Shown here in pieces: positions 1 through 64,000 of a stretch of DNA of 64,000 nucleotides. A program made the position numbers and the translations under genes. Location of the stretch: the NCBI RefSeq assembly GCF_034424625.1, contig NZ_CP139976.1:5332001-5396000 (forward strand), in the 5' to 3' direction. Source of the DNA: Janthinobacterium lividum (lineage in GTDB: Bacteria > Pseudomonadota > Gammaproteobacteria > Burkholderiales > Burkholderiaceae_D). The notes under the pieces were generated by a model, which saw nothing but the letters and a program-made list of their open reading frames with translations, ran no database searches and was not told where the DNA came from. The stretch's first letter is position 1, and every line of letters begins with the position of its first letter.

Positions 1-23
1 CCAACTGCCACCTTTGACGCCGC

Positions 24-740
24 ATGATTCCCTGGCTCGATACCCACACCCCGTTTCCCGACGTTTCGCGCGCCCTGACCGACGAGGCGCCCGGCCTGCT
101 GGCGGCCGGCGCCGACCTGTCGCCCGCGCGCCTGCTCGACGCCTACCGGCGCGGCATCTTCCCCTGGTTTTCCGAAGGCCAGCCTATTTTGTGGTGGAGC
201 ACCGATCCGCGCATGGTGCTGATGACGGGGGACTTCAAGGTCTCCGACAGCCTGGCCAAGGCGATCCGCAAGGTCGAACGCAGCGCCGCCACGGACGGTC
301 GCTGGCAGCTGCGCTTCGACGGCGATTTCGACGCCGTCATGCGCGCCTGCGCGGCGCCGCGCAAGGATGGCCCGGGCACGTGGATTTCCGACGAAATCAT
401 CGCCGGCTACACGGGCTTGCACAAGCTGGGCTACGCGCACTCGTCGGAACTGTGGCTTGATGGAGAACTGGTCGGCGGCGCGTATGGCGTGTCGATCGGG
501 CGCATGTTCTATGGCGAATCGATGTTCGCGCGCGTGACGGATGGCTCGAAGATCGCGCTGGCGCACCTCGTGCGTTTTCTGCACGCGCGCGGCGTGGCCA
601 TGATTGACTGCCAGCAAGAAACGAAGCACCTGGCCTCGCTGGGCGCGGCGCCCATTTCGCGCGCGCGCTTCCTCGCCCATGTGCGCGTCGCCATTGAAGC
701 AGCGCAAATCACGGATTGGCAAGCTGCACCACCGGCATAA
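24..740 (+). CDS. aat: Leucyl/phenylalanyl-tRNA--protein transferase
   Basis: Cytoplasmic N-degron enzyme. It moves Leu or Phe from aminoacyl-tRNA onto proteins with N-terminal Arg or Lys, marking them for ClpS/ClpAP. The 238-residue product has the family length. It shows the hallmark N-terminal blocks ([29 protein letters not shown]) and the later [16 protein letters not shown] block. The ATG at 24 is used because it gives the standard family N-terminus. The next gene, bpt, follows 60 bases downstream on the same strand and encodes the second bacterial leucyl transferase of the same pathway, so the two are probably cotranscribed. Confidence 0.96.
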
Positions 741-800
741 AAAAGCTATGATATCTCCACGCAGACTTCCATTGCCGCGGACAGACCAGACAGGATCAGC

Positions 801-1523
801 ATGACGCACCTGAACGAACTACCGTTTGCCACCCTGCAGTTCTACACGACGGCGCCCTATCCGTGCAGCTATCTGGACGACCGCCAGGCACGCTCGCAGG
901 TGGCCACGCCTTCGCACCTGATCAACAGCGACGTGTATTCGGAACTGGTGCGCAACGGCTTTCGCCGCAGCGGCATTTTCACCTACCGCCCGTATTGCGA
1001 CGGCTGCCAGGCCTGCATTCCCGTACGCGTCGTGACGGGCGAGTTCACCCCGAACCGCAACCAGCGCCGCGCCTGGAGCCGGCACGCCGACCTGCAGGCG
1101 GGCGTGGCCACCCTGTCCTTCCTCGACGAGCACTACGAACTGTACCTGCGCTACCAGAGCACGCGCCACGCGGGCGGCGGCATGGACCAGGACAGCCGCG
1201 ACCAGTATGCGCAATTCCTGCTGCAAAGCCGGGTCAACACGCGCCTGGTGGAGTTCCGCGATGCCGAAGGCATCCTGCGCATGGTCAGCATCATCGACGT
1301 GCTGGCCGATGGCCTGTCGTCCGTCTACACCTTTTTCGACCCCGACGTGCCGGGCGCCTCGTACGGCACCTACAACGTGCTGTGGCAAATCGCCCAGGCG
1401 CGCGAACTGGACCTGCCCTACATCTACCTGGGCTACTGGATCGCGCAAAGCCCGAAGATGGCCTATAAAATCAACTTCAAGCCGCTGGAAGCACGGATCA
1501 AGGGGCAGTGGGTAATCCTGTAA
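801..1523 (+). CDS. bpt: Aspartate/glutamate leucyltransferase (Bpt, arginyl-transferase fold)
   Basis: Transfers Leu from tRNA-Leu to proteins beginning with Asp or Glu, creating leucine N-degrons. The 240-residue protein has the ATE/Bpt signatures: the Cys motif [13 protein letters not shown] near residues 65-77, [29 protein letters not shown] and a C-terminal [19 protein letters not shown] block. An AGGA ribosome binding site lies just before the ATG at 801. It is the natural partner of aat upstream. Its stop is followed by a REP-like repeat pair shared with the convergent peptidase gene. Confidence 0.95.
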
Positions 1524-1541
1524 ACCTGGGATTATTTGGCA

Positions 1542-1628
1542 GGTCGGATTAGCGCGCAAGCGCGTAATCCGACACTGCGATGCCAACAATGGTGTCGGAT
1601 TACGGCGCTTCGCGCCTAATCCGACCTA
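1542..1628. repeat. REP-like pair of inverted repeats
   Basis: Two hairpins lie back to back. Each has arms GTCGGATTA and TAATCCGAC: 1543-1551 with 1565-1573, and 1594-1602 with 1617-1625. Loops are GC-rich. The pair lies between convergent genes, and the second copy runs into the stop codon (1626-1628) of the S41 peptidase gene. This layout is typical of REP elements, which often act as 3' end stabilisers or terminators. No associated RAYT transposase is in the window. Confidence 0.8.
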
Positions 1629-4600
1629 CTTGCTCTTGTCCGGAAACGCCGGACGCTTGGGCTGCGCGGGCGGGTTCTTTGCCAGTTCGGCCTGGATCAC
1701 CTCGATCGCCTTTTCCAGCTGCGGATCACGTCCGGCGATGACGTCGGCCGGCGTTTGCTCGACGTCGATATCGGGCGGCACGCCTTCGTTTTCCACGCCC
1801 CAGCCATTTTCGCGCGTCCAGAACGCCAGGTTCGGCGCCGTGATGAAGCCGCCATCCATCAGCACGGGGAAGCCCAGCACGCCCACCAGGCCGCCCCAGG
1901 TGGCCTTGCCGATCAGCGGGCCCATGTTATTTTTGCGGAACATCCATGGCAGCAGGTCGCCGCCAGAACCGGCCGTCTCGTCGATCAGCATGGCGCGCGG
2001 CCCCTGGATCGAAGCGGATGGTGTCTTCATGTCGGCGCCGTAGCGCATGGTCCACCAGGCGATTTCCTTCTTCTGCAGGATCTCGATGTAGTAATCGGCC
2101 ACGCTGCCGCCGCCATTGAAACGCTCGTCGACGATGATGGCCTGCTTGTCCGCCTGCGGGAAGAAATAGCGCTTGAAGTAGGTGTGGCCCAGGCCCGCCG
2201 TATTCGGCACATACACATACGCCACCTTGCCGCCCGTCGCCGCATTCACCTTGCGCATATTGCCTTCGATCCAGTCGCGGTTGCGCAAGGCATCCTCGGT
2301 CGGCACGGGCACCACGGTGATCGTGCGCGCGCCCTTGCCGTCGGCCGATGGCCCCACGGTCAGGTCGATCGCCTTGCCGGCCGTGTTCTCGAAGGCGCTG
2401 TAGATATTCGTCGGCGGCAGCAAAGGACGGCTGTCGACGGCCAGCAGGTATTCGCCCGCCTTGACGTTCAGGCCCGGCTCCGTCAGCGGCGCGCGCAGGG
2501 CCGGATTCCAGTTCAAGCCGCCATACACTTTCTTGAAGCGGTAATGGCCATCGCGCACTTCATAGTCGGCGCCCAGCAAGCCCCCCGGCACCTTCTTCGC
2601 CTCGATAAAATCATCGCCACCGCCACCGCGGTGGTGGCCCACGGCCAGCTCGCTGCACATCCACTGGATCAACCGGTTCAGGTCTGCGCGGCTCGACAGC
2701 TCGGGCAGGAAGACGGCGTACTTGTCGCGCATGGCCTTCCAGTCCACGCCATGCATGCCCGGGTCATAGAAGTAATCGCGGTTGATGCGCCACACCTCGT
2801 TGAAAATCTGCGTCCACTCGGCGCGCGGATCGGCCTTTACTTCGATGGCGTCGACCTTGATCTTGCCTTCGCCCGGCGCCAGCAGCTTGCCCGTGGCGCT
2901 ACCCATGGCCCAATTGTCCTTCTGGCGGTACAGCAGCTTCTTGCCATCGGCCGACACTTCGAAATCATCGGCTTCCGCCACCACGGTTTCCGCCTTGCGC
3001 TCCTTCAGGTCAAAACGCTGCACGGCCTTCTTGCCGTCGCTTTCGCGCAGCAAAAAGATCTGCCCTGCGGCACCCGCCGTCAGACTGGAGAACTGCGCGG
3101 CCGGCAGCGGCAAGTCGACGATGCGCGTGGCGATGCCGTCGAAATCGATGCTGATCGGCGCCACGGGCGCTACGGTCACTTTCGGGTCGTCGCGGCCCGT
3201 CTTCGGATCGACCTTCGGTTCGCTCTTCGCTTCCGGCTCTGCCTTTGCCGTGTCTTTTTTACTCTCCGCGCTGGCGGCCTTTTCCTCGTCGCTCTCCTTG
3301 ATCAGGGGCGACGGCAAGTCGCGCCGCAGCACGGCCATCCACACGGTGCGCGTCACCAGGTTGTCTTCATTCTGCTGCGAGAACCAGTTGTTGCTGGGAC
3401 CAGCGTTCGTCGAAGCGAAGAAATACAGGTATTTGCCGCTCTTGTCGAACATGGGCTGGGCCACGTCGGACAAGCCATCGGTCACGGGCATCGACTTGTT
3501 CTGCTCGACGGAATAGATGTAGGCGCTGCGCGTGTAGGTGGGCGAATTGAGCGTGTAGGCCAGCCAGCGCGAATCGGGCGCCCACGAGGCGCGCATGCTC
3601 TTGTCGACGCCATACATCGGCTCCGTGGCGACCTTCTGCACCTTGCCCGTGCCGACGTCGATCACATACATGCTCCAGCCATTGTCGGCAAACGCGATCT
3701 TCCTGCTGTCGGGCGACCAGACGGCGTTGTCATAGAAGCCGCTGCCATTCAGCTTGAACTTGCGCACGGCGCCCTTGCCATCCTGCGCCCGCACATGCAG
3801 TTCATACTCGCCCGACTCGTCCGAGAAATACGCGACCGAGCGGCCATCGGGCGACCAGATCGGCGTGCGCTCGTGGGCGCCGGCCGTCTGCGTCAGGTTG
3901 CGCACATCGCCCTTGTCGGCGGGGATGGTGACGATCTCGCCCCGGTACTCGAAGGCGATGCGCGCGCCCGACGGCGAAATCGACGCGTCGCGGATATATT
4001 TCGCGTTCTTGACCCAGCGCGGGCGCGTCTGCCCCAGGTCGCTGGCCACGGCGATGCTCAGCTTGTGCGCCTGGCCGCTGGCGATGTCGAGCGCGTGCAA
4101 ATAGCCGGCCTGCTCGTAGACGATGGTGCCGTTCGCGGCCGACGCGTTCAGCACGGGAAAATCCGCGTGCCGCGTCAGCTGGCGCACGGCTTTCGTCTTG
4201 ACGTCATACGCAAACAGGTTGAATTCGCCGTTGCGGTCCGAGCGGAAGTACACGGTGTCGCCCAGCCACATGGGGTCGACGTCGTTCGAGCGCGTGGTGG
4301 GCTGGGGGATTTTTTCGATGGATTTGTCGCTGGATGAAAACAGCCACAGCCAGGAATTGGTGCCGCCCCGGTAGCGCTTCCACTGCTTGAAGGCCGGCGC
4401 CAGCGGGTTGTAGGCGATGCGCTTGCCATCGGGCGAATAGGCGGCGCGTGAGGCGTTGGGGATTTCCAGCTGGGTTTCCACGCCGCCCGCCACGGGCACC
4501 GTAAACAGCTTCTGGAAGCGGTTGTTGAAGGCGGCGCGGGGCGAGGTGAACATCACGGCCTGGCCATCGGGCGTGAACGACTGCGCCAGGTCCGCGCCCG

Positions 4601-4937
4601 GGTGGAAGGTCAGGCGGCGCGGCACGCCGCCGGCCGCCGCGATCACGTACACGTCGACATTGCCGTCGATATTCGCGCTATACGCGATCAGGCTGCCGTC
4701 GGGCGAGAACACGGGATTGGACTTGTCGCCCAGATCGGAAGTGAGGCGCCGCGCGCCGCCGCCATCGAGGTTGGACAGCCACAGGTCGCCCGCATAGATG
4801 AAGGCGATGTGGCGGCTGGAGACGGCTGGTTCGCTCAGCATGCGGGTGTCTTGCGTATTGGGCAGGGCCAGGGCCGGGTGGCTCAGCAGCAGTGCGCTGG
4901 CGGCCGCGATGGCCGTCAAGATGCGTGTCTTTTTCAA
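1626..4937 (-). CDS. Secreted tricorn-like S41 peptidase
   Basis: Large exported serine peptidase of the tricorn/S41 type, 1103 residues. A signal peptide (residues 1-24, ending ALLLSHPALA) is followed by many WD40/PD40-like beta-propeller repeats of the form FSPDGSLIAYSA, which gate and bind peptides. A charged linker near residues 550-590 follows, then a PDZ-like region and the C-terminal S41 domain. The nucleophile is the Ser of ETAGSGGDLLPW, near residue 990. The start is a TTG at 4937: it keeps the signal peptide intact and no in-frame ATG precedes the mature part. It likely degrades peptides in the periplasm. It interrupts what looks like an aat-bpt-pyrD block. Confidence 0.88.
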   Translation of the reverse strand: MKKTRILTAIAAASALLLSHPALALPNTQDTRMLSEPAVSSRHIAFIYAGDLWLSNLDGGGARRLTSDLGDKSNPVFSPDGSLIAYSANIDGNVDVYVIAAAGGVPRRLTFHPGADLAQSFTPDGQAVMFTSPRAAFNNRFQKLFTVPVAGGVETQLEIPNASRAAYSPDGKRIAYNPLAPAFKQWKRYRGGTNSWLWLFSSSDKSIEKIPQPTTRSNDVDPMWLGDTVYFRSDRNGEFNLFAYDVKTKAVRQLTRHADFPVLNASAANGTIVYEQAGYLHALDIASGQAHKLSIAVASDLGQTRPRWVKNAKYIRDASISPSGARIAFEYRGEIVTIPADKGDVRNLTQTAGAHERTPIWSPDGRSVAYFSDESGEYELHVRAQDGKGAVRKFKLNGSGFYDNAVWSPDSRKIAFADNGWSMYVIDVGTGKVQKVATEPMYGVDKSMRASWAPDSRWLAYTLNSPTYTRSAYIYSVEQNKSMPVTDGLSDVAQPMFDKSGKYLYFFASTNAGPSNNWFSQQNEDNLVTRTVWMAVLRRDLPSPLIKESDEEKAASAESKKDTAKAEPEAKSEPKVDPKTGRDDPKVTVAPVAPISIDFDGIATRIVDLPLPAAQFSSLTAGAAGQIFLLRESDGKKAVQRFDLKERKAETVVAEADDFEVSADGKKLLYRQKDNWAMGSATGKLLAPGEGKIKVDAIEVKADPRAEWTQIFNEVWRINRDYFYDPGMHGVDWKAMRDKYAVFLPELSSRADLNRLIQWMCSELAVGHHRGGGGDDFIEAKKVPGGLLGADYEVRDGHYRFKKVYGGLNWNPALRAPLTEPGLNVKAGEYLLAVDSRPLLPPTNIYSAFENTAGKAIDLTVGPSADGKGARTITVVPVPTEDALRNRDWIEGNMRKVNAATGGKVAYVYVPNTAGLGHTYFKRYFFPQADKQAIIVDERFNGGGSVADYYIEILQKKEIAWWTMRYGADMKTPSASIQGPRAMLIDETAGSGGDLLPWMFRKNNMGPLIGKATWGGLVGVLGFPVLMDGGFITAPNLAFWTRENGWGVENEGVPPDIDVEQTPADVIAGRDPQLEKAIEVIQAELAKNPPAQPKRPAFPDKSK

Positions 4938-5140
4938 TCGATGTCTCGCTTATGAAGTAAACAGAACAGGGAAGAAACAGGAAAGTCCAAGGCCGGATGC
5001 GGATTATCAATGGATCAATATTGCATTTGGCCAACAAGAACTATACACCCGACCGCTGCGTGGAACACGGTAAAATACGGCACTTATTTCGCGTGCCGCC
5101 AGCCCTTCCCGGCGGCCCGCACACCTACTCAAAGCGCCCC

Positions 5141-6190
5141 ATGTCTGAAAAATTCCTGTACTCCCTCGCCCGCCCGCTGCTGTTTTCGATGGATGCCGAA
5201 GCGGCCCACCATCTCACCCTGCCCGCCCTGAAACGCGCCAGCGCGCTGGGCCTGACGAAGCTGGCCGGCAAACCGGCAGCCGACCCGCGCACGGTGATGG
5301 GCATCACCTTCCCCAATCCCGTCGGCCTGGCCGCCGGCCTGGACAAGGATGGCGCCTACATCGACGCGCTGGCCGACCTGGGCTTTGGTTCCATCGAAGT
5401 GGGTACCGTCACGCCGCGCGCGCAGGCGGGCAATCCGAAACCGCGCATGTTCCGCCTGCCGCAAGCGCAGGGCATCATCAACCGCATGGGCTTTAACAAT
5501 GGCGGCGTGGACGCCTTTGTCGCCAACGTGCAGGCGTCGAAGTTCTACCAGGACCGCGCCGGCGTGCTGGGCCTGAACATCGGCAAGAATGCCGACACGC
5601 CCATCGAGCGGGCGGCCGACGACTATCTGCTGTGCCTGGAAAAAGTCTACCCGTATGCCAGCTATGTGACGGTGAACATCTCGTCGCCAAACACCAAGAA
5701 CCTGCGCCAGCTGCAGGGCGCGTCGGAACTCGACGCCCTGCTGTCGCAGCTCAAAGATGCCCAGGCGCGCCTGGCGGACAAGCACAAACGCTACGTGCCG
5801 CTGGCCCTGAAAATCGCGCCGGACATGGATGGCGAACAGGTGAAAAGCATTGCCGAGTCGCTCACGCGCCACCGTATCGATGGCGTCATCGCCACCAACA
5901 CGACCCTGTCGCGCAGCGCCGTGGAAGGCATGCCGCACGGCGCCGAAGCGGGCGGCCTGTCGGGCGCGCCCGTGTTCGAACTGTCGAACAATGTCATCCG
6001 CCTGCTGAAGGCCGAACTGGGCGATGCGCTGCCCATCATCGGCGTGGGCGGCATCATGCAGGGCAGCGACGCCGTGGCCAAGTTCGAGGCGGGCGCGCAG
6101 CTGGTGCAGCTGTACAGCGGCCTGATTTACGCCGGTCCCGCGCTGATCAAGGATTGCGCGCGCGCGCTGCGCGGCAAACAGGCGACATGA
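5141..6190 (+). CDS. pyrD: Dihydroorotate dehydrogenase (quinone), class 2
   Basis: Fourth step of pyrimidine synthesis: oxidises dihydroorotate to orotate with FMN and passes electrons to quinone at the inner membrane. The 349-residue protein has the class 2 N-terminal membrane-associating helices (residues 1-30) and the [18 protein letters not shown] motif. The [14 protein letters not shown] block carries the catalytic Ser, and [11 protein letters not shown] lies near the C-terminus. The reading frame is open further upstream, but the ATG at 5141 gives the family N-terminus [15 protein letters not shown]. Its TGA overlaps the ATG of the next gene by four bases (ATGA). Confidence 0.96.
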
Positions 6191-7236
6191 TCGCCAGGGT
6201 CAAGCTGGGTTCCAGCAGCCTGGAGGTGAGCAAGATCTGCCTGGGCACGATGACCTTCGGCGAGCAGAATAGCGAAGCCGAAGCGCACAGCCAGCTCGAT
6301 TACGCGCTCGAGCGGGGCATCAACTTCGTCGACACGGCCGAGATGTATCCGGTGATGGCCAGCGCGCAGACGCAGGGCAGCACGGAGCGCTACATCGGCA
6401 GCTGGCTGAAGAAAAGCGGCAAGCGCAGCCAGATCGTCCTGGCCAGCAAGGTGGCCGGGCCGAATTCGCGCATGCACTGGATACGCAAGGGCAAGACGGA
6501 CCACGACGCGGTCAACATCCGCGCCGCCGTCGAGGACAGCCTGCGCCGGCTGCAGACGGAGCACATTGACCTGTATCAATTGCACTGGCCCAGCCGCAAC
6601 CTGCCCATCTTCGGCGCCAGCGCGTACAACCCGCGCAAGGAGCACGCCTCGGTCGCCATCGAAGACACCCTGGCCGTGCTGGGCAAACTGGTCGACGAGG
6701 GCAAGATCGGCCATATCGGCGTGTCGAACGAATCGTCGTGGGGCGTGTGCGAATACATCAAGCAGGCCGAGCTGAAAGGCTTGCCGCGCATCGCCGCCAT
6801 CCAGAACCTGTACAACCTGACGGCGCGCCATTTCGAGACGAGCTTGCTCGACGAAACCTGCCACCGGGAAAATGTCAGCTTGCTGGCCTACAGCCCGCTG
6901 GCGTTCGGCCAGCTGACGGCGAAATATATCGACGATCCGCAGGCCAAGGGCCGTTTGACGCGCTTCCCGGCCGGCTGGAGTCCCCGCTACGTGCGCCCCG
7001 CTACCATCGCGGCAGCCAGCCAGTATGCGGCGCTGGCCCGCGCGCACGGCTTGACGCCGGCGCAGCTGGCGCTGGCCTGGTGCTACTCGCGCTGGTTCGT
7101 GGCCTCGACCATCATCGGTGCCACCAGCGTGGCGCAGCTGCAGCAAAATATCGACGCCCATCAAGTTACCCTGTCGCCGGAACTGGTGGCGGCCGTCGAC
7201 GCCATCCACGCCAGTCTGCCCAATCCGGGACAGTAG
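6187..7236 (+). CDS. Aldo-keto reductase, Tas-like
   Basis: NADP(H)-dependent aldo-keto reductase of the Tas/YghZ type, 349 residues. It forms a TIM barrel with the usual tetrad: Asp and Tyr in DTAEMYP (near residue 52), Lys in VLASKVAGP and His in [10 protein letters not shown]. The C-terminal [14 protein letters not shown] block binds the cofactor phosphate. The natural substrate cannot be read from sequence. The ATG at 6187 overlaps the pyrD stop, so translation is probably coupled, although the product has no obvious role in pyrimidine synthesis. Confidence 0.9.
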
Positions 7237-7532
7237 GCGCGCTCCGTCTGGCGGCGCATGCCGCCGCCAGGCTCCCCACGCCCATCGCAGATAGTCGTAT
7301 TTATACAACAGCTGGCAATTTACTGCTGTGCAGCATTGCGGCCTTGCCGTGCCCGGTCGTATGCTGGAAACGAGGCCATATGCGCTACCCGCGCCATTTG
7401 GACGTGTATCAGACATTTATTGCATATCGATAGACAGAACGATTCGTAAGCACGCCACAGGCCCACTGTTACTCTGATGTCATCACCGGACCGCCATGGT
7501 TCGCGCATCCACCAACCGAAGAGATATTGTCG
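7237..7532. other. Intergenic region before the TonB receptor
   Basis: About 296 bases between the reductase and receptor genes. The first 90 bases are GC-rich, the rest more AT-rich, as expected of a promoter region. I find no convincing terminator, riboswitch core or Fur-like box by eye. Short open frames here lack ribosome binding sites. Confidence 0.5.
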
Positions 7533-9953
7533 ATGAGTTCAAGCACCGCCCGCTCCCAGCTTCCCGCCCTGCCCGTGAAAACCGTTATCGCCGCCAGCCT
7601 GATCGCCTGCTTCAGCCTGCCAATGCAGGCGCAAGCGCAGCAAGAGCTGCCGGCCGAAGGTGAACTGCAATCGGTGGTGGTCACCGGCACCTTCGCCAAG
7701 AACCGCCGCACCATCGATTCCGAATCGCCTATCGACATCCTCACCTCGCGCGACCTGCAAAGCACGGGTTCGGGCGAGCTGGCCACCGTGCTGGCGCGCC
7801 TGCTGCCATCGCTGAACTTTGCCCGCGCCACGGGCGCCGACGCCAGCGACGCCGTGCGTCCGGCCCAGCTGCGCGGGCTGTCGCCCGACCAGACCCTGGT
7901 ACTGGTGAACGGCAAGCGCCGCTACACCTCGGCCGTCGTCAACGTCAACGGTTCCCTGGGCCGCGGCTCGGCGCCCGTCGACCTGAACGCCATCCCGCTG
8001 GCCGCCATCGACCACGTGGAAGTGCTGCGCGATGGCGCGGCGGCCCAGTACGGTTCCGATGCGATCGCCGGCGTAATCAACATCATCCTGAAAAAAGGCG
8101 CGGCCGGCGGCGATATCGAAGTGGGCTATGGCCAGACGCAGGAACGCGACGGCAAGCAAAAATCCATCAAGGGTTCGGCCGGCTTCGCCCTCGGTGACGA
8201 CGGCTGGGTGCGCGTCTCGGCGGAAGTGGCGGAGCGCGACCCGACCAACCGCGCCGGCGCCGACTTCCGCAATCCGCTGGAACCGCGCTACGGCAAGGTC
8301 AACCAGCGCTATGGCGATCCGGAAAGCAAGCCGGCAACGATTTTCCTCAACAGCGAATACCGCATCAACGACAATATCGACTGGTATGCCTTCGGCAATT
8401 ATGGCAAGCGCGACACGTCGGCCGCCGCCACCTGGCGCACGGCCCTGATCCAGGACCCCGTCACCAAGGTCTACTCGCAGCGCACGCCGATCTATCCGGA
8501 AGGCTTCTTGCCGCTGCAAAACAGCACCCTGACGGACCAGTCCATCGTCACGGGCTTGCGCGGTGAAGCGGCCGGCTGGCGCTGGGATGCCAGCATCAAT
8601 TACGGCAGCAACAAGTTCGAACTGGACCTGGACAACACGGTCAACCAGTCGCTGGGCGCGAACAGCCCCACGCATTTCTATGCCGGCTCGCTGAAGAATG
8701 AACAGACCGTATTCAACCTGGACGCGGCGCGCGAGTTTCCCGTCTCTTACTTTACGGGTCCGCTGACTGTAGCCGTCGGCGCGGAAGCGCGGCATGAGAA
8801 ATACAGCATCGGCGCCGGCGACGCAGCGTCGTACACAGGCGGCGGCTCGCAAGGCTTTGCCGGCTTCCGCCCTGTCAACGCAGGCAGCCACTCGCGCCAC
8901 AACGAATCGATCTATGTGAATCTGGAAGCGGAAGCGACGAAGAAACTGTCGGGCGGCGTGGCCCTGCGCCATGAGCGCTACAGCGATTTCGGCAGCACCA
9001 CCTCTGCCAAGGGCTCGGCCCGCTACTCCTTCACGGACGCGCTGTCCCTGCGCGGCACCGTATCGAGCGGCTTCCGCGCGCCATCGCTGGCGCAGCAGTA
9101 CTACACCATCACCACCACCAACTTCCAGGTCATCAACGGCAACAATACGGCCATCGAGACGGGCACCTTTGCCGTCAACACGCCGCAGGCGCGCGCCTTG
9201 GGCGCACAGGACCTGAAACCGGAAAAAGCCCGCAACTACAGCCTGGGCCTGCAGTTCCAGCCTAACCGCAACTTCACCACGACGGTAGACGCCTACCGCA
9301 TCGACATCGACAACCGCATCCTGTTCTCGGCCAACCTGGCGCTGAACGACAAGCTCAAGGCCCAGCTGGCGACGCAAGGCTCGAGCGTGGGCGCGGCGCG
9401 CTACTTCACCAACGCCGTCGACACGCGCACGGAAGGCGTGGACATCGTCAGCACCTACCGCATCGACCTGCAGGACAAGGACCGCCTCGATCTCACCGTG
9501 GCCTACAACCATAACAAGAGCACGGTACAGAAAATCGCCGACAATCCAGCCATCCTGACGGCCAACAACCTGAAACTGATCGACCGCCAGAGCATCGACC
9601 GCATCACGGTGGCCTCGCCGAAGGACAAGTTCAGCCTGGCCGCCGACTACGGCTTCGGCATCTGGAATGCGCATGGCGTCGTGACGCGCTACGGCAGCTT
9701 CACCGTGCCACAGAACGATGTCAAGCTGGACCAGACGTATGACCCGCAATGGGTGCTGGACGTGTCCGGTTCCGTGAAACTGGGCAAGAACTGGCGCCTG
9801 GTGGCCGGCATCGACAACGTCACCAACCGCTACCCGGCGCAAGTGACGAGCGCGGGCAACCTGAACGTCAACGGCACCCAGCCTTACAGCATCTTCGCGC
9901 CGAACGGTTTCAACGGCCGCTACTACTACGCCAAGGCTGGCTATAGCTGGTAA
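7533..9953 (+). CDS. TonB-dependent outer-membrane receptor
   Basis: Outer-membrane beta-barrel transporter energised by TonB, 806 residues. It has a signal peptide (residues 1 to about 36, ending in MQAQAQ) and a TonB box near SVVVTG. The plug domain contains RGLSPDQTLVLVNGKRR and the block VEVLRDGAAAQYGSDAIAGV. A 22-strand barrel follows and ends in aromatic YYYAKAGYSW, a typical C-terminal targeting strand. GAAGAG lies 8 bases before the ATG at 7533, which is preferred over an in-frame TTG two codons earlier. The ligand is unknown; the plug resembles receptors in the iron/vitamin class but also those for other organic compounds. No transporter or siderophore gene is next to it. Confidence 0.92.
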   Translation: MSSSTARSQLPALPVKTVIAASLIACFSLPMQAQAQQELPAEGELQSVVVTGTFAKNRRTIDSESPIDILTSRDLQSTGSGELATVLARLLPSLNFARATGADASDAVRPAQLRGLSPDQTLVLVNGKRRYTSAVVNVNGSLGRGSAPVDLNAIPLAAIDHVEVLRDGAAAQYGSDAIAGVINIILKKGAAGGDIEVGYGQTQERDGKQKSIKGSAGFALGDDGWVRVSAEVAERDPTNRAGADFRNPLEPRYGKVNQRYGDPESKPATIFLNSEYRINDNIDWYAFGNYGKRDTSAAATWRTALIQDPVTKVYSQRTPIYPEGFLPLQNSTLTDQSIVTGLRGEAAGWRWDASINYGSNKFELDLDNTVNQSLGANSPTHFYAGSLKNEQTVFNLDAAREFPVSYFTGPLTVAVGAEARHEKYSIGAGDAASYTGGGSQGFAGFRPVNAGSHSRHNESIYVNLEAEATKKLSGGVALRHERYSDFGSTTSAKGSARYSFTDALSLRGTVSSGFRAPSLAQQYYTITTTNFQVINGNNTAIETGTFAVNTPQARALGAQDLKPEKARNYSLGLQFQPNRNFTTTVDAYRIDIDNRILFSANLALNDKLKAQLATQGSSVGAARYFTNAVDTRTEGVDIVSTYRIDLQDKDRLDLTVAYNHNKSTVQKIADNPAILTANNLKLIDRQSIDRITVASPKDKFSLAADYGFGIWNAHGVVTRYGSFTVPQNDVKLDQTYDPQWVLDVSGSVKLGKNWRLVAGIDNVTNRYPAQVTSAGNLNVNGTQPYSIFAPNGFNGRYYYAKAGYSW

Positions 9954-9970
9954 ATAGCGCTCTGCCATGC

Positions 9971-10006
9971 AAAAAGCCCGGAACGCATCGCGTTTCCGGG
10001 CTTTTT
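9971..10006. terminator. Bidirectional intrinsic terminator
   Basis: Long stem AAAAGCCCGG-AACGC / GCGTT-TCCGGGCTTTT with an A-run on one side and a T-run on the other. It sits between the convergent receptor gene and PEP-CTERM gene and can serve both. Confidence 0.92.
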
Positions 10007-10035
10007 CATGTCTTGCGCCCGCAGGCGCATCAGGC

Positions 10036-10593
10036 TCAGGCGCGGCGGCGGCGCGCGACAAAACCGACCAGGCCCAGGCCCAGCATCAGCATGCCGTAAG
10101 TCGCTGGCTCAGGCACGGCAGAGACGGAGTTGTACGCGCGGAAATTGCTCAGGCCACGCGGCAGGTTGGCAATGCTGAAGACCGTATTCGCGGCAAGCGG
10201 CGTGTCCCAGTGGAACAACAGTTCGCCACGGCCATAATGCACGGCCAGGTAGTCAAAGCTGGAGTTGACGGTAAACGAACCGGACTTGCTGCTGGCCAGG
10301 TCGCCCTGGGCGGCAAAGACCAACGAGCCTGCACCGCTGGAGGGCAGGCCAAACTTGCTGCTGACCAAGCTCTTGATGGCGGCCGCGCTTTGCGCGCCGG
10401 CCGGGTTGGCGCCGTCATAGACCCAGACCGCGTCCGCTGCCACGCTGCCATAGGTGACGGTATTGCCGCCCACCAGGAAGCCGCTCATGGCAGGGTCGGT
10501 GATTTCCACCCAGCTAGCAGCCTGGGCCAATGGCGCCAGGCAAGCCGAGACAGCAAGGCAGAGACCCAGCACGGCATGTTTAGTCATGTTCAT
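10036..10593 (-). CDS. PEP-CTERM sorting domain protein
   Basis: Exported protein of 185 residues with a signal peptide (1 to about 25, ALVLGLCLAVSACLAPLAQA-like) and a C-terminal sorting signal: AVPEPATYGMLMLGLGLVGF followed by ARRRRA. This is the PEP-CTERM tripartite pattern recognised by exosortase, which releases or anchors proteins during exopolysaccharide production. The middle part, with SSFDYLAVHYGRGELLFHWD, resembles the common carbohydrate-binding-like regions of these proteins but I do not assign a fold. An AGGGGA ribosome binding site precedes the first ATG by 5 bases. No exosortase gene is nearby, which is usual for PEP-CTERM substrates. Confidence 0.9.
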   Translation of the reverse strand: MNMTKHAVLGLCLAVSACLAPLAQAASWVEITDPAMSGFLVGGNTVTYGSVAADAVWVYDGANPAGAQSAAAIKSLVSSKFGLPSSGAGSLVFAAQGDLASSKSGSFTVNSSFDYLAVHYGRGELLFHWDTPLAANTVFSIANLPRGLSNFRAYNSVSAVPEPATYGMLMLGLGLVGFVARRRRA

Positions 10594-10951
10594 AGTTTCC
10601 CCTATCGATGAATTTCAAAAACTACAATGTTGATTATATTTTTGTTATATTTTTTTGCGATTGGACAAAAGATATCATCCAGGAAATCTAAATGCAATAA
10701 AAGAAACATCTTCGGCCATTGAAAATTTCAATTGGTCTTATCAATTTATTGGCGAGGCCTGCTATCACGGGGCTTGCCGCCATCGTTGCCATGAGCGCTC
10801 GCCGTCCCGGGGAACAGGATTGTTGTATCTCAGCACATGTAAAGTGGCAGGGTCGCCCTGTACCAATGGCAAGCCGGAAGGTATGCGTGGTCATCCTGAC
10901 ACGCAATCGGCTACCATGGGTCTTACTCTTTTTGATCACGGATAAGCAACC
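10594..10951. other. AT-rich divergent intergenic region
   Basis: This gap of 358 bases separates the PEP-CTERM gene from the divergent DUF2185 gene. Around 10630-10662 it is very AT-rich, with two near-identical TTATATTTTT runs. A TATAAT on the minus strand within them is a plausible -10 for the PEP-CTERM gene. The rest holds an open frame of 116 codons (10719-11069, plus strand) that overlaps the real gene and matches no family I know. Confidence 0.5.
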
Positions 10952-11563
10952 ATGCCCAGCTGGCACCTGGCCGACGCCGCCGAACTGGCGGCGCGCCATC
11001 CCTACACTTTCTATAAATCGCCACCCGAGGCCATCGCCCAGGTGCGCCCCGGCGAGGTGGTCAAGCTGATCTTCGCCTTCCACAGCGACGATCCGCAAGC
11101 GCCGGGCGCCGAGCGCATGTGGGTGCTGGTGGATACGGTCGAACCGCATGGCCACTTCACCGGCAAGCTCGACAACATGCCCGGCTACATCCAGGATTTA
11201 CAGGCCAAAGACCCCGTCGCCTTCGATGCGCGCCACATCATCAATACCCAGCACGACGATGACGATAACCTCGTCAACCGCTACGCGGGCCTGTGCTTCG
11301 TGACGAAAAAAGTGCTGGAAGACGGCGCGCCCGTCGGTTATCTGTACCGCGAGGAGCCGGACAACGACGACGACAGCGGCTGGCGCTTCACGGCCAACGA
11401 CGAGAGCGACGACTACATGCACGACAGCGCCAACGTGGCCCTCGTGTCGCTGGGCGCCGTGCTCAGCGTGGACGACCGTTTTATTGCCCTGCTGGATGCT
11501 CCGGCCGGCGCGGCCTATGCCTTCGACCACAACACGCAACAATTCATGGCGGTTGACGAATGA
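10952..11563 (+). CDS. DUF2185 (Imm33-like) domain protein
   Basis: Cytoplasmic acidic protein of 203 residues with no signal peptide or membrane segment. The N-terminal half (GEVVKLIFAF..ERMWVLVDTVE) resembles DUF2314-type small domains. The C-terminal half from about residue 112 (CFVTKKVLEDGAPVGYLYRE, GWRFTANDESDDYM, NVALVSLGAVLSVDD) fits DUF2185, a domain also found among predicted toxin-immunity proteins (Imm33). No polymorphic toxin gene is adjacent, so it may be an orphan immunity protein or a housekeeping member. Its stop overlaps the start of the next gene by four bases, so the two form an operon. Confidence 0.72.
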   Translation: MPSWHLADAAELAARHPYTFYKSPPEAIAQVRPGEVVKLIFAFHSDDPQAPGAERMWVLVDTVEPHGHFTGKLDNMPGYIQDLQAKDPVAFDARHIINTQHDDDDNLVNRYAGLCFVTKKVLEDGAPVGYLYREEPDNDDDSGWRFTANDESDDYMHDSANVALVSLGAVLSVDDRFIALLDAPAGAAYAFDHNTQQFMAVDE

Positions 11564-11913
11564 CAATAGATGAATTGAAGGAATTTTGCGCGGCCCTGCC
11601 CGGCGCGCAAGCCGTGCTGTACGGTGCGCCGTCGAATATCCTCGTGTATGCAGTGGCGGGGAAAAAATTTGCTTATTTCAAGACCAGCGCACCGGAGCAG
11701 TGGCGCTTCAGCCTGCGGGGCAGCGCCGGGCGCTTTATCGAACTGACGGACATGCCGGGCGTGAAACCGGCCCGTTACATGGGCCGCTTTCACTGGGTGA
11801 CGATCGTGGATGTGGCGCGCTTCCCGGCCGATTATCTGGCGGAGCTGGTACAGGATAGCTACGCGCGCGCCGTGGCCAGCCTGACGCGCGCGCAAAGGGC
11901 AGCCATCGCCTAG
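11560..11913 (+). CDS. MmcQ/YjbR family DNA-binding-like protein
   Basis: Small protein of 117 residues in the MmcQ/YjbR (CyaY-like double wing) family. It shows the conserved order EFCAALPGAQ, KKFAYFKTSAP, a proline/glycine turn (MPGVKPARYMGRFHWVTI) and a C-terminal helix with LVQDSYARAVASL. Members are assumed to bind DNA from their fold, but a biochemical role is not established. It overlaps the DUF2185 gene by four bases and ends against the convergent cysB gene. Confidence 0.8.
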   Translation: MTIDELKEFCAALPGAQAVLYGAPSNILVYAVAGKKFAYFKTSAPEQWRFSLRGSAGRFIELTDMPGVKPARYMGRFHWVTIVDVARFPADYLAELVQDSYARAVASLTRAQRAAIA

Positions 11914-12842
11914 AGGGCGTCCTCGCCCGCCATGGCACGGTCGATGTCTTCGCGCGTCAGGTCCGGCGCCAGTTGCAGGATGAACTCATAGGCGTACGCG
12001 CGCAGGTAGGCGCCGCGGCGCACGGCCAGGCGCGTCGTGTTGGTGGCGAACAGATGCGACGCTTCCACGGCCCGCAGACCCTTGTCGCGGCCATGGTCAA
12101 AGGCCATCGAGGCGACGATGCCCACGCCCAGGCCCAGCGCCACGTATTGCTTGATGACGTCGGAATCCATGGCAGTGAGAATAATATCGGTCGCCACGCC
12201 CGCCTTGGCGAAGGCGTCGTCGATATGGCCGCGTCCCGTGAAACCCTTGTCGTAGGTAATCAGCGGATATTTCGCCAGGTCTTCCAGGCGGATGGGCGAA
12301 TGCTCGAGCAGCGGGTGCCCGTCCGGCACGACGATCAAATGGCTCCAGCGGTAGCACGGGAACGACACGAGGTCGGGGAACTGGCTCAAGCCTTCCGTGG
12401 CGATGCCGATATCGGTCTTGCCGGACAACACCCATTCCGCGATGTGCTCGGGCGCGCTTTGCTGCAGCGCGATACGCACGTCGGGGAAAGCGGCGCGGAA
12501 GCTTTGCACCACTTTCGGCAACGCATAGCGCGCCTGCGTGTGCGTGGCCGCCACCGATAAGGTGCCGCTGGTCTGGCCGCTGTATTCGAGGCTGGCCTGC
12601 TGCAGGTTTTCCGCCTCGATCAAGAGGCGGTCGACGATCTTCAGGATGCCCTTGCCCGGCTCCGTCAAGCCCGTCAAACGCTTGCCGTTGCGCTCGAAAA
12701 TCACCACGCCCAGCTCATCCTCGAGTTCGCGGATTTGCCGGCTCACGCCCGGCTGCGACGTGAACAGGGCGTTGGCCACTTCCGTCAGGTTATAGCCGCG
12801 GCGGGCCGCTTCGCGGATCGATCGCAATTGTTGAAAGTTCAT
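11910..12842 (-). CDS. cysB: CysB-family LysR regulator of sulfur assimilation
   Basis: LysR-type regulator of 310 residues in the CysB/Cbl branch. The N-terminus MNFQQLRSIREAARRGYNLTEVA and the HTH with TSQPGVSRQIRELEDELG are diagnostic. The effector domain contains the TTHTQARYALP stretch that binds sulfate or acetylserine-type ligands in the family. It is the last gene of the minus-strand cysTWA block, separated from cysA by 12 bases, so it probably controls the transporter that it is transcribed with. Whether it acts as CysB, Cbl or SsuR cannot be settled from one sequence. Confidence 0.85.
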   Translation of the reverse strand: MNFQQLRSIREAARRGYNLTEVANALFTSQPGVSRQIRELEDELGVVIFERNGKRLTGLTEPGKGILKIVDRLLIEAENLQQASLEYSGQTSGTLSVAATHTQARYALPKVVQSFRAAFPDVRIALQQSAPEHIAEWVLSGKTDIGIATEGLSQFPDLVSFPCYRWSHLIVVPDGHPLLEHSPIRLEDLAKYPLITYDKGFTGRGHIDDAFAKAGVATDIILTAMDSDVIKQYVALGLGVGIVASMAFDHGRDKGLRAVEASHLFATNTTRLAVRRGAYLRAYAYEFILQLAPDLTREDIDRAMAGEDAL

Positions 12843-12854
12843 GGCTATCCTGTA

Positions 12855-13925
12855 TCAAGTTCGGGTGGGTTCAACAAATACATGGAGGCGTTTCGGGCGG
12901 ACAACCAATGTCTCGCCTTCCTTCAGCTGCAGATGGGTAAAACGCTCGTTCGACATCACAGCTTCGATCAGCTCGCTGTTATCCACGCGCTGCAAATCCA
13001 GCTGGGCCAGCGGGCCAATCGCATGGGCGCGGCTCAGTTTCACGACGATGCCTTCCGCGCCCTGCGTGTAGCGGTCGATTTCCAGGTCGTGCGGACGCAC
13101 ATAGGCCGTGCCCTTGCTGTCGCTCACGCCCGCGTAATCGGGCACCTCGAAGCTGGCGTCGCCGGTGGCCATCACGCCGTCGTGCACGCGGCCGTGGAAC
13201 AGGTTGACGTTGCCCAGGAAGCCATACACGAAGGGCGAAGCCGGGTGGTTGTAGACTTGCTCCGGGGAACCGAGTTGCTCGACCGTGCCCTTGTTCATCA
13301 GCACCACCTGGTCCGCCACTTCCAGCGCTTCTTCCTGGTCATGCGTGACGAAAATGCTGGTCACGTGCAAGTCGTCATGCAGGCGGCGCAGCCAGCGGCG
13401 CAATTCCTTGCGCACCTTGGCATCCAGGGCGCCGAACGGTTCGTCCAGCAGCAACACGCGGGGCTCGACGGCCAGCGCGCGCGCCAGGGCGATGCGCTGG
13501 CGTTGCCCGCCCGACAGCTGCGGCGGATAGCGGTCGGCCAGCCAGTCCAGCTGCACCAGTTCCAGCAAATCCTTCACCTTGCGGCGGATCTGGTCTTCCG
13601 ACGGGCGCTCGCTGCGCGACTTCACGCGCAAGCCGAAGGCCACGTTCTCGAATACCGTCATGTGCTTGAACAGCGCGTAATGCTGGAAGACGAAACCGAC
13701 TTGGCGCTCGCGCACGTGGCGGTTCGACGCGTCTTCCGCGTCCAGCAGCACCTGGCCGCTGTCCGGATGTTCGAGGCCCGCAATAATGCGCAACAAGGTG
13801 GTCTTGCCGCAACCGGATGGACCCAGCAGGGCCGTCAGTTCGCCGGCGGGAAAGTCCAGCGAGATATTGTCGAGGGCGACGAAATCGCCGAAACGCTTGT
13901 GGATGTTTTTAACTGCGATGGTCAT
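12855..13925 (-). CDS. cysA: Sulfate/thiosulfate ABC transporter ATPase
   Basis: ATP-binding subunit of the CysTWA importer, 356 residues. Walker A is GPSGCGKTT (about 34-42), the signature is [15 protein letters not shown], Walker B is [12 protein letters not shown], and the switch His is in [13 protein letters not shown]. The C-terminal regulatory extension (about 240-356) contains [12 protein letters not shown], the TOBE-like region of CysA proteins. One base separates its ATG from the cysW stop, and a GGAG site lies inside the end of cysW, consistent with one transcript. Confidence 0.95.
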
Positions 13926-13926
13926 A

Positions 13927-14853
13927 TCAGTGCTCCGTAGAACGTAAGGCGGAATCGTCGGCGTCGCTCTCGTTCAAACGCCACTCAATGAAGGCTTTCA
14001 AGGCCAGGGTCACCAGGGCCAGCAGGGCCAGCAGCGAGGCGACGGCAAACGCGGCGGCGAAGTTGTACTCGTTGTACAGAATCTCCACCTGCAGCGGCAT
14101 GGTGTTGGTTTCGCCGCGGATATGGCCGGACACGACGGACACGGCGCCGAACTCGCCCATGGCGCGGGCGTTACACAGGATCACGCCATACAGCAGACCC
14201 CACTTGATGTTCGGCAAGGTGACTCGGCGGAAGGTATTCCAGCCCGACGCGCCCAGCACGATGGCGGCCTCTTCCTCTTCGCTGCCCTGCGACTGCATCA
14301 GCGGGATCAGTTCACGCGCCACGAACGGGAAGGTAATAAAAATGGTGGCCAGCACGATGCCGGGCACGGCAAACAGGATCTTGATGTCGTGCGCCTGCAG
14401 CCACGGGCCGAACCAGCCCTGGGCGCCAAACATCAGCACATAGATCAGGCCGGAAATCACGGGCGAGACGGAAAACGGCAAGTCGATCAGGGTCAGCAAG
14501 ATACTCTTGCCGCGGAAGTCGAACTTGGCGATGCACCAGGAAGCGGCCACGCCGAATACCAGGTTCAGCGGCACGGCGATGGCCGCCGTGATCAGGGTCA
14601 GCTTGATGGCGGAAATCGCGTCCGGGTCGATGATGGCGGCGATATACGCCTCCCAGCCCTTCTTGAACGCTTCCGCAAACACGGCCACCAGGGGCACGAT
14701 CAAAAAGGTCGTCAGGAACAGCAAGGCGATGGTGATCAATACCGTGCGCACCCACAATGGTTCCAGCACGACGGGGCCGACATTCGGCTCGAAGCGGCGC
14801 GCCGTCGGGCGCGCATGGTCCACGCCAGCGATGGCAGTCGTATTCGTACTCAT
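13927..14853 (-). CDS. cysW: Sulfate ABC transporter permease CysW
   Basis: Inner-membrane permease of 308 residues with about six membrane segments. The cytoplasmic loop contains [38 protein letters not shown], the EAA-type motif that docks on CysA. The ATG at 14853 is chosen because it overlaps the cysT stop as ATGA; the frame is open nine codons further but without a better ribosome binding site. It pairs with CysT to form the membrane channel. Confidence 0.94.
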
Positions 14854-15713
14854 GATTTCTTCGCCTTTCCGCGCGTCCATGCTTGCAGCAGGTTAATCGT
14901 CAACAACAGCAAAAAGGAGACCACCAGCATCACCACGGCGATGGCCGTGGCGCCCGCGTAATCGTATTGCTCCAGCTTGGTAATGATGAACAGCGGCGTG
15001 ATTTCCGACACCATGGGCATATTGCCGGCGATAAAGATCACGGAACCGTATTCGCCCGTGGCGCGGGCGAAAGCCAGCGCAAAGCCCGTCAGCAAGGATG
15101 GCAAAATCGTGGGGAAGATGACGCGGATAAACGTTTGCAGGGAATTGGCGCCCAGGCTGGCGGCCGCTTCCTCCAGTTCCTTTTCCGCGTCTTCCAGCAC
15201 CGGTTGCACGGTGCGCACGACAAACGGCAAGCCGATGAAGGTCAGCGCCACCACCACGCCCAGCGGCGTGAATGCCACCTTGATGCCCAGCACGCCTTCG
15301 ATGAACTGGCCGAACCAGCCGTTCGACGAATACAAGGCCGTCAGGGTGATGCCGGCCACGGCCGTCGGCAAGGCGAACGGCAAGTCGACCAGCGCGTCGA
15401 TGATGCGCTTGCCGGGGAATTTATAGCGCACCAGCACCCAGGCCAGGATGCCGCCAAACACCACGTTCAGCAGCGCGGCGATCAGCGAAGCGCCAAACGT
15501 CAGGCGGTACGACGCCATCACGCGGTCGGACGTGACGGCGCTGAAGAAGGCGTCCCACGTCATGGTGAAAGTTTTCAGGAACACCGACGACAGCGGAATG
15601 AGGACGATCAAGGCCAGGTAAAAGAGCGTGAAGCCCAGTGACAGCTTAAACCCCGGCATGACCCGAAACGGCGCTCCGCGCGCCTTGAGCGGTGCTGCTG
15701 ATGCTGCAGACAT
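14850..15713 (-). CDS. cysT: Sulfate ABC transporter permease CysT (CysU)
   Basis: Permease of 287 residues, partner of CysW. It has six predicted membrane helices starting at residue 24 ([19 protein letters not shown]) and an EAA loop ([28 protein letters not shown]). It is the first gene of cysTWA-cysB: a strong AAGGAG site precedes the ATG, and about 245 bases separate it from the peroxiredoxin gene upstream. That gap contains an AT-rich stretch likely to hold the promoter and CysB sites. Confidence 0.94.
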
Positions 15714-15850
15714 AGAAACTCCTTCTTATTACATTTTTGAGTTATAGGCCGCAATAATCACATGCAATCGTTATAAAAAGAACTAACCATTTCTCATTTG
15801 CTTAGATGGATTTTGCATAGTTGCCGATGGAAACGCTGGGCGAAAAAAAA
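15714..15850 (-). promoter_or_regulatory. Probable promoter region of cysTWA-cysB
   Basis: This AT-rich stretch lies directly upstream of cysT and contrasts with the GC-rich surroundings. On the minus strand it contains a TTTTTATAAC that could serve as a -10. CysB-family sites are degenerate and I cannot place them exactly by eye. Confidence 0.4.
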
Positions 15851-15954
15851 GGGGTCGGACCCTGTGGGTCCGACCCCGGCTTTTGGGGTGGGGTTGGGCA
15901 CACACTTAACCCAACACCTTGACGGCTGAGGTCAGACCCATAGGATCTGACCCC
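15851..15954. repeat. Two GGGTCnGACCC hairpin repeats
   Basis: The first is a perfect 12-bp inverted repeat, GGGGTCGGACCC (15851-15862) and GGGTCCGACCCC (15866-15877), preceded by eight A residues. Read on the minus strand it would be a terminator with a T-run. The second, GGTCAGACCC / GGATCTGACC (15930-15939 and 15943-15952), has one mismatch and ends just before the peroxiredoxin stop. Hairpins of this kind recur in intergenic regions of Massilia/Janthinobacterium-type genomes, as I recall them. Confidence 0.75.
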
Positions 15955-15958
15955 GTTC

Positions 15959-16597
15959 TTACTTGTTTGGCTGCGGCGTGAGGCGCAAGTATGGTTTCGC
16001 GGCCGTAAAGCCCTTCGGATATTTCTGCTTGATCACGTCCGGGTCTTGCACGGTCAATGGAATGATGACGTCGTCGCCATCTTTCCAGTTGCCGGGCGTG
16101 GCCACCGTGTAGCCGTCCGTCAGTTGCAGGGCATCGATGACGCGCAGGATTTCATTGAAGTTGCGACCCGTGCTCAGCGGATACGTGAGGATCAGGCGCA
16201 CTTTCTTGTTCGGATCGACGATGAAGACGGAGCGCACGGTGGCCGTGACAGACTGTTCCGGGTGAATCATGTCGTACAGCACCGATACTTTCTTGTCGAC
16301 GTCGGCGATGATGGGGAAGCCCACCACCGTGTTTTGCGTCTCTTCGATATCCTTGATCCAGCTTTTGTGCGATTCGGCCGCATCCACGGACAGCGCGATG
16401 GCCTTCACGTTGCGCTTGTCGAATTCCGGTTTGAGCTTGGCCGTCAGGCCCAGTTCCGTCGTGCACACGGGGGTAAAGTCGGCCGGGTGGGAAAACAGCA
16501 CCACCCAGGAATTGCCCGCCCACTCGTGGAACTTGAGCGGGCCGATCGAGCTGTCTTGTTCAAAATCAGGGGCGACATCGCCCAGGCGTAAAGTCAT
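15959..16597 (-). CDS. 1-Cys peroxiredoxin (Prx6/LsfA type)
   Basis: Thiol peroxidase of 212 residues that reduces hydrogen peroxide and organic peroxides in the cytoplasm. The active-site motif is HPADFTPVCTTE (about 37-48) with the peroxidatic Cys at about 45. The long C-terminal domain with DGYTVATPGNWKDGDDVIIP is the Prx6 hallmark, and no conserved resolving Cys is seen. A strong AAGGAG site precedes the ATG. It lies between sbp and cysTWA. In Pseudomonas, LsfA is a sulfate-starvation-induced protein of this family, so the position suggests sulfur-linked regulation here too (inference). Confidence 0.92.
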   Translation of the reverse strand: MTLRLGDVAPDFEQDSSIGPLKFHEWAGNSWVVLFSHPADFTPVCTTELGLTAKLKPEFDKRNVKAIALSVDAAESHKSWIKDIEETQNTVVGFPIIADVDKKVSVLYDMIHPEQSVTATVRSVFIVDPNKKVRLILTYPLSTGRNFNEILRVIDALQLTDGYTVATPGNWKDGDDVIIPLTVQDPDVIKQKYPKGFTAAKPYLRLTPQPNK

Positions 16598-16642
16598 CGT
16601 GATCTCCTTGTGAGGTTGTGTGGCAATGGGATGTGCGTCGAA

Positions 16643-17209
16643 TCAGGCTGCCTGACGGTGGCGCTTGTCGCTTTGCGCCAGATCAAACAGTGTTTGCAGT
16701 TGCGCCTGGCCGTAGACCCAGTCACCGAGGCGCGACTCGGCGTTGATATGACCCAGTGCACCGCCATCAATATACTTGCAATTCCAGCGCCGTGCCCACT
16801 GCGCCGCGTGTTCGGCCGTCATCCATGGGTCGGTCTGGCTGGCGATCAATATGCCGGGGCAAGGCAACCGCTTTTGCGGCAATGCCTTCGCCACGCCAAA
16901 CTTGTCGGGATCGGCCGGCCCCACCAGCAGCACGCCAGCCACGCCCTGCGGATCGCGGGCCAGGCTGTGCGCCGTCGTCAGGCAGCCGAAGCTGTGGGCC
17001 ACGATCAGGGTCGGGCGCGCATCCTGCCGCCGTACCTGGTCCAGGCGCGCCGACCAGGTGGCCAGGTCGGGAGCGTTCCAGTCGTCCTGCTCGACCCGCT
17101 CGAATTGCGGATACAGACGCTGCCAGCGGCTCTGCCAGTGCTCGGGACCGCTGTTATGCAAGCCCGGCACGATCAGTACCCGGTAATCGGAAAAGCTGCG
17201 CAGCGCCAT
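16643..17209 (-). CDS. RBBP9/YdeN-family alpha/beta hydrolase
   Basis: Small serine hydrolase of 188 residues. The N-terminus RVLIVPGLHNSGPEHWQSRW is typical of the RBBP9/YdeN family. The nucleophile elbow is AHSFGC (near residue 80). An Asp in SQTDPWM and a His in GGALGHINAESRLGDW complete a likely triad. Substrate is unknown. AAGGATCC precedes the ATG. It lies between sbp and the peroxiredoxin gene on the same strand, 45 bases from each, so it is probably part of a sulfur-responsive group. Confidence 0.85.
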   Translation of the reverse strand: MALRSFSDYRVLIVPGLHNSGPEHWQSRWQRLYPQFERVEQDDWNAPDLATWSARLDQVRRQDARPTLIVAHSFGCLTTAHSLARDPQGVAGVLLVGPADPDKFGVAKALPQKRLPCPGILIASQTDPWMTAEHAAQWARRWNCKYIDGGALGHINAESRLGDWVYGQAQLQTLFDLAQSDKRHRQAA

Positions 17210-17253
17210 GGTGGATCCTTTTAGTAACGGTCTGGCAATCGTGCCATCCGATA

Positions 17254-18258
17254 TTATTTAGGCTGGTAGATCTGGTCGAAGATGCCGCCGTCGGCAAAGT
17301 GCGCCTTCTGTGCCGCCGTCCAGCCACCCGCCACTTGCTCGATGGTGAACAGGTTGACCTTGGCAAACTGCGACGCGTATTTCTTCGCCGCCTTGTCCGT
17401 TGCCGGACGATAGTAATTCTTCGCGATGATGTCTTGCGCTTCGTCCGTGTACAGGTAGTTCAGGTAAGCCTCGGCCACCTTGCGCGTGCCGTGCTTGTCG
17501 GCAAACTTGTCGACGACGGCGACGGGCGGCTCGGCCAGGATGCTGACGGACGGGGTGATGATGTCAAACTTGGTCGGCCCCAGTTCCTTGACGGCCAGGT
17601 AGGCCTCGTTTTCCCAGGCGATCAGCACGTCGCCGATGCCGCGCTCAACAAACGTGGTGGTGGCGCCGCGCGCGCCGGAGTCGAGCACGGGCACGTTCTT
17701 GTACAGTTTGCCGAGGAAATCCTTGGCCTTCGCTTCGTTGCCGCCCGGCTGGCGCAGCGCGTAGCCCCACGCTGCCAGGTGGTTCCAGCGGGCGCCGCCC
17801 GAGGTTTTCGGGTTCGGCGTGATGACGGAGACGCCCGGCTTGATCAAGTCATTCCAATCCTTGATGCCTTTCGGGTTGCCCTTGCGCACCAGGAACACGA
17901 TGGTCGAGGTGTACGGCGAGCTGTTGTGCGTCAAGCGCTTCTGCCAGTCGGCGGCCAGCAGCTTGTGCTCGGCCAGCGCATCGATGTCATAGGCCAGGGC
18001 CAGGGTCACGACGTCCGCTTCCAGGCCATCGATGACGCCGCGCGCCTGCTTGCCGGAACCACCGTGCGATTGCTTGATCTTGACGTTGTCGCCCGTCTTG
18101 CCTTTCCACTCCTTGGCAAATGCCGTGTTCACATCCTGGTACAGCTCGCGCGTCGGGTCATACGACACGTTGAGCAGGGTGATATCGGCAGCCTGCGCCG
18201 TTTGCAGAATGGCAAACGCGCTGATGGCGGCGGCAATGATGATTTTTTTCGACAGCAT
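17254..18258 (-). CDS. sbp: Periplasmic sulfate-binding protein
   Basis: Substrate-binding subunit for the CysTWA importer, 334 residues. It has a signal peptide (1-23, ending LQTAQA) and the sulfate-binding signature [23 protein letters not shown] near residues 62-83. Other family blocks are [23 protein letters not shown] and [16 protein letters not shown]. It is separated from cysTWA by two other genes but lies on the same strand. GGGGATC precedes the ATG. The region upstream (18259-18400) probably contains its promoter. Confidence 0.94.
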
Positions 18259-18400
18259 CTAAGATCCCCGAGTGGTTGAACTTTCAGAACCACCAGATTA
18301 CGGCGCTATGGCCGCAAAGAGAACGAAGCGTTTCGCCGTTTGATATACATTTTTCGCATATGGACGGCGCGCAACGGGGATTTAGCGGTTAAGACCAAGG

Positions 18401-18518
18401 ACACCTGACAAAACCGTAGCGAGCGGAAGGGAGAGGCGGTCGAGAAGCGCAACTGTGCGAACGCACAGTGAGCATCACAGGCTGCCTATACCGACGCGCA
18501 GTAGGTTTTGACAGGTGT
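18401..18518. repeat. 118-bp element with terminal inverted repeats and inner hairpin
   Basis: The ends are ACACCTGACAAAACC (18401-18415) and GGTTTTGACAGGTGT (18504-18518), complementary at 14 of 15 positions. Next to them, CCGTAGCGAGCGG and its right-hand counterpart pair partially. In the centre ACTGTGCG (18452-18459) and CGCACAGT (18462-18469) form a perfect 8-bp stem with an AA loop. The right end touches the dgkA stop codon. No open frame of note. It could be a MITE-like or REP-like element or a structured 3' UTR. Confidence 0.7.
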
Positions 18519-18902
18519 TCAATAAAAACGGTTGAACAGGACAACAGCCCAGGTGGCGAAGGCTAGGATGCAGGTCAGCAGCACGGCCGCGCTGCCGAAG
18601 TCCTTGGCGTTCTTCGACAGCGGATGGCGCTCCAGCGAGATGCGGTCGACCACGGCTTCGATTGCGGAATTGATCAGTTCGACGATCAGCACCAGCAGCA
18701 GCACGCCGATCAGCACCAGTTTTTCAAAGGCGGAGATGCGCAGCAGCAAGGCGATCACCGTGCCGACGACGAACAGGCCCAGTTCCTGGCGGAACGCGTG
18801 TTCGTGGCGCCAGGCCGCTTTCAAGCCATCAAGCGAGTAGAAAAAAGCGGAAAAAATCCGCTTCAAGCCACTCTTACTTTTGAATTCATTTACAGGTTGC
18901 AT
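18519..18902 (-). CDS. dgkA: Diacylglycerol kinase, prokaryotic DgkA
   Basis: Small integral membrane kinase of 127 residues that rephosphorylates diacylglycerol to phosphatidate, recycling lipid left by membrane-derived glycan synthesis. It has three membrane helices and the family signature VELINSAIEAVVDRI (about 74-88) with the catalytic Glu. The ATG at 18902, preceded by GGAAAACT, is chosen; the frame continues 12 codons upstream to an ATG without a ribosome binding site. The stop codon abuts the 118-bp inverted-repeat element downstream. Confidence 0.93.
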   Translation of the reverse strand: MQPVNEFKSKSGLKRIFSAFFYSLDGLKAAWRHEHAFRQELGLFVVGTVIALLLRISAFEKLVLIGVLLLVLIVELINSAIEAVVDRISLERHPLSKNAKDFGSAAVLLTCILAFATWAVVLFNRFY

Positions 18903-19053
18903 AGTTTTCCATATGTAAATCAAGTGCAGTGGGCACATTATGGGGGCGACATAGCACTGTGACCATTTATTCGCTGAATATCTCGGAACATTTCACTATT
19001 TTTTCACATTATGGTATAAAGAAGCATGAATACTGCATTGCACCAAATCCATC

Positions 19054-19833
19054 ATGAAAATTGAACCGGTCGCGGCCCCCAAGACAACGATACAGGTGAT
19101 CGAACGCATGGTCGCCCTGCTTGATGCCCTGGCGAAATATTCGGACCCGGTCAGCCTGAAGGAATTGTCGAAGGTTTCCGGCCTACACCCCTCGACGGCG
19201 CACCGCATTCTCAACGACATGGTGCTGACGCGCTTTGTCGACCGCATCGAACCGGGCACGTACCGGCTGGGCATGCGCCTGCTGGAACTGGGCAATGTGG
19301 TGAAAAGCCGCCTCAGCGTGCGCGAAGCGGCGCTGGACTTCATGCGCCAGCTGCACAAGAAAACCCAGCAAACCATCAACCTGTCCGTGCGCCAGGGCGA
19401 CGAGATCGTCTACATCGACCGCGCCTTTTCCGAACGCTCGGGCATGCAGGTGGTGCGCGCCATCGGCGGCCGCGGCCCGCTCCACCTGACCTCGACCGGC
19501 AAGCTGTTCCTGTCGGTGGACGAGCCGAAAGCCATCCGCGCGTATGCCACGCGCACGGGCCTGGCCGGACACAACAAGAATTCCATCACGGATCTGCAAA
19601 AACTCGAGCGCGAACTGAGCCTGGTGCGCGAGCGCGGCTATGCGCGCGACAATGAAGAGCTGGAACTGGGCGTGCGCTGCATGGCCGCCGGCATCCGCGA
19701 CGACTCCGGCAAGCTGATCGCCGGCCTGTCGATCTCGGCACCGGCCGACCGTCTGCAGGATGAGTGGCTGGTGGACCTGGTGGAAACGGCGAACCAGATT
19801 TCCGTCACGCTGGGCTATATCCCGCAAGACTAA
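19054..19833 (+). CDS. IclR-family transcriptional regulator
   Basis: Regulator of 259 residues. The N-terminal winged HTH (about 12-75) contains SLKELSKVSGLHPSTAHRILNDMV. The C-terminal ligand-binding domain contains GDEIVYIDRAFSERSG, RGPLHLTSTGKLFLS and ELGVRCMAAGIRDDSGKLIAGLSISAP, the usual effector-pocket blocks. The gene is divergent from dgkA and no catabolic genes flank it, so the effector and targets are unknown. Confidence 0.9.
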   Translation: MKIEPVAAPKTTIQVIERMVALLDALAKYSDPVSLKELSKVSGLHPSTAHRILNDMVLTRFVDRIEPGTYRLGMRLLELGNVVKSRLSVREAALDFMRQLHKKTQQTINLSVRQGDEIVYIDRAFSERSGMQVVRAIGGRGPLHLTSTGKLFLSVDEPKAIRAYATRTGLAGHNKNSITDLQKLERELSLVRERGYARDNEELELGVRCMAAGIRDDSGKLIAGLSISAPADRLQDEWLVDLVETANQISVTLGYIPQD

Positions 19834-19868
19834 ATATACAGGGCAGCTACGCTACCCTGTATATTTTT
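19832..19868. terminator. Bidirectional intrinsic terminator
   Basis: Stem AAATATACAGGG / CCCTGTATATTTTT encloses an inner AGC-TAC-GCT stem-loop. It overlaps the stop codons of the convergent IclR and pbpG genes and has A- and T-runs on its two sides. Confidence 0.9.
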
Positions 19869-20940
19869 AGCCGCCGGGCAGGCTCATATTGGCTGGTTTC
19901 AGTGCTTCGAGCCACTTGCGCATGCGTCCCGCATCGGCCGTACGCGACTGCTTACCCTTGGAATCGAGGAAGACCATGATCACGGCCCGTCCTTCGATGA
20001 CAGCCTGCATCATCAAACAACGTCCCGCCTCATTGATAAAACCCGTCTTTTGCAAGCCGATTTCCCAACCGGGGTTGGCCACCAGGTGATTCGTATTGCC
20101 AAATTGCATGGGCTGGCCACTGGCTTCGACGATGGCTTTCGGGTCCGTCGAGTACTCGCGCAGCAGCGGATGGCGGAAGGCGGCCATGGCCAGCTTGCCC
20201 AGGTCGCGCGCGCTGGCCACGTTCATTTTCGACAGGCCGCTGGAATCGACATAATGCGTATCCATCATGCCCAGCTGGCGCGCCTTGCTGTTCATGGCGT
20301 CGACAAACGCCGGCAAGCCGCCCGGATAGTTACGGCCCAGCGCCGAGGCGGCGCGGTTTTCCGAGCTCATCAAGGCGATGTGCAGCATATTCGCGCGCGT
20401 CAATTGCGAACCCACTTTCAGGCGCGAACTGCTGAACTTGGCGCGGTCAACGTCCTCGTCCGTGATCGTCAGCACTTCATCCATGTCCTGGCGCGCTTCG
20501 ACCACCACCAGGCCCGTCATCATCTTGGTGATGGAGGCGATGGGCAAGGCCACATTGGAATTCTTTTCAAACAGCACTTCCGCATTGGCCTGGTCCAGCA
20601 CCAGCGCCACGCTGGACTTGAGGTCGAGCGGATCACGCGTCAGGTTCAGGCCGGCCAGATCGCCCATGGTCGGCATCGGTGCGGCCATGGGCACGGCCAC
20701 GCTGCTGACTTTTTGATAGATGACTTTGCGCTTGCCGCGCACCATGACGACCCGGCGCACGGTCTTTTCGCGCGGCGCGGCCGTCGCGCCCTTGCGCAGC
20801 ACGACTTTGACTTTCTTGGTATTTTGTTTCTTGGACGCAGAGGATTTGCCGTTCGCTTCCTTGGCGTGCACGGCCGCAGCCGGCGCCAGCGCAAACAGCA
20901 GGGAAGCCAGGATACCCAGCGCAAGTTTAAACTTAGCCAT
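19867..20940 (-). CDS. pbpG: D-alanyl-D-alanine endopeptidase, PBP7 type
   Basis: Periplasmic S11-family penicillin-binding protein of 357 residues that cleaves D-Ala-meso-DAP crosslinks in peptidoglycan. It has a signal peptide (1-26, ending AAVHA), then a Lys/Arg-rich region (30-75) before the catalytic domain. The three motifs are SITK (in PIASITKMMTG), SEN (in MSSENRAAS) and KTG (in LQKTGFINEAG). GGGGAA precedes the ATG. The basic N-terminal stretch is longer than in E. coli PBP7. Confidence 0.92.
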   Translation of the reverse strand: MAKFKLALGILASLLFALAPAAAVHAKEANGKSSASKKQNTKKVKVVLRKGATAAPREKTVRRVVMVRGKRKVIYQKVSSVAVPMAAPMPTMGDLAGLNLTRDPLDLKSSVALVLDQANAEVLFEKNSNVALPIASITKMMTGLVVVEARQDMDEVLTITDEDVDRAKFSSSRLKVGSQLTRANMLHIALMSSENRAASALGRNYPGGLPAFVDAMNSKARQLGMMDTHYVDSSGLSKMNVASARDLGKLAMAAFRHPLLREYSTDPKAIVEASGQPMQFGNTNHLVANPGWEIGLQKTGFINEAGRCLMMQAVIEGRAVIMVFLDSKGKQSRTADAGRMRKWLEALKPANMSLPGG

Positions 20941-21117
20941 TCGATAATTCCCCGTGAAGCTGTTGCCTTATTGCAGTGTAGCGAAATGCAGAGTAATCGC
21001 AAGTCTATTTAACAGTTAGGACAGTATTTATTGCAGCAATGAAATACAAATCGTTGGCGATCAGCAAACAAACTCATCCTTAACCGCTTGTTTGACCGTG
21101 TCCGTCGCCAGTAATGT

Positions 21118-21837
21118 CTATTTGTCCATGAATTTAACAAAGCCGGCCAGCGGCTCGCGTTCCGTGTTCAGGCGGTTCTCGACCTTGTCCGGGTCGGCAT
21201 GGCCGAGGGCCATGCCGCACACCACCATTTCGCTGGCCGGCACGCCCAGCTCGTCGCGGATGATGTCATGGTAATGGATGAAGGCCGCTTGCGGGCAGGT
21301 ATCGAGTCCCCGCGCGCGCGCTGCCAGCATGATGTTTTGCAAGAACATGCCGTAGTCGAGCCAGGAACCCTGTTCCAGCACCCGTTCGATGGTAAAGATC
21401 AGGCCCACGGGCGCATCGAAAAACTGGAAATTGCGTCCATGCTGGGCCGCCATGCCGGCCGTGTCGCCACGCTCCAGGCCCAGCAGCTGGTACAGGTCCA
21501 GGCCGATCTTGCGGCGGCGCTCGATGAACGGCGCCGTCCACTGGCGCGGGTAATAGGTGTACGACGCCGTGCGCGCGGGCGCATCGGCTGCCTTGGGCGC
21601 GTCGTAGGCGGCCAGGATGCGGCGCGACAGGCGCAGGCGCGCTTCGCCCGACAGCACATACACTTTCCACGGCTGCATGTTGGCGCCCGATGGCGCGCGC
21701 GCCGCCACCTCCAGGATGCGCGCAATATCGTCCTGCGCCACCGGCGTGGGCAAAAAGGCGCGGATCGAACGGCGCGACACGATGACGGCGTCCACGGCTT
21801 GCTGCGCCGACTGTGTTTCAGATGCTTGCTTGCTCAC
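21118..21837 (-). CDS. Nitroreductase family protein
   Basis: FMN-dependent oxidoreductase of 239 residues in the nitroreductase superfamily. Blocks are SRRSIRAFLPTPVAQDDI, ARAPSGANMQPWKVYVLSG (FMN site), LDYGMFLQNIMLAARARGLDTCPQ and VVCGMALGHADP. Substrate unknown. The start is GTG at 21837. It lies 26 bases downstream of the DMT transporter gene on the same strand, so the two likely share a transcript. Confidence 0.9.
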   Translation of the reverse strand: MSKQASETQSAQQAVDAVIVSRRSIRAFLPTPVAQDDIARILEVAARAPSGANMQPWKVYVLSGEARLRLSRRILAAYDAPKAADAPARTASYTYYPRQWTAPFIERRRKIGLDLYQLLGLERGDTAGMAAQHGRNFQFFDAPVGLIFTIERVLEQGSWLDYGMFLQNIMLAARARGLDTCPQAAFIHYHDIIRDELGVPASEMVVCGMALGHADPDKVENRLNTEREPLAGFVKFMDK

Positions 21838-21863
21838 TGCCCTGCTCTCCCGCTATATCTAGT

Positions 21864-22781
21864 CTATTTCTTGACCACGAACACCACGCCGACCACGGCC
21901 ACCAGCATGCCGGCGATGCCCAGCATATTAAAGGCTTCGCCAAACATCAGCCAGGCCATCACGGCCGTCGTGGGCGGCGTCAGGTACAGCAGGCCCGTCA
22001 CTTTCGTCGCATCACTGCGGCGGATCAGGGCGAACAGCAGGAAGATGGCGCCGATGGACAGCACGAGTACCGACCACAGCAGGGCGCCGATAAAATTCGC
22101 CGTCCATTGCACATTACTGAAATGCAAGTCCAGTCCTTCGTAATACAGGGCGAATGGCAAGACCACCACGATGGAGGCGGCAAACTGCACCACCGTGCCG
22201 GTACGCAAGTCGAATTGCGGGCAGTGGCGTTTTTGGTACATGGTGCCGGCCGTCATCGACAGCAGGGCGAACACGCACAGCAGCACGCTTTCCACCGTCA
22301 GGCCCACGAGGTTGATCTTCGCATACACGACGAGGGCCACGCCCAGCAAGCCAAAGAACAGGCCCAGCCACTGGCGCGGGCGCACGGATTCGCCGATCAG
22401 GGGCGCGGCGCAGGCCGTCAGCACGGGCTGCATGCCGACAATTAACGCAGAGAGGCCGGCCGGCATGCCCAGCTTGATGGCGCACCAGACGCCGGCCAGG
22501 TAGCCGGCCTGCATCAATATGCCGGCCACGGCGATCTGGCGGAACTGGCCCACGGGCCACGGCGCGCGCAACAGCAGCACCAGCGGCAGCAGGATCACCA
22601 GCACGCCCAGGAAGCGCAGCAGCAAAAAGGTCAGCGGCGGCGCATACGGCAAGCCGAACTTGGCCACGATAAAACCTGTGCTCCATAACAACACGAAGAA
22701 GCCGGGCAAGGCCATCGGCGCCAGGGTCGTCAGGAAAGAGGCTTTGCCGCTGGCGCCAGCCGCGGCGGGAAGATTGGACAT
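21864..22781 (-). CDS. EamA/DMT-superfamily transporter
   Basis: Inner-membrane protein of 305 residues with about ten membrane helices in two EamA repeats. Typical motifs are FFVLLWSTGFIVAKFGL at the start and a second repeat after residue 150 (GLFFGLLGVALVVYAKI). DMT proteins export metabolites or drugs; the substrate is not deducible. The ATG at 22781 is used; a TTG start 19 codons upstream is possible but would add a non-membrane extension. A perfect palindrome lies about 100 bases upstream. Confidence 0.88.
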   Translation of the reverse strand: MSNLPAAAGASGKASFLTTLAPMALPGFFVLLWSTGFIVAKFGLPYAPPLTFLLLRFLGVLVILLPLVLLLRAPWPVGQFRQIAVAGILMQAGYLAGVWCAIKLGMPAGLSALIVGMQPVLTACAAPLIGESVRPRQWLGLFFGLLGVALVVYAKINLVGLTVESVLLCVFALLSMTAGTMYQKRHCPQFDLRTGTVVQFAASIVVVLPFALYYEGLDLHFSNVQWTANFIGALLWSVLVLSIGAIFLLFALIRRSDATKVTGLLYLTPPTTAVMAWLMFGEAFNMLGIAGMLVAVVGVVFVVKK

Positions 22782-22881
22782 GGTATCAACTCGGGAAACA
22801 GGATCGGCACCGGGGCGCTGCGCCAGTGCGGGAGGCAAAGTCTAGCATGCTGCGCCGCACCCGTCCTGAAAGGCGGGGAAA

Positions 22882-22905
22882 TAATGGTTTAGGGCTAAAC
22901 CATTA
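22882..22905. promoter_or_regulatory. Perfect 24-bp palindrome, candidate operator
   Basis: Arms TAATGGTTTAG and CTAAACCATTA separated by GG, with no mismatch. It lies between the divergent DMT transporter gene and phasin gene, 84 bases before the phasin -35 box. The TTTAG-N2-CTAAA core resembles sites of MarR-type dimeric regulators, but no regulator gene is adjacent. Confidence 0.6.
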
Positions 22906-22988
22906 ACACTCAGAAATCAAATATTTCTCTTTAGAAACAATGGCTTTTGACGCAAATCTATTCAATTGTTGCATCGCACAAGAATCGC

Positions 22989-23016
22989 TTGACTTCGTTT
23001 TTTTTCGCCGTAGAAT
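22989..23016 (+). promoter_or_regulatory. Sigma-70 promoter of the phasin gene
   Basis: -35 TTGACT (22989-22994), 16-base spacer, -10 TAGAAT (23011-23016). Transcription would start near 23023, giving a leader of roughly 110 bases before the ATG at 23132. Confidence 0.7.
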
Positions 23017-23131
23017 AGGGTTTGTTGCGTTGCACAATTCTTGTTCAGCTTGAAAAATTTAGATTCACCTGCTTTCCCAAACGGTACACGCAGCATCAAA
23101 TTAACCAGATTTCGATTTTTTGGAGATTTAT

Positions 23132-23695
23132 ATGTTTTCAATTCCTGAGCAATTTTCGTCCGCTACCAAAGCCAACCTGGAAGCCCAATTCGCCCTGTTC
23201 TCGTCGTTGACGGGCAAAGCCTTCGAAGGCATCGAAAAGATCGTCGAACTGAACCTGACCGCTGCCAAGGCAACGCTGGAAGAATCGACCGCCGCCGCCA
23301 AGCAATTGCTGTCGGCAAAAGATCCACAAGAATTCTTCTCGCTGACCGCTGCCCAAGCCCAGCCTGGCGCTGAAAAAGCCATCGCTTACGGCCGTCACCT
23401 GGCTGCCATCACGTCCGGCACGCAAGCCGAATTCAGCAAAGCTGCTGAATCGCAAATCGCTGAAACCAACCGCAAAGTCCTGTCGCTGGTGGAAGAAGTC
23501 ACCAAGAACGCGCCAGCCGGTTCGGAAAACGCCGTCGCCATCCTGAAAAGCGCCATCGGCAACGCCAATGCAGGCTACGAGCAATTCTCGAAAACCAGCA
23601 AGCAAGCCGTCGAAGCCATCGAAGCGAACCTGACCTCGGCCGTGAACCAGTTCACGCAAGCGGCTGAAAAAGTCGTGCCGCGCGCTGCCAAGTAA
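23132..23695 (+). CDS. Phasin family protein (PHA granule coat)
   Basis: Alanine-rich, all-helical protein of 187 residues. It begins with [26 protein letters not shown], the standard phasin N-terminus. The continuous amphipathic helices bind the surface of polyhydroxyalkanoate granules and control their number and size. A TGGAG site at 23122-23126 sets the ATG at 23132 over an in-frame TTG at 23120. Its codon use is noticeably less GC-biased than its neighbours, which suggests high expression. No phaC or phaR gene is in the window. Confidence 0.92.
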
Positions 23696-23775
23696 TTCCT
23701 GCGCGACCGCTACGGCGGTCCGTTGTTAACAGCTCCTCCAGGCATCCATCCCGTACTTCCCCGACGGATGCCATT

Positions 23776-23804
23776 ATGCCCCAGCCCAGCTGGGGCATTT
23801 TTTA
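23776..23804 (+). terminator. Intrinsic terminator of the phasin gene
   Basis: Stem GCCCCAGC (23778-23785) and GCTGGGGC (23789-23796) with a CCA loop, followed by ATTTTTTAT. Confidence 0.9.
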
Positions 23805-23817
23805 TGCCTGATCCCTC

Positions 23818-24537
23818 TTACTCCCCCAGATACGCCGCCTTCACGCGCGGGTCGTCGAGCATGGCGGCCGCGTTGCCGCCCATGGTGACCAGGCCGGAAT
23901 CCATCACATAGCCGCGGTGCGCCGCCTGCAGGGCCAGGCGGGCATTTTGTTCGACCAACAGAATCGTGATGCCTTCGGACGACACCTTGCGGATCACCTC
24001 GAAAATTTTCTCGACCATGATGGGCGAAAGGCCCATCGATGGCTCATCGAGCAGCAGCAGCTTCGGATGACTCATCAGGGCACGCGCCATGGCCAGCATC
24101 TGCTGCTCGCCGCCTGACAGGGTGCCGGCCATCTGCGCCGCCCGTTCCTTCAGGCGGGGAAACACGTCGAACCAGCGGGCGATATCGTCCTCGACGCCCG
24201 CCTTGTCCGTGCGCGTGTAGGCGCCCATCATGAGGTTTTCGCGGATCGACATACGGGTAAACACGCCCCGCCCTTCCGGCACCATGGCCAGTTTCCTTTC
24301 CACCAGGTGAAACGATTTCGTGCCCTTCAGCGACTCGCCCAAGTAGCTGATCGTGCCCTCGATCTTGCAGGCAGGCAAAGTACCCGTGATGGCTTTCAAG
24401 GTCGTCGTCTTGCCGGCGCCGTTCGCGCCGATCAGGGCGATCAGCTCGCCCTCGTTCACTTCCAGGTCGATGCCTTTCACCGCCTTGATGCCGCCGTAGG
24501 CCACGTGCAGGCCCGCCACCTTCAATATATTACTCAT
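23818..24537 (-). CDS. livF: Branched-chain amino acid ABC transporter ATPase LivF
   Basis: One of two ATPases of a Liv-type importer, 239 residues. Walker A GANGAGKTT (about 37-45), signature LSGGEQQMLAMARAL, Walker B LLLLDEPSMGLSP. EGRGVFTRMSIRENLMMG is specific to LivF. The ATG at 24537 overlaps the livG stop (ATGA), indicating translational coupling. It is the last gene of livHMGF. Confidence 0.95.
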   Translation of the reverse strand: MSNILKVAGLHVAYGGIKAVKGIDLEVNEGELIALIGANGAGKTTTLKAITGTLPACKIEGTISYLGESLKGTKSFHLVERKLAMVPEGRGVFTRMSIRENLMMGAYTRTDKAGVEDDIARWFDVFPRLKERAAQMAGTLSGGEQQMLAMARALMSHPKLLLLDEPSMGLSPIMVEKIFEVIRKVSSEGITILLVEQNARLALQAAHRGYVMDSGLVTMGGNAAAMLDDPRVKAAYLGE

Positions 24538-25307
24538 GCGTGCGATCCCCCCAGGTAAGCCTCGATGACGGCCGGGTTTTGTTGTATTTCGGCCGGCAAG
24601 CCTTCGGCGATGCGCTTGCCATACTCGAGCACCGTGATGCGGTCGCACAGTCCCATCATCAGTTTCACGTCGTGCTCGATCAACAGCACGGTCTTGCCTT
24701 CCGCCTTGATTTTCACCAGCAACTCGCGCAGGGCCAGCTTTTCCGTCGCATTCATGCCCGCCGCCGGCTCATCGAGGGCCAGCAGGGTCGGATCAGTGGC
24801 CAGCGCGCGGGCGATTTCCAGGCGCCGCTGGTCGCCATACGACAGGAAGCGCGCCGTGCGGCTGGCGAACTGGGCGATGCCGACGAAATCGAGCAGCTCC
24901 ATGGCCCGCTTGCGGATGGACGCCTCTTCCTCGCGCGCCGCCTTGTGGCGGAAGATGGCGCCGAACACGCCCTGGTGCGAGCGCACGTGGCGCCCCACCA
25001 TGACGTTTTCCAGTGCCGTCATGTCGCCAAACAGGCGGATGTTCTGGAAGGTGCGCGCGATGCCCGCTTTGGCCACCTTGTGCGGCGCGGACGGCGAATA
25101 CGGCTTGCCGGCCAGTTCGAAGGTGCCCGTATCGGGCTGGTACAGGCCGGTGATCACATTGAAAAACGTCGTCTTGCCGGCGCCATTCGGGCCGATCAAG
25201 CCGTAGATCTGGCCTTGCCGGATGGTGATGCCCACGTCGGTCAGCGCCTGCAAGCCGCCAAAACGCTTGTTTACTCCGGCAATATTGAGAATGATCTGTT
25301 CGCTCAT
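24534..25307 (-). CDS. livG: Branched-chain amino acid ABC transporter ATPase LivG
   Basis: Second ATPase of the Liv importer, 257 residues. Walker A GPNGAGKTT, the LivG-specific GIARTFQNIRLF block, signature FLSYGDQRRLEIARALA and Walker B LLALDEPAAGMN are present. The ATG at 25307 follows a GGGAGGGA site and gives the family N-terminus; the upstream open frame overlaps livM. Confidence 0.95.
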   Translation of the reverse strand: MSEQIILNIAGVNKRFGGLQALTDVGITIRQGQIYGLIGPNGAGKTTFFNVITGLYQPDTGTFELAGKPYSPSAPHKVAKAGIARTFQNIRLFGDMTALENVMVGRHVRSHQGVFGAIFRHKAAREEEASIRKRAMELLDFVGIAQFASRTARFLSYGDQRRLEIARALATDPTLLALDEPAAGMNATEKLALRELLVKIKAEGKTVLLIEHDVKLMMGLCDRITVLEYGKRIAEGLPAEIQQNPAVIEAYLGGSHA

Positions 25308-25320
25308 GTGATTCCCTCCC

Positions 25321-26538
<1,218 letters not shown>

Positions 26539-26560
26539 GATTTATTCTCCCAGTTTCACA

Positions 26561-27490
26561 TCAGGCACGGTCGGCCACGCGTTCGCCCATGATGCCGGAC
26601 GGGCGCAGGGTCAGCACGATGATCAGCACGACGAAGGCAAAGATATCCTGGTAGTGGCTGCCCAGGAAACCGCCCGTGATGTCGCCGATATAGCCGGCGC
26701 CCAGACTCTCGATAATGCCCAGCAAGATACCGCCCAGCATGGCGCCATAGATATTGCCGATGCCGCCCAGCACGGCCGCACAGAAGGCCTTCAAGCCGGG
26801 GATGGCGCCCATGGAGAACTGGATGGACGCATAGTTGGCGCCCCACATCACGCCCGCCACGGCCGCCAGCGCGGCGCCGATGGCAAAGGTGGCAACGATG
26901 ACCTTGTCGGAATCGACGCCCATGAGTCCTGCCACGCGGGGGTTTTCCGCCGTGGCGCGCATGGCGCGGCCCATTTTCGTTTTTTCCACCAGCAACACCA
27001 ATCCGCCCATCGACAGCGCGGCCAGGGCCAGCAGCAGCACTTGCGTTTGCGAAATCACGGCGCCGCCTATGTTGATGGGGTCGGTCGACAGCAATTGCGG
27101 AAAGGGCAAGGGATTGCGCGTCCAGATCATCATGGCGAAGGTTTGCAGCAGGATGGAGACGCCGATGGCGGTAATCAGGGGGGCGAGGCGGGGGGCGTTG
27201 CGCAGGCGGCGGTAGGCGACCCGCTCGATGATGATATTGACCAGAATACAGATGGGAATGGCGCCGAGGATGGCGGTGGCCAGTTTCAGGTAACCGGGCC
27301 AGTCGGGCACATAGATGCCCAGCAGCTTGAGGATGGTCAAGCCCACCATGGCGCCGATCATGAGCACGTCGCCATGGGCGAAGTTGATCAGGTTCAGAAC
27401 GCCGTACACCATTGTGTAACCGAGGGCGACTAAGGCATACATGCTGCCCAACACCAAGCCGTTAATGATCTGCTGGATGAATGTATCCAT
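26561..27490 (-). CDS. livH: Branched-chain amino acid ABC transporter permease LivH
   Basis: Permease of 309 residues, first gene of livHMGF. Family blocks: INGLVLGSMYALVALGYTMVYGVLNLINFAHGD at the N-terminus and TKMGRAMRATAENPRVAGLMGVD in the coupling loop. The ATG at 27490 is chosen by homology; the frame is open 41 codons upstream but that region holds regulatory-looking repeats. No periplasmic binding-protein gene (livJ/livK) lies next to the operon in this window. Confidence 0.94.
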   Translation of the reverse strand: MDTFIQQIINGLVLGSMYALVALGYTMVYGVLNLINFAHGDVLMIGAMVGLTILKLLGIYVPDWPGYLKLATAILGAIPICILVNIIIERVAYRRLRNAPRLAPLITAIGVSILLQTFAMMIWTRNPLPFPQLLSTDPINIGGAVISQTQVLLLALAALSMGGLVLLVEKTKMGRAMRATAENPRVAGLMGVDSDKVIVATFAIGAALAAVAGVMWGANYASIQFSMGAIPGLKAFCAAVLGGIGNIYGAMLGGILLGIIESLGAGYIGDITGGFLGSHYQDIFAFVVLIIVLTLRPSGIMGERVADRA

Positions 27491-27559
27491 GATTGCCCTA
27501 TCAAATATGCATTTTTCGGGAACAACTTCCGCCAGAACATGGGTCGCTGATACAAAAAC

Positions 27560-27690
27560 GGCACCGGAGGAAGAATTCCTGCAGTGCCATCCCTGGACCG
27601 TTCTCACCAGCATGGTGCACGCACTGAAAACGGGCGTGACCTTGCTTAGTCATAACGACAACATATTCAAGCTTGAGGCAATCATAACGA
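27560..27690 (-). promoter_or_regulatory. Structured leader and repeats upstream of livH
   Basis: Two parts are visible. A nested hairpin has GGCAC (27560-27564) with GTGCC (27584-27588) and inside it AGGAA with TTCCT. Upstream of it are two copies of TCATAACGA (27650-27658, 27682-27690), 32 bases or three helical turns apart, with a perfect TCAAGCTTGA palindrome (27667-27676) near their midpoint. These fit regulator sites for the liv operon, but no regulator is identified. Confidence 0.45.
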
Positions 27691-27787
27691 TCTTTTGCAA
27701 AAACTAAGCTTGGAATAAATCGATCATTTCCGAATTAAATTCGGTTTTGAGGTAACTATTTCATCGATACTCAACAGCCGTACAGAC

Positions 27788-28735
27788 TCAGGCGACGTCG
27801 CGCTTGATGCCATCGAGGCCTTTCGGCATCGGGAACGTGACGGCTTCCTGCACGCCGTCGAGCGGGCGCACGCTACGCACGCCGCACTCTTTCAGGCGGT
27901 CGATGACGGCTTGCACCAGCACCTCGGGCGCCGAGGCGCCAGCCGTCACACCCACGCGCAGCTTGCCTTCCAGCCAGGCGGGATCGATTTGCGAGGCATT
28001 GTCGACCATATAGGCCGGCGTGCCCATCTTCTCGGCCACTTCGCGCAAGCGGTTCGAATTCGAGCTGTTCGGGCTGCCGACGACGATCACCACTTCCACT
28101 TGCGGGGCCATGAATTTCACGGCTTCCTGGCGGTTCGTGGTGGCGTAGCAGATGTCGCCTTTTTTCGGCTCGGCGATATTCGGATATTTCGCTTTCAAGG
28201 CCGCAATAATGTCGCTAGTGTCGTCAACTGACAACGTTGTTTGCGAAACATAGGCCAGGCTCTCCGGATTGGCGACCTGCAGTTTCGCCACATCTTCGAG
28301 CGTTTCCACCAAATGCATGCCCATGTCGGCCTGGCCCATCGTGCCTTCGACCTCGGGATGGCCATCGTGGCCGATCATGATGATCTCGCGGCCTTCGCGG
28401 CGCATCTTGCCCACTTCCATGTGCACCTTGGTGACCAGCGGGCAAGTCGCATCAAAAATGCTCAGGCCGCGCGATTCCGCCTCGGCGCGCACGGCTTTCG
28501 ACACGCCATGGGCGGAAAACACGAGCGTATTGCCAGCAGGCACGTCATCGAGGTCGTCAATGAAGATGGCGCCCTTGTTGCGCAAGTCGGCCACCACATA
28601 GGCGTTGTGGACGATTTCATGGCGCACATAGATCGGTGCGCCAAATTGCTGCAAGGCGCGTTCGACGATTTCGATCGCCCGGTCGACGCCAGCGCAGAAA
28701 CCGCGGGGCTGGGCCAGTAACAGTTCTTTATCCAT
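27788..28735 (-). CDS. ispH: 4-hydroxy-3-methylbut-2-enyl diphosphate reductase
   Basis: Last enzyme of the MEP isoprenoid pathway, a [4Fe-4S] protein of 315 residues giving IPP and DMAPP. The three cluster Cys are in [13 protein letters not shown] (about 15), [11 protein letters not shown] (about 97) and [14 protein letters not shown] (about 198). The E-active-site block [12 protein letters not shown] and SSNSNRL are also seen. AAGGAG precedes the ATG, 9 bases after fkpB. The fkpB-ispH pairing is a long-known proteobacterial arrangement. Confidence 0.96.
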
Positions 28736-28744
28736 CGCTACTCC

Positions 28745-29200
28745 TTACAGGACCGAAATGAGCTTGACTTCAAAGCGCAGCGGCTGGCCAGCCAGCGGAT
28801 GGTTGAAGTCGAACAGGGCCGAGTCGTCGCGCATTTCGCGCAGCACGCCGGCAAAGCGGCCGCCACCCGGGGCGGCGAAGTCGACCAGGTCGCCGATCTT
28901 GTAGTCGGCACCGGGCACCGAGTTCTCGTCCAGGGTAGCGCGCGAGACGGACTGCACCAGCTCCGGATTGCGCTCGCCAAAGCCTTCGCCGGCGGCCAGC
29001 TCGAATGTCTGGTGCGTGCCTTCAGGCAAACCCAGCAAACGCTGCTCGAGGAATGGCGCCAGTTGGCCCTGTCCCAGCATCAAGGTAGCAGGATTTCCGC
29101 TGAAGGTAGTGACAATATCAGTACCGTCAACAGTAGCAAGACGATAATGCAGGGTGAGGTAAGCCGCTTCGGTAACGACTGCTGGTTGCTCGTTGGACAT
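28745..29200 (-). CDS. fkpB: FKBP-type peptidyl-prolyl isomerase (SlpA/FkpB)
   Basis: Cytoplasmic peptidyl-prolyl isomerase and chaperone of 151 residues in the SlyD/SlpA class, with an IF (insert-in-flap) domain. Blocks: YLTLHYRLATVDGTDIVTTF, LMLGQGQLAPFLEQRLLGLPEGTH, the flap insert after GFGERNPELVQSV, and FDFNHPLAGQPLRFEVKLISV, which is the SlpA signature. The ATG at 29200 gives the family start; the frame extends further but lacks homology. Confidence 0.93.
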   Translation of the reverse strand: MSNEQPAVVTEAAYLTLHYRLATVDGTDIVTTFSGNPATLMLGQGQLAPFLEQRLLGLPEGTHQTFELAAGEGFGERNPELVQSVSRATLDENSVPGADYKIGDLVDFAAPGGGRFAGVLREMRDDSALFDFNHPLAGQPLRFEVKLISVL

Positions 29201-29334
29201 AGTAGTTTTCAGGTAACTGGTGCAAAACGATATTGTAAGCCACCCTGAGCCAGCGCGCCCCATGCCATCTCGGCGCGGCCATGCTTTTGTCAAAAAACAT
29301 GGCCGCGCAACACATCCGACGCCGGATCGGCGAA

Positions 29335-31182
29335 TCAGACGTTGACGTACGTCAACCCGCCCGCCGTGCTGGCGTGATTGCCGAAGCCGGAGCTGTCCTC
29401 CAGGTTGCCGTCGAGCTTCCAGCGTCCCACGGGCCGGTGCACGATGCCATACTGGCCATAGTCATACACTTCCTTGGGCGTCAGCACGCGGTCGTACAGG
29501 ATGACGTCCGACAACTGCCAGGCGGGCGCGCCCTGCTCCAGCGCATCCACGGTGCGGCCGATCACCAGGGGCGCGCCGCTGGCCTGCACGAATGGCGTCG
29601 CCATCTTGTTGCCCTGCGACATCAGGAAATCATCGACATACAGGCTGATGGAACCATCATGCTTGACGGTGTAGGTGCAGCGAAACCAGCGGTTGGCGCT
29701 ATCCACGTTCACGCCGTGACCATTGTTATTGAAGCCAGCACCGGCACTGTTGCGCAGGAACAGGAACGTCTGGATATCCTGCGTCAGCAGCGTCCATCCT
29801 TTCAGGTTCGCCTGGCGCGCGACAAACGCCCCGCCCCGGCCCACCATCGTGGAAAATGCCTGTTGCCGGATGCAATACGACAGCGAAAAATCGGCGCTCT
29901 CGTAGCGCACGGATGACGGCACGGTAAGCAGGAGGCCCGGCTGGAACTGCAAGGTTTTCTTGACGCCGAAGCAAGGCGTGGGCGGCGCCTGACGGACGGC
30001 GTCGTCGCCGCGCAAGGCGTCCCAGACGGCCTTGCGTCCGTTGCTGTAGGCGGGTGTTTCCACTAGGTTCAGACCGGCGTCTGCCATGGGCTTGCCGCCG
30101 TTCCAGTCCCAATAGCATGCCAGTTGCACGCCCGTACGGCGTATGGCGCTCAGCAAGGCGTGCAAGTTGTCTTGCCGTTCGGTATCTTGCAACGCCTGCT
30201 CCTGCTTTTCCGACAGGCAAAAGCTGCCAAGATAATACGGCTTGCCCAAGGCCTTGGCCGCGCGCTGCATCACTTGCAGGTAAGCGAGCGAAGACGAGAC
30301 GAAGTCGGCCGGCAGATCCGCGCTGTTGTCCAGGGCGCTGCTCACATATTCATTACCCAGAAACAGGTTTTCACAAAGACAGTCGACCGGGTCCGGATTC
30401 ATCAATGGCAAGGTTTCCGTGACGTATTGCTGCAACGAGCCTTGCCGGGGCGAAGTATGGGCAATGCCCGCGTTACCGGAAGAAATCATGCGCGCCAGGC
30501 CATCGTTGTCACGCAGCAATTGCGCCGTCTCCTGGATGATTTCCCGGCAAACGCTCAAGCTCATGTCCGTCACGCCCATCAGTTCCTGCGCAGCCATCCA
30601 GGCGGCGATGCCGGCATGGTTGCTGTAGTGCTGCGCAAAAGCCTGCGCAAAGGCACGCATGTAGCGGCGTGTTTTCGACTGCGGATTGGCCAGTGCGACG
30701 CGCGCGGCGGCGGCCTGCTCGTCTTTTTTAGCGCCCGCAGGGCCCGCCTCGCCCACCAATTGCGGCACGGCGTAGGGATTCCAGAATGGGCAGGCGATGA
30801 TGCCGATGCCATTGGCCAGCGCGCAATCGAGCAGCGCCTGGATCGCGGCCCAGTATTCAGGCTTGATATTGAGCGCGGTCAGCGTGTTGTCGGTGGCGAA
30901 ATTGGGCTTGCCAACGACCTCGCCCCAGTTCCAACCGCCATCCTCGCCGTTGAAAGGCGCCAGCATCACCTGGAGGTACTTGAAGCCGTTGGCGGCAAGA
31001 TAGGGAAAATCCGTGCTGTAATCAGGATTCTTCACGTCCGGCGTCAGAGGTGCGGTAACGCTCCAGTTGCGGTGCTCCAGATACGCGTGCGCATTGAGGC
31101 CGATGCCGCTGACCTTGCCCGTGTTGACGCCGGCGGCGTTGAACTCTTGCATGACTCCATTGATAACTTTGATGTACGGCAT
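29335..31182 (-). CDS. TIM-barrel (GH5-like) protein with C-terminal LamG domain
   Basis: Unrecognised two-domain protein of 615 residues. Residues about 25-395 look like a cellulase-type (beta/alpha)8 barrel: AANGFKYLQVMLAPFNGE, IGIIACPFWNPYAVPQL, GIAAWMAAQELMG (Glu200 at an acid/base-like position), KPYYLGSFCLSE (Glu325 at a nucleophile-like position) and LACYWDWNGGKP. Residues 415-615 match LamG/concanavalin-like folds: ADFSLSYCIR, YTVKHDGSISLYVDD, LSDVILYDRVLTPKEV and GRWKLDGNLEDSSGFGNHAS. There is no signal peptide from the ATG at 31182, which has an AGGAG site. It sits inside an otherwise conserved fkpB/radC region, suggesting acquisition. A glycan-active enzyme is inferred only. Confidence 0.6.
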   Translation of the reverse strand: MPYIKVINGVMQEFNAAGVNTGKVSGIGLNAHAYLEHRNWSVTAPLTPDVKNPDYSTDFPYLAANGFKYLQVMLAPFNGEDGGWNWGEVVGKPNFATDNTLTALNIKPEYWAAIQALLDCALANGIGIIACPFWNPYAVPQLVGEAGPAGAKKDEQAAAARVALANPQSKTRRYMRAFAQAFAQHYSNHAGIAAWMAAQELMGVTDMSLSVCREIIQETAQLLRDNDGLARMISSGNAGIAHTSPRQGSLQQYVTETLPLMNPDPVDCLCENLFLGNEYVSSALDNSADLPADFVSSSLAYLQVMQRAAKALGKPYYLGSFCLSEKQEQALQDTERQDNLHALLSAIRRTGVQLACYWDWNGGKPMADAGLNLVETPAYSNGRKAVWDALRGDDAVRQAPPTPCFGVKKTLQFQPGLLLTVPSSVRYESADFSLSYCIRQQAFSTMVGRGGAFVARQANLKGWTLLTQDIQTFLFLRNSAGAGFNNNGHGVNVDSANRWFRCTYTVKHDGSISLYVDDFLMSQGNKMATPFVQASGAPLVIGRTVDALEQGAPAWQLSDVILYDRVLTPKEVYDYGQYGIVHRPVGRWKLDGNLEDSSGFGNHASTAGGLTYVNV

Positions 31183-31427
31183 GACGACTCCTGTAAAACA
31201 AGTGGAAGACATTGAGTTCAGGGCCCTGACTCCCCGCCGCTGCAACTTGCATGAAGTGCAACAACAGGCAAATGATAGCGCTTGAAAATGGCCAGGCCGG
31301 GCATCTTGGTTTTTGTTTTTTTCATATGATTCGCCATGAAGACGAGCTAGCGCAGCATGGCCGCCCGGGGAAGGCGCGACAATCGTTGGCAGGCGCCACG
31401 ACGAGCCGGGCGCGAACGGGAGGCAAG

Positions 31428-32102
31428 ATGGGCATCAAGGATTGGCCGGCCGGCGAACGGCCGCGCGAGCGCCTGATCGAGGATGGCGCGCAGTCGCTGT
31501 CGGACGCGGAATTGCTGGCCGTCTTCCTGCGCACGGGCGTGCGCGGCAAGAGCGCCGTGGAACTGGCGCGCGACACGGTCGAGCACTTCGGCTCGCTGCG
31601 GGGTCTATTCGGCGCCAGCCTCGTGAGTTTTTCCGCCGTGCACGGCATGGGCAGCGCCAAGTTTGCCCAGTTGCAAGCCGTGCTGGAACTGGCGCGGCGC
31701 GCCATCATCGAAGACTTGCAGGCGGGCCAGGCCCTCAATTCGCCGCACGCCGTGAAAGACTATTTGCGCCTGACCCTGGGCCACCTGGCGCATGAAGCGT
31801 TCCACGTGTTGTTTTTGGACGTCAAGAACCGCCTGATCACCACCCAGGAAATGTTTCGTGGCACCCTCACCCACACCAGCGTGTATCCGCGTGAAGTGGT
31901 AAAGCAGGCCCTGCTGCACAACGCGGCCAGCGTCATGCTGGCGCACAACCACCCGTCCGGCACGCCCGAACCCAGCGAATCGGATCTGTTGCTGACGCGC
32001 GCGCTGGTGCAAGCGTTGTCGCTGGTGGACGTGCGCATCCTCGACCATTTCGTCGTGGCCGGGCGGCAAGTACATTCCTTCTCGGAACACGGCCAGATCT
32101 AG
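31428..32102 (+). CDS. radC: RadC/JAB-domain protein
   Basis: RadC-family protein of 224 residues: N-terminal helix-hairpin-helix region ([18 protein letters not shown], about 70-90) and C-terminal JAMM-like domain with [17 protein letters not shown] and the metal motif [15 protein letters not shown]. The family is named for a supposed DNA repair role that was later withdrawn in E. coli, so the function is open. GGGAGG precedes the ATG at 31428; the upstream extension of the frame is not conserved. radC-rpmB-rpmG is a widespread order. Confidence 0.93.
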
Positions 32103-32178
32103 GCCGGGGCTGGCCAGGCAGCAGTTAACCATGTGTAAACAAGGACATACGTGACAGCAGCAAGACGCTTATCTAACA

Positions 32179-32196
32179 GTAAACAGGGCTGTTTAC
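32179..32196. repeat. Perfect palindrome between radC and rpmB
   Basis: GTAAACAG and CTGTTTAC with a GG spacer. There is no T-run after it, so it is not an obvious terminator for radC; it may be an operator or a weak 3' hairpin. Confidence 0.45.
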
Positions 32197-32281
32197 CAGT
32201 GCTTCCACCTATGACGAAGGGGAAAAGTCAAATTGTTAAATTATTTCAATACAACATGACACAATTGTTTTTCGCAAGTCA

Positions 32282-32310
32282 TTGATAAATCTGCTTATTT
32301 TGGATATACT
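32282..32310 (+). promoter_or_regulatory. Sigma-70 promoter of rpmB-rpmG
   Basis: -35 TTGATA (32282-32287), 17-base spacer, -10 TATACT (32305-32310), 39 bases before the rpmB ATG. The region before it is AT-rich like a UP element, fitting a strong ribosomal promoter. Confidence 0.85.
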
Positions 32311-32349
32311 CTCGTTTTTCCAATTTGGAATATCTTTAAGGAGTGCGCC

Positions 32350-32586
32350 ATGGCACGTGTTTGCCAAGTCACTGGGAAGAAGCCGATGGTCGGCAACAAT
32401 GTTTCCCATGCAAACAACAAAACCAAACGTCGTTTTTTGCCTAACTTGCAGAATCGTCGTATTTTTGTTGAATCTGAAAACCGCTGGGTCTCCCTGCGTT
32501 TGTCCAACGCCGGTCTGCGCGTCATCGATAAAGTCGGCATCGACGCCGTATTGGTCGATATGCGCGCTCGTGGCGAAAAAGTCTAA
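32350..32586 (+). CDS. rpmB: 50S ribosomal protein L28
   Basis: L28 of 78 residues: [29 protein letters not shown] at the start, then [32 protein letters not shown], matching the family along its whole length. An AAGGAG site lies 6-11 bases before the ATG. It is a component of the large subunit near the L1 stalk base and is followed by rpmG. Confidence 0.98.
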
Positions 32587-32608
32587 TTAGCAGAATAAGG
32601 GAGCTATC

Positions 32609-32776
32609 ATGGCAAAATCAGGCCGCGACAAAATCAAGTTAGAATCGACCGCCGGTACGGGTCACTTCTACACGACCACCAAAAACAAGCGTACGACGCC
32701 TGCGAAAATGGAGATCATGAAATTCGATCCTAAAGCACGCAAGCACGTAACGTACAAAGAAACCAAAATCAAGTAA
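32609..32776 (+). CDS. rpmG: 50S ribosomal protein L33
   Basis: Small ribosomal protein of 55 residues beginning [16 protein letters not shown] and containing [20 protein letters not shown]. No CxxC pair is present in the expected places, so this is the zinc-independent form. It lies 22 bases after rpmB with a GGGAG site, and ends in the standard [11 protein letters not shown]. Confidence 0.97.
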
Positions 32777-32796
32777 TTGATATTGTGTTCTGTAAA

Positions 32797-32827
32797 AAGA
32801 GCCGCTCCGATGAGCGGTTTTTTTTCG
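32797..32827 (+). terminator. Intrinsic terminator of rpmB-rpmG
   Basis: Stem CCGCTC / GAGCGG with a short CGAT loop, preceded by AAAAAGAG and followed by an eight-T run. Confidence 0.92.
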
Positions 32828-32867
32828 CCCTGATTTTCATCTCGCCGTTCTCCCCTTCTGCCTGGAC

Positions 32868-32899
32868 GAAAAAAAAGGCCCTGGAAACCAGGGCCTTGA
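32868..32899 (-). terminator. Intrinsic terminator of the desaturase gene
   Basis: Stem AAGGCCCTGG (32875-32884) and CCAGGGCCTT (32888-32897). The A-run on the left reads as a T-run on the minus strand, just after the desaturase stop. Confidence 0.9.
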
Positions 32900-32917
32900 T
32901 ATGACGCGACAGCTTAC

Positions 32918-34126
32918 TCAGGCATAGCTGCGCAGGCGCAAGGAGAAATCTTGCAGCGACTTGATGCCAGACGCTTCGGCGCGCGTGCACCAGTCTTGCA
33001 GCTTTTGCAGCAATTGCTCACGCGTAAAGTGCGAACGTTCCCAGATGGCGCCCAGCTCCACGCGCATGTGGTGCATGGTTTCCAGCGCCTTGCTGTGCTG
33101 GAACAACTCCGACAACTGCTCATGGTGCGCATCGGCCAGCTTGCCCGGCTCGCGCTGCATCAGCTTGCGCGACGATTTCAGGAAGCGCTTTTCCAGCTCG
33201 GCCTTGTGCTTCAGGTGTTCCAGCTCCTCCTTCCAGGCATGCTTGATCGATTTCGCATACTTGGCCATCACGTCGTAGCGGTTGGCGATGACGGACTGCA
33301 AGGTCTCGAAATCCGCTTCCAGCTTGCCGTGCGAGAACTTCGGCTCCGGCGCCAGCTTTTTCACCTTCGCCAGGCCCAACATTTCCAGCGCGCGGATATA
33401 CGCCCAGCCGATATCGATTTCATACCATTTCGACGACAGCTTGGCCGACGTCGCATATGTATGGTGATTGTTGTGCAACTCTTCGCCGCCGATCAGGATA
33501 CCGAACGGAATGATGTTGGTGGCCGCGTCCGCGCAGTCGTAGTTGCGGTAGCCCCAGTAGTGGCCAATGCCGTTGATGATGCCGGCCGCCGTGATCGGGA
33601 TCCACATCATTTGCACGGCCCACACGGAAATGCCGATCACGCCGAACAAGATGAAATTGATGACGAACAGGGACACCACGCCCAGCCAGCTGTATTTGGT
33701 GTACAGGTTGCGCTCGATCCAGTCCGTCGGCGTGCCATGGCCGTACTTGGCCATGGTTTCCATGTTCTTCGATTCAGCGCGGTACAGCTCGGCGCCTTCC
33801 CAGAAGACTTTCTTGATGCCGCGCGTCACGGGGCTGTGCGGATCTTCTTCCGTATCGCATTTGGCGTGGTGCTTGCGGTGGATGGCCGCCCATTCCTTGG
33901 TCACCTGGCCCGTCGTCAGCCACAGCCAGAAACGGAAGAAATGGCTAGGGATGGCGTGCAACTCCAGCGCCCGGTGGGCCTGGTGGCGGTGCAGGTAAAT
34001 CGTGACGCTGGCGATCGTGATATGCGTGACCACCATGGTGTACAGGAAAACTTGCCATGCGGACAGATCGGTAATGCCAGTTGCCATGAACTGCAAAACG
34101 TCGTGTAAAACGGAACTCAATGTCAT
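32918..34126 (-). CDS. Acyl-CoA/fatty acid desaturase (membrane di-iron)
   Basis: Integral membrane desaturase of 402 residues. The histidine boxes are HRHQAHR (near residue 45), HRKHHAKCDTEEDPHSP (about 80) and ELHNNHHTYATSAKLS (about 220), which together bind the di-iron centre. Four membrane helices flank them. It introduces a cis double bond into acyl chains (delta-9 type by similarity), adjusting membrane fluidity. The last 120 residues are a charged helical tail with repeated Glu/Lys/Leu that is cytoplasmic and longer than in minimal desaturases. The ATG at 34126 follows GGAG. Confidence 0.9.
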   Translation of the reverse strand: MTLSSVLHDVLQFMATGITDLSAWQVFLYTMVVTHITIASVTIYLHRHQAHRALELHAIPSHFFRFWLWLTTGQVTKEWAAIHRKHHAKCDTEEDPHSPVTRGIKKVFWEGAELYRAESKNMETMAKYGHGTPTDWIERNLYTKYSWLGVVSLFVINFILFGVIGISVWAVQMMWIPITAAGIINGIGHYWGYRNYDCADAATNIIPFGILIGGEELHNNHHTYATSAKLSSKWYEIDIGWAYIRALEMLGLAKVKKLAPEPKFSHGKLEADFETLQSVIANRYDVMAKYAKSIKHAWKEELEHLKHKAELEKRFLKSSRKLMQREPGKLADAHHEQLSELFQHSKALETMHHMRVELGAIWERSHFTREQLLQKLQDWCTRAEASGIKSLQDFSLRLRSYA

Positions 34127-34259
34127 TACTGCTACTCCAAGTGGACAGGGCGTGCGCACGGTCGCTCCAGTGATTCTGGAGGTCCGGCAGAGTTAATTTT
34201 AGGCGTGATTGTACGCCCTAATGGGTGCGGTCAGGCAAAATCGGAGGCAGGCAGCGAGG

Positions 34260-35618
34260 TTAAGGCTGGGTGCCGGATGGGGCGGACTCACCCTCTGCCG
34301 CGCTGGCGAGCGGGGCAGGAGGCGTACCAACAATACGCAATTCGCGTTGCGGAAACGGTACAGTGACCTTATGTTCCTGCAAGGTGCGCCAGATGGCGCG
34401 GTTCACATTCGACTTCACGCCGCCGGTGCCGTTTTCCGGGTCCGCGATCCAGAAGCCGATCTGCACATCGAGGCCGTCGGCGCCGAAACGCACGAGGGTG
34501 GCCGATGGCGGATTGCTTTGCGACACACGCGGCACCTTGGCCGTCGCCGCTTCCAGCAAGGGGAAGATGACATCTAGATCCGTTTCATAGCCCACCGACA
34601 CGGCCGTCGACAGCCAGACCATGCGGTTGCTCAGCGACATGTTCTGCACGCCGCCGGAAATCAGCATTTCATTCGGCACGATGGATTCAACGCCATCGCC
34701 ACCCAATAACACAGTATAGCGCGTATTGATTTGCGTGACCTTGCCCGTGAACTGGCCCACCGTGATCATGTCGCCGATGGTGAGGCTGCGGTCCAGCAGG
34801 ATGATGAAGCCGGACACGAAGTTCGCGGCGATCTTTTGCAAGCCAAAGCCCAGCGCCACGCCGAAGGCGCCGCCAAACACGGACAGCACCGTCAGGTCGA
34901 TGCCCACCAGCGACAGGCTGACCAGCACGGAAACGAGGATCAGCACGGCGCGGCCCATGCGCGACATCACCACGCGCAAGGAAGTGTGCAGGCCCTGCAT
35001 TTTCATCAGGCGCTCGTCGAGCGAGGTGCCGGCCCACATGGCCAGCACCAGCAGCACGGCCACGGAAATAGCGGCTTGCAAGATGGCAGCCACGGACACC
35101 TTGTTGCGTCCCAGCGGCACGACGATGCTTTCCAGGAAGGTATGCAATTCCGGCCACAGGCCCGTGATGTACAGGGCCATGCCGGCCCACACCACGACTG
35201 TAAATATCTTTTCCAGCAGCAGCATGGTGGGACTGATGTCGCCATGGCGGGCAAAAATGCGGCGCAGCACATAAAAACCGAAGCGCACCAGCGCCATCGA
35301 GGTGCACAGGGGGATGGCAATGCTGAGCAGATTGACCGACTGGAACTTGGCGAGGAAATGCTGCGCAATGCCCAGCAGCATGGCCGCCAGCACGGGCGTG
35401 AGGATGCGGATGAAACTATCGGTGCGCTGCAAGGTTTCCGGCGTGGCCGGCGTGGCGGCCGCTTCCGCGCGCTGGTGCAGGAACACGCGCAACTGCCGCA
35501 CCAGCAGCCAGCTCAGCGCCAGGCAGGCGACGATGACCAGCGCCTGCCACAGGATGGCCGGTTGACGGAAATCGTCGACAAAGTCAGTGATCAGGTTGAG
35601 CAGCGGGGTTTCGTTCAT
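34260..35618 (-). CDS. MscS-family mechanosensitive ion channel
   Basis: Inner-membrane channel of 452 residues opening under membrane tension to release solutes in osmotic downshock. Several N-terminal membrane helices precede the pore helix and beta-domain block FGGAFGVALGFGLQKIAANFVSGFIILLDRSLTIGDMITV. The cytoplasmic vestibule domain follows, with TRYTVLLGGDGVESIVPNEMLISG. It is longer than E. coli MscS (286), with extra N-terminal helices as in YbdG/YbiO-type relatives. The short Ser/Pro-rich C-terminus is variable. Confidence 0.92.
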   Translation of the reverse strand: MNETPLLNLITDFVDDFRQPAILWQALVIVACLALSWLLVRQLRVFLHQRAEAAATPATPETLQRTDSFIRILTPVLAAMLLGIAQHFLAKFQSVNLLSIAIPLCTSMALVRFGFYVLRRIFARHGDISPTMLLLEKIFTVVVWAGMALYITGLWPELHTFLESIVVPLGRNKVSVAAILQAAISVAVLLVLAMWAGTSLDERLMKMQGLHTSLRVVMSRMGRAVLILVSVLVSLSLVGIDLTVLSVFGGAFGVALGFGLQKIAANFVSGFIILLDRSLTIGDMITVGQFTGKVTQINTRYTVLLGGDGVESIVPNEMLISGGVQNMSLSNRMVWLSTAVSVGYETDLDVIFPLLEAATAKVPRVSQSNPPSATLVRFGADGLDVQIGFWIADPENGTGGVKSNVNRAIWRTLQEHKVTVPFPQRELRIVGTPPAPLASAAEGESAPSGTQP

Positions 35619-35743
35619 GGCGGATGGGGTCTGGAAGATGGTGCGGGGAAATATCCGGGCGGGGTGCCCACAGCTTGTGCCAGACAGGCCGGCGCAAGTG
35701 CATGGCCACCGCTGCGATGCTGCAGCGGCGGCCCGTGACTGCC

Positions 35744-37063
35744 TTATTCGGCTGGTTCAGCGTCAACGTCGTCGGCCGGCTTTTCATCGGCGTAGACTTT
35801 TTTCGGCATGACCTTGCGTTCGAACACGGCGGCGAAGAAGCCATCGGTCTGGTGCAGATGCGGCAACAATTTCAGGTAGTCGCCCATTTCCAGCTCGATC
35901 TTCTGTTCGGCCAGCACTTTGCTCATCGGCACCAGGGTGAAGTCCGGATGGGCCGCGAGGAATTGCTCGGCGATAAAGTCGTTTTCTTCGTTCAGGAAGC
36001 TGCAGGTAGCGTACACCAGGCGGCCGCCGCCCTTGACCAGGCGCGCCGCGCCGGCCAGGATGGCAGCCTGCTTGGCTTGCAATTCCACGATCGAGTTCGG
36101 CTGCTGGCGCCATTTCACGTCCGGATTGCGGCGCAGGGTGCCCAGGCCGCTGCATGGCGCATCGACCAGCACGCGGTCGATCTTGCCGGCCAGGCGCTTG
36201 ATCTTGGCATCGCGCTCATGCGCGATCTGCACCGGATGCACGTTCGACAGGCCGCTGCGGGCCATGCGCGGCTTCAGCTTGGCCAAACGCTTTTCCGACA
36301 CGTCGAAAGCGTACAGACGGCCCGTGTTGCGCATCAGCGCACCCAATGCGAGGGTCTTGCCACCCGCGCCGGCACAGAAATCGACGACCATCTCGCCGCG
36401 CTTGGCGCCGACGATCTGCGACAGGATCTGGCTGCCTTCATCCTGCACTTCGATGGCGCCGCTCTGGAACAATGGCAGGTTTTGCAACGATGGCTTCTTG
36501 ATCACGCGCAAGCCCAGCGGCGCAAACGGCGTCGGCGTGCTGAGGATAGGCGCTTCGGCCAGGGCCAGCATCACGTCCTCACGCGTGGCCTTGAGCGAGT
36601 TCACGCGCAAGTCCAGCGGCGCCGGCGCGTTCAGCGCATCGGCCAGCTTCATGGTTTCCGCTTCGCCGAACTGGGCGATCAGCTTGTCGAACAGCCAGGT
36701 CGGCATGTTGGCGCGCATATTCGACGGCATCAGGCTGCGGTCGATCTGCGTGATGCGTTCCAGCCATTCCACTTCTTCTTCCGTCAGGCCGCCCAGGGAG
36801 TCCGCCCCGACGGCTTCGGCCAGGCCGAGGATGGTCAGGCGGCGCATGGTCGGGCCACTGCCCGCTTCGGCGAAGTCCGTGAAGAACGATTTGTTGCGCA
36901 GCACGGCATAAATGCCTTCGGCGATGGCGCCGCGTTCGCGCGAACCGAGGCGCGGATGGTCGCGGAAATAGCGCGACAGGGTGGTGTCGGCCGGGGCCGT
37001 GAAACGTAAAATTTCGCGCAATACTTCTTCAGCATTGGCAAGTATCGCTGGTGGCAATCTCAT
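35744..37063 (-). CDS. RsmB/RsmF-type rRNA (cytosine-C5) methyltransferase
   Basis: SAM-dependent RNA m5C methyltransferase of 439 residues. The N-terminal NusB-like helical part (1-150) begins with ILANAEEVLREILRFTAPADTTLSRYFRDH. The Rossmann domain contains VVDFCAGAGGKTLALGALM (SAM site), LVDAPCSGLGTLRRNPDVKWR and YATCSFLNEENDF, carrying the two catalytic Cys. The likely target is 16S rRNA. CAGGAAGAA precedes the ATG. It follows purN by 21 bases on the same strand and may be cotranscribed. Confidence 0.9.
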   Translation of the reverse strand: MRLPPAILANAEEVLREILRFTAPADTTLSRYFRDHPRLGSRERGAIAEGIYAVLRNKSFFTDFAEAGSGPTMRRLTILGLAEAVGADSLGGLTEEEVEWLERITQIDRSLMPSNMRANMPTWLFDKLIAQFGEAETMKLADALNAPAPLDLRVNSLKATREDVMLALAEAPILSTPTPFAPLGLRVIKKPSLQNLPLFQSGAIEVQDEGSQILSQIVGAKRGEMVVDFCAGAGGKTLALGALMRNTGRLYAFDVSEKRLAKLKPRMARSGLSNVHPVQIAHERDAKIKRLAGKIDRVLVDAPCSGLGTLRRNPDVKWRQQPNSIVELQAKQAAILAGAARLVKGGGRLVYATCSFLNEENDFIAEQFLAAHPDFTLVPMSKVLAEQKIELEMGDYLKLLPHLHQTDGFFAAVFERKVMPKKVYADEKPADDVDAEPAE

Positions 37064-37084
37064 TGTTATTCTTCCTGTAATATT

Positions 37085-37693
37085 TTATTGAGGGTCCACG
37101 CGGACCTGGCCATGCTCGACTGACAGTTTATCGTCAATGAACAGGCGGATGGCGCGCGGGTAAAGCAGATGTTCCTCTACCAGCACGCGCGCCGATAAGC
37201 TCTCTTCTGTGTCGCCTGGCAAGACGGGGACTTTCGCGCTCGCCACGGCCGGGCCATGATCGAGCTCGGCAGTCACGAAATGCACGGTCGCGCCGTGTTC
37301 CGTTACGCCTGCCTCGAGCGCCTGGCGGTGCGTCGCCATGCCCGGGAACAGCGGCAGCAGCGACGGGTGGATATTGAGCATGCGCCCCGCGTAATGCTCG
37401 ACGAAGGGCGGCGTCAGGATGCGCATGAAACCGGCCAGCACGACCAGGTCGGGGGCAAAGCCGTCGATCACAGCTTGCAGCGCCGCATCGAACTGTTCGC
37501 GGCTGGCATAATCCTTGTTGGCAACGACTGCCGTCGCTATCCCGTGTTCCGCGGCAAAAACCAGTCCCTGGGCATCGGCCCGGTTACTGATGACGGCGGC
37601 AATACGGGCTGGCCATTGCTCGGCTTGCGCCGCGCGCACGACCGCTTCCATGTTGCTGCCGCGTCCGGAAATGAGGATAACGATATTTTTCAT
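37085..37693 (-). CDS. purN: Phosphoribosylglycinamide formyltransferase
   Basis: Third step of purine synthesis: transfers formyl from 10-formyl-THF to GAR. The 202-residue protein starts MKNIVILISGRGSNMEAV (phosphate loop), has LAGFMRILTPPFV and the catalytic N/H/D set in RMLNIHPSLLPLFPG and VTAELDHGPA. An ATG three codons earlier (37702) is also possible; neither has a clear ribosome binding site. The gene lies between the barstar-like gene and the rRNA methyltransferase gene on the same strand. Confidence 0.95.
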   Translation of the reverse strand: MKNIVILISGRGSNMEAVVRAAQAEQWPARIAAVISNRADAQGLVFAAEHGIATAVVANKDYASREQFDAALQAVIDGFAPDLVVLAGFMRILTPPFVEHYAGRMLNIHPSLLPLFPGMATHRQALEAGVTEHGATVHFVTAELDHGPAVASAKVPVLPGDTEESLSARVLVEEHLLYPRAIRLFIDDKLSVEHGQVRVDPQ

Positions 37694-37849
37694 AGCGCGC
37701 ATTGTACCCGCTATGGCGATGCGAATCTAGAAAGGCCGGCATTATTGTTGCGGCGCAACATGGGCGCCGGCGCGCCGCAGCCGCCCGAAGATGCCGATTC
37801 TCACCTGCGCGGGAAGCCGGTTTGACGGCGCCGCGGCAAGAGTAAGTAT

Positions 37850-38248
37850 TTACTCGAACGAATAGAAGACGCGGAACGGGACTTTCTTCTCGGCCCAGTA
37901 GTCGGCCGCGTCGCGGAACACGTCGAGCAGGATCTCGCGCGCTTCCTTGTCGAATTTTTGTGTATTTGGCAATTGCTCGAGCACCACCAGGAAACCCGTT
38001 TGCGTGCCGGCCTTGGACATGGTGTCCGTCAGGCACAGGCGCAGGGCATCGAAATTCTTCGCCAGGTTTTTCGGAAACAGGAATGCTTCTGCAATAATGC
38101 CGATGACTTGTTGTTTGGTCTGTCCAGCGTTGCAATGCGCATATAAAAAGTGCTGCCCGAGACGGATCGCCTCGTCTTGTAATTCGGTCACGCGAAAGGC
38201 ACGGATGGACTGGACAAGGTTGGGCGGCACGGTTAGTAACAAACTCAT
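37850..38248 (-). CDS. Barstar-family (ribonuclease inhibitor-like) protein
   Basis: Cytoplasmic protein of 132 residues. The second half fits the barstar fold: AFLFPKNLAKNFDALRLCLTD, then TGFLVVLEQLPN..FDKEAREILLDVFRDAADYWAEKKVPFRVFYSFE. Barstars bind and block secreted RNases of the barnase type. No barnase-like gene is beside it, so the partner is either elsewhere or the protein has another role. It precedes purN on the same strand with a 156-base gap. Confidence 0.8.
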   Translation of the reverse strand: MSLLLTVPPNLVQSIRAFRVTELQDEAIRLGQHFLYAHCNAGQTKQQVIGIIAEAFLFPKNLAKNFDALRLCLTDTMSKAGTQTGFLVVLEQLPNTQKFDKEAREILLDVFRDAADYWAEKKVPFRVFYSFE

Positions 38249-38649
38249 TTTTCCCTCAAATCGACCTGTTATGTATGGATCTCTTCTAGCTGCTCTTCTT
38301 ATTGCATCCCCGCACGCGGGTCAATGCGCACGCGGTGATTCGATCTGTATCAACTTTTATGCGATTCAGTGCGATTTTATATAAGCCATACGCGTATTAG
38401 GGTAACGTGTTGTCCTGCATGAATCAACCCGAATATGATGTCAAACGCAAGATTTGTTACAAACCGCTGGTTTCAAGTCATTTCAACATCTTGTATCGAT
38501 TGAAAGTGCATGTTACAGACTGTGGGGCAAGGGGCTTGGGCTGTTACATTTTGTTGCCATGCGAAACACTTGTCCCCGTCTGGCGGGATTACTATAGTCC
38601 CAAGTTGTAAAAAATACCCTGAAAGATTCTCTACATAACGAGGTTACAA
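38249..38649. other. AT-rich intergenic region before the glycine-zipper gene
   Basis: This gap of 401 bases separates the divergent barstar-like and glycine-zipper genes. It is AT-richer than the coding sequence. It holds the promoter given separately at 38570-38598. A 67-codon open frame at 38407-38610 has neither a ribosome binding site nor a recognisable product. No RNA structure is evident to me in the first 300 bases. Confidence 0.5.
38570..38598 (+). promoter_or_regulatory. Sigma-70 promoter of the glycine-zipper gene
   Basis: -35 TTGTCC (38570-38575), 17-base spacer, -10 TATAGT (38593-38598), about 50 bases before the ATG at 38650. Confidence 0.65.
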
Positions 38650-39162
38650 ATGAACTTGCAAGCCAAATTGATGATGTCAGCCCTTTGTATCGGTGCATTG
38701 CCACTCGCCCAGGCCGCCGACTTTGAAGATTTCGGCAAGGTCGTGCGCGTCGTGCCGCAGGTGGAACAGATCAACCGCCCACGCCAGGAATGCCGCACGG
38801 AATACGTGCAAGTCCAGGCACCGCCGCAACAGCGCAGCGCTGGCGGCTCCATCGTCGGCGGTATCGCCGGCGCCCTGCTCGGCAGCCAGGTCGGTGGCGG
38901 CAATGGCCGCACAGCTGCGGCAGCCGCTGGCGCGATTGCCGGCGCCGTCGTCGGCGACCGTGTCGACAACCAGAACAATTACCAGGGCGGCATGCAGGAA
39001 CAAGCCGTCAAGCAATGCCGTCAGGTCGACCACTGGGAATCGCGCAACAATGGCTACCAGGTCACCTACGACTACCGCGGCCGCAACTACACGAGCATCA
39101 TGTCCTACGATCCGGGCGAACGCATCCGTCTGCGCGTCTCCATCGAGCCTGCTCAACAGTAA
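38650..39162 (+). CDS. Glycine-zipper 2TM envelope protein
   Basis: Exported protein of 170 residues with a signal peptide (1-22, ending LPLAQA). The central glycine zipper (about 72-100: GGSIVGGIAGALLGSQVGGG, then AAAAAGAIAGAVVGDRV) is the Rick_17kDa/2TM_2 type that inserts in or crosses a membrane as a helical hairpin. The C-terminal part, QCRQVDHWESRNNGYQVTYDYRGRNYTSIMSYDPGERI, is shared with many proteobacterial surface-antigen-like proteins. The mature N-terminus lacks a lipobox Cys. The function is probably envelope integrity or stress, unproven. Confidence 0.88.
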   Translation: MNLQAKLMMSALCIGALPLAQAADFEDFGKVVRVVPQVEQINRPRQECRTEYVQVQAPPQQRSAGGSIVGGIAGALLGSQVGGGNGRTAAAAAGAIAGAVVGDRVDNQNNYQGGMQEQAVKQCRQVDHWESRNNGYQVTYDYRGRNYTSIMSYDPGERIRLRVSIEPAQQ

Positions 39163-39202
39163 TGCCTGACATAAGCTGCTAGGCGTCGTTGCACAGCAAT
39201 TT

Positions 39203-39246
39203 AAAATGCCGGTCCCAGTCGTTCTCATGGGGCCGGCATTTTTTAT
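39203..39246 (+). terminator. Intrinsic terminator after the glycine-zipper gene
   Basis: Stem AATGCCGG-T-CCC / GGG-G-CCGGCATT with a 12-base loop, followed by a T-run. Confidence 0.88.
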
Positions 39247-39270
39247 GCCCCCCCCGGCGCGGGCTATAAT
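39242..39270 (+). promoter_or_regulatory. Probable promoter of the spermidine-synthase-like gene
   Basis: A perfect -10 TATAAT (39265-39270) lies 24 bases before the ATG at 39294. The best -35 candidate, TTTATG at 39242, is weak and overlaps the T-run of the preceding terminator. Confidence 0.5.
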
Positions 39271-39293
39271 GCGGCACACTTTCAGGCCGCCTT

Positions 39294-40082
39294 ATGCTTA
39301 TCAAACGAAAATCCATCGAACAAGTCGAATCCTCGCGCCCTGCGCGCAAGCCCCGCTATGCCCCTGTCACCCTGTCGGAAATGGATGGCGTGCGCTATCT
39401 GCATTTCGGCACGGAATGGGTGCAGGGCGCCATGCGCATCCGCAAGCCGGACTGGCCGGAGCTCGAGTACGCGCAGCAGATGATGGCGTGGATGCTGTGG
39501 ATCGAACAGCCGCAGCGCCTCGCCCAGCTGGGCCTGGGCACGGCTGCGCTGACCAAGTTCTGCTACCGCCAGTTCCCACAGGCGCAGATCGAGGCCATCG
39601 AACTGAATCCGTCCGTCATCACCATCTGCGCCTCGATGTTCAAGCTGCCGCCCAACGACGAGCGCCTGCACGTGCGCGAGATGGATGCGCTCGACTACGT
39701 CAACGACGACGCCAACCACGGCACCCTGGACGCCCTGCAGGTGGACCTGTACGACGCCACGGCGCGCGGCCCCGTGCTCGACAGCGCCGAGTTCTATTCC
39801 GCCTGCTGCGCCTGCCTGGCGCCGCACGGCATCATGACGGTCAACCTGTTCGGCGACCATCCCAGCTACGCAAAGAACATCAAGGCGATGAAGTTTGCGT
39901 TTGAACAGGTGATCTGCCTGCCGGAAGTCCATGATGGGAACGTGGTGGCGATCGCTTTCAAGACGAAAGTGGCACTCGATACGGAAGCGCAAGCCGCCCT
40001 GCTCGAACGCGCCAAGCAGATCGTCGCCGAGACCAAGCTGCCCGCCAAGTCCTGGGTCAAGGGCATCGTCAGCACCCTGTAA
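39294..40082 (+). CDS. Spermidine synthase-like methyltransferase-fold protein
   Basis: Cytoplasmic protein of 262 residues with the Rossmann fold of polyamine aminopropyltransferases: LGLGTAALTKFCYRQF (SAM/dcSAM loop, about 80-95), IEAIELNPSVI (acidic residue binding the ribose) and the DALDYV and VDLYDATARGP blocks. The N-terminal substrate domain is short. The family is broad, with true SpeE and many members of unknown activity, so the substrate is not assigned. The next gene, a GspE-type ATPase, is 47 bases downstream. Confidence 0.8.
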   Translation: MLIKRKSIEQVESSRPARKPRYAPVTLSEMDGVRYLHFGTEWVQGAMRIRKPDWPELEYAQQMMAWMLWIEQPQRLAQLGLGTAALTKFCYRQFPQAQIEAIELNPSVITICASMFKLPPNDERLHVREMDALDYVNDDANHGTLDALQVDLYDATARGPVLDSAEFYSACCACLAPHGIMTVNLFGDHPSYAKNIKAMKFAFEQVICLPEVHDGNVVAIAFKTKVALDTEAQAALLERAKQIVAETKLPAKSWVKGIVSTL

Positions 40083-40129
40083 CCGCCGGCAAGTCCAGGC
40101 ATGGCCGGCAGCCCGGAAAGGCGCCGGCC

Positions 40130-41884
40130 ATGCCCGCATCCCCTCCTTCTCCCGATACGCCGCTGCAACTGCCCCAGCTGCTGGCCTGGCTGCAGGAAGA
40201 CGGCTTGCTCGATGCGGCACAAGCGGCCGCCATCGACGCCCAGGCCGCCCTGCTGCCGGCACCCGCCCTGCATCCGCTGTGCAGCATCGCCCACGGCGCA
40301 CTCACGCTCGATACCCTGTGCGCCTGGCTGGCGCAACGCTCCAGCCTGCCGTATGTGCGCATCGATCCCCTGCACATCGATTTCAGCCAGGTGGCCGACG
40401 TCATGACGGCCGGCTATGCGGCCCGCTTCAACATCCTGCCCGTGGAAAGCACGCCTGAGCGCATCGTCATCGCCACGGCCCAGCCATATGCGCTCGCTTG
40501 GCAGGCACAGTTGGGAAACCTGGCGCCGCGCAAGCTGAGCCTGGTCATCGCCAACCCGCTGCACATCGCCGACGCCATCGCGCAATTTTTCAGCCTGGCC
40601 AGTTCCGTCAAAGTGGCCCGGCAAGCCTCCACGCAAGACCTGGCGCTGCGCCACAATTTCGAACAACTGGTGGAACTGGGGCGCAACAAGACCAGCCTCG
40701 ACGCCAACGACCAGCACGTGGTGCGCATCGTCGACTGGCTGTGGCAATACGCGTTTGCCCAGCGCGCTTCCGACATTCATCTGGAACCGAAGCGCGACGC
40801 GGGGCTCGTGCGCCTGCGCATCGACGGCCGCCTGCACCAGGCCTACCAGTTGCCGCCCGTGGTATTGCTGGCCATGACGGCGCGCATCAAGTTGCTGGGG
40901 CGTATGGACGTGGTGGAGAAGCGCCGCCCCCAGGATGGGCGCATCAAGACGCGCAATGTACAGGGCCAGGAAATCGAGCTGCGCCTGTCGACCTTGCCCA
41001 CGGCCTTCGGCGAAAAGCTCGTCATGCGCATCTTCGACCCGGAAGTGGCCGTCAAGAGCCTGGCCGAGCTGGGCTTTCCGCCGACGGACGCCGAACGCTG
41101 GCGCCAGTTGACGGCGCGCACGCACGGCATCGTGCTGGTGACGGGACCCACCGGTTCGGGCAAGACCAGCACGCTGTACAGCACCTTGAAGGCGCTGGCC
41201 GGCAGCGAAGTCAATGTATGCACGGTGGAAGACCCCATCGAAATGGTCGAACCGGCCTTCAACCAGATGCAGGTACAAACCCAGGCCGGCATCGAACTGT
41301 CGTTTGCCGATGGCGTGCGGGCGCTGATGCGGCAAGACCCCGACATCATCATGGTGGGCGAAATCCGCGACCTGGCCACAGCCGAGATGGCCATCCAGGC
41401 GGCGCTGACGGGGCATCTGGTACTCTCGACCCTGCACACCAACGACGCACCCTCGGCCGTGATGCGCCTGCTGGAACTGGGCTTGCCCGCCTATCTGCTG
41501 GAAGCGTGCCTGGCCGGCGTGCTGGCGCAGCGCCTGTTGCGCTGCCTGTGCCCGGGCTGCAAGCAGCTGGACACGGCTCCCGGTGCCGCGGCGTGGCAGC
41601 GCCTGACAGGCGGCCAGCTGGAGCGGCCAGCCGCCGCATACCGCCCCGTCGGCTGCGCCCTGTGCCGGCACAGCGGCTATCTGGGACGCGCCGGCATCTA
41701 TGAACTGCTGGGCGTGACGGAAACGTTCGGCCAGCTGGTCAAGGCAGGCGCCGACCTGCATGCCCTGCGCCGCCAGAGCATCCTCGACGGCATGACACCG
41801 CTGCGCATCGCCGGCGCGCGCAAGATCATCGATGGCACGACCAGCATCGACGAAGTGCTGAAGCTCACGGCAGCCCTGCATTAG
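40130..41884 (+). CDS. GspE/PilB-type secretion ATPase
   Basis: Hexameric assembly ATPase of 584 residues of the type II secretion/type IV pilus class. The N-terminal GspE-like domain (20-150) includes SLPYVRIDPLHIDFSQVADVM. The ATPase core has Walker A GPTGSGKTSTLYST (about 338-351), the Asp box TVEDPIE, Walker B DPDIIMVGEIRD and the His box LVLSTLHTNDAPS. A C-terminal zinc motif has CLCPGC and CALCRHSGY. No gspF, gspD or pilin gene is adjacent, so it is an isolated ATPase in this window. Start ATG at 40130 by context. Confidence 0.92.
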   Translation: MPASPPSPDTPLQLPQLLAWLQEDGLLDAAQAAAIDAQAALLPAPALHPLCSIAHGALTLDTLCAWLAQRSSLPYVRIDPLHIDFSQVADVMTAGYAARFNILPVESTPERIVIATAQPYALAWQAQLGNLAPRKLSLVIANPLHIADAIAQFFSLASSVKVARQASTQDLALRHNFEQLVELGRNKTSLDANDQHVVRIVDWLWQYAFAQRASDIHLEPKRDAGLVRLRIDGRLHQAYQLPPVVLLAMTARIKLLGRMDVVEKRRPQDGRIKTRNVQGQEIELRLSTLPTAFGEKLVMRIFDPEVAVKSLAELGFPPTDAERWRQLTARTHGIVLVTGPTGSGKTSTLYSTLKALAGSEVNVCTVEDPIEMVEPAFNQMQVQTQAGIELSFADGVRALMRQDPDIIMVGEIRDLATAEMAIQAALTGHLVLSTLHTNDAPSAVMRLLELGLPAYLLEACLAGVLAQRLLRCLCPGCKQLDTAPGAAAWQRLTGGQLERPAAAYRPVGCALCRHSGYLGRAGIYELLGVTETFGQLVKAGADLHALRRQSILDGMTPLRIAGARKIIDGTTSIDEVLKLTAALH

Positions 41885-41912
41885 CGGGCCAGCACTTTCT
41901 CACAGGAATGCT

Positions 41913-41940
41913 TTGCATTCTTTTTCAACTGATATATAAT
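41913..41940 (+). promoter_or_regulatory. Promoter of tRNA-Lys
   Basis: -35 TTGCAT (41913-41918), 16-base spacer, perfect -10 TATAAT (41935-41940), followed by a GC-rich GCGGCC discriminator, typical of stable RNA promoters. Confidence 0.8.
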
Positions 41941-41952
41941 GCGGCCTCTTTC

Positions 41953-42028
41953 GGGTCGTTAGCTCAGCTGGTAGAGCAGCGGACTTTTAATCCGTTGGTC
42001 GCAGGTTCGAATCCCGCACGGCCTACCA
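41953..42028 (+). tRNA. tRNA-Lys (anticodon UUU)
   Basis: A 76-base cloverleaf with encoded CCA (42026-42028). The acceptor stem GGGTCGT pairs with ACGGCCT, with two G-T pairs. D-arm AGCTCAGCTGGTAGAGC, anticodon loop CTTTTAA with TTT at 41986-41988, and T-arm GCAGGTTCGAATCCCGC are all present. Sequence is close to the E. coli lysyl tRNA. Confidence 0.97.
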
Positions 42029-42048
42029 CGAATACAGCAGTACAGATC

Positions 42049-42082
42049 AGGGCTACCCGCTTCGGCGCGTAGCCCTTTTTTG
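42049..42082 (+). terminator. Intrinsic terminator after tRNA-Lys
   Basis: Stem GGGCTAC-C-CGC / GCG-C-GTAGCCC around a TTCG tetraloop, then a six-T run. Confidence 0.9.
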
Positions 42083-42101
42083 CGCTTGCCGCCTGCCCAG
42101 C

Positions 42102-43418
42102 TTAGCGCTTGCCGCTGGCATGCTCCAATGCAGCCACATCGGCCCGCCCGTCGGCCAGCCGCCCGCACACGAATGCCGACACATAGTTTTGGGTCGCCTG
42201 TCCATTCACGCCGACGCCGCGCTGCGGAAGGAAGTTACCGACCGGATAGGCACTGGCGATCTTGAAGAGCATTTCCCGCTCGAGCGGATACGCCTGGTCG
42301 TAGCGCATGATATTGCGATGCACGTTGTAGCCATTGTTATTGTTCATGTCTTGCGACAGGGGCTTGACCATCACGCGCCCCACGCCCAACTCGCTGGCCC
42401 GCATGGCAATGTCGCGCGCCAGCGACGTGGCAAAGGCATAGCGCGCCTGCTCGCCATCGCCTTCACACCAGAAGATGTCGAGCGTGACGCCATCGTAGCG
42501 ATCGCGCACCATCAGGCGCTTGCGGCTGACGGTCGCCGCCACGTTGCGCGGCGCGGCTGACATGCCGGCCTTGAGCGGATTGAACTTCAGGGCGGAGAAG
42601 GCAGGGCCAACGTTGGTTTCGGCATAAGTGTCGCGCTTGCCGCTGTCGTACAGGCGCCAGACGCGGATGCCGACGGCGGCCATGATATCGCCTATGTCGC
42701 CGCCTTTCGACAGTTCGTCGGCCAACACCAGCGCATAGGCGCTATGGCCCTTGCCGTCATTGTCGGGCGTGCGGTCGCCGGCGGTGGTGGCGTACTGGAT
42801 CAGCGTGTTCGGCCCGGTGCGGATCGACACGGCCTCGCTATAGGTGACCTTTTCGTCGACCGGCACGTCGCGGCATTTGTCCAATGCCACGACGAGTGCC
42901 ACATTCTTATCATCCGGCAATTTCTGCAGCATCTCGGCGACGTTGTTGGCGTTCTTTTGCAGCAGTTTGAATTGCTCCAGGTCGCCGTCATTCTTGAATG
43001 CGGCATGATCCATCCGAAACAGCACCGGCACCGTGAACGCGTGACCGTGGTACTGCATGCCATGGCCGGAATAAAAGAGGAAGACAATCGATCCCCTGGG
43101 CAAATCCGACAGGCTGCTGGCAAAGTCGGCGACACGGGCGTTGAAGGTCGCCTGGTCCACATTGCAATAGTCATGGATCTCGAACCCGAATTTGGCCAGC
43201 TGGCTCTTGACCAGATCCGAATCGCTGCAGGGATTTTTGAGGTCGGCAATGTAATCGCCCGATGGAGTGGGATCGAATTTTCCGTTCTGATCGTAATCCC
43301 AGTTGCCGATCAATAAGGCGACACGCTTGGGCGGGCCAGATTGTGCCTGGCAGGGGAAGGCCAGCAGCACGGACACGGGGATGCAGAGCAGGGCTAGGAT
43401 GCGTTTGAGCGGATGCAC
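42102..43418 (-). CDS. Exported caspase-like (C14/metacaspase) protease
   Basis: Protease-like protein of 438 residues. A signal peptide (1-26, ending LLAFPCQAQ) sends it to the periplasm. The p20-like caspase domain (31 to about 260) has RVALLIGNWDYD, the catalytic His in LFYSGHGMQ (His119) and the catalytic Cys in VALDKCRDVP (Cys182). Residues 290-430 form a second domain starting RKRLMVRDRYDGVTLDIFWCEGD, which I do not recognise; it faintly resembles LytR_C/SPOR-like domains. The start is GTG at 43418, set by AGGAG 8 bases before. It lies 42 bases downstream of the muramidase gene on the same strand. Confidence 0.85.
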   Translation of the reverse strand: MHPLKRILALLCIPVSVLLAFPCQAQSGPPKRVALLIGNWDYDQNGKFDPTPSGDYIADLKNPCSDSDLVKSQLAKFGFEIHDYCNVDQATFNARVADFASSLSDLPRGSIVFLFYSGHGMQYHGHAFTVPVLFRMDHAAFKNDGDLEQFKLLQKNANNVAEMLQKLPDDKNVALVVALDKCRDVPVDEKVTYSEAVSIRTGPNTLIQYATTAGDRTPDNDGKGHSAYALVLADELSKGGDIGDIMAAVGIRVWRLYDSGKRDTYAETNVGPAFSALKFNPLKAGMSAAPRNVAATVSRKRLMVRDRYDGVTLDIFWCEGDGEQARYAFATSLARDIAMRASELGVGRVMVKPLSQDMNNNNGYNVHRNIMRYDQAYPLEREMLFKIASAYPVGNFLPQRGVGVNGQATQNYVSAFVCGRLADGRADVAALEHASGKR

Positions 43419-43460
43419 GATATAACTCCTCGGTTGGCCAGGGTGGATGCCGGGGCGGAC

Positions 43461-44300
43461 CTAAGCGCTTTTCAGGCCACGCTCGAACAGCGCGGCCTCA
43501 AGCTCGCGCCGCAGCACGAGGCCGCGCATATTCGGCACGCCTGTCCACAGCCGCGCCATGGACCGCAACTCGGCGGGGATGGCATCGTAGGCTTCGTTGA
43601 CCATGTGCTGGCGGATCATGCGCATCTCGCGATAGCGCGGGCCATCCTTGTGGAAGCTGGCACCGCGGTTGTAGACCAGCGACACGAGCGCACCCAGGCT
43701 GTCATCGGACAGCTTGTCCGTGTTGGGAAGGCGCGCCAGCGTCAGCGCCACGTAGCGCGGCAACAGGCGCGTACGAAACTGCTGATCGGCGATGTCCCAC
43801 GGAACCGCTACGTCGCGTACCTGCGCCAAGGCATCGCGGGCCTCTTCCGCCCTCAAACCACAGACCTTGCGTAATGTTGCCAGTTCGCCGTCAGCGAGCC
43901 GGGCTTCCCAGTCTTCGTTGAGCCAGTCGGCCGTGACGTATCCCAAATCATAGCCAATGCCTATCGTGACGCCCGACTCGCCGGCGGGCCAGATCGGCTG
44001 CTGGAACTTCGCCTCGTAGCGCGCGCGGTCGGTCACTTCGAAGGTGGTAATGAGCGTGATGGCGGCTTCCGAGATTGCCCGCGAAGACAAGGGAGTACGC
44101 GGCGCAATGGCCCGCGATTCGTACTGCTCGCCGAAGCCTTCGCGACTAGTGCGCGTCGCATCAAGCAGCGACGGATCGTTGATGGCTTGCCGCAGCAAAG
44201 TATCGAATGCATCCGACTGCGCCAGCACCTTGCCGCCAGCGAGCAGGCCCAAGGCTCCCAGCGCGACCGCCGCGCCAACAAACTCTCGTCTGGAATGCAT
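43461..44300 (-). CDS. Tat-exported GH24-type muramidase
   Basis: Lysozyme-like protein of 279 residues. A twin-arginine signal (SRREFVGAAVALGALGLLAG, residues 3-22) precedes a linker, then a T4-lysozyme-type domain. ITTFEVTDRARYE holds the candidate catalytic Glu88. SGVTIGIGYDLGY matches the GH24 TIGIGH block. DSLGALVSLVYNRG corresponds to the ALVSFxFNxG helix, and MRGLVLRRELEAALF to the RRxxE end. It would cleave peptidoglycan glycan strands in the periplasm. Start ATG 44300 follows GAGGAG. Use of the Tat path and pairing with a caspase gene are unusual. No holin or phage genes accompany it. Confidence 0.8.
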   Translation of the reverse strand: MHSRREFVGAAVALGALGLLAGGKVLAQSDAFDTLLRQAINDPSLLDATRTSREGFGEQYESRAIAPRTPLSSRAISEAAITLITTFEVTDRARYEAKFQQPIWPAGESGVTIGIGYDLGYVTADWLNEDWEARLADGELATLRKVCGLRAEEARDALAQVRDVAVPWDIADQQFRTRLLPRYVALTLARLPNTDKLSDDSLGALVSLVYNRGASFHKDGPRYREMRMIRQHMVNEAYDAIPAELRSMARLWTGVPNMRGLVLRRELEAALFERGLKSA

Positions 44301-44535
44301 CGCATGCTCTCCTCTAGTGTCCGGCAAACATGGCGACACGCCACTTGCAGGCAAAACTATGCGGGATGGCGCGCAGCGCGCCATTGATGCACTTCAATAT
44401 ACAGATATTTATTATTTGAAAATACACAGTTTATTGCACTTGTGCTTGCTTTGTCAGGCCATGCTTTTTTGCTGAAGCGTAACAGCGCATGGCAGCTATA
44501 CTGGTGCATCCCATGCCGATCCGGAAAGATACACC

Positions 44536-44952
44536 GTGAAACTTGCCGCCCTGCTGTCCCCCCATCTCCTGCTGTGCGCACTGCCCCTGCTTGCCCAGGC
44601 GCAGGCGCAAACGCCCATCGTGCTCGACGGCCAGTACAGCGCGCGCACGGACGAGATGAGCCTGCAGATCATCGGCAACCGCGTCTGCTTCGCGCCCGAC
44701 AAGGCGCAGTGGGGCCGCCTGCCCCGCCCTGCCGCCACGCACGATGCGTGGTTCTGTTTTTCCAACGATGGCGAGGCGCGCCGGCTGCTGCGCGTGCCCG
44801 CGCGCCAGGCCGACAATTGCGGCTGGCAAGCGCGTGCGCGCATCGTCATCGACACCTATCAACCGTATGTGGAGCAAGGCGATGGCAACGACATGGCGCG
44901 CCTGGCGTCGGTGGTGAAGGTGGCGCAGCCGAACGCCATCGCCTGCGAGTAA
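44536..44952 (+). CDS. Small secreted protein of unknown function
   Basis: Protein of 138 residues with a signal peptide (1-24, ending LLAQAQA). The mature part has four Cys (in NRVCFAP, DAWFCFS, ADNCGWQ and AIACE), probably two disulfides, and looks like a small beta-sandwich: IVLDGQYSARTDEMSLQIIGNRVCF. I do not recognise a family. Start is GTG at 44536 after GGAAAG. Its stop directly abuts the stop of the convergent next gene with no base between. Confidence 0.7.
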   Translation: MKLAALLSPHLLLCALPLLAQAQAQTPIVLDGQYSARTDEMSLQIIGNRVCFAPDKAQWGRLPRPAATHDAWFCFSNDGEARRLLRVPARQADNCGWQARARIVIDTYQPYVEQGDGNDMARLASVVKVAQPNAIACE

Positions 44953-45456
44953 TCAGCCCAGTTCGTATTCCTGCAGATACCGGGCAAACAATTCCCCATC
45001 GGACAGCGGACACGCCAACCCTGCGCCCCAGTCGGCCAGTAGGAGCTGCTCTTTCAAGGGCAGCAGCATGAGTTCAGGCATGGCGTCGCTGCACCACAGG
45101 TCGCACACGATGCCGTCGCCGTCCAGGCCAGCAAACAGGGTCTCCGTCGTCTCGCCGCCAAAGGCCAGCACATTCTTGCATTCCACCCGGTAGCTGCTGT
45201 AGCCCGTATACACGGCGTCGTACGGCGGCAAGGCATCGGCCAGCGCCAGGCGCAACTGGTCCGCCGTGAGGCCCAGCGCGCGCAGCGGCGATGGCGGCGC
45301 CTCGGGCACGTACATCTGCGTCCAGCCGGCGCCGCTGCGGTGCGCGTCGGCAAATGCCTGCTGCTCGCCCATCTGCGTCAGACAGTGCTGCAAATTATCC
45401 AGCGGCAGCAGTTCGATCATGCAAAAATCATCTTCGTGATAATAGGCTTCACGCAT
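44953..45456 (-). CDS. Unknown acidic cytoplasmic protein
   Basis: Protein of 167 residues, acidic and without signal peptide or membrane segment. Features: GWTQMYVPEAPPSPLRALGLTADQLRLALADALPPYDAVYTGY and AGLDGDGIVCDLWCSD. The style, size and acidity are like immunity or SUKH-type proteins but I cannot assign a family. The ATG is 3 bases after the stop of the LprI-like gene, so they form an operon and the two products may act together. Confidence 0.65.
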   Translation of the reverse strand: MREAYYHEDDFCMIELLPLDNLQHCLTQMGEQQAFADAHRSGAGWTQMYVPEAPPSPLRALGLTADQLRLALADALPPYDAVYTGYSSYRVECKNVLAFGGETTETLFAGLDGDGIVCDLWCSDAMPELMLLPLKEQLLLADWGAGLACPLSDGELFARYLQEYELG

Positions 45457-45459
45457 GCT

Positions 45460-46506
45460 TCAATTCTCCAGCAAGTCGTGCAGTTGCACATTGCGCCGCG
45501 ACGTCAGCAGGCCGGCCCAACTGTCGCTCGTCACGAATGGATAACGCACGGCGCCAAAGTTCATCCACGCATCGCGGTATGCCAGCCACAGGCGCTGGGT
45601 GGCGCGGATGCCATCCTTGCCCACGGCGCCCGCATGGGTTTGCGCCGGCTTCTTCATGAGCTTGCCGTAGATGGCGTTGAGTTCCTTGTCGAGCGCCGCC
45701 GCCTGTTCCCTGGACATGCTGGTTGGCAGCTTGCCCGCTTCGTACTCGCGCAAATCGTGCGCCAGCAGATCAAGCTCGGCCGTGCGGGCGGCGATGCTCA
45801 GGGCGGCGCGGGCCGTGCCGCTCAAATCCGTTTCATAGTCCGCGCGCGCATCGGCAAACTTGCTTGCCGCCGCCTGCAGTTTTTGCAGCGACGCTTGCGC
45901 CGCGGCAGGCATGCTTGCGCTGACTTTACCTGTCGCCTGCGTGCGCACGCGTTGTTTCTGGCGCGCATCGATGGCGCTGCACACGCCCATCATGTAGCCG
46001 CTGGTGATGTCGTCGCACAAATCGATCATGCCGCGTCCGCTGGCATTGATCTTCTGCAAGTGTTCGATGCGCCCTTGCATCTCGGCTGGCGCCGCATCGA
46101 TGCTGCACGCGTACTTCAGCGCCAGCAACGGGTCTTTCTGCACGCCCTGCCCATTCTGGTACAGCATCATCAGGACAGCGCTGTTCTGCGTGGCCATGGC
46201 GCAATGGCGCGCAGGACGCCAGTCCGCCGGCTTGGGTGAGGACATACTCTTGGTATCGTAATACAGGTCTGTTGCCTGGCACTGCTGCAGGGATGCCACG
46301 GCGGACGGCGCCGGCAAGTCGGCAGGCGGCGGCGCCGCATCCTTGACCTTCAGGCAACCCGCATACCAGGCCGTGCTTTCCGCGTGACCCACGCCCATGG
46401 CGCTGGTATTCGGGTACGGTGCGGGCGCCGCGGCAAAAACCGGGGCAGCCAGCAGGCAGCTCGCGCCCAGCAATATCGTTTTCAATAAGGGTAGACTAAT
46501 TTTCAT
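45460..46506 (-). CDS. Periplasmic LprI-like (DUF1311) protein with helical N-terminal region
   Basis: Exported protein of 348 residues with a signal peptide (1-25, ending LAAPVFA). The N-terminal part has Sel1-like helices with AVLMMLYQNGQGVQKDPLLALKYACSI. The C-terminal part (about 245-348) matches the DUF1311/LprI domain: ALDKELNAIYGKLMK, then GIRATQRLWLAYRDAWMNFGAVRYP. In Mycobacterium tuberculosis, LprI inhibits lysozyme; many other members have no known role. It lies 1.2 kb from the GH24 muramidase gene on the same strand. Confidence 0.78.
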   Translation of the reverse strand: MKISLPLLKTILLGASCLLAAPVFAAAPAPYPNTSAMGVGHAESTAWYAGCLKVKDAAPPPADLPAPSAVASLQQCQATDLYYDTKSMSSPKPADWRPARHCAMATQNSAVLMMLYQNGQGVQKDPLLALKYACSIDAAPAEMQGRIEHLQKINASGRGMIDLCDDITSGYMMGVCSAIDARQKQRVRTQATGKVSASMPAAAQASLQKLQAAASKFADARADYETDLSGTARAALSIAARTAELDLLAHDLREYEAGKLPTSMSREQAAALDKELNAIYGKLMKKPAQTHAGAVGKDGIRATQRLWLAYRDAWMNFGAVRYPFVTSDSWAGLLTSRRNVQLHDLLEN

Positions 46507-46631
46507 GGCCGGCCACAGGTAGCATCAGTAAAAGAACAAGTTTAACTGATCAGCCATGGCGCGCCCGCCCGATACGCGGCCGTCCCACGTGGTAAGTAAC
46601 GGTACACAACCTTGGCAGTGCAGGAAACGAT

Positions 46632-46660
46632 GGGCAATAATGTTGCCCGCTGTACTTTTT
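46632..46660 (+). other. Hairpin plus T-run in the leader of the S9 peptidase gene
   Basis: GGGCAA (46632-46637) and TTGCCC (46643-46648) form a 6-bp stem; a T-run follows at 46655-46660. It is 20 bases before the ATG. The gap between stem and T-run makes it a weak terminator, so it may be a leader structure only. Confidence 0.35.
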
Positions 46661-46679
46661 TCATTACCGGACCACGCCC

Positions 46680-48836
46680 ATGACCTCACCCCGTCTTCGC
46701 CGTTCCCTCGGCTCCCTGCTGATCGCAGCGGCCTGCGCCTCGCTGGCAACGACCGTCCACGCCGCCGATACCAAGGCCACCACCCCAGTTGCCGCCACGC
46801 AAACCGATGCCAGGCACGCCATCACGCATGAAGACGTGTGGCTGATGAAACGGGTGGGCGCGCCCGTCGCCAGCCCGGACGGCAAGTGGGCCGTGTTTTC
46901 CGTGGTCGACAGCGCCTACTCTAGCCAAGACCAATCGTCGGACCTGTGGATCAAGTCGCTGCTTGACGACAGCCCTGCGCGCCGCCTGACCTCGTCCAAG
47001 GGCGGCGAAAGCGCCGTGGCCTGGTCGCCGGACAGCCGCCAGCTGGTCTTCGTTGCCAAGCGCGACGGCGATGACGCGGGACAGATTTACCGCCTCGACG
47101 TGGCTGCTGGCGGCGAAGCGCAGCGCCTGACCTCGCTCACCCTGGGCGCGCGCATGCCGAAATGGAGCCCGGATGGCAAGCAATTGCTGTTCATCAGCGA
47201 TATCTATCCAGGCAACAAGACGGAAGCCGACGTCAAGCAAAGCGCGAAAGAGCGCAAGGAGCGCAAATACAGCGCCCGTTCGTATGAAACGACGGCGCCC
47301 CGCTATTTCGACAAATGGTTGACCGACAAGCAGGTGCGGCTGTTCATCGTCGACGCCGACGCCGCAGCAACCCCGCGCGACATCCTGTCGGGCACACAAC
47401 TGGTCACCCTGCCGGGCTTTGGCGGCGGCCAGGGCGACGAGGGGCAATCGCTGGATGCCGTCTGGACGCCGGACGGCAAGGCCGTCGTCTTCAATGCGGC
47501 CACCAACCGCGATGCGGCCCAGCGCGAAGCCGTCGTCTCGCAACTGTACTTGCTGCCCGTGGCGGGCGGTGAAGCGCAGCGTTTGACGCAGGACAAGCAC
47601 AGCTATGGCTCCCTGAAATTCGCGGCCGACGGCAAGACGCTGTTCGCGCTCAGCGACGCGCAAACGCCGGGCAAAGTGTATGACGTGAAACGCCTGGCCA
47701 GCTTCGCCTGGCCGATGAGCAATCCTGCGCCGACCATCCTGACGGCCAAGCTGGACCGCTCGATTTCGCGCTTTGTGCTGCCCGAAGGCGGCAAGCGCGT
47801 CATCTTCAGCTATGAACATGCTGGCCTGGAAAAGCTGTACTCGATCGACGCCAGGGGTGGCGACGTGCGCGAGGAACCATCCTTGCCGACGGGTACCATC
47901 AACTCGCTGAGCAGCGGCGGCAAGGCCCTGGTGGGCGTGTGGGAATCCGCCATCAATCCACCGGAAATCTACGCCTTCAACGGCAAGCAGCCGAAGCGCC
48001 TGACGACCTTCAACACGGACAAGGCAAGTAAAATCGACTGGCAGGCGCCCGAGCACTTCTGGTTCACCACGGCCGACGGCCGCCAGATCCACAATATGCT
48101 CGTCAAGCCGGCCAACTTTGACCCGAACAAGAAATACCCGCTGTTTACCGTCATCCACGGCGGCGCGGCCAGCATGTGGCGCGACCAGTTCGTGCTGCGC
48201 TGGAACTATCATTTGCTGGCCAAGCCCGGCTATGTCGTGCTGCTGACGGACTACAAGGGTTCCACCGGCTATGGCGAGGAATTCTCGCGGGCTATCCAGT
48301 TCGATCCGCTGAAGGGCCCTGGCGATGAAGTCAACCAGGGCGTCGATGAAGCCATCAAGAAATATCCATTTATCGACAGCACGAAACTGGCTGCCGGCGG
48401 CGCCAGCTATGGCGGCCACCTGGCCAACTGGCTGCAAGCGACCACCACGCGCTACAAGGCCATTGTCTCGCATGCGGGCGAAATGGACCTGATCATGCAA
48501 TGGGGTACCAGCGATGGCGGCTTCGGCCGTGAAACCAATGCAGGCGGCCCCGTGTGGTCGAACCTGCCCGTGTGGCGCGAGCAAAGCCCCGTCATGCAAG
48601 CGGGCAACCACGAAAAAGGCACGGGTTTCACGACCCCCATCCTGATCACCGTGGGCGAGCTCGATTACCGCGTGCCGGCCAACAATGCATTGATGAACTT
48701 TGCCGTGCAACAGCGCCTGAACGTGCCGGCGAAACTGCTGGTCTTCCCGGACGAAAACCACTGGATTTTGAAGGGCGAGAACAGCCGCTTCTTCTATAGC
48801 GAAGTCGAGGGCTGGCTGGCCAAATACTTAAAATAA
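46680..48836 (+). CDS. S9 family prolyl oligopeptidase (exported)
   Basis: Serine peptidase of 718 residues. A signal peptide (1-29, ending ATTVHA) precedes a beta-propeller (about 55-420; repeats such as WSPDSRQLVFVAK and WSPDGKQLLFISD) and then an alpha/beta hydrolase domain. The triad is Ser in AAGGASYGGHLANW (about 580), Asp in GELDYRVPANNA and His in PDENHWILKGEN. It is of the acylaminoacyl/dipeptidyl-peptidase type and releases short N-terminal fragments from peptides. Its TAA is followed immediately by the 101-bp inverted-repeat element. Confidence 0.93.
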   Translation: MTSPRLRRSLGSLLIAAACASLATTVHAADTKATTPVAATQTDARHAITHEDVWLMKRVGAPVASPDGKWAVFSVVDSAYSSQDQSSDLWIKSLLDDSPARRLTSSKGGESAVAWSPDSRQLVFVAKRDGDDAGQIYRLDVAAGGEAQRLTSLTLGARMPKWSPDGKQLLFISDIYPGNKTEADVKQSAKERKERKYSARSYETTAPRYFDKWLTDKQVRLFIVDADAAATPRDILSGTQLVTLPGFGGGQGDEGQSLDAVWTPDGKAVVFNAATNRDAAQREAVVSQLYLLPVAGGEAQRLTQDKHSYGSLKFAADGKTLFALSDAQTPGKVYDVKRLASFAWPMSNPAPTILTAKLDRSISRFVLPEGGKRVIFSYEHAGLEKLYSIDARGGDVREEPSLPTGTINSLSSGGKALVGVWESAINPPEIYAFNGKQPKRLTTFNTDKASKIDWQAPEHFWFTTADGRQIHNMLVKPANFDPNKKYPLFTVIHGGAASMWRDQFVLRWNYHLLAKPGYVVLLTDYKGSTGYGEEFSRAIQFDPLKGPGDEVNQGVDEAIKKYPFIDSTKLAAGGASYGGHLANWLQATTTRYKAIVSHAGEMDLIMQWGTSDGGFGRETNAGGPVWSNLPVWREQSPVMQAGNHEKGTGFTTPILITVGELDYRVPANNALMNFAVQQRLNVPAKLLVFPDENHWILKGENSRFFYSEVEGWLAKYLK

Positions 48837-48937
48837 GAACACCACAGAACAGTCCATGGCGGCGTTGCATTGCCTAGTCGTACTATTCGTACTGCCTTCG
48901 GCAATGCGCCTTGCCCTGAACGTGTTCTGAGGCGTTC
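48837..48937. repeat. 101-bp element with terminal inverted repeats
   Basis: Left end GAACACCACAGAACA (48837-48851) and right end TGTTCTGAGGCGTTC (48923-48937) are complementary at 13 of 15 positions. Inside, GCATTGCC (48867-48874) pairs with GGCAATGC (48900-48907). Between these are two direct copies of CGTACT. The left end begins at the base after the S9 stop codon. The core resembles an intergenic repeat I recall from several proteobacteria; copy number must be counted in the genome. Confidence 0.68.
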
Positions 48938-48955
48938 TTGAAATCTTGAAAAAAT

Positions 48956-48996
48956 GAAAAAGCCAGGCTCCGCTCATGCGGGCCTGGCTTTTTTCA
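48956..48996. terminator. Bidirectional intrinsic terminator
   Basis: Stem AAAAAGCCAGGC / GCCTGGCTTTTTT with a 13-base loop between the convergent S9 peptidase gene and MFS gene; it overlaps the MFS stop codon. Confidence 0.9.
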
Positions 48997-50286
48997 TGCG
49001 GGCTGGGCGGAGGCCACGGCCGCCTTCTGCCGCTGGATCGCCAGCACCAGCAGCGCGGCGACGAGGCAGGCGGCGCCGGCCGCGAACAGGGCAGGATTGT
49101 AGGTCAGCATCAGGGTGCGGATGCGGCCCGCGCCGTAGGCGGCCACGGCGGCGCCCAGCTGGTGGCCGGCGAAGATCCAGCCGAAGACCATGCCCGCCCG
49201 CTCCCGGCCAAACGTGGCCCCCACCAGTTTCACCGTCGGCGGCACGGTGGCGATCCAGTCCAGGCCGTAGAACATGGCGAACAGGGACAGGCCGTACAAG
49301 GTGAATTCCGAATACGGCAGCCAGAACAGCGACAAGCCACGCAAGCCGTAATACCAGAACAGCAGCTTGCGGTTGTCATAGCGGTCCGACAGCCAGCCGG
49401 ACAAGATGGTGCCAAACAGGTCGAACGCGCCCATCATGGCCAGCACGGACGCGGCCGGCACGGCTGACAGGCCCGAGTCGCCGCACAGGGAAATGAAATG
49501 CGTCTGGATCAAGCCATTCGTGCTGAGGCCGCAGATGAAAAACGTGCCGAACAATATCCAGAAGGTGCGGTTCGCCGCCACGCTGCGCAGGATCATGAAC
49601 GGCGTGGCAAACGTCATTGTCGCCGCCGGCGCCGCCACCAGGGGCGTGGCCGGGTCGGCGCCGTAGGGACGCAAGGCCACGTCCTGCGGGCGGTTGCGCA
49701 TGCACAGGAAGGCCAGCACGGCGACGGTGGCGCAGGCGGCAAACACGGGCATGACGGCCGTGCGCCAGCCGTAGTGTTCTATCAGCCAGGCGCCCACGGG
49801 CAGGAACAGCAGCTGGCCCGTGGCCGAACTGGCCGTCAGCACGCCCACCACCAGGCCACGGTGCGTCTCGAACCAGCGGTTCGCCACCACGGCGCTCAAG
49901 ACCAGCGCCGTCATGCCCGAACCGAGACCCAGCAGGATGCCCCACAGGGCGACCAGGTGCCAGAACTGCGTCATGCGCGTGGCCAGCAGCATGCCCGCTG
50001 CGATCAGGCCCAGAGCCACGCAGATGACATTGCGCAAGCCGAAACGCTCCATCAGGATGGCGGCAAACGGCCCCATCAGGCCGAACAGCACGAAGCGCAC
50101 GGCCAGGGCCGAGGAAATCTGCTCGGCATCCCAGCCGAACTCGCGGCTCAAGGGCTGCATCAGCGCGCCCGGCAAACCCAGCGCGGCCGACGACGTCAAG
50201 GCGGTGAGGAAAGTAATGGCGACGATGACCCAGGCAAAGTGCACGCCGCGCCGCTCCAGCCATTGCGAAAAAGATAGGGAAAGCAT
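48994..50286 (-). CDS. MFS transporter (monocarboxylate/oxalate-formate type)
   Basis: Twelve-helix major facilitator protein of 430 residues. The N-terminus WLERRGVHFAWVIVAITFLTALTSSAALGLPGALMQPLSREFGWD is typical of the OxlT/monocarboxylate-porter branch. The loop 2-3 motif is GPFAAILMERFGLRNV and loop 8-9 has GWLSDRYDNRK. Substrate likely a carboxylate but not determinable. GAGGACGGC precedes the ATG. Confidence 0.88.
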   Translation of the reverse strand: MLSLSFSQWLERRGVHFAWVIVAITFLTALTSSAALGLPGALMQPLSREFGWDAEQISSALAVRFVLFGLMGPFAAILMERFGLRNVICVALGLIAAGMLLATRMTQFWHLVALWGILLGLGSGMTALVLSAVVANRWFETHRGLVVGVLTASSATGQLLFLPVGAWLIEHYGWRTAVMPVFAACATVAVLAFLCMRNRPQDVALRPYGADPATPLVAAPAATMTFATPFMILRSVAANRTFWILFGTFFICGLSTNGLIQTHFISLCGDSGLSAVPAASVLAMMGAFDLFGTILSGWLSDRYDNRKLLFWYYGLRGLSLFWLPYSEFTLYGLSLFAMFYGLDWIATVPPTVKLVGATFGRERAGMVFGWIFAGHQLGAAVAAYGAGRIRTLMLTYNPALFAAGAACLVAALLVLAIQRQKAAVASAQPA

Positions 50287-50374
50287 GCCGTCCTCATGAG
50301 AAAAAGTGAATGCCGGTCAGCATCAGCCGACTGGATTTTTCTCATGTTATATTATGATCGTAATTTATACAATC

Positions 50375-50413
50375 AAAAAAAACTGGAGCCACACTGCTGC
50401 GTGCGGCTCCAGT
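50375..50413 (-). terminator. Intrinsic terminator of the BON gene
   Basis: Stem ACTGGAGCC (50382-50390) and GGCTCCAGT (50405-50413). Read on the minus strand it ends in eight T residues. Confidence 0.93.
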
Positions 50414-50443
50414 CCCGGCTTTAACGCATCGACAGAATGCGGC

Positions 50444-51175
50444 TTACTTCACCTTCAAGCCATTCTTCACATCCGTCACGCCTTCCACGCCACGGGCCAG
50501 GTCGGCGGCTTTTTTCACTTGCGCCTGCGAAGGCACGAAGCCGCTGAGCATGACGACACCGTTGACCGTTTCCACGTGTACATCGAGTGCTTTCAAGTCG
50601 TTGTCCTTGACGAGGTCAGCCTTGATTTTCGTCGTGATGACAGAGTCGGCCACGGCCGTCTTGGTGCTGCCGGCCGCATTGCGCGTCACGCAAGCGGCCT
50701 TGGCCGTCGCATCCATGGCGTCGCAGTTTTCCTTCATCGTGGCAGGCGGATTTTGCGCCACGTTGGTGCCGGCCCTGGCGCCCGTGTTGGCATCGGCCAG
50801 CGCGGCCGTTTTCGCCGCCTTGGCATCGGTCATGCACGTGGTTTTATCGGCCCCCGTGCGGTCGCCGCACTTGGCCTTGGCCAGGTCATACTCGGCATTG
50901 GCGACATCCTTGCGGGCCTTGCCCAGTTCGCGCGGCGTGTTGCGGTATTGCGCCACGGCGTCCGAATCGGCCTTGGCGCGCGCCACCTTGGCTTCCTCCA
51001 CGCAGACTTTTTTCGCGTTGCCGCTGTGGGCGTCGCAGGCGGCCTTGGCCTGCTTGTAGTCGGCCGATGCCTTGTCCGTCAAACTCTTGTACGAGGCATC
51101 CTGCGCATACGCGGGCGTGGCGGCAAGCAGGGCGCTGGCACTGGCGGCCAGCATGAGTGCGATCATTTTGTTCAT
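50444..51175 (-). CDS. Exported BON-domain protein
   Basis: Periplasmic protein of 243 residues with a signal peptide (1-24, ending LAATPAYA). Residues 25-150 are Ala/Lys/Asp-rich and helical with several Cys (KAACDAH, KKVCVEE, KAKCGDR, TTCMTDA), perhaps disulfide-linked helical hairpins. The BON domain is at 175-243: DSVITTKIKADLVKDNDLKALDVHVETVNGVVMLSGFV. BON domains bind phospholipid membranes (OsmY-like) in osmotic or envelope stress. The ATG at 51175 is set by AGAGGAACC; the upstream extension is not signal-like. Confidence 0.9.
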   Translation of the reverse strand: MNKMIALMLAASASALLAATPAYAQDASYKSLTDKASADYKQAKAACDAHSGNAKKVCVEEAKVARAKADSDAVAQYRNTPRELGKARKDVANAEYDLAKAKCGDRTGADKTTCMTDAKAAKTAALADANTGARAGTNVAQNPPATMKENCDAMDATAKAACVTRNAAGSTKTAVADSVITTKIKADLVKDNDLKALDVHVETVNGVVMLSGFVPSQAQVKKAADLARGVEGVTDVKNGLKVK

Positions 51176-51279
51176 GATGGTTCCTCTCTGGTTAGTTGAT
51201 GCCCAGATTAGACCCCTGCCGCGCGCAAAGCTCCGTGCGACAGCACACGCTGACAGTCCATTCGCATAAAAATCATCGC

Positions 51280-51972
51280 TTATTTGTCGCCGCTCAAGCC
51301 CTTCCGCCACAATACTTGCGCCTGTTCAAATGGTGAAACGGACTCATCAAATACACCCGCGCCAGCGGCCAGCGCCAGCCAGGCTTGCGTGGCGTGCGAA
51401 CCGCCTGCGCCATCGCCAGCCGCGCGCACGCCGCGCATCCAGGCCAGCACATCCTGATACTGCCCGGGGTGGCGTCCATGCATCCACGCCAGGGCTACCA
51501 GATCCGCATAGCCCTCTTCGCGGCGCGTCTCGCGCAGCTCCTGCGCCAGCGGTGTCAACTTGCTCCGCTGCATGCTGCGCGGCTCGACAAAGCCGCGTGG
51601 CAAGGCATGCCAGTCGCCCTGCGCATAGCGCTGGCAGTGGCCGATCTCATGCGCCGTCATCGCTTCCATCATCAGGCCGTGGCGCATGGGTAGCACGCCT
51701 TGCAGGACACTGTCCGCCTGCGCATTGCCGCGCAAGGAGAGCACCAGCTTGCAGCGCCCTGCTGCGTAGCCCAGCGCCAGCGGCACGGCGCCGGGGGCAT
51801 CCTGCGGCTGCACGATGATATCGATGGGCAAGCCTTGCGCACGCGCAAACGCGATGACGGCTTGGCCCGCCTGCAGCCAGCGGGTTTCCAGATCGGTGAG
51901 CTTGGCGGCAGCCACGGCGGACACAGGAGACAAAACGGTGAGCAAGCTCATCAGCAAGAGCGGATTTGGCAT
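51280..51972 (-). CDS. Secreted zincin-like peptidase, HEIGH motif
   Basis: Exported protein of 230 residues with signal peptide (1-22, ending VSAVAA). MEAMTAHEIGHCQRYAQGDW contains a HExxH zinc motif (near 120-124). A downstream RREEGYADLVALAWM is in the position of a third (Glu/Asp) ligand, a gluzincin-like layout. No characterised family comes to mind. The ATG at 51972 restores the signal peptide; the longer open frame upstream would bury it. It follows the M49 peptidase gene on the same strand after 150 bases and a terminator. Confidence 0.72.
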   Translation of the reverse strand: MPNPLLLMSLLTVLSPVSAVAAAKLTDLETRWLQAGQAVIAFARAQGLPIDIIVQPQDAPGAVPLALGYAAGRCKLVLSLRGNAQADSVLQGVLPMRHGLMMEAMTAHEIGHCQRYAQGDWHALPRGFVEPRSMQRSKLTPLAQELRETRREEGYADLVALAWMHGRHPGQYQDVLAWMRGVRAAGDGAGGSHATQAWLALAAGAGVFDESVSPFEQAQVLWRKGLSGDK

Positions 51973-52066
51973 GGGGTCGGCGGGGAAAAGAGGATATACC
52001 GCTGCAGAGTAAGCGGTGAAAATATTTCCACAAGGAAAAACTGGCAACTTTTCATAAATAAAGACG

Positions 52067-52096
52067 AAAAAAAACCGGCGCAGAGGCACCGGCTTT
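52067..52096 (-). terminator. Intrinsic terminator of the M49 peptidase gene
   Basis: Stem CCGGCGC / GCACCGG with one mismatch; on the minus strand it is followed by eight T residues. Confidence 0.8.
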
Positions 52097-52122
52097 TCAC
52101 ACTGATAATAATCAAGGTCAGC

Positions 52123-53856
52123 TTATTTCTTCGCCGCCTTGTCCAGCGCGCGGGCCGTGACGAATTCCGGGCGGATATCGTTGGGCACGGCCTTCATCTT
52201 GTCGAGCGCCACCTGCACTTCGGGGCGGATCACCACGTACTTGGTCATCAGGTCTTTCGCGCGCGCATAGTCGCCCGTCGCCTCGATGGTCAAGAATTCA
52301 CGGTCCAGGTCGATCACGGCCTGTTTGATCTTGCCAAAATCGACGCCGAACTTGCCGTCGCCCAGCGATACAAAGCCGCCCTTGTCGAGGATGTAATTCA
52401 TCTGGATGGCCATGCCGCGCGCATGCGAATCCGTCAAGCCGAAATGCAGGGTGCGGAAACCGGAGGCAAGGAAAGTGTTGTACAGCTTGCGCTCGGCCGC
52501 CTCGCCCTGGCCCAGGGTGTCGTTCAGTTGCCCCTTGTCCATCATGTAGCGCAGCGCGAACAGGCCGGTAATGTCCGCCTTGGCTTCCTCGATGGTGGAA
52601 TAGGCTTCCTTCAAGTCCTGGCGCGGCGTCGATGGCTTGCCGTCCACCGTGGTCGCATGCGGGCCCAGGCCGTGCATGATTTCATGCGCGAGGATGTGCG
52701 TGAAGAAGGAATTGAAGTCCACGTCCTGCTGCGCCTCGGGCGTGAGCACCAGTTTCGAGATCGGCGTCAGGGTGGCCTTGAACTTGGCTTCCTGCACATT
52801 CTTCAACATCACGCGCTTGGAGCCGCGCGCGCTGATGATGCGCTCGTCGTTCGGCAAGTTGTAGGCGGCCGTCTGCACGGCCATGTTGCCGTCGCCGGCG
52901 CCGTACACCTGGTTGACCACCACCATCGGCGCCAGCGCGCCCACTTTCGGATTGCGGTACCGGGCGTCGAGCGGCAGGTTGTCTTCCAGTTCCTGCATGT
53001 GCCTGGCGAAGAAGTTCAGCTTTTGCGTTTCCGCCTGGTCGCGGATGTTCACGTAGGCTTCGAACGCGGCTTTGTAGCCGAACAATTCGTCGTTATACGT
53101 CTCGTACGGGCCGATGGTGATGTCGACGGGTGAATCGAGGTCCATCCAGGCGAAGTCGGACGGCAGATAGTCGTTGTCGAGGAAAGCCTTGGCGCGCAGG
53201 GTGAGGAATTTCTTCAGGGATGCGTTGTCCGTGGCGGCGGCCGCTTCGTCGAGCAGCTTGGCCAACTGCTTCAGTTCCACCTTGTATTCATCCGAATATT
53301 TTACTGTGTGGTATTTGCCGTCCTTGCCCGCGCGAATCGTCGTGAAGAACCATTGCGCCTGCTGCTTGTCGTCCGCCGTCAAGCCGTTCATCCACGTTTC
53401 CAGGCTGGCCTTGGTGGCGCCCTGCGGATAGAAATTGCCCGCTTCCGGCTTGTGCGCGGGAATGGCGATGCCAGCATAGCTGGCAGGCATGAAGGAGGCA
53501 TGGGCATCGAGCACCGACCATGGGCCCTTGTTGATCCAGAAATAGTTCAAACGGGCCTGGCCCAGGGCCGACTTGTCTTTCTTCAGGGCTGCCCACAGCG
53601 CTTCATTGCCGGACCAGCGCTGGCGCAGCTGCAGCACGTCAACCAGCTTGGCCGCTTCAACCAGCTTGGCGATGGCCTCGCGGTCGCCTGCGGACAGGTG
53701 CGCAACATCGGCCGTCAGCGCGACGGGCGCATAACGCGCGCTCATGGCCGTCAGTTGCGCGGCGGTGGCCGGGGTTGCGGGTGCGGCCGCTTGCGTTGCG
53801 GCGCAGGCGCTGCCGACGGCGGCGGCCATCAGCAGGGGAATCAGGATGTTTTTCAT
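52123..53856 (-). CDS. Dipeptidyl-peptidase III-like (M49) metallopeptidase
   Basis: Exported zinc peptidase of 577 residues with signal peptide (1-19, ending VGSACA). Zinc site: ILAHEIMHGLGPH (about 390-402) and, 50 residues on, TIEEAKADITGLFALRY, the EEx(x)A/D ligand block of M49. Animal and yeast enzymes have a hexapeptide HExxxH; here the motif is the shorter HEIMH, as in the Caldithrix DPP III type. Other family-like blocks: YETYNDELFGYKAAFEAYVNIRD. It would trim dipeptides from short peptides. GAGG precedes the ATG. Confidence 0.85.
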   Translation of the reverse strand: MKNILIPLLMAAAVGSACAATQAAAPATPATAAQLTAMSARYAPVALTADVAHLSAGDREAIAKLVEAAKLVDVLQLRQRWSGNEALWAALKKDKSALGQARLNYFWINKGPWSVLDAHASFMPASYAGIAIPAHKPEAGNFYPQGATKASLETWMNGLTADDKQQAQWFFTTIRAGKDGKYHTVKYSDEYKVELKQLAKLLDEAAAATDNASLKKFLTLRAKAFLDNDYLPSDFAWMDLDSPVDITIGPYETYNDELFGYKAAFEAYVNIRDQAETQKLNFFARHMQELEDNLPLDARYRNPKVGALAPMVVVNQVYGAGDGNMAVQTAAYNLPNDERIISARGSKRVMLKNVQEAKFKATLTPISKLVLTPEAQQDVDFNSFFTHILAHEIMHGLGPHATTVDGKPSTPRQDLKEAYSTIEEAKADITGLFALRYMMDKGQLNDTLGQGEAAERKLYNTFLASGFRTLHFGLTDSHARGMAIQMNYILDKGGFVSLGDGKFGVDFGKIKQAVIDLDREFLTIEATGDYARAKDLMTKYVVIRPEVQVALDKMKAVPNDIRPEFVTARALDKAAKK

Positions 53857-53967
53857 GGGGCCTCGGTGTGTGGTTCACAGCAAGCAAGCGCCCCGCACCA
53901 TCACGGCGCGGCCGCTTCCTTGTTCAGCCTGCGATTGTCCCACCTGCCCCATGGCATGGCAAGCGGC

Positions 53968-54567
53968 TTACCAGACCTTGTACACCTGCCCCGTCTGCGC
54001 CCCTTCCACGCTGCGGCTGTAAGCGAGCGCCACGCGGCTGGCGGCGACCGGTTCGAAGCCGTAGAAGAAGGGGCCATACGCTTCCAGCGATTCGGCCAGC
54101 ACCGTGGGGCTGACGACATTGATGCGCACGCCGCGCGGCAACTCGATGGCGGCGCCCCGCACGAAACCTTCCACGGCCGCGTTGGTCATGGTGGCGGCCG
54201 TGCCGAAGCGGATCGGCTGCTCGGCCACGATGCCACTCGTGAGGGTGATCGAGCCGCCGTCGTTCAGGTATTCCTGCGCCACCAGCGCCACGTTGACCTG
54301 GCCCATCAGCTTGCTGTCCAGGCCCAGCCGGAATTGCTCGGGCGTGAATTCGGCCAGCGGGCCGAAATGCAGCTTGCCGGCCGTGACGACGACGGCATCG
54401 ACCTTGCCGATGCGCTTGAACAGGGCGCGTACCTGTGCGATGTCGCCCATGTCGGCCTGGTGCGTGCCGCTGCGGCTGCCCACTTCGATGATTTCATGGC
54501 GTTGCGCCAGTTGGGCGGCGACGGCTGTGCCGATGGTGCCGCTGGCGCCGATGATAACGATTTTCAT
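53968..54567 (-). CDS. Short-chain dehydrogenase/reductase-like protein
   Basis: Rossmann-fold protein of 199 residues. It has IGASGTIGTAVAAQL (cofactor loop) and DAVVVTAGKLHFG, but in place of the classical YxxxK it has TAATMTNAAVEGFVRGAA, so the usual catalytic Tyr and Lys are absent. It belongs to the short SDRs annotated as short-chain dehydrogenase with unproven activity. It is divergent from the LysR gene 111 bases away, a common regulator-target layout. Confidence 0.85.
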   Translation of the reverse strand: MKIVIIGASGTIGTAVAAQLAQRHEIIEVGSRSGTHQADMGDIAQVRALFKRIGKVDAVVVTAGKLHFGPLAEFTPEQFRLGLDSKLMGQVNVALVAQEYLNDGGSITLTSGIVAEQPIRFGTAATMTNAAVEGFVRGAAIELPRGVRINVVSPTVLAESLEAYGPFFYGFEPVAASRVALAYSRSVEGAQTGQVYKVW

Positions 54568-54678
54568 GATGCTTCCTAGTCTGGTTGAACGATGGAGCCA
54601 GTATGCGCCGCTTACAAAAAGGAATAAATGCGCTAGAATTTACAAGATTACTAACCTACAGTTTGCAATCAAGGCGCC

Positions 54679-55596
54679 ATGGATAAATTGCGCAGCATGG
54701 AAATTTTTGTCGCCGTCGTCGATGCGGGCAGTTTCACGGCCGCCGCCGAGGCGTTCCGGATCTCGCCCGTGATGGTGGGCAAGCACATCAAATATCTGGA
54801 AGAGCGGCTGGGCACGCGGCTGCTGGCGCGCACCACGCGGCGGCAAAGCCTGACGGAAATCGGCCAGCAGTATGTGGAGCAGTGCCGCCAGATTTTGGCC
54901 AGCATCCATGCGGCCGAACGTGGCGCGGAAGCCATGCGCACGGCGCCGCGCGGCAAGCTGAAGATCACGGCGCCCGTGTCGTTCGGCAGCGAGTGCATCG
55001 CGCCGCTGCTGGCCGACTACCTCGATGCCTATCCGGAAGTGAGCCTGGAATTGAACCTGAACGACAGGACGGTGGATCTGGTGGAGGAAGGATTCGATGC
55101 GGCCATCCGCATCGGCAAGCTGGAAGATTCCGCCATGGTGGCGCGCGCGCTGCGGCCGTATGCCATGGTGATCTGCGCCGCGCCCGCCTACCTGGCCAGA
55201 CACGGCACGCCGCGCACGCCGGCCGACCTGGCGCGCCACGAATGCCTGGACTTCATGCAATGGACGCGCCATGTACGCTGGCGCCTGGCCAGGAGCGGCG
55301 ACGACGATGGCAGCCCCGTGCGCGAGAGCCGCTTCCGCTCGAACAATGGGCAGGCGCTGCGCGTAGCGGCCCTGCACGGCTTCGGCATCGTCATGCAGGC
55401 GGAAATCCTGATGGCCGGCGATATCGCCGCCGGCAGGCTGGTGCCGCTGCTGGCCGACTACGTGCCGGCGCCGCGCCCCATGCACCTCGTGTATGCGCGC
55501 GACCGCCAGCCCACGCCGAAACTGACGACCTTCATTGATTTTCTGCTGGAACGCTACGGGCCGGCGGCGACACCGCCGCCGGCCACGCTCACGTAA
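54679..55596 (+). CDS. LysR-family transcriptional regulator
   Basis: Regulator of 305 residues. HTH residues 1-60: MDKLRSMEIFVAVVDAGSFTAAAEAF and VGKHIKYLEERLGTRLLARTTR. Effector domain begins RGKLKITAPVSFGSECIAPLLADYL. It belongs to the CrgA/DsdC-like subgroup often controlling a divergent oxidoreductase; here the SDR gene is the likely target. The last codons contain a perfect 11-bp GC hairpin (55559-55569 with 55574-55584) with no T-run. Confidence 0.92.
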   Translation: MDKLRSMEIFVAVVDAGSFTAAAEAFRISPVMVGKHIKYLEERLGTRLLARTTRRQSLTEIGQQYVEQCRQILASIHAAERGAEAMRTAPRGKLKITAPVSFGSECIAPLLADYLDAYPEVSLELNLNDRTVDLVEEGFDAAIRIGKLEDSAMVARALRPYAMVICAAPAYLARHGTPRTPADLARHECLDFMQWTRHVRWRLARSGDDDGSPVRESRFRSNNGQALRVAALHGFGIVMQAEILMAGDIAAGRLVPLLADYVPAPRPMHLVYARDRQPTPKLTTFIDFLLERYGPAATPPPATLT

Positions 55597-55605
55597 CCGG
55601 GAAGC

Positions 55606-57084
55606 TTAGTTCACCTTTGCGGCGGGCGCCGACGCCAGCTTGGCCAGTTCGCCGTCCGGCTGCCAGCCGGCACCTAAAGACCTCGCCACGGCGACGGTCG
55701 CCAGCAGGCGCTGGGTCTTGATCTGCGCGGCGGCGCGGTCCGCTGCCAGCGAACTGCGCTGCGCGTCCGTCACGTCCAGGTAGGTCGAGATGCCACGCTC
55801 GTAGCGCGTGCGCGCCACCAGGTAGGCGCGCGCCGCCGCTGCCTGCGACAGGGCCTGGGCGTCGCCCTGCAACTGGCGCTGCTCCACGTCGGACAGCGCA
55901 TCTTCCACTTCGCGCAAGGCCGTCAACAGCTTGGTTTCATGGTTCGCCACGGCTTCCGCATAGCGCGCCTTGCTCAACTCCAGGTTGGCCTGGTTGCGGC
56001 CACCGTCGAAGATCGGCAGGGACAGGGCCAGCGGACCAAAGCTGAACTGGCGCGAACCGCCCTGCGCCAGGTCGCGCAGCTTTTCGGAGGCATAGCCGAA
56101 ATTGCCCGTCAATTGCAGCGTCGGATAAAACGCGCCTTCGGCCACGCCTACTTGCGCATTCGCCGCGCGCAGGCCCGCCACGCTGGAAACAAGGTCCGGG
56201 CGGTGCGCCAGCAGGCTGGCTGGCAGGCCGACAGGGATACCTGGCGGCAGCGGCAAGATCGACGGATCGGCGGCGACCGGCAATTGCAGCGCCGACGGCG
56301 GCTTGCCCGTCAGGGTGGCCAGGCTGTTTTCCAGCTGGTTGCGCTGGCGCTTGACTTCATGCAGGTCGGCCTGCGCGTTCGACAGTTCGACTTTCGCGCG
56401 CGCCAGGTCCAGCTCATTCGTCAGGCCCGCGTTGAAGCGCGCCTCGACCAGCTGCGCCGATTCGCGGCGCGTATCGAGCGCACCATTCAGTATCGCCATT
56501 TCCGCATCGAGGCCGCGCAGCTGCCAGTAGTTGCTGGCCACTTGCGCCGACAGCATCAGCAGCACGCCGTCGCGGTCCGCCTGCGCCGCCAGCGCCTGCG
56601 AATCGGCCGCTTCGACCATGCGCTTGACACGCCCCAGCAAGTCGACTTCGTACGACAGCGTGCCACCCACTGAAAAATTGTTGCCGCTGATGGAGCGGTT
56701 GCCCAGGGCCAGGCCCTGCGAGGTGTTGGCCGAGGTGCGCGAGTTCGAGATGCCCGTGCTGACGTTCACGCTCGGCCCCTGGTTCGCACGCGCCGTGCCG
56801 CTTTGCGCCAGCGCCTGCAGCAATCGCTCGCCGGCCGCTTTCACGCTCGGGTTGTCGCGCAGCGCGGCTTGTTCCAGCCGGTTCAGGGTATCGTCGCCGA
56901 ACACGTTCCACCATTCGGCCGGCAATTGCGCGGCGTCCGCGCTACCCGCGCCATGGCGGAACGTGGCCGTGTCGATGCCGGCCAGATTGGCGGGCGCCTT
57001 GAAATCCTGGCCCACGGTGCCGCAGGCGGCAAGCAGCACGGCCAGCGAGGCGGCTGCGGCGATTTTGGTCATAACTGTGTTCAT
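55606..57084 (-). CDS. Outer-membrane efflux lipoprotein (OprM/NodT)
   Basis: TolC-like outer-membrane channel of 492 residues. The signal peptide ends in a lipobox (LLAACGTVG, Cys near 20). Two OEP repeats follow, with long coiled helices (SNYWQLRGLDAEMAILNGAL; VSSVAGLRAANAQVGVAEGAFYPTLQLTG). It completes a three-part pump with EmrA- and EmrB-like proteins encoded upstream on the same strand. The ATG at 57084 follows GAAGG; 40 bases separate it from the emrB-like stop. Confidence 0.92.
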   Translation of the reverse strand: MNTVMTKIAAAASLAVLLAACGTVGQDFKAPANLAGIDTATFRHGAGSADAAQLPAEWWNVFGDDTLNRLEQAALRDNPSVKAAGERLLQALAQSGTARANQGPSVNVSTGISNSRTSANTSQGLALGNRSISGNNFSVGGTLSYEVDLLGRVKRMVEAADSQALAAQADRDGVLLMLSAQVASNYWQLRGLDAEMAILNGALDTRRESAQLVEARFNAGLTNELDLARAKVELSNAQADLHEVKRQRNQLENSLATLTGKPPSALQLPVAADPSILPLPPGIPVGLPASLLAHRPDLVSSVAGLRAANAQVGVAEGAFYPTLQLTGNFGYASEKLRDLAQGGSRQFSFGPLALSLPIFDGGRNQANLELSKARYAEAVANHETKLLTALREVEDALSDVEQRQLQGDAQALSQAAAARAYLVARTRYERGISTYLDVTDAQRSSLAADRAAAQIKTQRLLATVAVARSLGAGWQPDGELAKLASAPAAKVN

Positions 57085-57124
57085 GATGTGTACCTTCTTG
57101 TTCTTGAGGTGTTTGCGTACGCGG

Positions 57125-58723
57125 TCAATGACCGCCGCCACCGCCACCGGGGGCTTTGAGTTTGTCGGCCAGCCACAGGGGCACGATGCAGGCCAGCAGG
57201 ATGGCGCCGATCAGGAAGAAGCCGTCGTTATAGGCCATCACATACGCTTCGCGGCGCACGATGCCATCGATCGCCTGCAAGGCCTGGTTGCCGGCCGTGA
57301 CGGCGTCATAGCCCTTGGCCATGAACGAGGACGTCAGCTGGTCGATGCGCAGCTGCGTGGCGCTGGAATAGGCATTGATCGCTTCACCCAGGCGCTGCGA
57401 ATGGAAGTGCTCGCGGGTGCTCAGGGCCGTGGCCAGCAAGGCGATGCCGATCGAGCCGCCGAGGTTGCGCGTCATGTTGAACAGGCTCGAAGCGGATGCC
57501 ATGTCCTTCGGTGCGATGCCCTTCATGGCGAAGTTCGACAGGGTCAGCATGACGAAGGGCTGGCCCAGCGCGCGCACCACCTGCGACCACAGCAGCTGGT
57601 CGTAGCCGGTGGAAGCGTCCATGTAGGCATTCATCATGCACGAGCCGCCAAACAGCAGCAGGCCGATCGAACACAGGATGCGGTTATCCACCGTCGACGA
57701 CAGCTTGGCGACGAAGGGCATGATGAACAGCTGCGGCAAGCCCACCCACATGATGACTTCACCGATCTGCATCGGCGAGTAGCCGGCGATCTGGCCCAGG
57801 AACAGCGGCAGCAAAAAGGCCGAGCCATACAGGCCCATGCCCGTCACGGCCGACAGCACGGTGGCGACCAGGAAATTGCGCTGGCCGTACAGCGCCAGGT
57901 TGACGAACGGTTCGGCGCGCGTGGCGCTGGTGACGACCCAGCCCAGGATGCCCGTCAGGGCCAGCGCGGCAAAGGCGATGATGAAACCCGAGTCGAACCA
58001 GTCCTTCGAATTGCCCTCTTCCAGGAAGATGGTCAGGCAACCGAGGCCCAGGGCCATGAAGAAGATGCCCAGCCAGTCGGCCTTCCAGAACAGCTTCAGT
58101 TGCAGCGGCTCCTTGTCCAGGCCATAGATCATGCCGACGATCAGCAGCACGCCGGGCACCCAGTTGATGTAGAAGATCGATGGCCAGCCATACAGCTCGG
58201 AGAGGTATCCGCCCAGGGTCGGTCCCATGGCCGGCGCCAGGGTCGCCGTCAAGCCAAAGATGGCCATGCCGACGGCGCGCTTCGATGGCGGCAGCTTGAG
58301 CATCACCAGGGTAAACGCCATCGGAATCAGGGCGCCGCCGGTGAACCCCTGCAGCATGCGGAAGACGATCATGCTTTCCAGGTTCCAGGCCGCCCCGCAC
58401 AGGGTGGAGAACAGCAGGAAGAAAGCGGTGGTGCCGATCATGTAGGTACGCAGTCCGAACACGCGCGCCAGCAGCGCGGTGAGGGGAATGACGATGATTT
58501 CCGCCACCAGGTAGGCCGTGGAAATCCACGAGCCCTCTTCCTGGGTGGCCGACAGCGAGCCAAGGATATCCTTGAGCGAGGAGTTGGTGATCTGGATGTC
58601 GAGCACCGCCATGAAGGCGCCCAGCATGCCGGCGGCGACCGCCAGCCAGGTGCGCCCGGAGACTTTCTCGTCGATCACGGGAAACGCTGGCGGCTTCGCC
58701 AGCGTGGTGGAGGGGCTGCTCAT
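57125..58723 (-). CDS. EmrB/QacA-family (DHA2) drug exporter
   Basis: Proton-coupled exporter of 532 residues with 14 membrane helices. Signatures: LAVAAGMLGAFMAVLDIQITNSSLKDI, GSWISTAYLVAEIIVIPLTALLARVFG and GFTGGALIPMAFTLVMLKLPPSKR, FGLTATLAPAMGPTLGGYL (antiporter motif C). It ends in a Gly-rich His tail. Works with the membrane fusion protein just upstream (6-base gap) and the OprM-like channel downstream. Substrates probably hydrophobic toxicants. Confidence 0.94.
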   Translation of the reverse strand: MSSPSTTLAKPPAFPVIDEKVSGRTWLAVAAGMLGAFMAVLDIQITNSSLKDILGSLSATQEEGSWISTAYLVAEIIVIPLTALLARVFGLRTYMIGTTAFFLLFSTLCGAAWNLESMIVFRMLQGFTGGALIPMAFTLVMLKLPPSKRAVGMAIFGLTATLAPAMGPTLGGYLSELYGWPSIFYINWVPGVLLIVGMIYGLDKEPLQLKLFWKADWLGIFFMALGLGCLTIFLEEGNSKDWFDSGFIIAFAALALTGILGWVVTSATRAEPFVNLALYGQRNFLVATVLSAVTGMGLYGSAFLLPLFLGQIAGYSPMQIGEVIMWVGLPQLFIMPFVAKLSSTVDNRILCSIGLLLFGGSCMMNAYMDASTGYDQLLWSQVVRALGQPFVMLTLSNFAMKGIAPKDMASASSLFNMTRNLGGSIGIALLATALSTREHFHSQRLGEAINAYSSATQLRIDQLTSSFMAKGYDAVTAGNQALQAIDGIVRREAYVMAYNDGFFLIGAILLACIVPLWLADKLKAPGGGGGGH

Positions 58724-58729
58724 GGAAGC

Positions 58730-59923
58730 TTAGCGGGTGGCAGTCTGGGCAGCGGGAGCGGCGGCGTGGCGCGCAGCCGGCTGCGTTTCAGGCTGATTCA
58801 CTTCCACTTCGGCGATCACCGACATGCCCGGCACCAGGCGGCCATTCATGGCCTTGATGTCTTCCGGCTGGAAGACGATTTTCACGGGCACGCGCTGGAC
58901 GATCTTGGTGAAGTTGCCGGTGGCGTTATCGGCCGGCAGCAGGGCGAATTGCGCGCCCGAGGCAGGCGCGAAGCTGTCCACGGTACCCACCAGTTTCTTG
59001 CCCGGCATGGCGTCGATGGTCACGTGCACGCTCTGGCCTCGGTGCAGGTCAGCCAGCTGTGTTTCCTTGAAGTTGGCGGTGACCCAGACGTTGTCCTGCA
59101 CGATGGCCGTCAGTTGCTGGCCCGGCTGCACGCGCATGCCCGTTTCCACGTTGCGCTTGCCGATGCGGCCGGCGACGGGGGCCAGGATGCGGTTGTATTG
59201 CAGCTGTTGTTCGGCGTCCTTCAATTGCACGCGCAGCACGGCCACTTGTGCCTTGGCCACGTCGCGCGCAGCTTGCGCCGCGCCAATCTGCGCCTTGGCG
59301 GCCGAAGCGCTGTCGCGGCGGGCGGCCAGGTCGGCCACGGCGCTCGAGCGGGCCGCGTTGGCCGCGTCGAGTTCCGCTTTCGATACGGCTTTCATCTGGC
59401 TCGTGTACAGCTGGCCATAACGGTCCGCATCCTGTTTTGCGCGCAGCAATTGTGCATCCGCTTGCGCCACTTGCGCCTGGGCGCCGCTGGCTTGCGCCTG
59501 CACTTGCGCGATCTGCGCATCGGCCTGCAGCACTTGCTGTTCGGCACTGGCGATCTGCGCGGCGATCTGCTCGGTTTTCACGCGCTGGTCGAACGGGTCG
59601 AGTTCGGCGATCACGTCGCCCTCTTTCACCATTTGATTGTCGTCGATGAAGACCTTGGTGACGACGCCGGAAATGCGCGCCGAGACGGGATGCACGTGGC
59701 CGGCTACGTAGGCGTTTTCCGTTTCCACGAAATAGTGGCTGCGGTACCACATGCGGGCGCCAGCGCCCAGGGCGACCAGGACGATCAGGCCGGCGATGAT
59801 TTTCACGCGGTTGTTAGGTGGTGCGGAGCTGGCGGAAGCGGCGGGCGCGGAAGGTGCGGCAGGGGCCGCGGGTGGGACGGCACTCAGCACCTTGTGCTCT
59901 GCCTGGCCTGGCTGGTTGGACAT
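58730..59923 (-). CDS. EmrA/HlyD-type membrane fusion protein
   Basis: Periplasmic adaptor of 397 residues with one N-terminal membrane helix (about 34-54: NRVKIIAGLIVLVALGAGARMWY). The barrel-sandwich halves (ENAYVAGHVHPVSARISGVV and LAPVAGRIGKRNVETGMRV) flank long Ala/Gln-rich coiled coils (110-200), and a beta-barrel follows (VWVTANFKETQLADLHRGQSV). First gene of the efflux operon. ATG at 59923 set by CGGAG. The Ala-rich ends are low complexity. Confidence 0.93.
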   Translation of the reverse strand: MSNQPGQAEHKVLSAVPPAAPAAPSAPAASASSAPPNNRVKIIAGLIVLVALGAGARMWYRSHYFVETENAYVAGHVHPVSARISGVVTKVFIDDNQMVKEGDVIAELDPFDQRVKTEQIAAQIASAEQQVLQADAQIAQVQAQASGAQAQVAQADAQLLRAKQDADRYGQLYTSQMKAVSKAELDAANAARSSAVADLAARRDSASAAKAQIGAAQAARDVAKAQVAVLRVQLKDAEQQLQYNRILAPVAGRIGKRNVETGMRVQPGQQLTAIVQDNVWVTANFKETQLADLHRGQSVHVTIDAMPGKKLVGTVDSFAPASGAQFALLPADNATGNFTKIVQRVPVKIVFQPEDIKAMNGRLVPGMSVIAEVEVNQPETQPAARHAAAPAAQTATR

Positions 59924-59940
59924 ACTTGCTCCGGAAATGA

Positions 59941-60024
59941 AATGATGTATGTTCATTATTGGGCAAAGAAAAGCCAAAGTCAAGAAATGAAACGATTGCA
60001 TTTCATTTTAATTTGCACTACAGT
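59941..60024. promoter_or_regulatory. Divergent promoter-operator of the efflux operon and tetR gene
   Basis: The minus-strand promoter of the efflux operon is -35 TTGACT (59978-59983), 17-base spacer, -10 AATAAT (59955-59960). The plus-strand promoter of the regulator is -35 TTGCAT (59996-60001), 17-base spacer, -10 TACAGT (60019-60024). Dyad AAATGAAA-N8-TTTCATTT (59985-60008) covers the regulator -35 and abuts the efflux -35. A second dyad AATGA-N7-TCATT (59941-59957) covers the efflux -10 and start. Both are well placed as TetR operators. Confidence 0.75.
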
Positions 60025-60067
60025 GTGAGCCATCACTTACCTTCCACCTTATAAAGAGACCCAGACC

Positions 60068-60784
60068 ATGTCCGATCCCGGCCTCAGCGATACCTTGCCT
60101 ACCGATAAAGAATCCGACGACGCCCAGGAGCTTTCCTGCTGCGGCAAGCCAGCCGGCCGGCCGCGCGCGGCCGACATGGAAGCGCGCATGGAAAACCTGC
60201 TGCACACGGCAGGCTGCCTGTTTCTGGAAAAGGGGTATGGAAAGGTCAGCCTGGAAATGATCGCCCGCGAAGCCCATGTGGCCGTGCGCACGATTTATGT
60301 GAAGTTTGGCGGCAAGTCCGGCTTGTTCAATGCCGTGGTGGAATTGCGCCGCGCCGCCTACTTCTCGACCATGCCGGCGCTGGAAACGGATATGCGCCCC
60401 CTGCCCACCATCCTGGGCGAGTTCGGCCTGCTGTTCGTGCAACTCGTCACCATGCCGGCGGCCATCCGCCTCAATCGCATGGTGGTGGCGGAAGCGGCCA
60501 CGCACCCGGAACTGGCGGAAACGTTTTACAAGGTGGGGCCGGGACAGACGCGCGAGATGCTGACCAGGTTTTTCAGCCGCCCCGACATCGCGCCCCTGTT
60601 TCGCGCGGAGCTGACGGCCGCCATGCTGTCGCTGCACCTGCTCAATTGCCTGCTGGGCGACCAGATGTCGCGCCTGCTGTTTCCGCCACAGGCACAACCG
60701 GATGTGGCGCAATTGCGCGCCAAGGTGGCGGTCAGTCTCGACCTGTTCCTGCGTGGCACCCTGCGCCAGCCGCTGGCGGACTGA
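60068..60784 (+). CDS. TetR/AcrR-family repressor
   Basis: Regulator of 238 residues. After a Cys/Gly-rich leader of about 35 residues (SCCGKPAGRPRAADM), the HTH (about 45-90) reads GCLFLEKGYGKVSLEMIAREAHVAVRTIYVKFGGKSGLFNAVV. The C-terminal part resembles TetR_C_7/AefR-type domains (LVTMPAAIRLNRMVVAEAATHPELAETFY). Divergent from the efflux operon and sharing its operator region, so it most likely represses both until a toxic ligand binds. Confidence 0.93.
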   Translation: MSDPGLSDTLPTDKESDDAQELSCCGKPAGRPRAADMEARMENLLHTAGCLFLEKGYGKVSLEMIAREAHVAVRTIYVKFGGKSGLFNAVVELRRAAYFSTMPALETDMRPLPTILGEFGLLFVQLVTMPAAIRLNRMVVAEAATHPELAETFYKVGPGQTREMLTRFFSRPDIAPLFRAELTAAMLSLHLLNCLLGDQMSRLLFPPQAQPDVAQLRAKVAVSLDLFLRGTLRQPLAD

Positions 60785-60807
60785 TGCGGGATGGCTGGCC
60801 GGGGAAT

Positions 60808-61977
60808 TCAGCCAGGGCGGCTGCAATCTTCCGGCAGCGCCGCTTCGGCGCGTGCATCGCTCAAGCCCAGCGCCCGCAGGAAAGGCTGGGCCGCCGACGC
60901 GCCATCCACACTGAGTGAAGACTCACTTCCATCGTAGCGATCCGGGCCATAGCGCATCAGGTCGAACGAGGTTTCAAAGCGCTGCGCCAGGAAATACGTG
61001 CGGAAGTAATCGAAGGAAAACGCCACCTGGCCATCGGTCCGCAACAGCAAGCCATGCGCATACAGCGGCGCCAGCCAATCCCCGGCCGCCATGCTCCAGC
61101 CCTTCACGCCACAATAGTCGCTGGCAAAACGCTCCAGTTCCGCCTCGCTGAGGAAGACGGTCTTGGCTTCGAACATCACGAACGCCAGTTCGATCAGGAA
61201 TTCGCGCGCATCGGCAGCCACGCCGGCGTCCACGCGCTGCGGCACGCCTGCCTTGCCCAGCAAGCCATCGAGATAGGCGCGCTCGCCTGCCAGTTGCGGC
61301 AGCAAGGTGGCAAACACATACTCGGCATCCATCTGCCCCGTTTCCTGGCCATTCGGCGTGTACAGCACCGACAGGGCGAAGTTCTTGCTCACGTCATCGA
61401 ACTCGCGCAGGGACACCGTCCACTGCGTGCCAGCCGCGCCGCCATCGGCCGCGCCCGTGCCAAACTCGAGCACGGCAAACGCCGCCATCTGGCCCTGCGC
61501 ACTGTACAGGCTGCCGGGATTGCTCTTGAACAGGATGCCCAGCGACTTCATCAGCGAACTGGCATCGCCCGTATGCTGGTGGCCATGGAACACGGCGTGG
61601 ATATTCTTGTAGTACGCGCGCTGCTCGGCGCTGGCGTGCTCGTCGGCGGAGAAAAAGCTGAAGCCGGCATTGCCCAGCGCCGCAGCCGCGACACCCTGCA
61701 CGCGGCTGCCCGGCACCAGGTAGAAACGCGCGCCGGGCAAGCTGGCCGCCTGCAGCAAGGGGCGCAGGAAGTATTCGTAGACATACACGGGCGTCGTATC
61801 GGCACAGGCGTCCAGCGCCACCAGCTGGCCCGTGAAGAAAATCGCATCGATCTTCTTGCCTGCCGCCAGGATAGCAGCCACATCCTGGTACAAGGCATGC
61901 AGCATCACGGCTTGCTCTTGCTCATCGGCCCGGCGCAAACGGACATCGGCAATATGAAGGGCGGTAAATTTTTTCAT
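60808..61977 (-). CDS. Degenerate metallophosphoesterase-like protein with STAND-like C-terminus
   Basis: Protein of 389 residues without signal peptide. The N-terminal part follows the calcineurin-like phosphoesterase order, but its metal ligands are lost: ALHIADVRL (9-14) has Arg where the DxH His should be, FFTGQLV (48-53) has Gln for Asp, and YLVPGSRV (86-93) replaces GNHD. VFHGHQH (129-135) keeps the last GHxH. The usual span between motifs III and V is very short (about 38 residues). The C-terminal part (about 255-340) ends GQVAFSFDYFRTYFLAQRF, like the tail following NTPase domains of STAND/NACHT proteins, but no P-loop is seen. Probably a catalytically dead or decayed derivative; function unknown. 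Confidence 0.6.
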   Translation of the reverse strand: MKKFTALHIADVRLRRADEQEQAVMLHALYQDVAAILAAGKKIDAIFFTGQLVALDACADTTPVYVYEYFLRPLLQAASLPGARFYLVPGSRVQGVAAAALGNAGFSFFSADEHASAEQRAYYKNIHAVFHGHQHTGDASSLMKSLGILFKSNPGSLYSAQGQMAAFAVLEFGTGAADGGAAGTQWTVSLREFDDVSKNFALSVLYTPNGQETGQMDAEYVFATLLPQLAGERAYLDGLLGKAGVPQRVDAGVAADAREFLIELAFVMFEAKTVFLSEAELERFASDYCGVKGWSMAAGDWLAPLYAHGLLLRTDGQVAFSFDYFRTYFLAQRFETSFDLMRYGPDRYDGSESSLSVDGASAAQPFLRALGLSDARAEAALPEDCSRPG

Positions 61978-62182
61978 CGTTGCAAAACTCTCTCAGTACA
62001 GCGGAATTTGACCGTATCCCACGCTGGCAACATTCCTGGAAAAATCACACGCTTCCGTTGAAGCAAAAGCAAAACATGGTTACAGACCTCCATTCTGCCA
62101 CTTTTTCCACACGGCAATACTCACCAATTTTCACAAGACACCGCTGCGCCACGTTTTACTATGCCGCAGGTCAAGGGAAATA
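61978..62182. other. Intergenic region upstream of the phosphoesterase-like gene
   Basis: About 205 bases, moderately AT-rich, presumably with the promoter of the minus-strand gene at 61977. I see no clear -35/-10 pair, repeat or small gene. Confidence 0.4.
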
Positions 62183-62211
62183 AAAAAACCGGGAACATGT
62201 CCCGGTTTTTC
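62183..62211 (-). terminator. Intrinsic terminator of lpdA
   Basis: Stem AAAACCGGGA / TCCCGGTTTT with an ACATG loop and A/T-runs on both sides, 20 bases after the lpdA stop on the minus strand. Confidence 0.92.
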
Positions 62212-62232
62212 ATACTGAAAGTTAACTCTTTA

Positions 62233-64000
62233 TCAGCGCTTGCGCGGCGGCGGCAAGTCCGTGCACACGCCTTCGTACACTTCCGCAGCCATCCCGATCG
62301 ACTCGCCCAGGGTTGGATGCGGGTGGATGGTCTTGCCGATATCGGTGCCGTCGCAACCCATTTCGATGGCCAGCGCGATTTCACCGATCATGTCGCCCGC
62401 ATGCGTGCCGACGATGGTGCCGCCGATGATGCGGTGCGTTTCCGCGTCGAACAGCAGCTTGGTGAAGCCTTCGGCACGGCCATTGGCCACGGCGCGGCCG
62501 GAAGCGGCCCAAGGGAAGTGGCCCTTCTCGACCTTGATGCCCTTGGCTTTCGCTTCGTCTTCCGTGATGCCGGCCCATGCCACTTCCGGATCCGTGTAGG
62601 CGACCGACGGGATCACCTTGACGTCGAAGTGCGACTTCTGGCCGGCAGCGGCTTCCGCTGCCACGTGGCCTTCATGCACGGCCTTGTGCGCCAGCATCGG
62701 CTGGCCCACCAGGTCGCCGATGGCGAAGATGTTCGGCACGTTGGTGCGCATCTGGCTGTCGACGTTGATGAAACCGCGGTCCGTCACCTGCACGCCGGCC
62801 TTGTCGGCGGCAATCTTCTTGCCGTTCGGGCTGCGGCCCACGGCGACGAGCACCAGGTCGTAGACTTGCGGCGCCGGTGCCGTGGCACCCGCTTCGGCTG
62901 CTTCGAACGTGACCTTGATGCCTTCCGGCAGCGCCTCGACGGCCACCGTCTTGGTCTTGGTCATGATGTTGTCGAAGCGCTTCTCATTGAACTTCTGCCA
63001 CACCTTGACGGCGTCGCGGTCCGCGCCCTGCATCAGGCCATCCATCATTTCAACCACGTCGATGCGCGCGCCGAAGGTGGAATACACGGTCGCCATTTCC
63101 AGGCCGATGATGCCGCCGCCGATGACCAGCATGCGTTTCGGGATCTGGCGCAATTCCAGCGCGCCCGTCGAATCGACGATGCGCGGGTCTTCCGGCACGA
63201 ATGGCAGCTTCACCACGGACGAACCGGCCGCGATGATGGCTTGCTTGAACTGCACGACTTTTTTCGAACCGTCGCCTGCCGTCACTTCGATATGGTTCGC
63301 GGAGAGGAACTGGCCCACGCCCGTGACGACTTGCGTCTTGCGCGCCTTGGCCATGCCGGCAAGGCCGCCCGTCATGTTCTTGATCACGCCTTCCTTGTAA
63401 GCGCGGACCTGGTCGATATCGATGGTCGGCTTGGCAAACGTCACGCCCGTGTTCGACATGTGCGCCGTTTCATCGATGACGGAAGCGACGTGCAGCAGCG
63501 CCTTGGACGGGATGCAGCCCACGTTCAGGCACACGCCGCCCAGGGTGGCGTAGCGCTCGACGATGACGGTGCTCATGCCCAGGTCGGCCGCGCGGAACGC
63601 CGCCGAATAGCCGCCGGGACCGCCGCCCAATACCATCATGTCGACATCGATGTCGACCTGGCCGCTGTAATTGCCGGCCGGGATGGCGGCAACGGCTGCC
63701 GGTGCTGCCGCCGGGGCAGCCGCCGGAGCTGCTGCCGCAGGTGCAGGAGCCGCCGCAGGAGCGGCAGCAGCCGCACCTTCAGCTGCTTCCACCACCAGCA
63801 GCGCGCTGCCTTCGGCGATCTTGTCGCCGACCTTGACCTTGACTTCCTTGACGACACCCGCGTGGGTCGATGGAATCTCCATGCTGGCCTTGTCCGATTC
63901 GACCGTGATCAGGGACTGGTCCACCTTGATGGTGTCGCCGACCTTGACCATCAGTTCGATGACTTCGACTTCCTTGAAGTCGCCGATATTCGGTACTTTT
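62233..64000 (-). CDS. lpdA: Dihydrolipoamide dehydrogenase with N-terminal lipoyl domain (partial)
   Basis: E3 component of the pyruvate dehydrogenase complex. The N-terminal lipoyl domain has the lipoylated Lys in [13 protein letters not shown]. It is followed by a long Ala/Pro linker ([18 protein letters not shown] type) and the FAD/NAD disulfide oxidoreductase: [31 protein letters not shown] (redox Cys pair), [19 protein letters not shown] and [24 protein letters not shown], then [13 protein letters not shown] with the catalytic His. The first in-frame ATG is 63951, but codons up to 64000 read [16 protein letters not shown], the true lipoyl N-terminus, so the gene continues past the window. 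Genes aceE and aceF are expected beyond. Confidence 0.95.

Follow-up and report, generated by a model that had tools for sequence, protein, structure and literature searches.

In Janthinobacterium lividum a caspase-like protease gene follows a muramidase-like gene on the same strand, which raises the question of whether the protease acts on the muramidase and whether it matures, activates or disposes of it. The stretch of 64,000 bases that was analysed is referred to as the window, and the following features were located in it:

43461..44300, minus strand: muramidase-like gene (279 amino acids)
42102..43418, minus strand: MALT1-like caspase gene (438 amino acids)
43419..43460, minus strand: intergenic gap of 42 bases, containing AGGAG before the GTG start codon of the caspase
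42159..42494, minus strand: caspase codons for the WCEG domain (residues 309-420)
44097..44123, minus strand: muramidase codons 60-68 (YESRAIAPR), the proposed caspase cleavage region
41953..42028, plus strand: tRNA-Lys(ttt), insertion site of the unit; its 3' end points toward the end of the caspase gene at a distance of 73 bases
42044..44565: DNA found in this genome and missing from 22 of the 29 congener loci read (borders approximate)

An earlier note had described both genes with their catalytic residues intact, and this was confirmed. The inserted stretch contains the muramidase and caspase genes alone, with no third gene, and inspection by eye revealed no integrase gene in it. Upstream of the muramidase gene, a sigma-70-like match (9/12) is found at 44457-44428, in a region with four such matches compared to 1.0 in shuffled sequences.

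The unit is inserted beside tRNA genes

The tRNA-Lys site was searched in 40 genomes. Thirty loci were returned, one of which was from the own genome, and the 29 congener loci were read. Empty sites were found in 22 of them, with window positions 42040-42046 followed by 44566-44614 within approximately 105-160 bases and no match between the flanks. Six other loci had no far-flank match in the stretch read and in one the match resumes further on. None of the 29 loci carries the caspase-muramidase unit at this site, and the variable region in the host genus lies between tRNA-Lys and the gene at 44536. The GC content of the insert (0.56-0.66) is near that of the flanks, and no direct or inverted words of at least 10 bases are common to 41900-42120 and 44280-44600. 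In Lysobacter sp. yr284, 3 bases separate the unit from the 3' end of a tRNA-Ser gene. The DNA on the tRNA side is present in 20/20 genomes of that genus, and the unit is unmatched in the other 19 (1.5 kb on the unit side). The unit occupies two different variable sites that flank tRNA genes.

In the six congener loci that lacked a far-flank match, the tRNA-Lys site was seen by eye to hold, among other cargo, a type I restriction-modification set (L108), metallophosphoesterases (L106, L107, L108, and L110) and a lipoprotein (L104 and L105); the 3' end of this tRNA gene is a cargo hotspot in Janthinobacterium. A gene encoding a protein with an LprI (lysozyme inhibitor) domain is located at 45460-46506, about 1 kb from the muramidase gene. 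It was rejected as a third partner because congeners that lack the unit also have it. Beside the Lysobacter unit lies a gene (L006:7280-8899) resembling a zeta-toxin-type kinase, whose product we take to combine this kinase look with a C-terminal tail like that of Xanthomonadaceae type IV secretion effectors.

The caspase-muramidase pair recurs in unrelated bacteria

Genome-wide sampling was dropped as the main pairing test because it was too sparse (one scan of genome contigs resulted in a single locus), and pairing was therefore judged by equal contig sizes and by the Lysobacter locus (L006) at the DNA level. For at least 22 of 40 subfamily caspases, the longest contig is exactly as long as that of one of the 166 muramidase relatives compared, which were taken from the best 120 of 891 and the best 120 of 930. 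When 39 of 40 other caspase matches were put through the same test as a control, no coincidences were found, and shifting the caspase contig sizes by 1 to 50 bases either way gave a mean of 0.43 matches. The remaining 18 caspases comprise six on contigs too short for both genes, one (P0134) linked by DNA and 11 without a coincidence among the matches listed. An equal contig size indicates co-location on a contig, adjacency having been read directly in the window and in L006 alone; six of the 22 co-located caspases are on contigs of 2841-3790 bases, which are mostly filled by both genes. In L006, from Lysobacter sp. yr284 (P0134), the muramidase gene (9135-9992) and the caspase gene (9989-11434) overlap by 4 bases.

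Linked pairs with a named host come from Achromobacter anxifer, Lysobacter sp. Hz 25 and Lysobacter sp. yr284; caspases from two Paraburkholderia records belong to the subfamily, outside the linked set. Caspases on paired contigs are as low as 36% identical to the window caspase. The caspase-muramidase pair is real and recurs in several unrelated bacteria, and the conserved neighbourhood supports the earlier view of the two genes as a unit; the proposed check for neighbouring genes in other genomes was passed by contig co-location and, in L006, at the DNA level. The caspase and muramidase distance matrices of 21 pairs are correlated (r 0.91; 0 of 5000 permutations as high), which may reflect shared descent only; this set omits P0005 and P0121, which are near-identical to the window, and two pairs on a 4388-base contig. 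Two muramidases and two caspases (P0083, P0111, P0148, and P0150) belong to this contig size of 4388 bases, which leaves just about room for two tandem units.

The unit is rare and patchy. A co-occurrence search across Oxalobacteraceae had been suggested, and among 392 family genomes (own genome included, up to four candidates scored each) the only full-length subfamily caspase was that of the own genome. The same applied to 399 genomes of the order (E up to 1e-12, up to four candidates scored each), and within the genus Lysobacter 1 of 20 genomes contained one. The muramidase search (E up to 0.001) had no match in any of 36 congeners or of 24 further genomes of the order. On plasmids, all caspase relatives were less than 60% identical, and the single place covering at least 80% of the query was 26% identical.

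The protease is a predicted paracaspase

The protease consists of a hydrophobic signal, a caspase domain (residues ~28-287) and a C-terminal domain (~302-420) which we named WCEG after its WCEG motif. It scores 64.7 bits with PF00656, above the curated cut-off of 21.4. The His119/Cys182 dyad is present in 41/41 caspase rows, and 42 positions spread over both domains are invariant in all 41. MALT1, a eukaryotic signalling protein, is the best fold match, and the likeness extends to the D-x-C-R sequence at the active-site cysteine and to matching acids of the S1 pocket: Asp66 (40/41 rows), Asp180 (41/41) and Asp219 (40/41) align to MALT1 residues 365, 462, and 500. In PMC4357240, three acidic residues of MALT1 are held responsible for its arginine preference, and MALT1 is described as having death and Ig domains, whereas the bacterial caspase studied here carries an export-type signal and a WCEG domain at its end. 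The protease is predicted from its sequence to be a Peptidase C14 of the paracaspase type that cuts after Arg or Lys.

PADLOC assigned the caspase weakly to a generic caspase model (E 0.0009) and gave no match to the muramidase; a strong match of both proteins as a known anti-phage defence system was not found.

The muramidase has a pesticin-like lysozyme domain behind a flexible linker

The muramidase is organized as a twin-arginine signal (residues ~1-28), a helical segment (~31-50), a flexible linker (57-76) and a lysozyme domain (76-279). In the structure model, residues 31-50 are predicted to form a two-helix segment and linker residues 57-64 have very low confidence (pLDDT < 50). Apart from the N-terminal segment and the lysozyme domain, the model contains no domain able to bind a receptor. 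The best match in the structure search was the lysozyme domain of pesticin, and the SpmX muramidase domain was also among the fold matches. Within this lysozyme fold the pesticin-type Glu/Thr/Asp catalytic set is present, with a nearly equal spacing (88/112/118 compared to 178/201/207 in pesticin, as numbered in entry titles). Glu88, Thr112, and Asp118 are invariant in the 42 rows aligned, so that the proposed conservation check was passed for Glu88 (42/42 muramidase rows) as it was for His119/Cys182 (41/41 caspase rows). The previous assignment to GH24 agrees with the lysozyme fold, but the score with PF00959 (GH24 phage lysozyme; 19.6 bits) is under the curated cut-off of 22.3. With PF16754 (Pesticin C-terminal domain) the score of 18.5 bits is likewise below the cut-off (25.8). 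Precomputed PF00959 annotation was present on 11 of 120 muramidase relatives among the matches listed. The muramidase, as judged from its sequence, is an endolysin-type lysozyme domain behind a Tat-type signal and a linker.

A search of IMG/VR found 346 loci with viral relatives of the muramidase, 80 of which were kept. The match starts only from model position 60 onward in 76 of these 80, and in 51 the first Met is at most 16 residues from position 76; viral relatives mostly consist of the lysozyme domain alone. Near the 80 loci, no match to the subfamily caspase or WCEG profile was detected with E up to 1e-3, at which a distant caspase could be missed. The IMG/VR viral contigs contained neither the caspase subfamily nor WCEG, apart from one WCEG protein by itself. 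Annotated phages yielded two lysozyme matches of about 42% identity.

Relatives of approximately 250 amino acids without a signal also have the N-terminal segment, and lack the linker motif described below, indicating that the segment did not arise for the caspase. In the linker of the window muramidase, the sequence S-R63-A-I-A-P-R68 is found, with Arg63 inside the low-pLDDT stretch 57-64. All 24 of 24 linked muramidases (two of them near-identical) carry the motif [STN][RK]A-x-[AT]P, and [RK]A-x-[AT]P occurs in the 45 residues before the lysozyme domain in 1 of 80 viral relatives. Twelve near-copies of the window were removed before further counting. Of the 131 other relatives without a shown link, some of which may be linked on other contigs, 39 also contained the first form (34/92 with an RR/KR N-terminus and 5/39 without), and a relaxed form was found in 41/92 and 8/39, respectively. 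These motif-bearing relatives are in part close kin of linked copies. The possibility that the motif is exclusive to linked copies was rejected, since it is frequent in exported relatives not shown to be linked; it marks a portion of the exported subfamily to which all linked copies seen belong, and not pairing alone.

The WCEG domain adjoins wall enzymes in a few loci

WCEG (residues 302-420) has a predicted beta-alpha-beta-beta-alpha-beta order, and its cysteines 318 and 418 are invariant in 41/41 rows. No consistent Pfam match was obtained for 13 members: one of them matched LPD25 (E 0.00092) and two other families were matched once each (E > 0.05), which was taken as chance. The best match to PDB sequences had an E of 0.28. 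The order of strands and helices presumably resembles that of SPOR domains. An assignment as SPOR is unsupported, as PF05036 matched 0/13 members at E up to 10 with the filters of HMMER, and hhalign against three SPOR sequences only gave a probability of 0.3%. With E up to 1e-4 and the own genome counted, WCEG was matched in 3 of 369 genomes of the class and 1 of 398 genomes of the phylum.

In four genomes WCEG was detected in other proteins. One of these, G417 of the genus Lysobacter, has a trio (L043:2539-7179) made up of a caspase, a HEAT-repeat protein of 861 amino acids with WCEG at its end and a PF00959 gene. The caspase has a DHCYSG motif and, by eye, a signal, and its gene overlaps the next by 4 bases; the lysozyme matches PF00959 with an E of 6.2e-33 and has a lipoprotein-type signal, as judged by eye. 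PADLOC recognized the caspase (caspase model, E 1.1e-13) and the HEAT protein (HEAT/ARM model, E 1.5e-19). A PG_binding_1/TIGR02594 protein in G1017 (L116:4615-6218) precedes a membrane-anchored protein with WCEG at its end; we take TIGR02594 proteins to be wall hydrolases. This arrangement recalls an endolysin with an accessory lysis protein. Membrane-anchored WCEG proteins were also found in G432 (L044) and G950 (L115, near the contig end), where no adjoining wall enzyme was recognized. Caspase, WCEG and wall enzymes recur together, in few loci.

A proposed protease-gated lysis unit and its alternatives

A conserved, basic and flexible site that separates a pro-segment from a catalytic domain, encoded beside an Arg/Lys-type protease, makes proteolytic release the simplest reading. 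We tentatively propose, with confidence a little short of even, that the gene pair is a cell-wall lysis unit gated by its protease and acting outside the inner membrane. The proposal is based on the conserved pairing, the catalytic residues, the S1-type pocket obtained by alignment, the basic linker motif and the insertion beside tRNA genes. Export, cleavage, activation, a trigger and the identity of the lysed cell are what we infer from these. Both proteins would be exported, as their signals suggest, with the muramidase carried folded through Tat together with its N-terminal pro-segment, which may hold its activity low until cut. Judged by the company that it keeps, WCEG could dock the caspase at the cell wall or sense the wall. 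Once triggered, the caspase would cut the flexible linker, most likely after Arg63 (or Arg68 or Arg74) given its predicted pocket and the motif, and the freed domain 76-279, by its fold and catalytic residues, would cut glycan strands and lyse or open the cell holding it. The cell that dies may be the producer, as in abortive defence, or a neighbour. No sensor is visible in the two-gene form. The earlier suggestion that the protease matures or activates the muramidase gains plausibility from the neighbourhood, the intact active sites, the predicted Arg/Lys pocket and the basic linker motif. A bolder version, possible although doubtful, makes the pair a self-contained, mobile cassette for suicide or lysis. 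In it, an exported paracaspase would release a pro-muramidase exported by Tat, lysis would be directed from the periplasm at the wall instead of at DNA or membrane, and WCEG would be a new domain associated with the wall and connecting caspases with several classes of wall enzymes.

The main rival to activation is disposal. The caspase may be an off-switch that degrades or trims the muramidase, or WCEG may shield the wall, sparing the producer cell. Co-inheritance as a pair fits a toxin and its guard as well as an activator, and WCEG proteins also adjoin a GH24 lysozyme and a peptidoglycan-binding protein. However, the conserved basic motif is outside the lysozyme domain, where one cut would release the domain and not destroy it. 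Toxin guard proteins are usually small and fast-evolving, unlike this caspase with its 42 invariant positions in both domains, and we regard disposal as unlikely.

It is also improbable that the muramidase is a bacteriolytic weapon for outside use, exported via Tat and set free against other bacteria, the caspase serving as a general maturation protease, as in Lysobacter predation. The hosts, which include Lysobacter, Paraburkholderia, Achromobacter and Janthinobacterium, are soil and water bacteria, and the best fold match is the lysozyme domain of a bacteriocin. Yet the model contains no extra domain for receptor binding, the results include no sign of release through the outer membrane, and the occurrence of the full-length caspase in 1 of 20 Lysobacter-genus genomes argues against a core predation tool.

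Some GH24-type enzymes have been domesticated by bacteria, and the presence of the SpmX muramidase domain among the fold matches would suit a wall-remodelling pair for growth, secretion-system assembly or stress instead of death. Such a role is hard to reconcile with a patchy, insertion-borne distribution in which the muramidase is absent from 36 congeners and 24 genomes of the order and no full-length caspase is present in 391 other family genomes (up to four candidates scored each), and with an inserted stretch of two genes only; we give it little weight. That two cargo genes became neighbours by chance at a tRNA hotspot, where other congeners have different cargo, is largely refuted and very improbable in view of the same pairing on many contigs with caspases as divergent as 36% identity, the overlapping genes beside another tRNA in Lysobacter and the variant trio (L043) with another lysozyme type.

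Relation to known systems

In bacterial gasdermin systems a caspase-type protease cuts a lytic effector, killing the cell. Gasdermin forms pores in membranes and has no export signal, whereas the effector studied here is a lysozyme-fold enzyme with an export signal. The muramidase shares its lysozyme fold with pesticin and the T6SS effector VgrG3cp, in which the domain comes fused to a receptor-binding or a VgrG part. Both kill other cells, and we know of no protease partner for either. To our knowledge, the targets of bacterial caspases are known in few cases only, one of them being the caspase-nuclease system (canu). According to its 2025 description (PMC12799240), the MALT1-like caspase of KaeCanABC activates, with CanB, a gated nuclease, and canu loci are reported in defence islands and near transposases. 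In both cases a MALT1-like caspase is encoded close to a hydrolase whose gating segments are disordered; canu differs in that it acts on DNA, has a third gene, CanB, and contains an Ig-like fold in its caspase (PMC12799240). Compared to canu, the unit described here has export-type signals on both proteins, peptidoglycan as its likely target and WCEG as an extra domain. The partner has a lysozyme fold instead of the MBL fold of the canu nuclease, and there is no third gene. Activation was shown for canu (PMC12799240), whereas here it is proposed from sequence features.

The earlier note knew of no described system with this pairing. A related theme had been published in a 2012 survey (PMC3501461), which lists four fusions and one Geobacter operon of a metacaspase with an N-acetylmuramoyl-L-alanine amidase, and thus likewise joins a caspase-type protease with a peptidoglycan hydrolase. 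That enzyme is an amidase and not a muramidase, and the available text of the survey describes no conserved pair, linker motif or export route and contains the word 'lysozyme' 0 times (PMC3501461). A description of a caspase-muramidase pair or gate was not found in the titles and abstract openings of the open-licence PMC papers retrieved on the subject. By analogy, the best reading is that of a caspase-gated effector pair moved to the cell wall, which would be a counterpart of canu and of the caspase-gasdermin pairs. The likely substrate of the caspase is encoded next door and has a marked linker, so that substrate and mechanism are testable with two proteins. If activation is true, caspase control of lytic effectors would cover the cell wall, outside the inner membrane, in addition to nucleases and gasdermins.

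The J. lividum genome contains three further caspase-domain matches (G000:C1:518762-519427, 3746525-3747199, and 2634596-2634937), one of which lies in an open frame of 1841 amino acids. Only G000:C1:518762-519427 among them also matched the subfamily profile (E 9.3e-12; four candidates scored).
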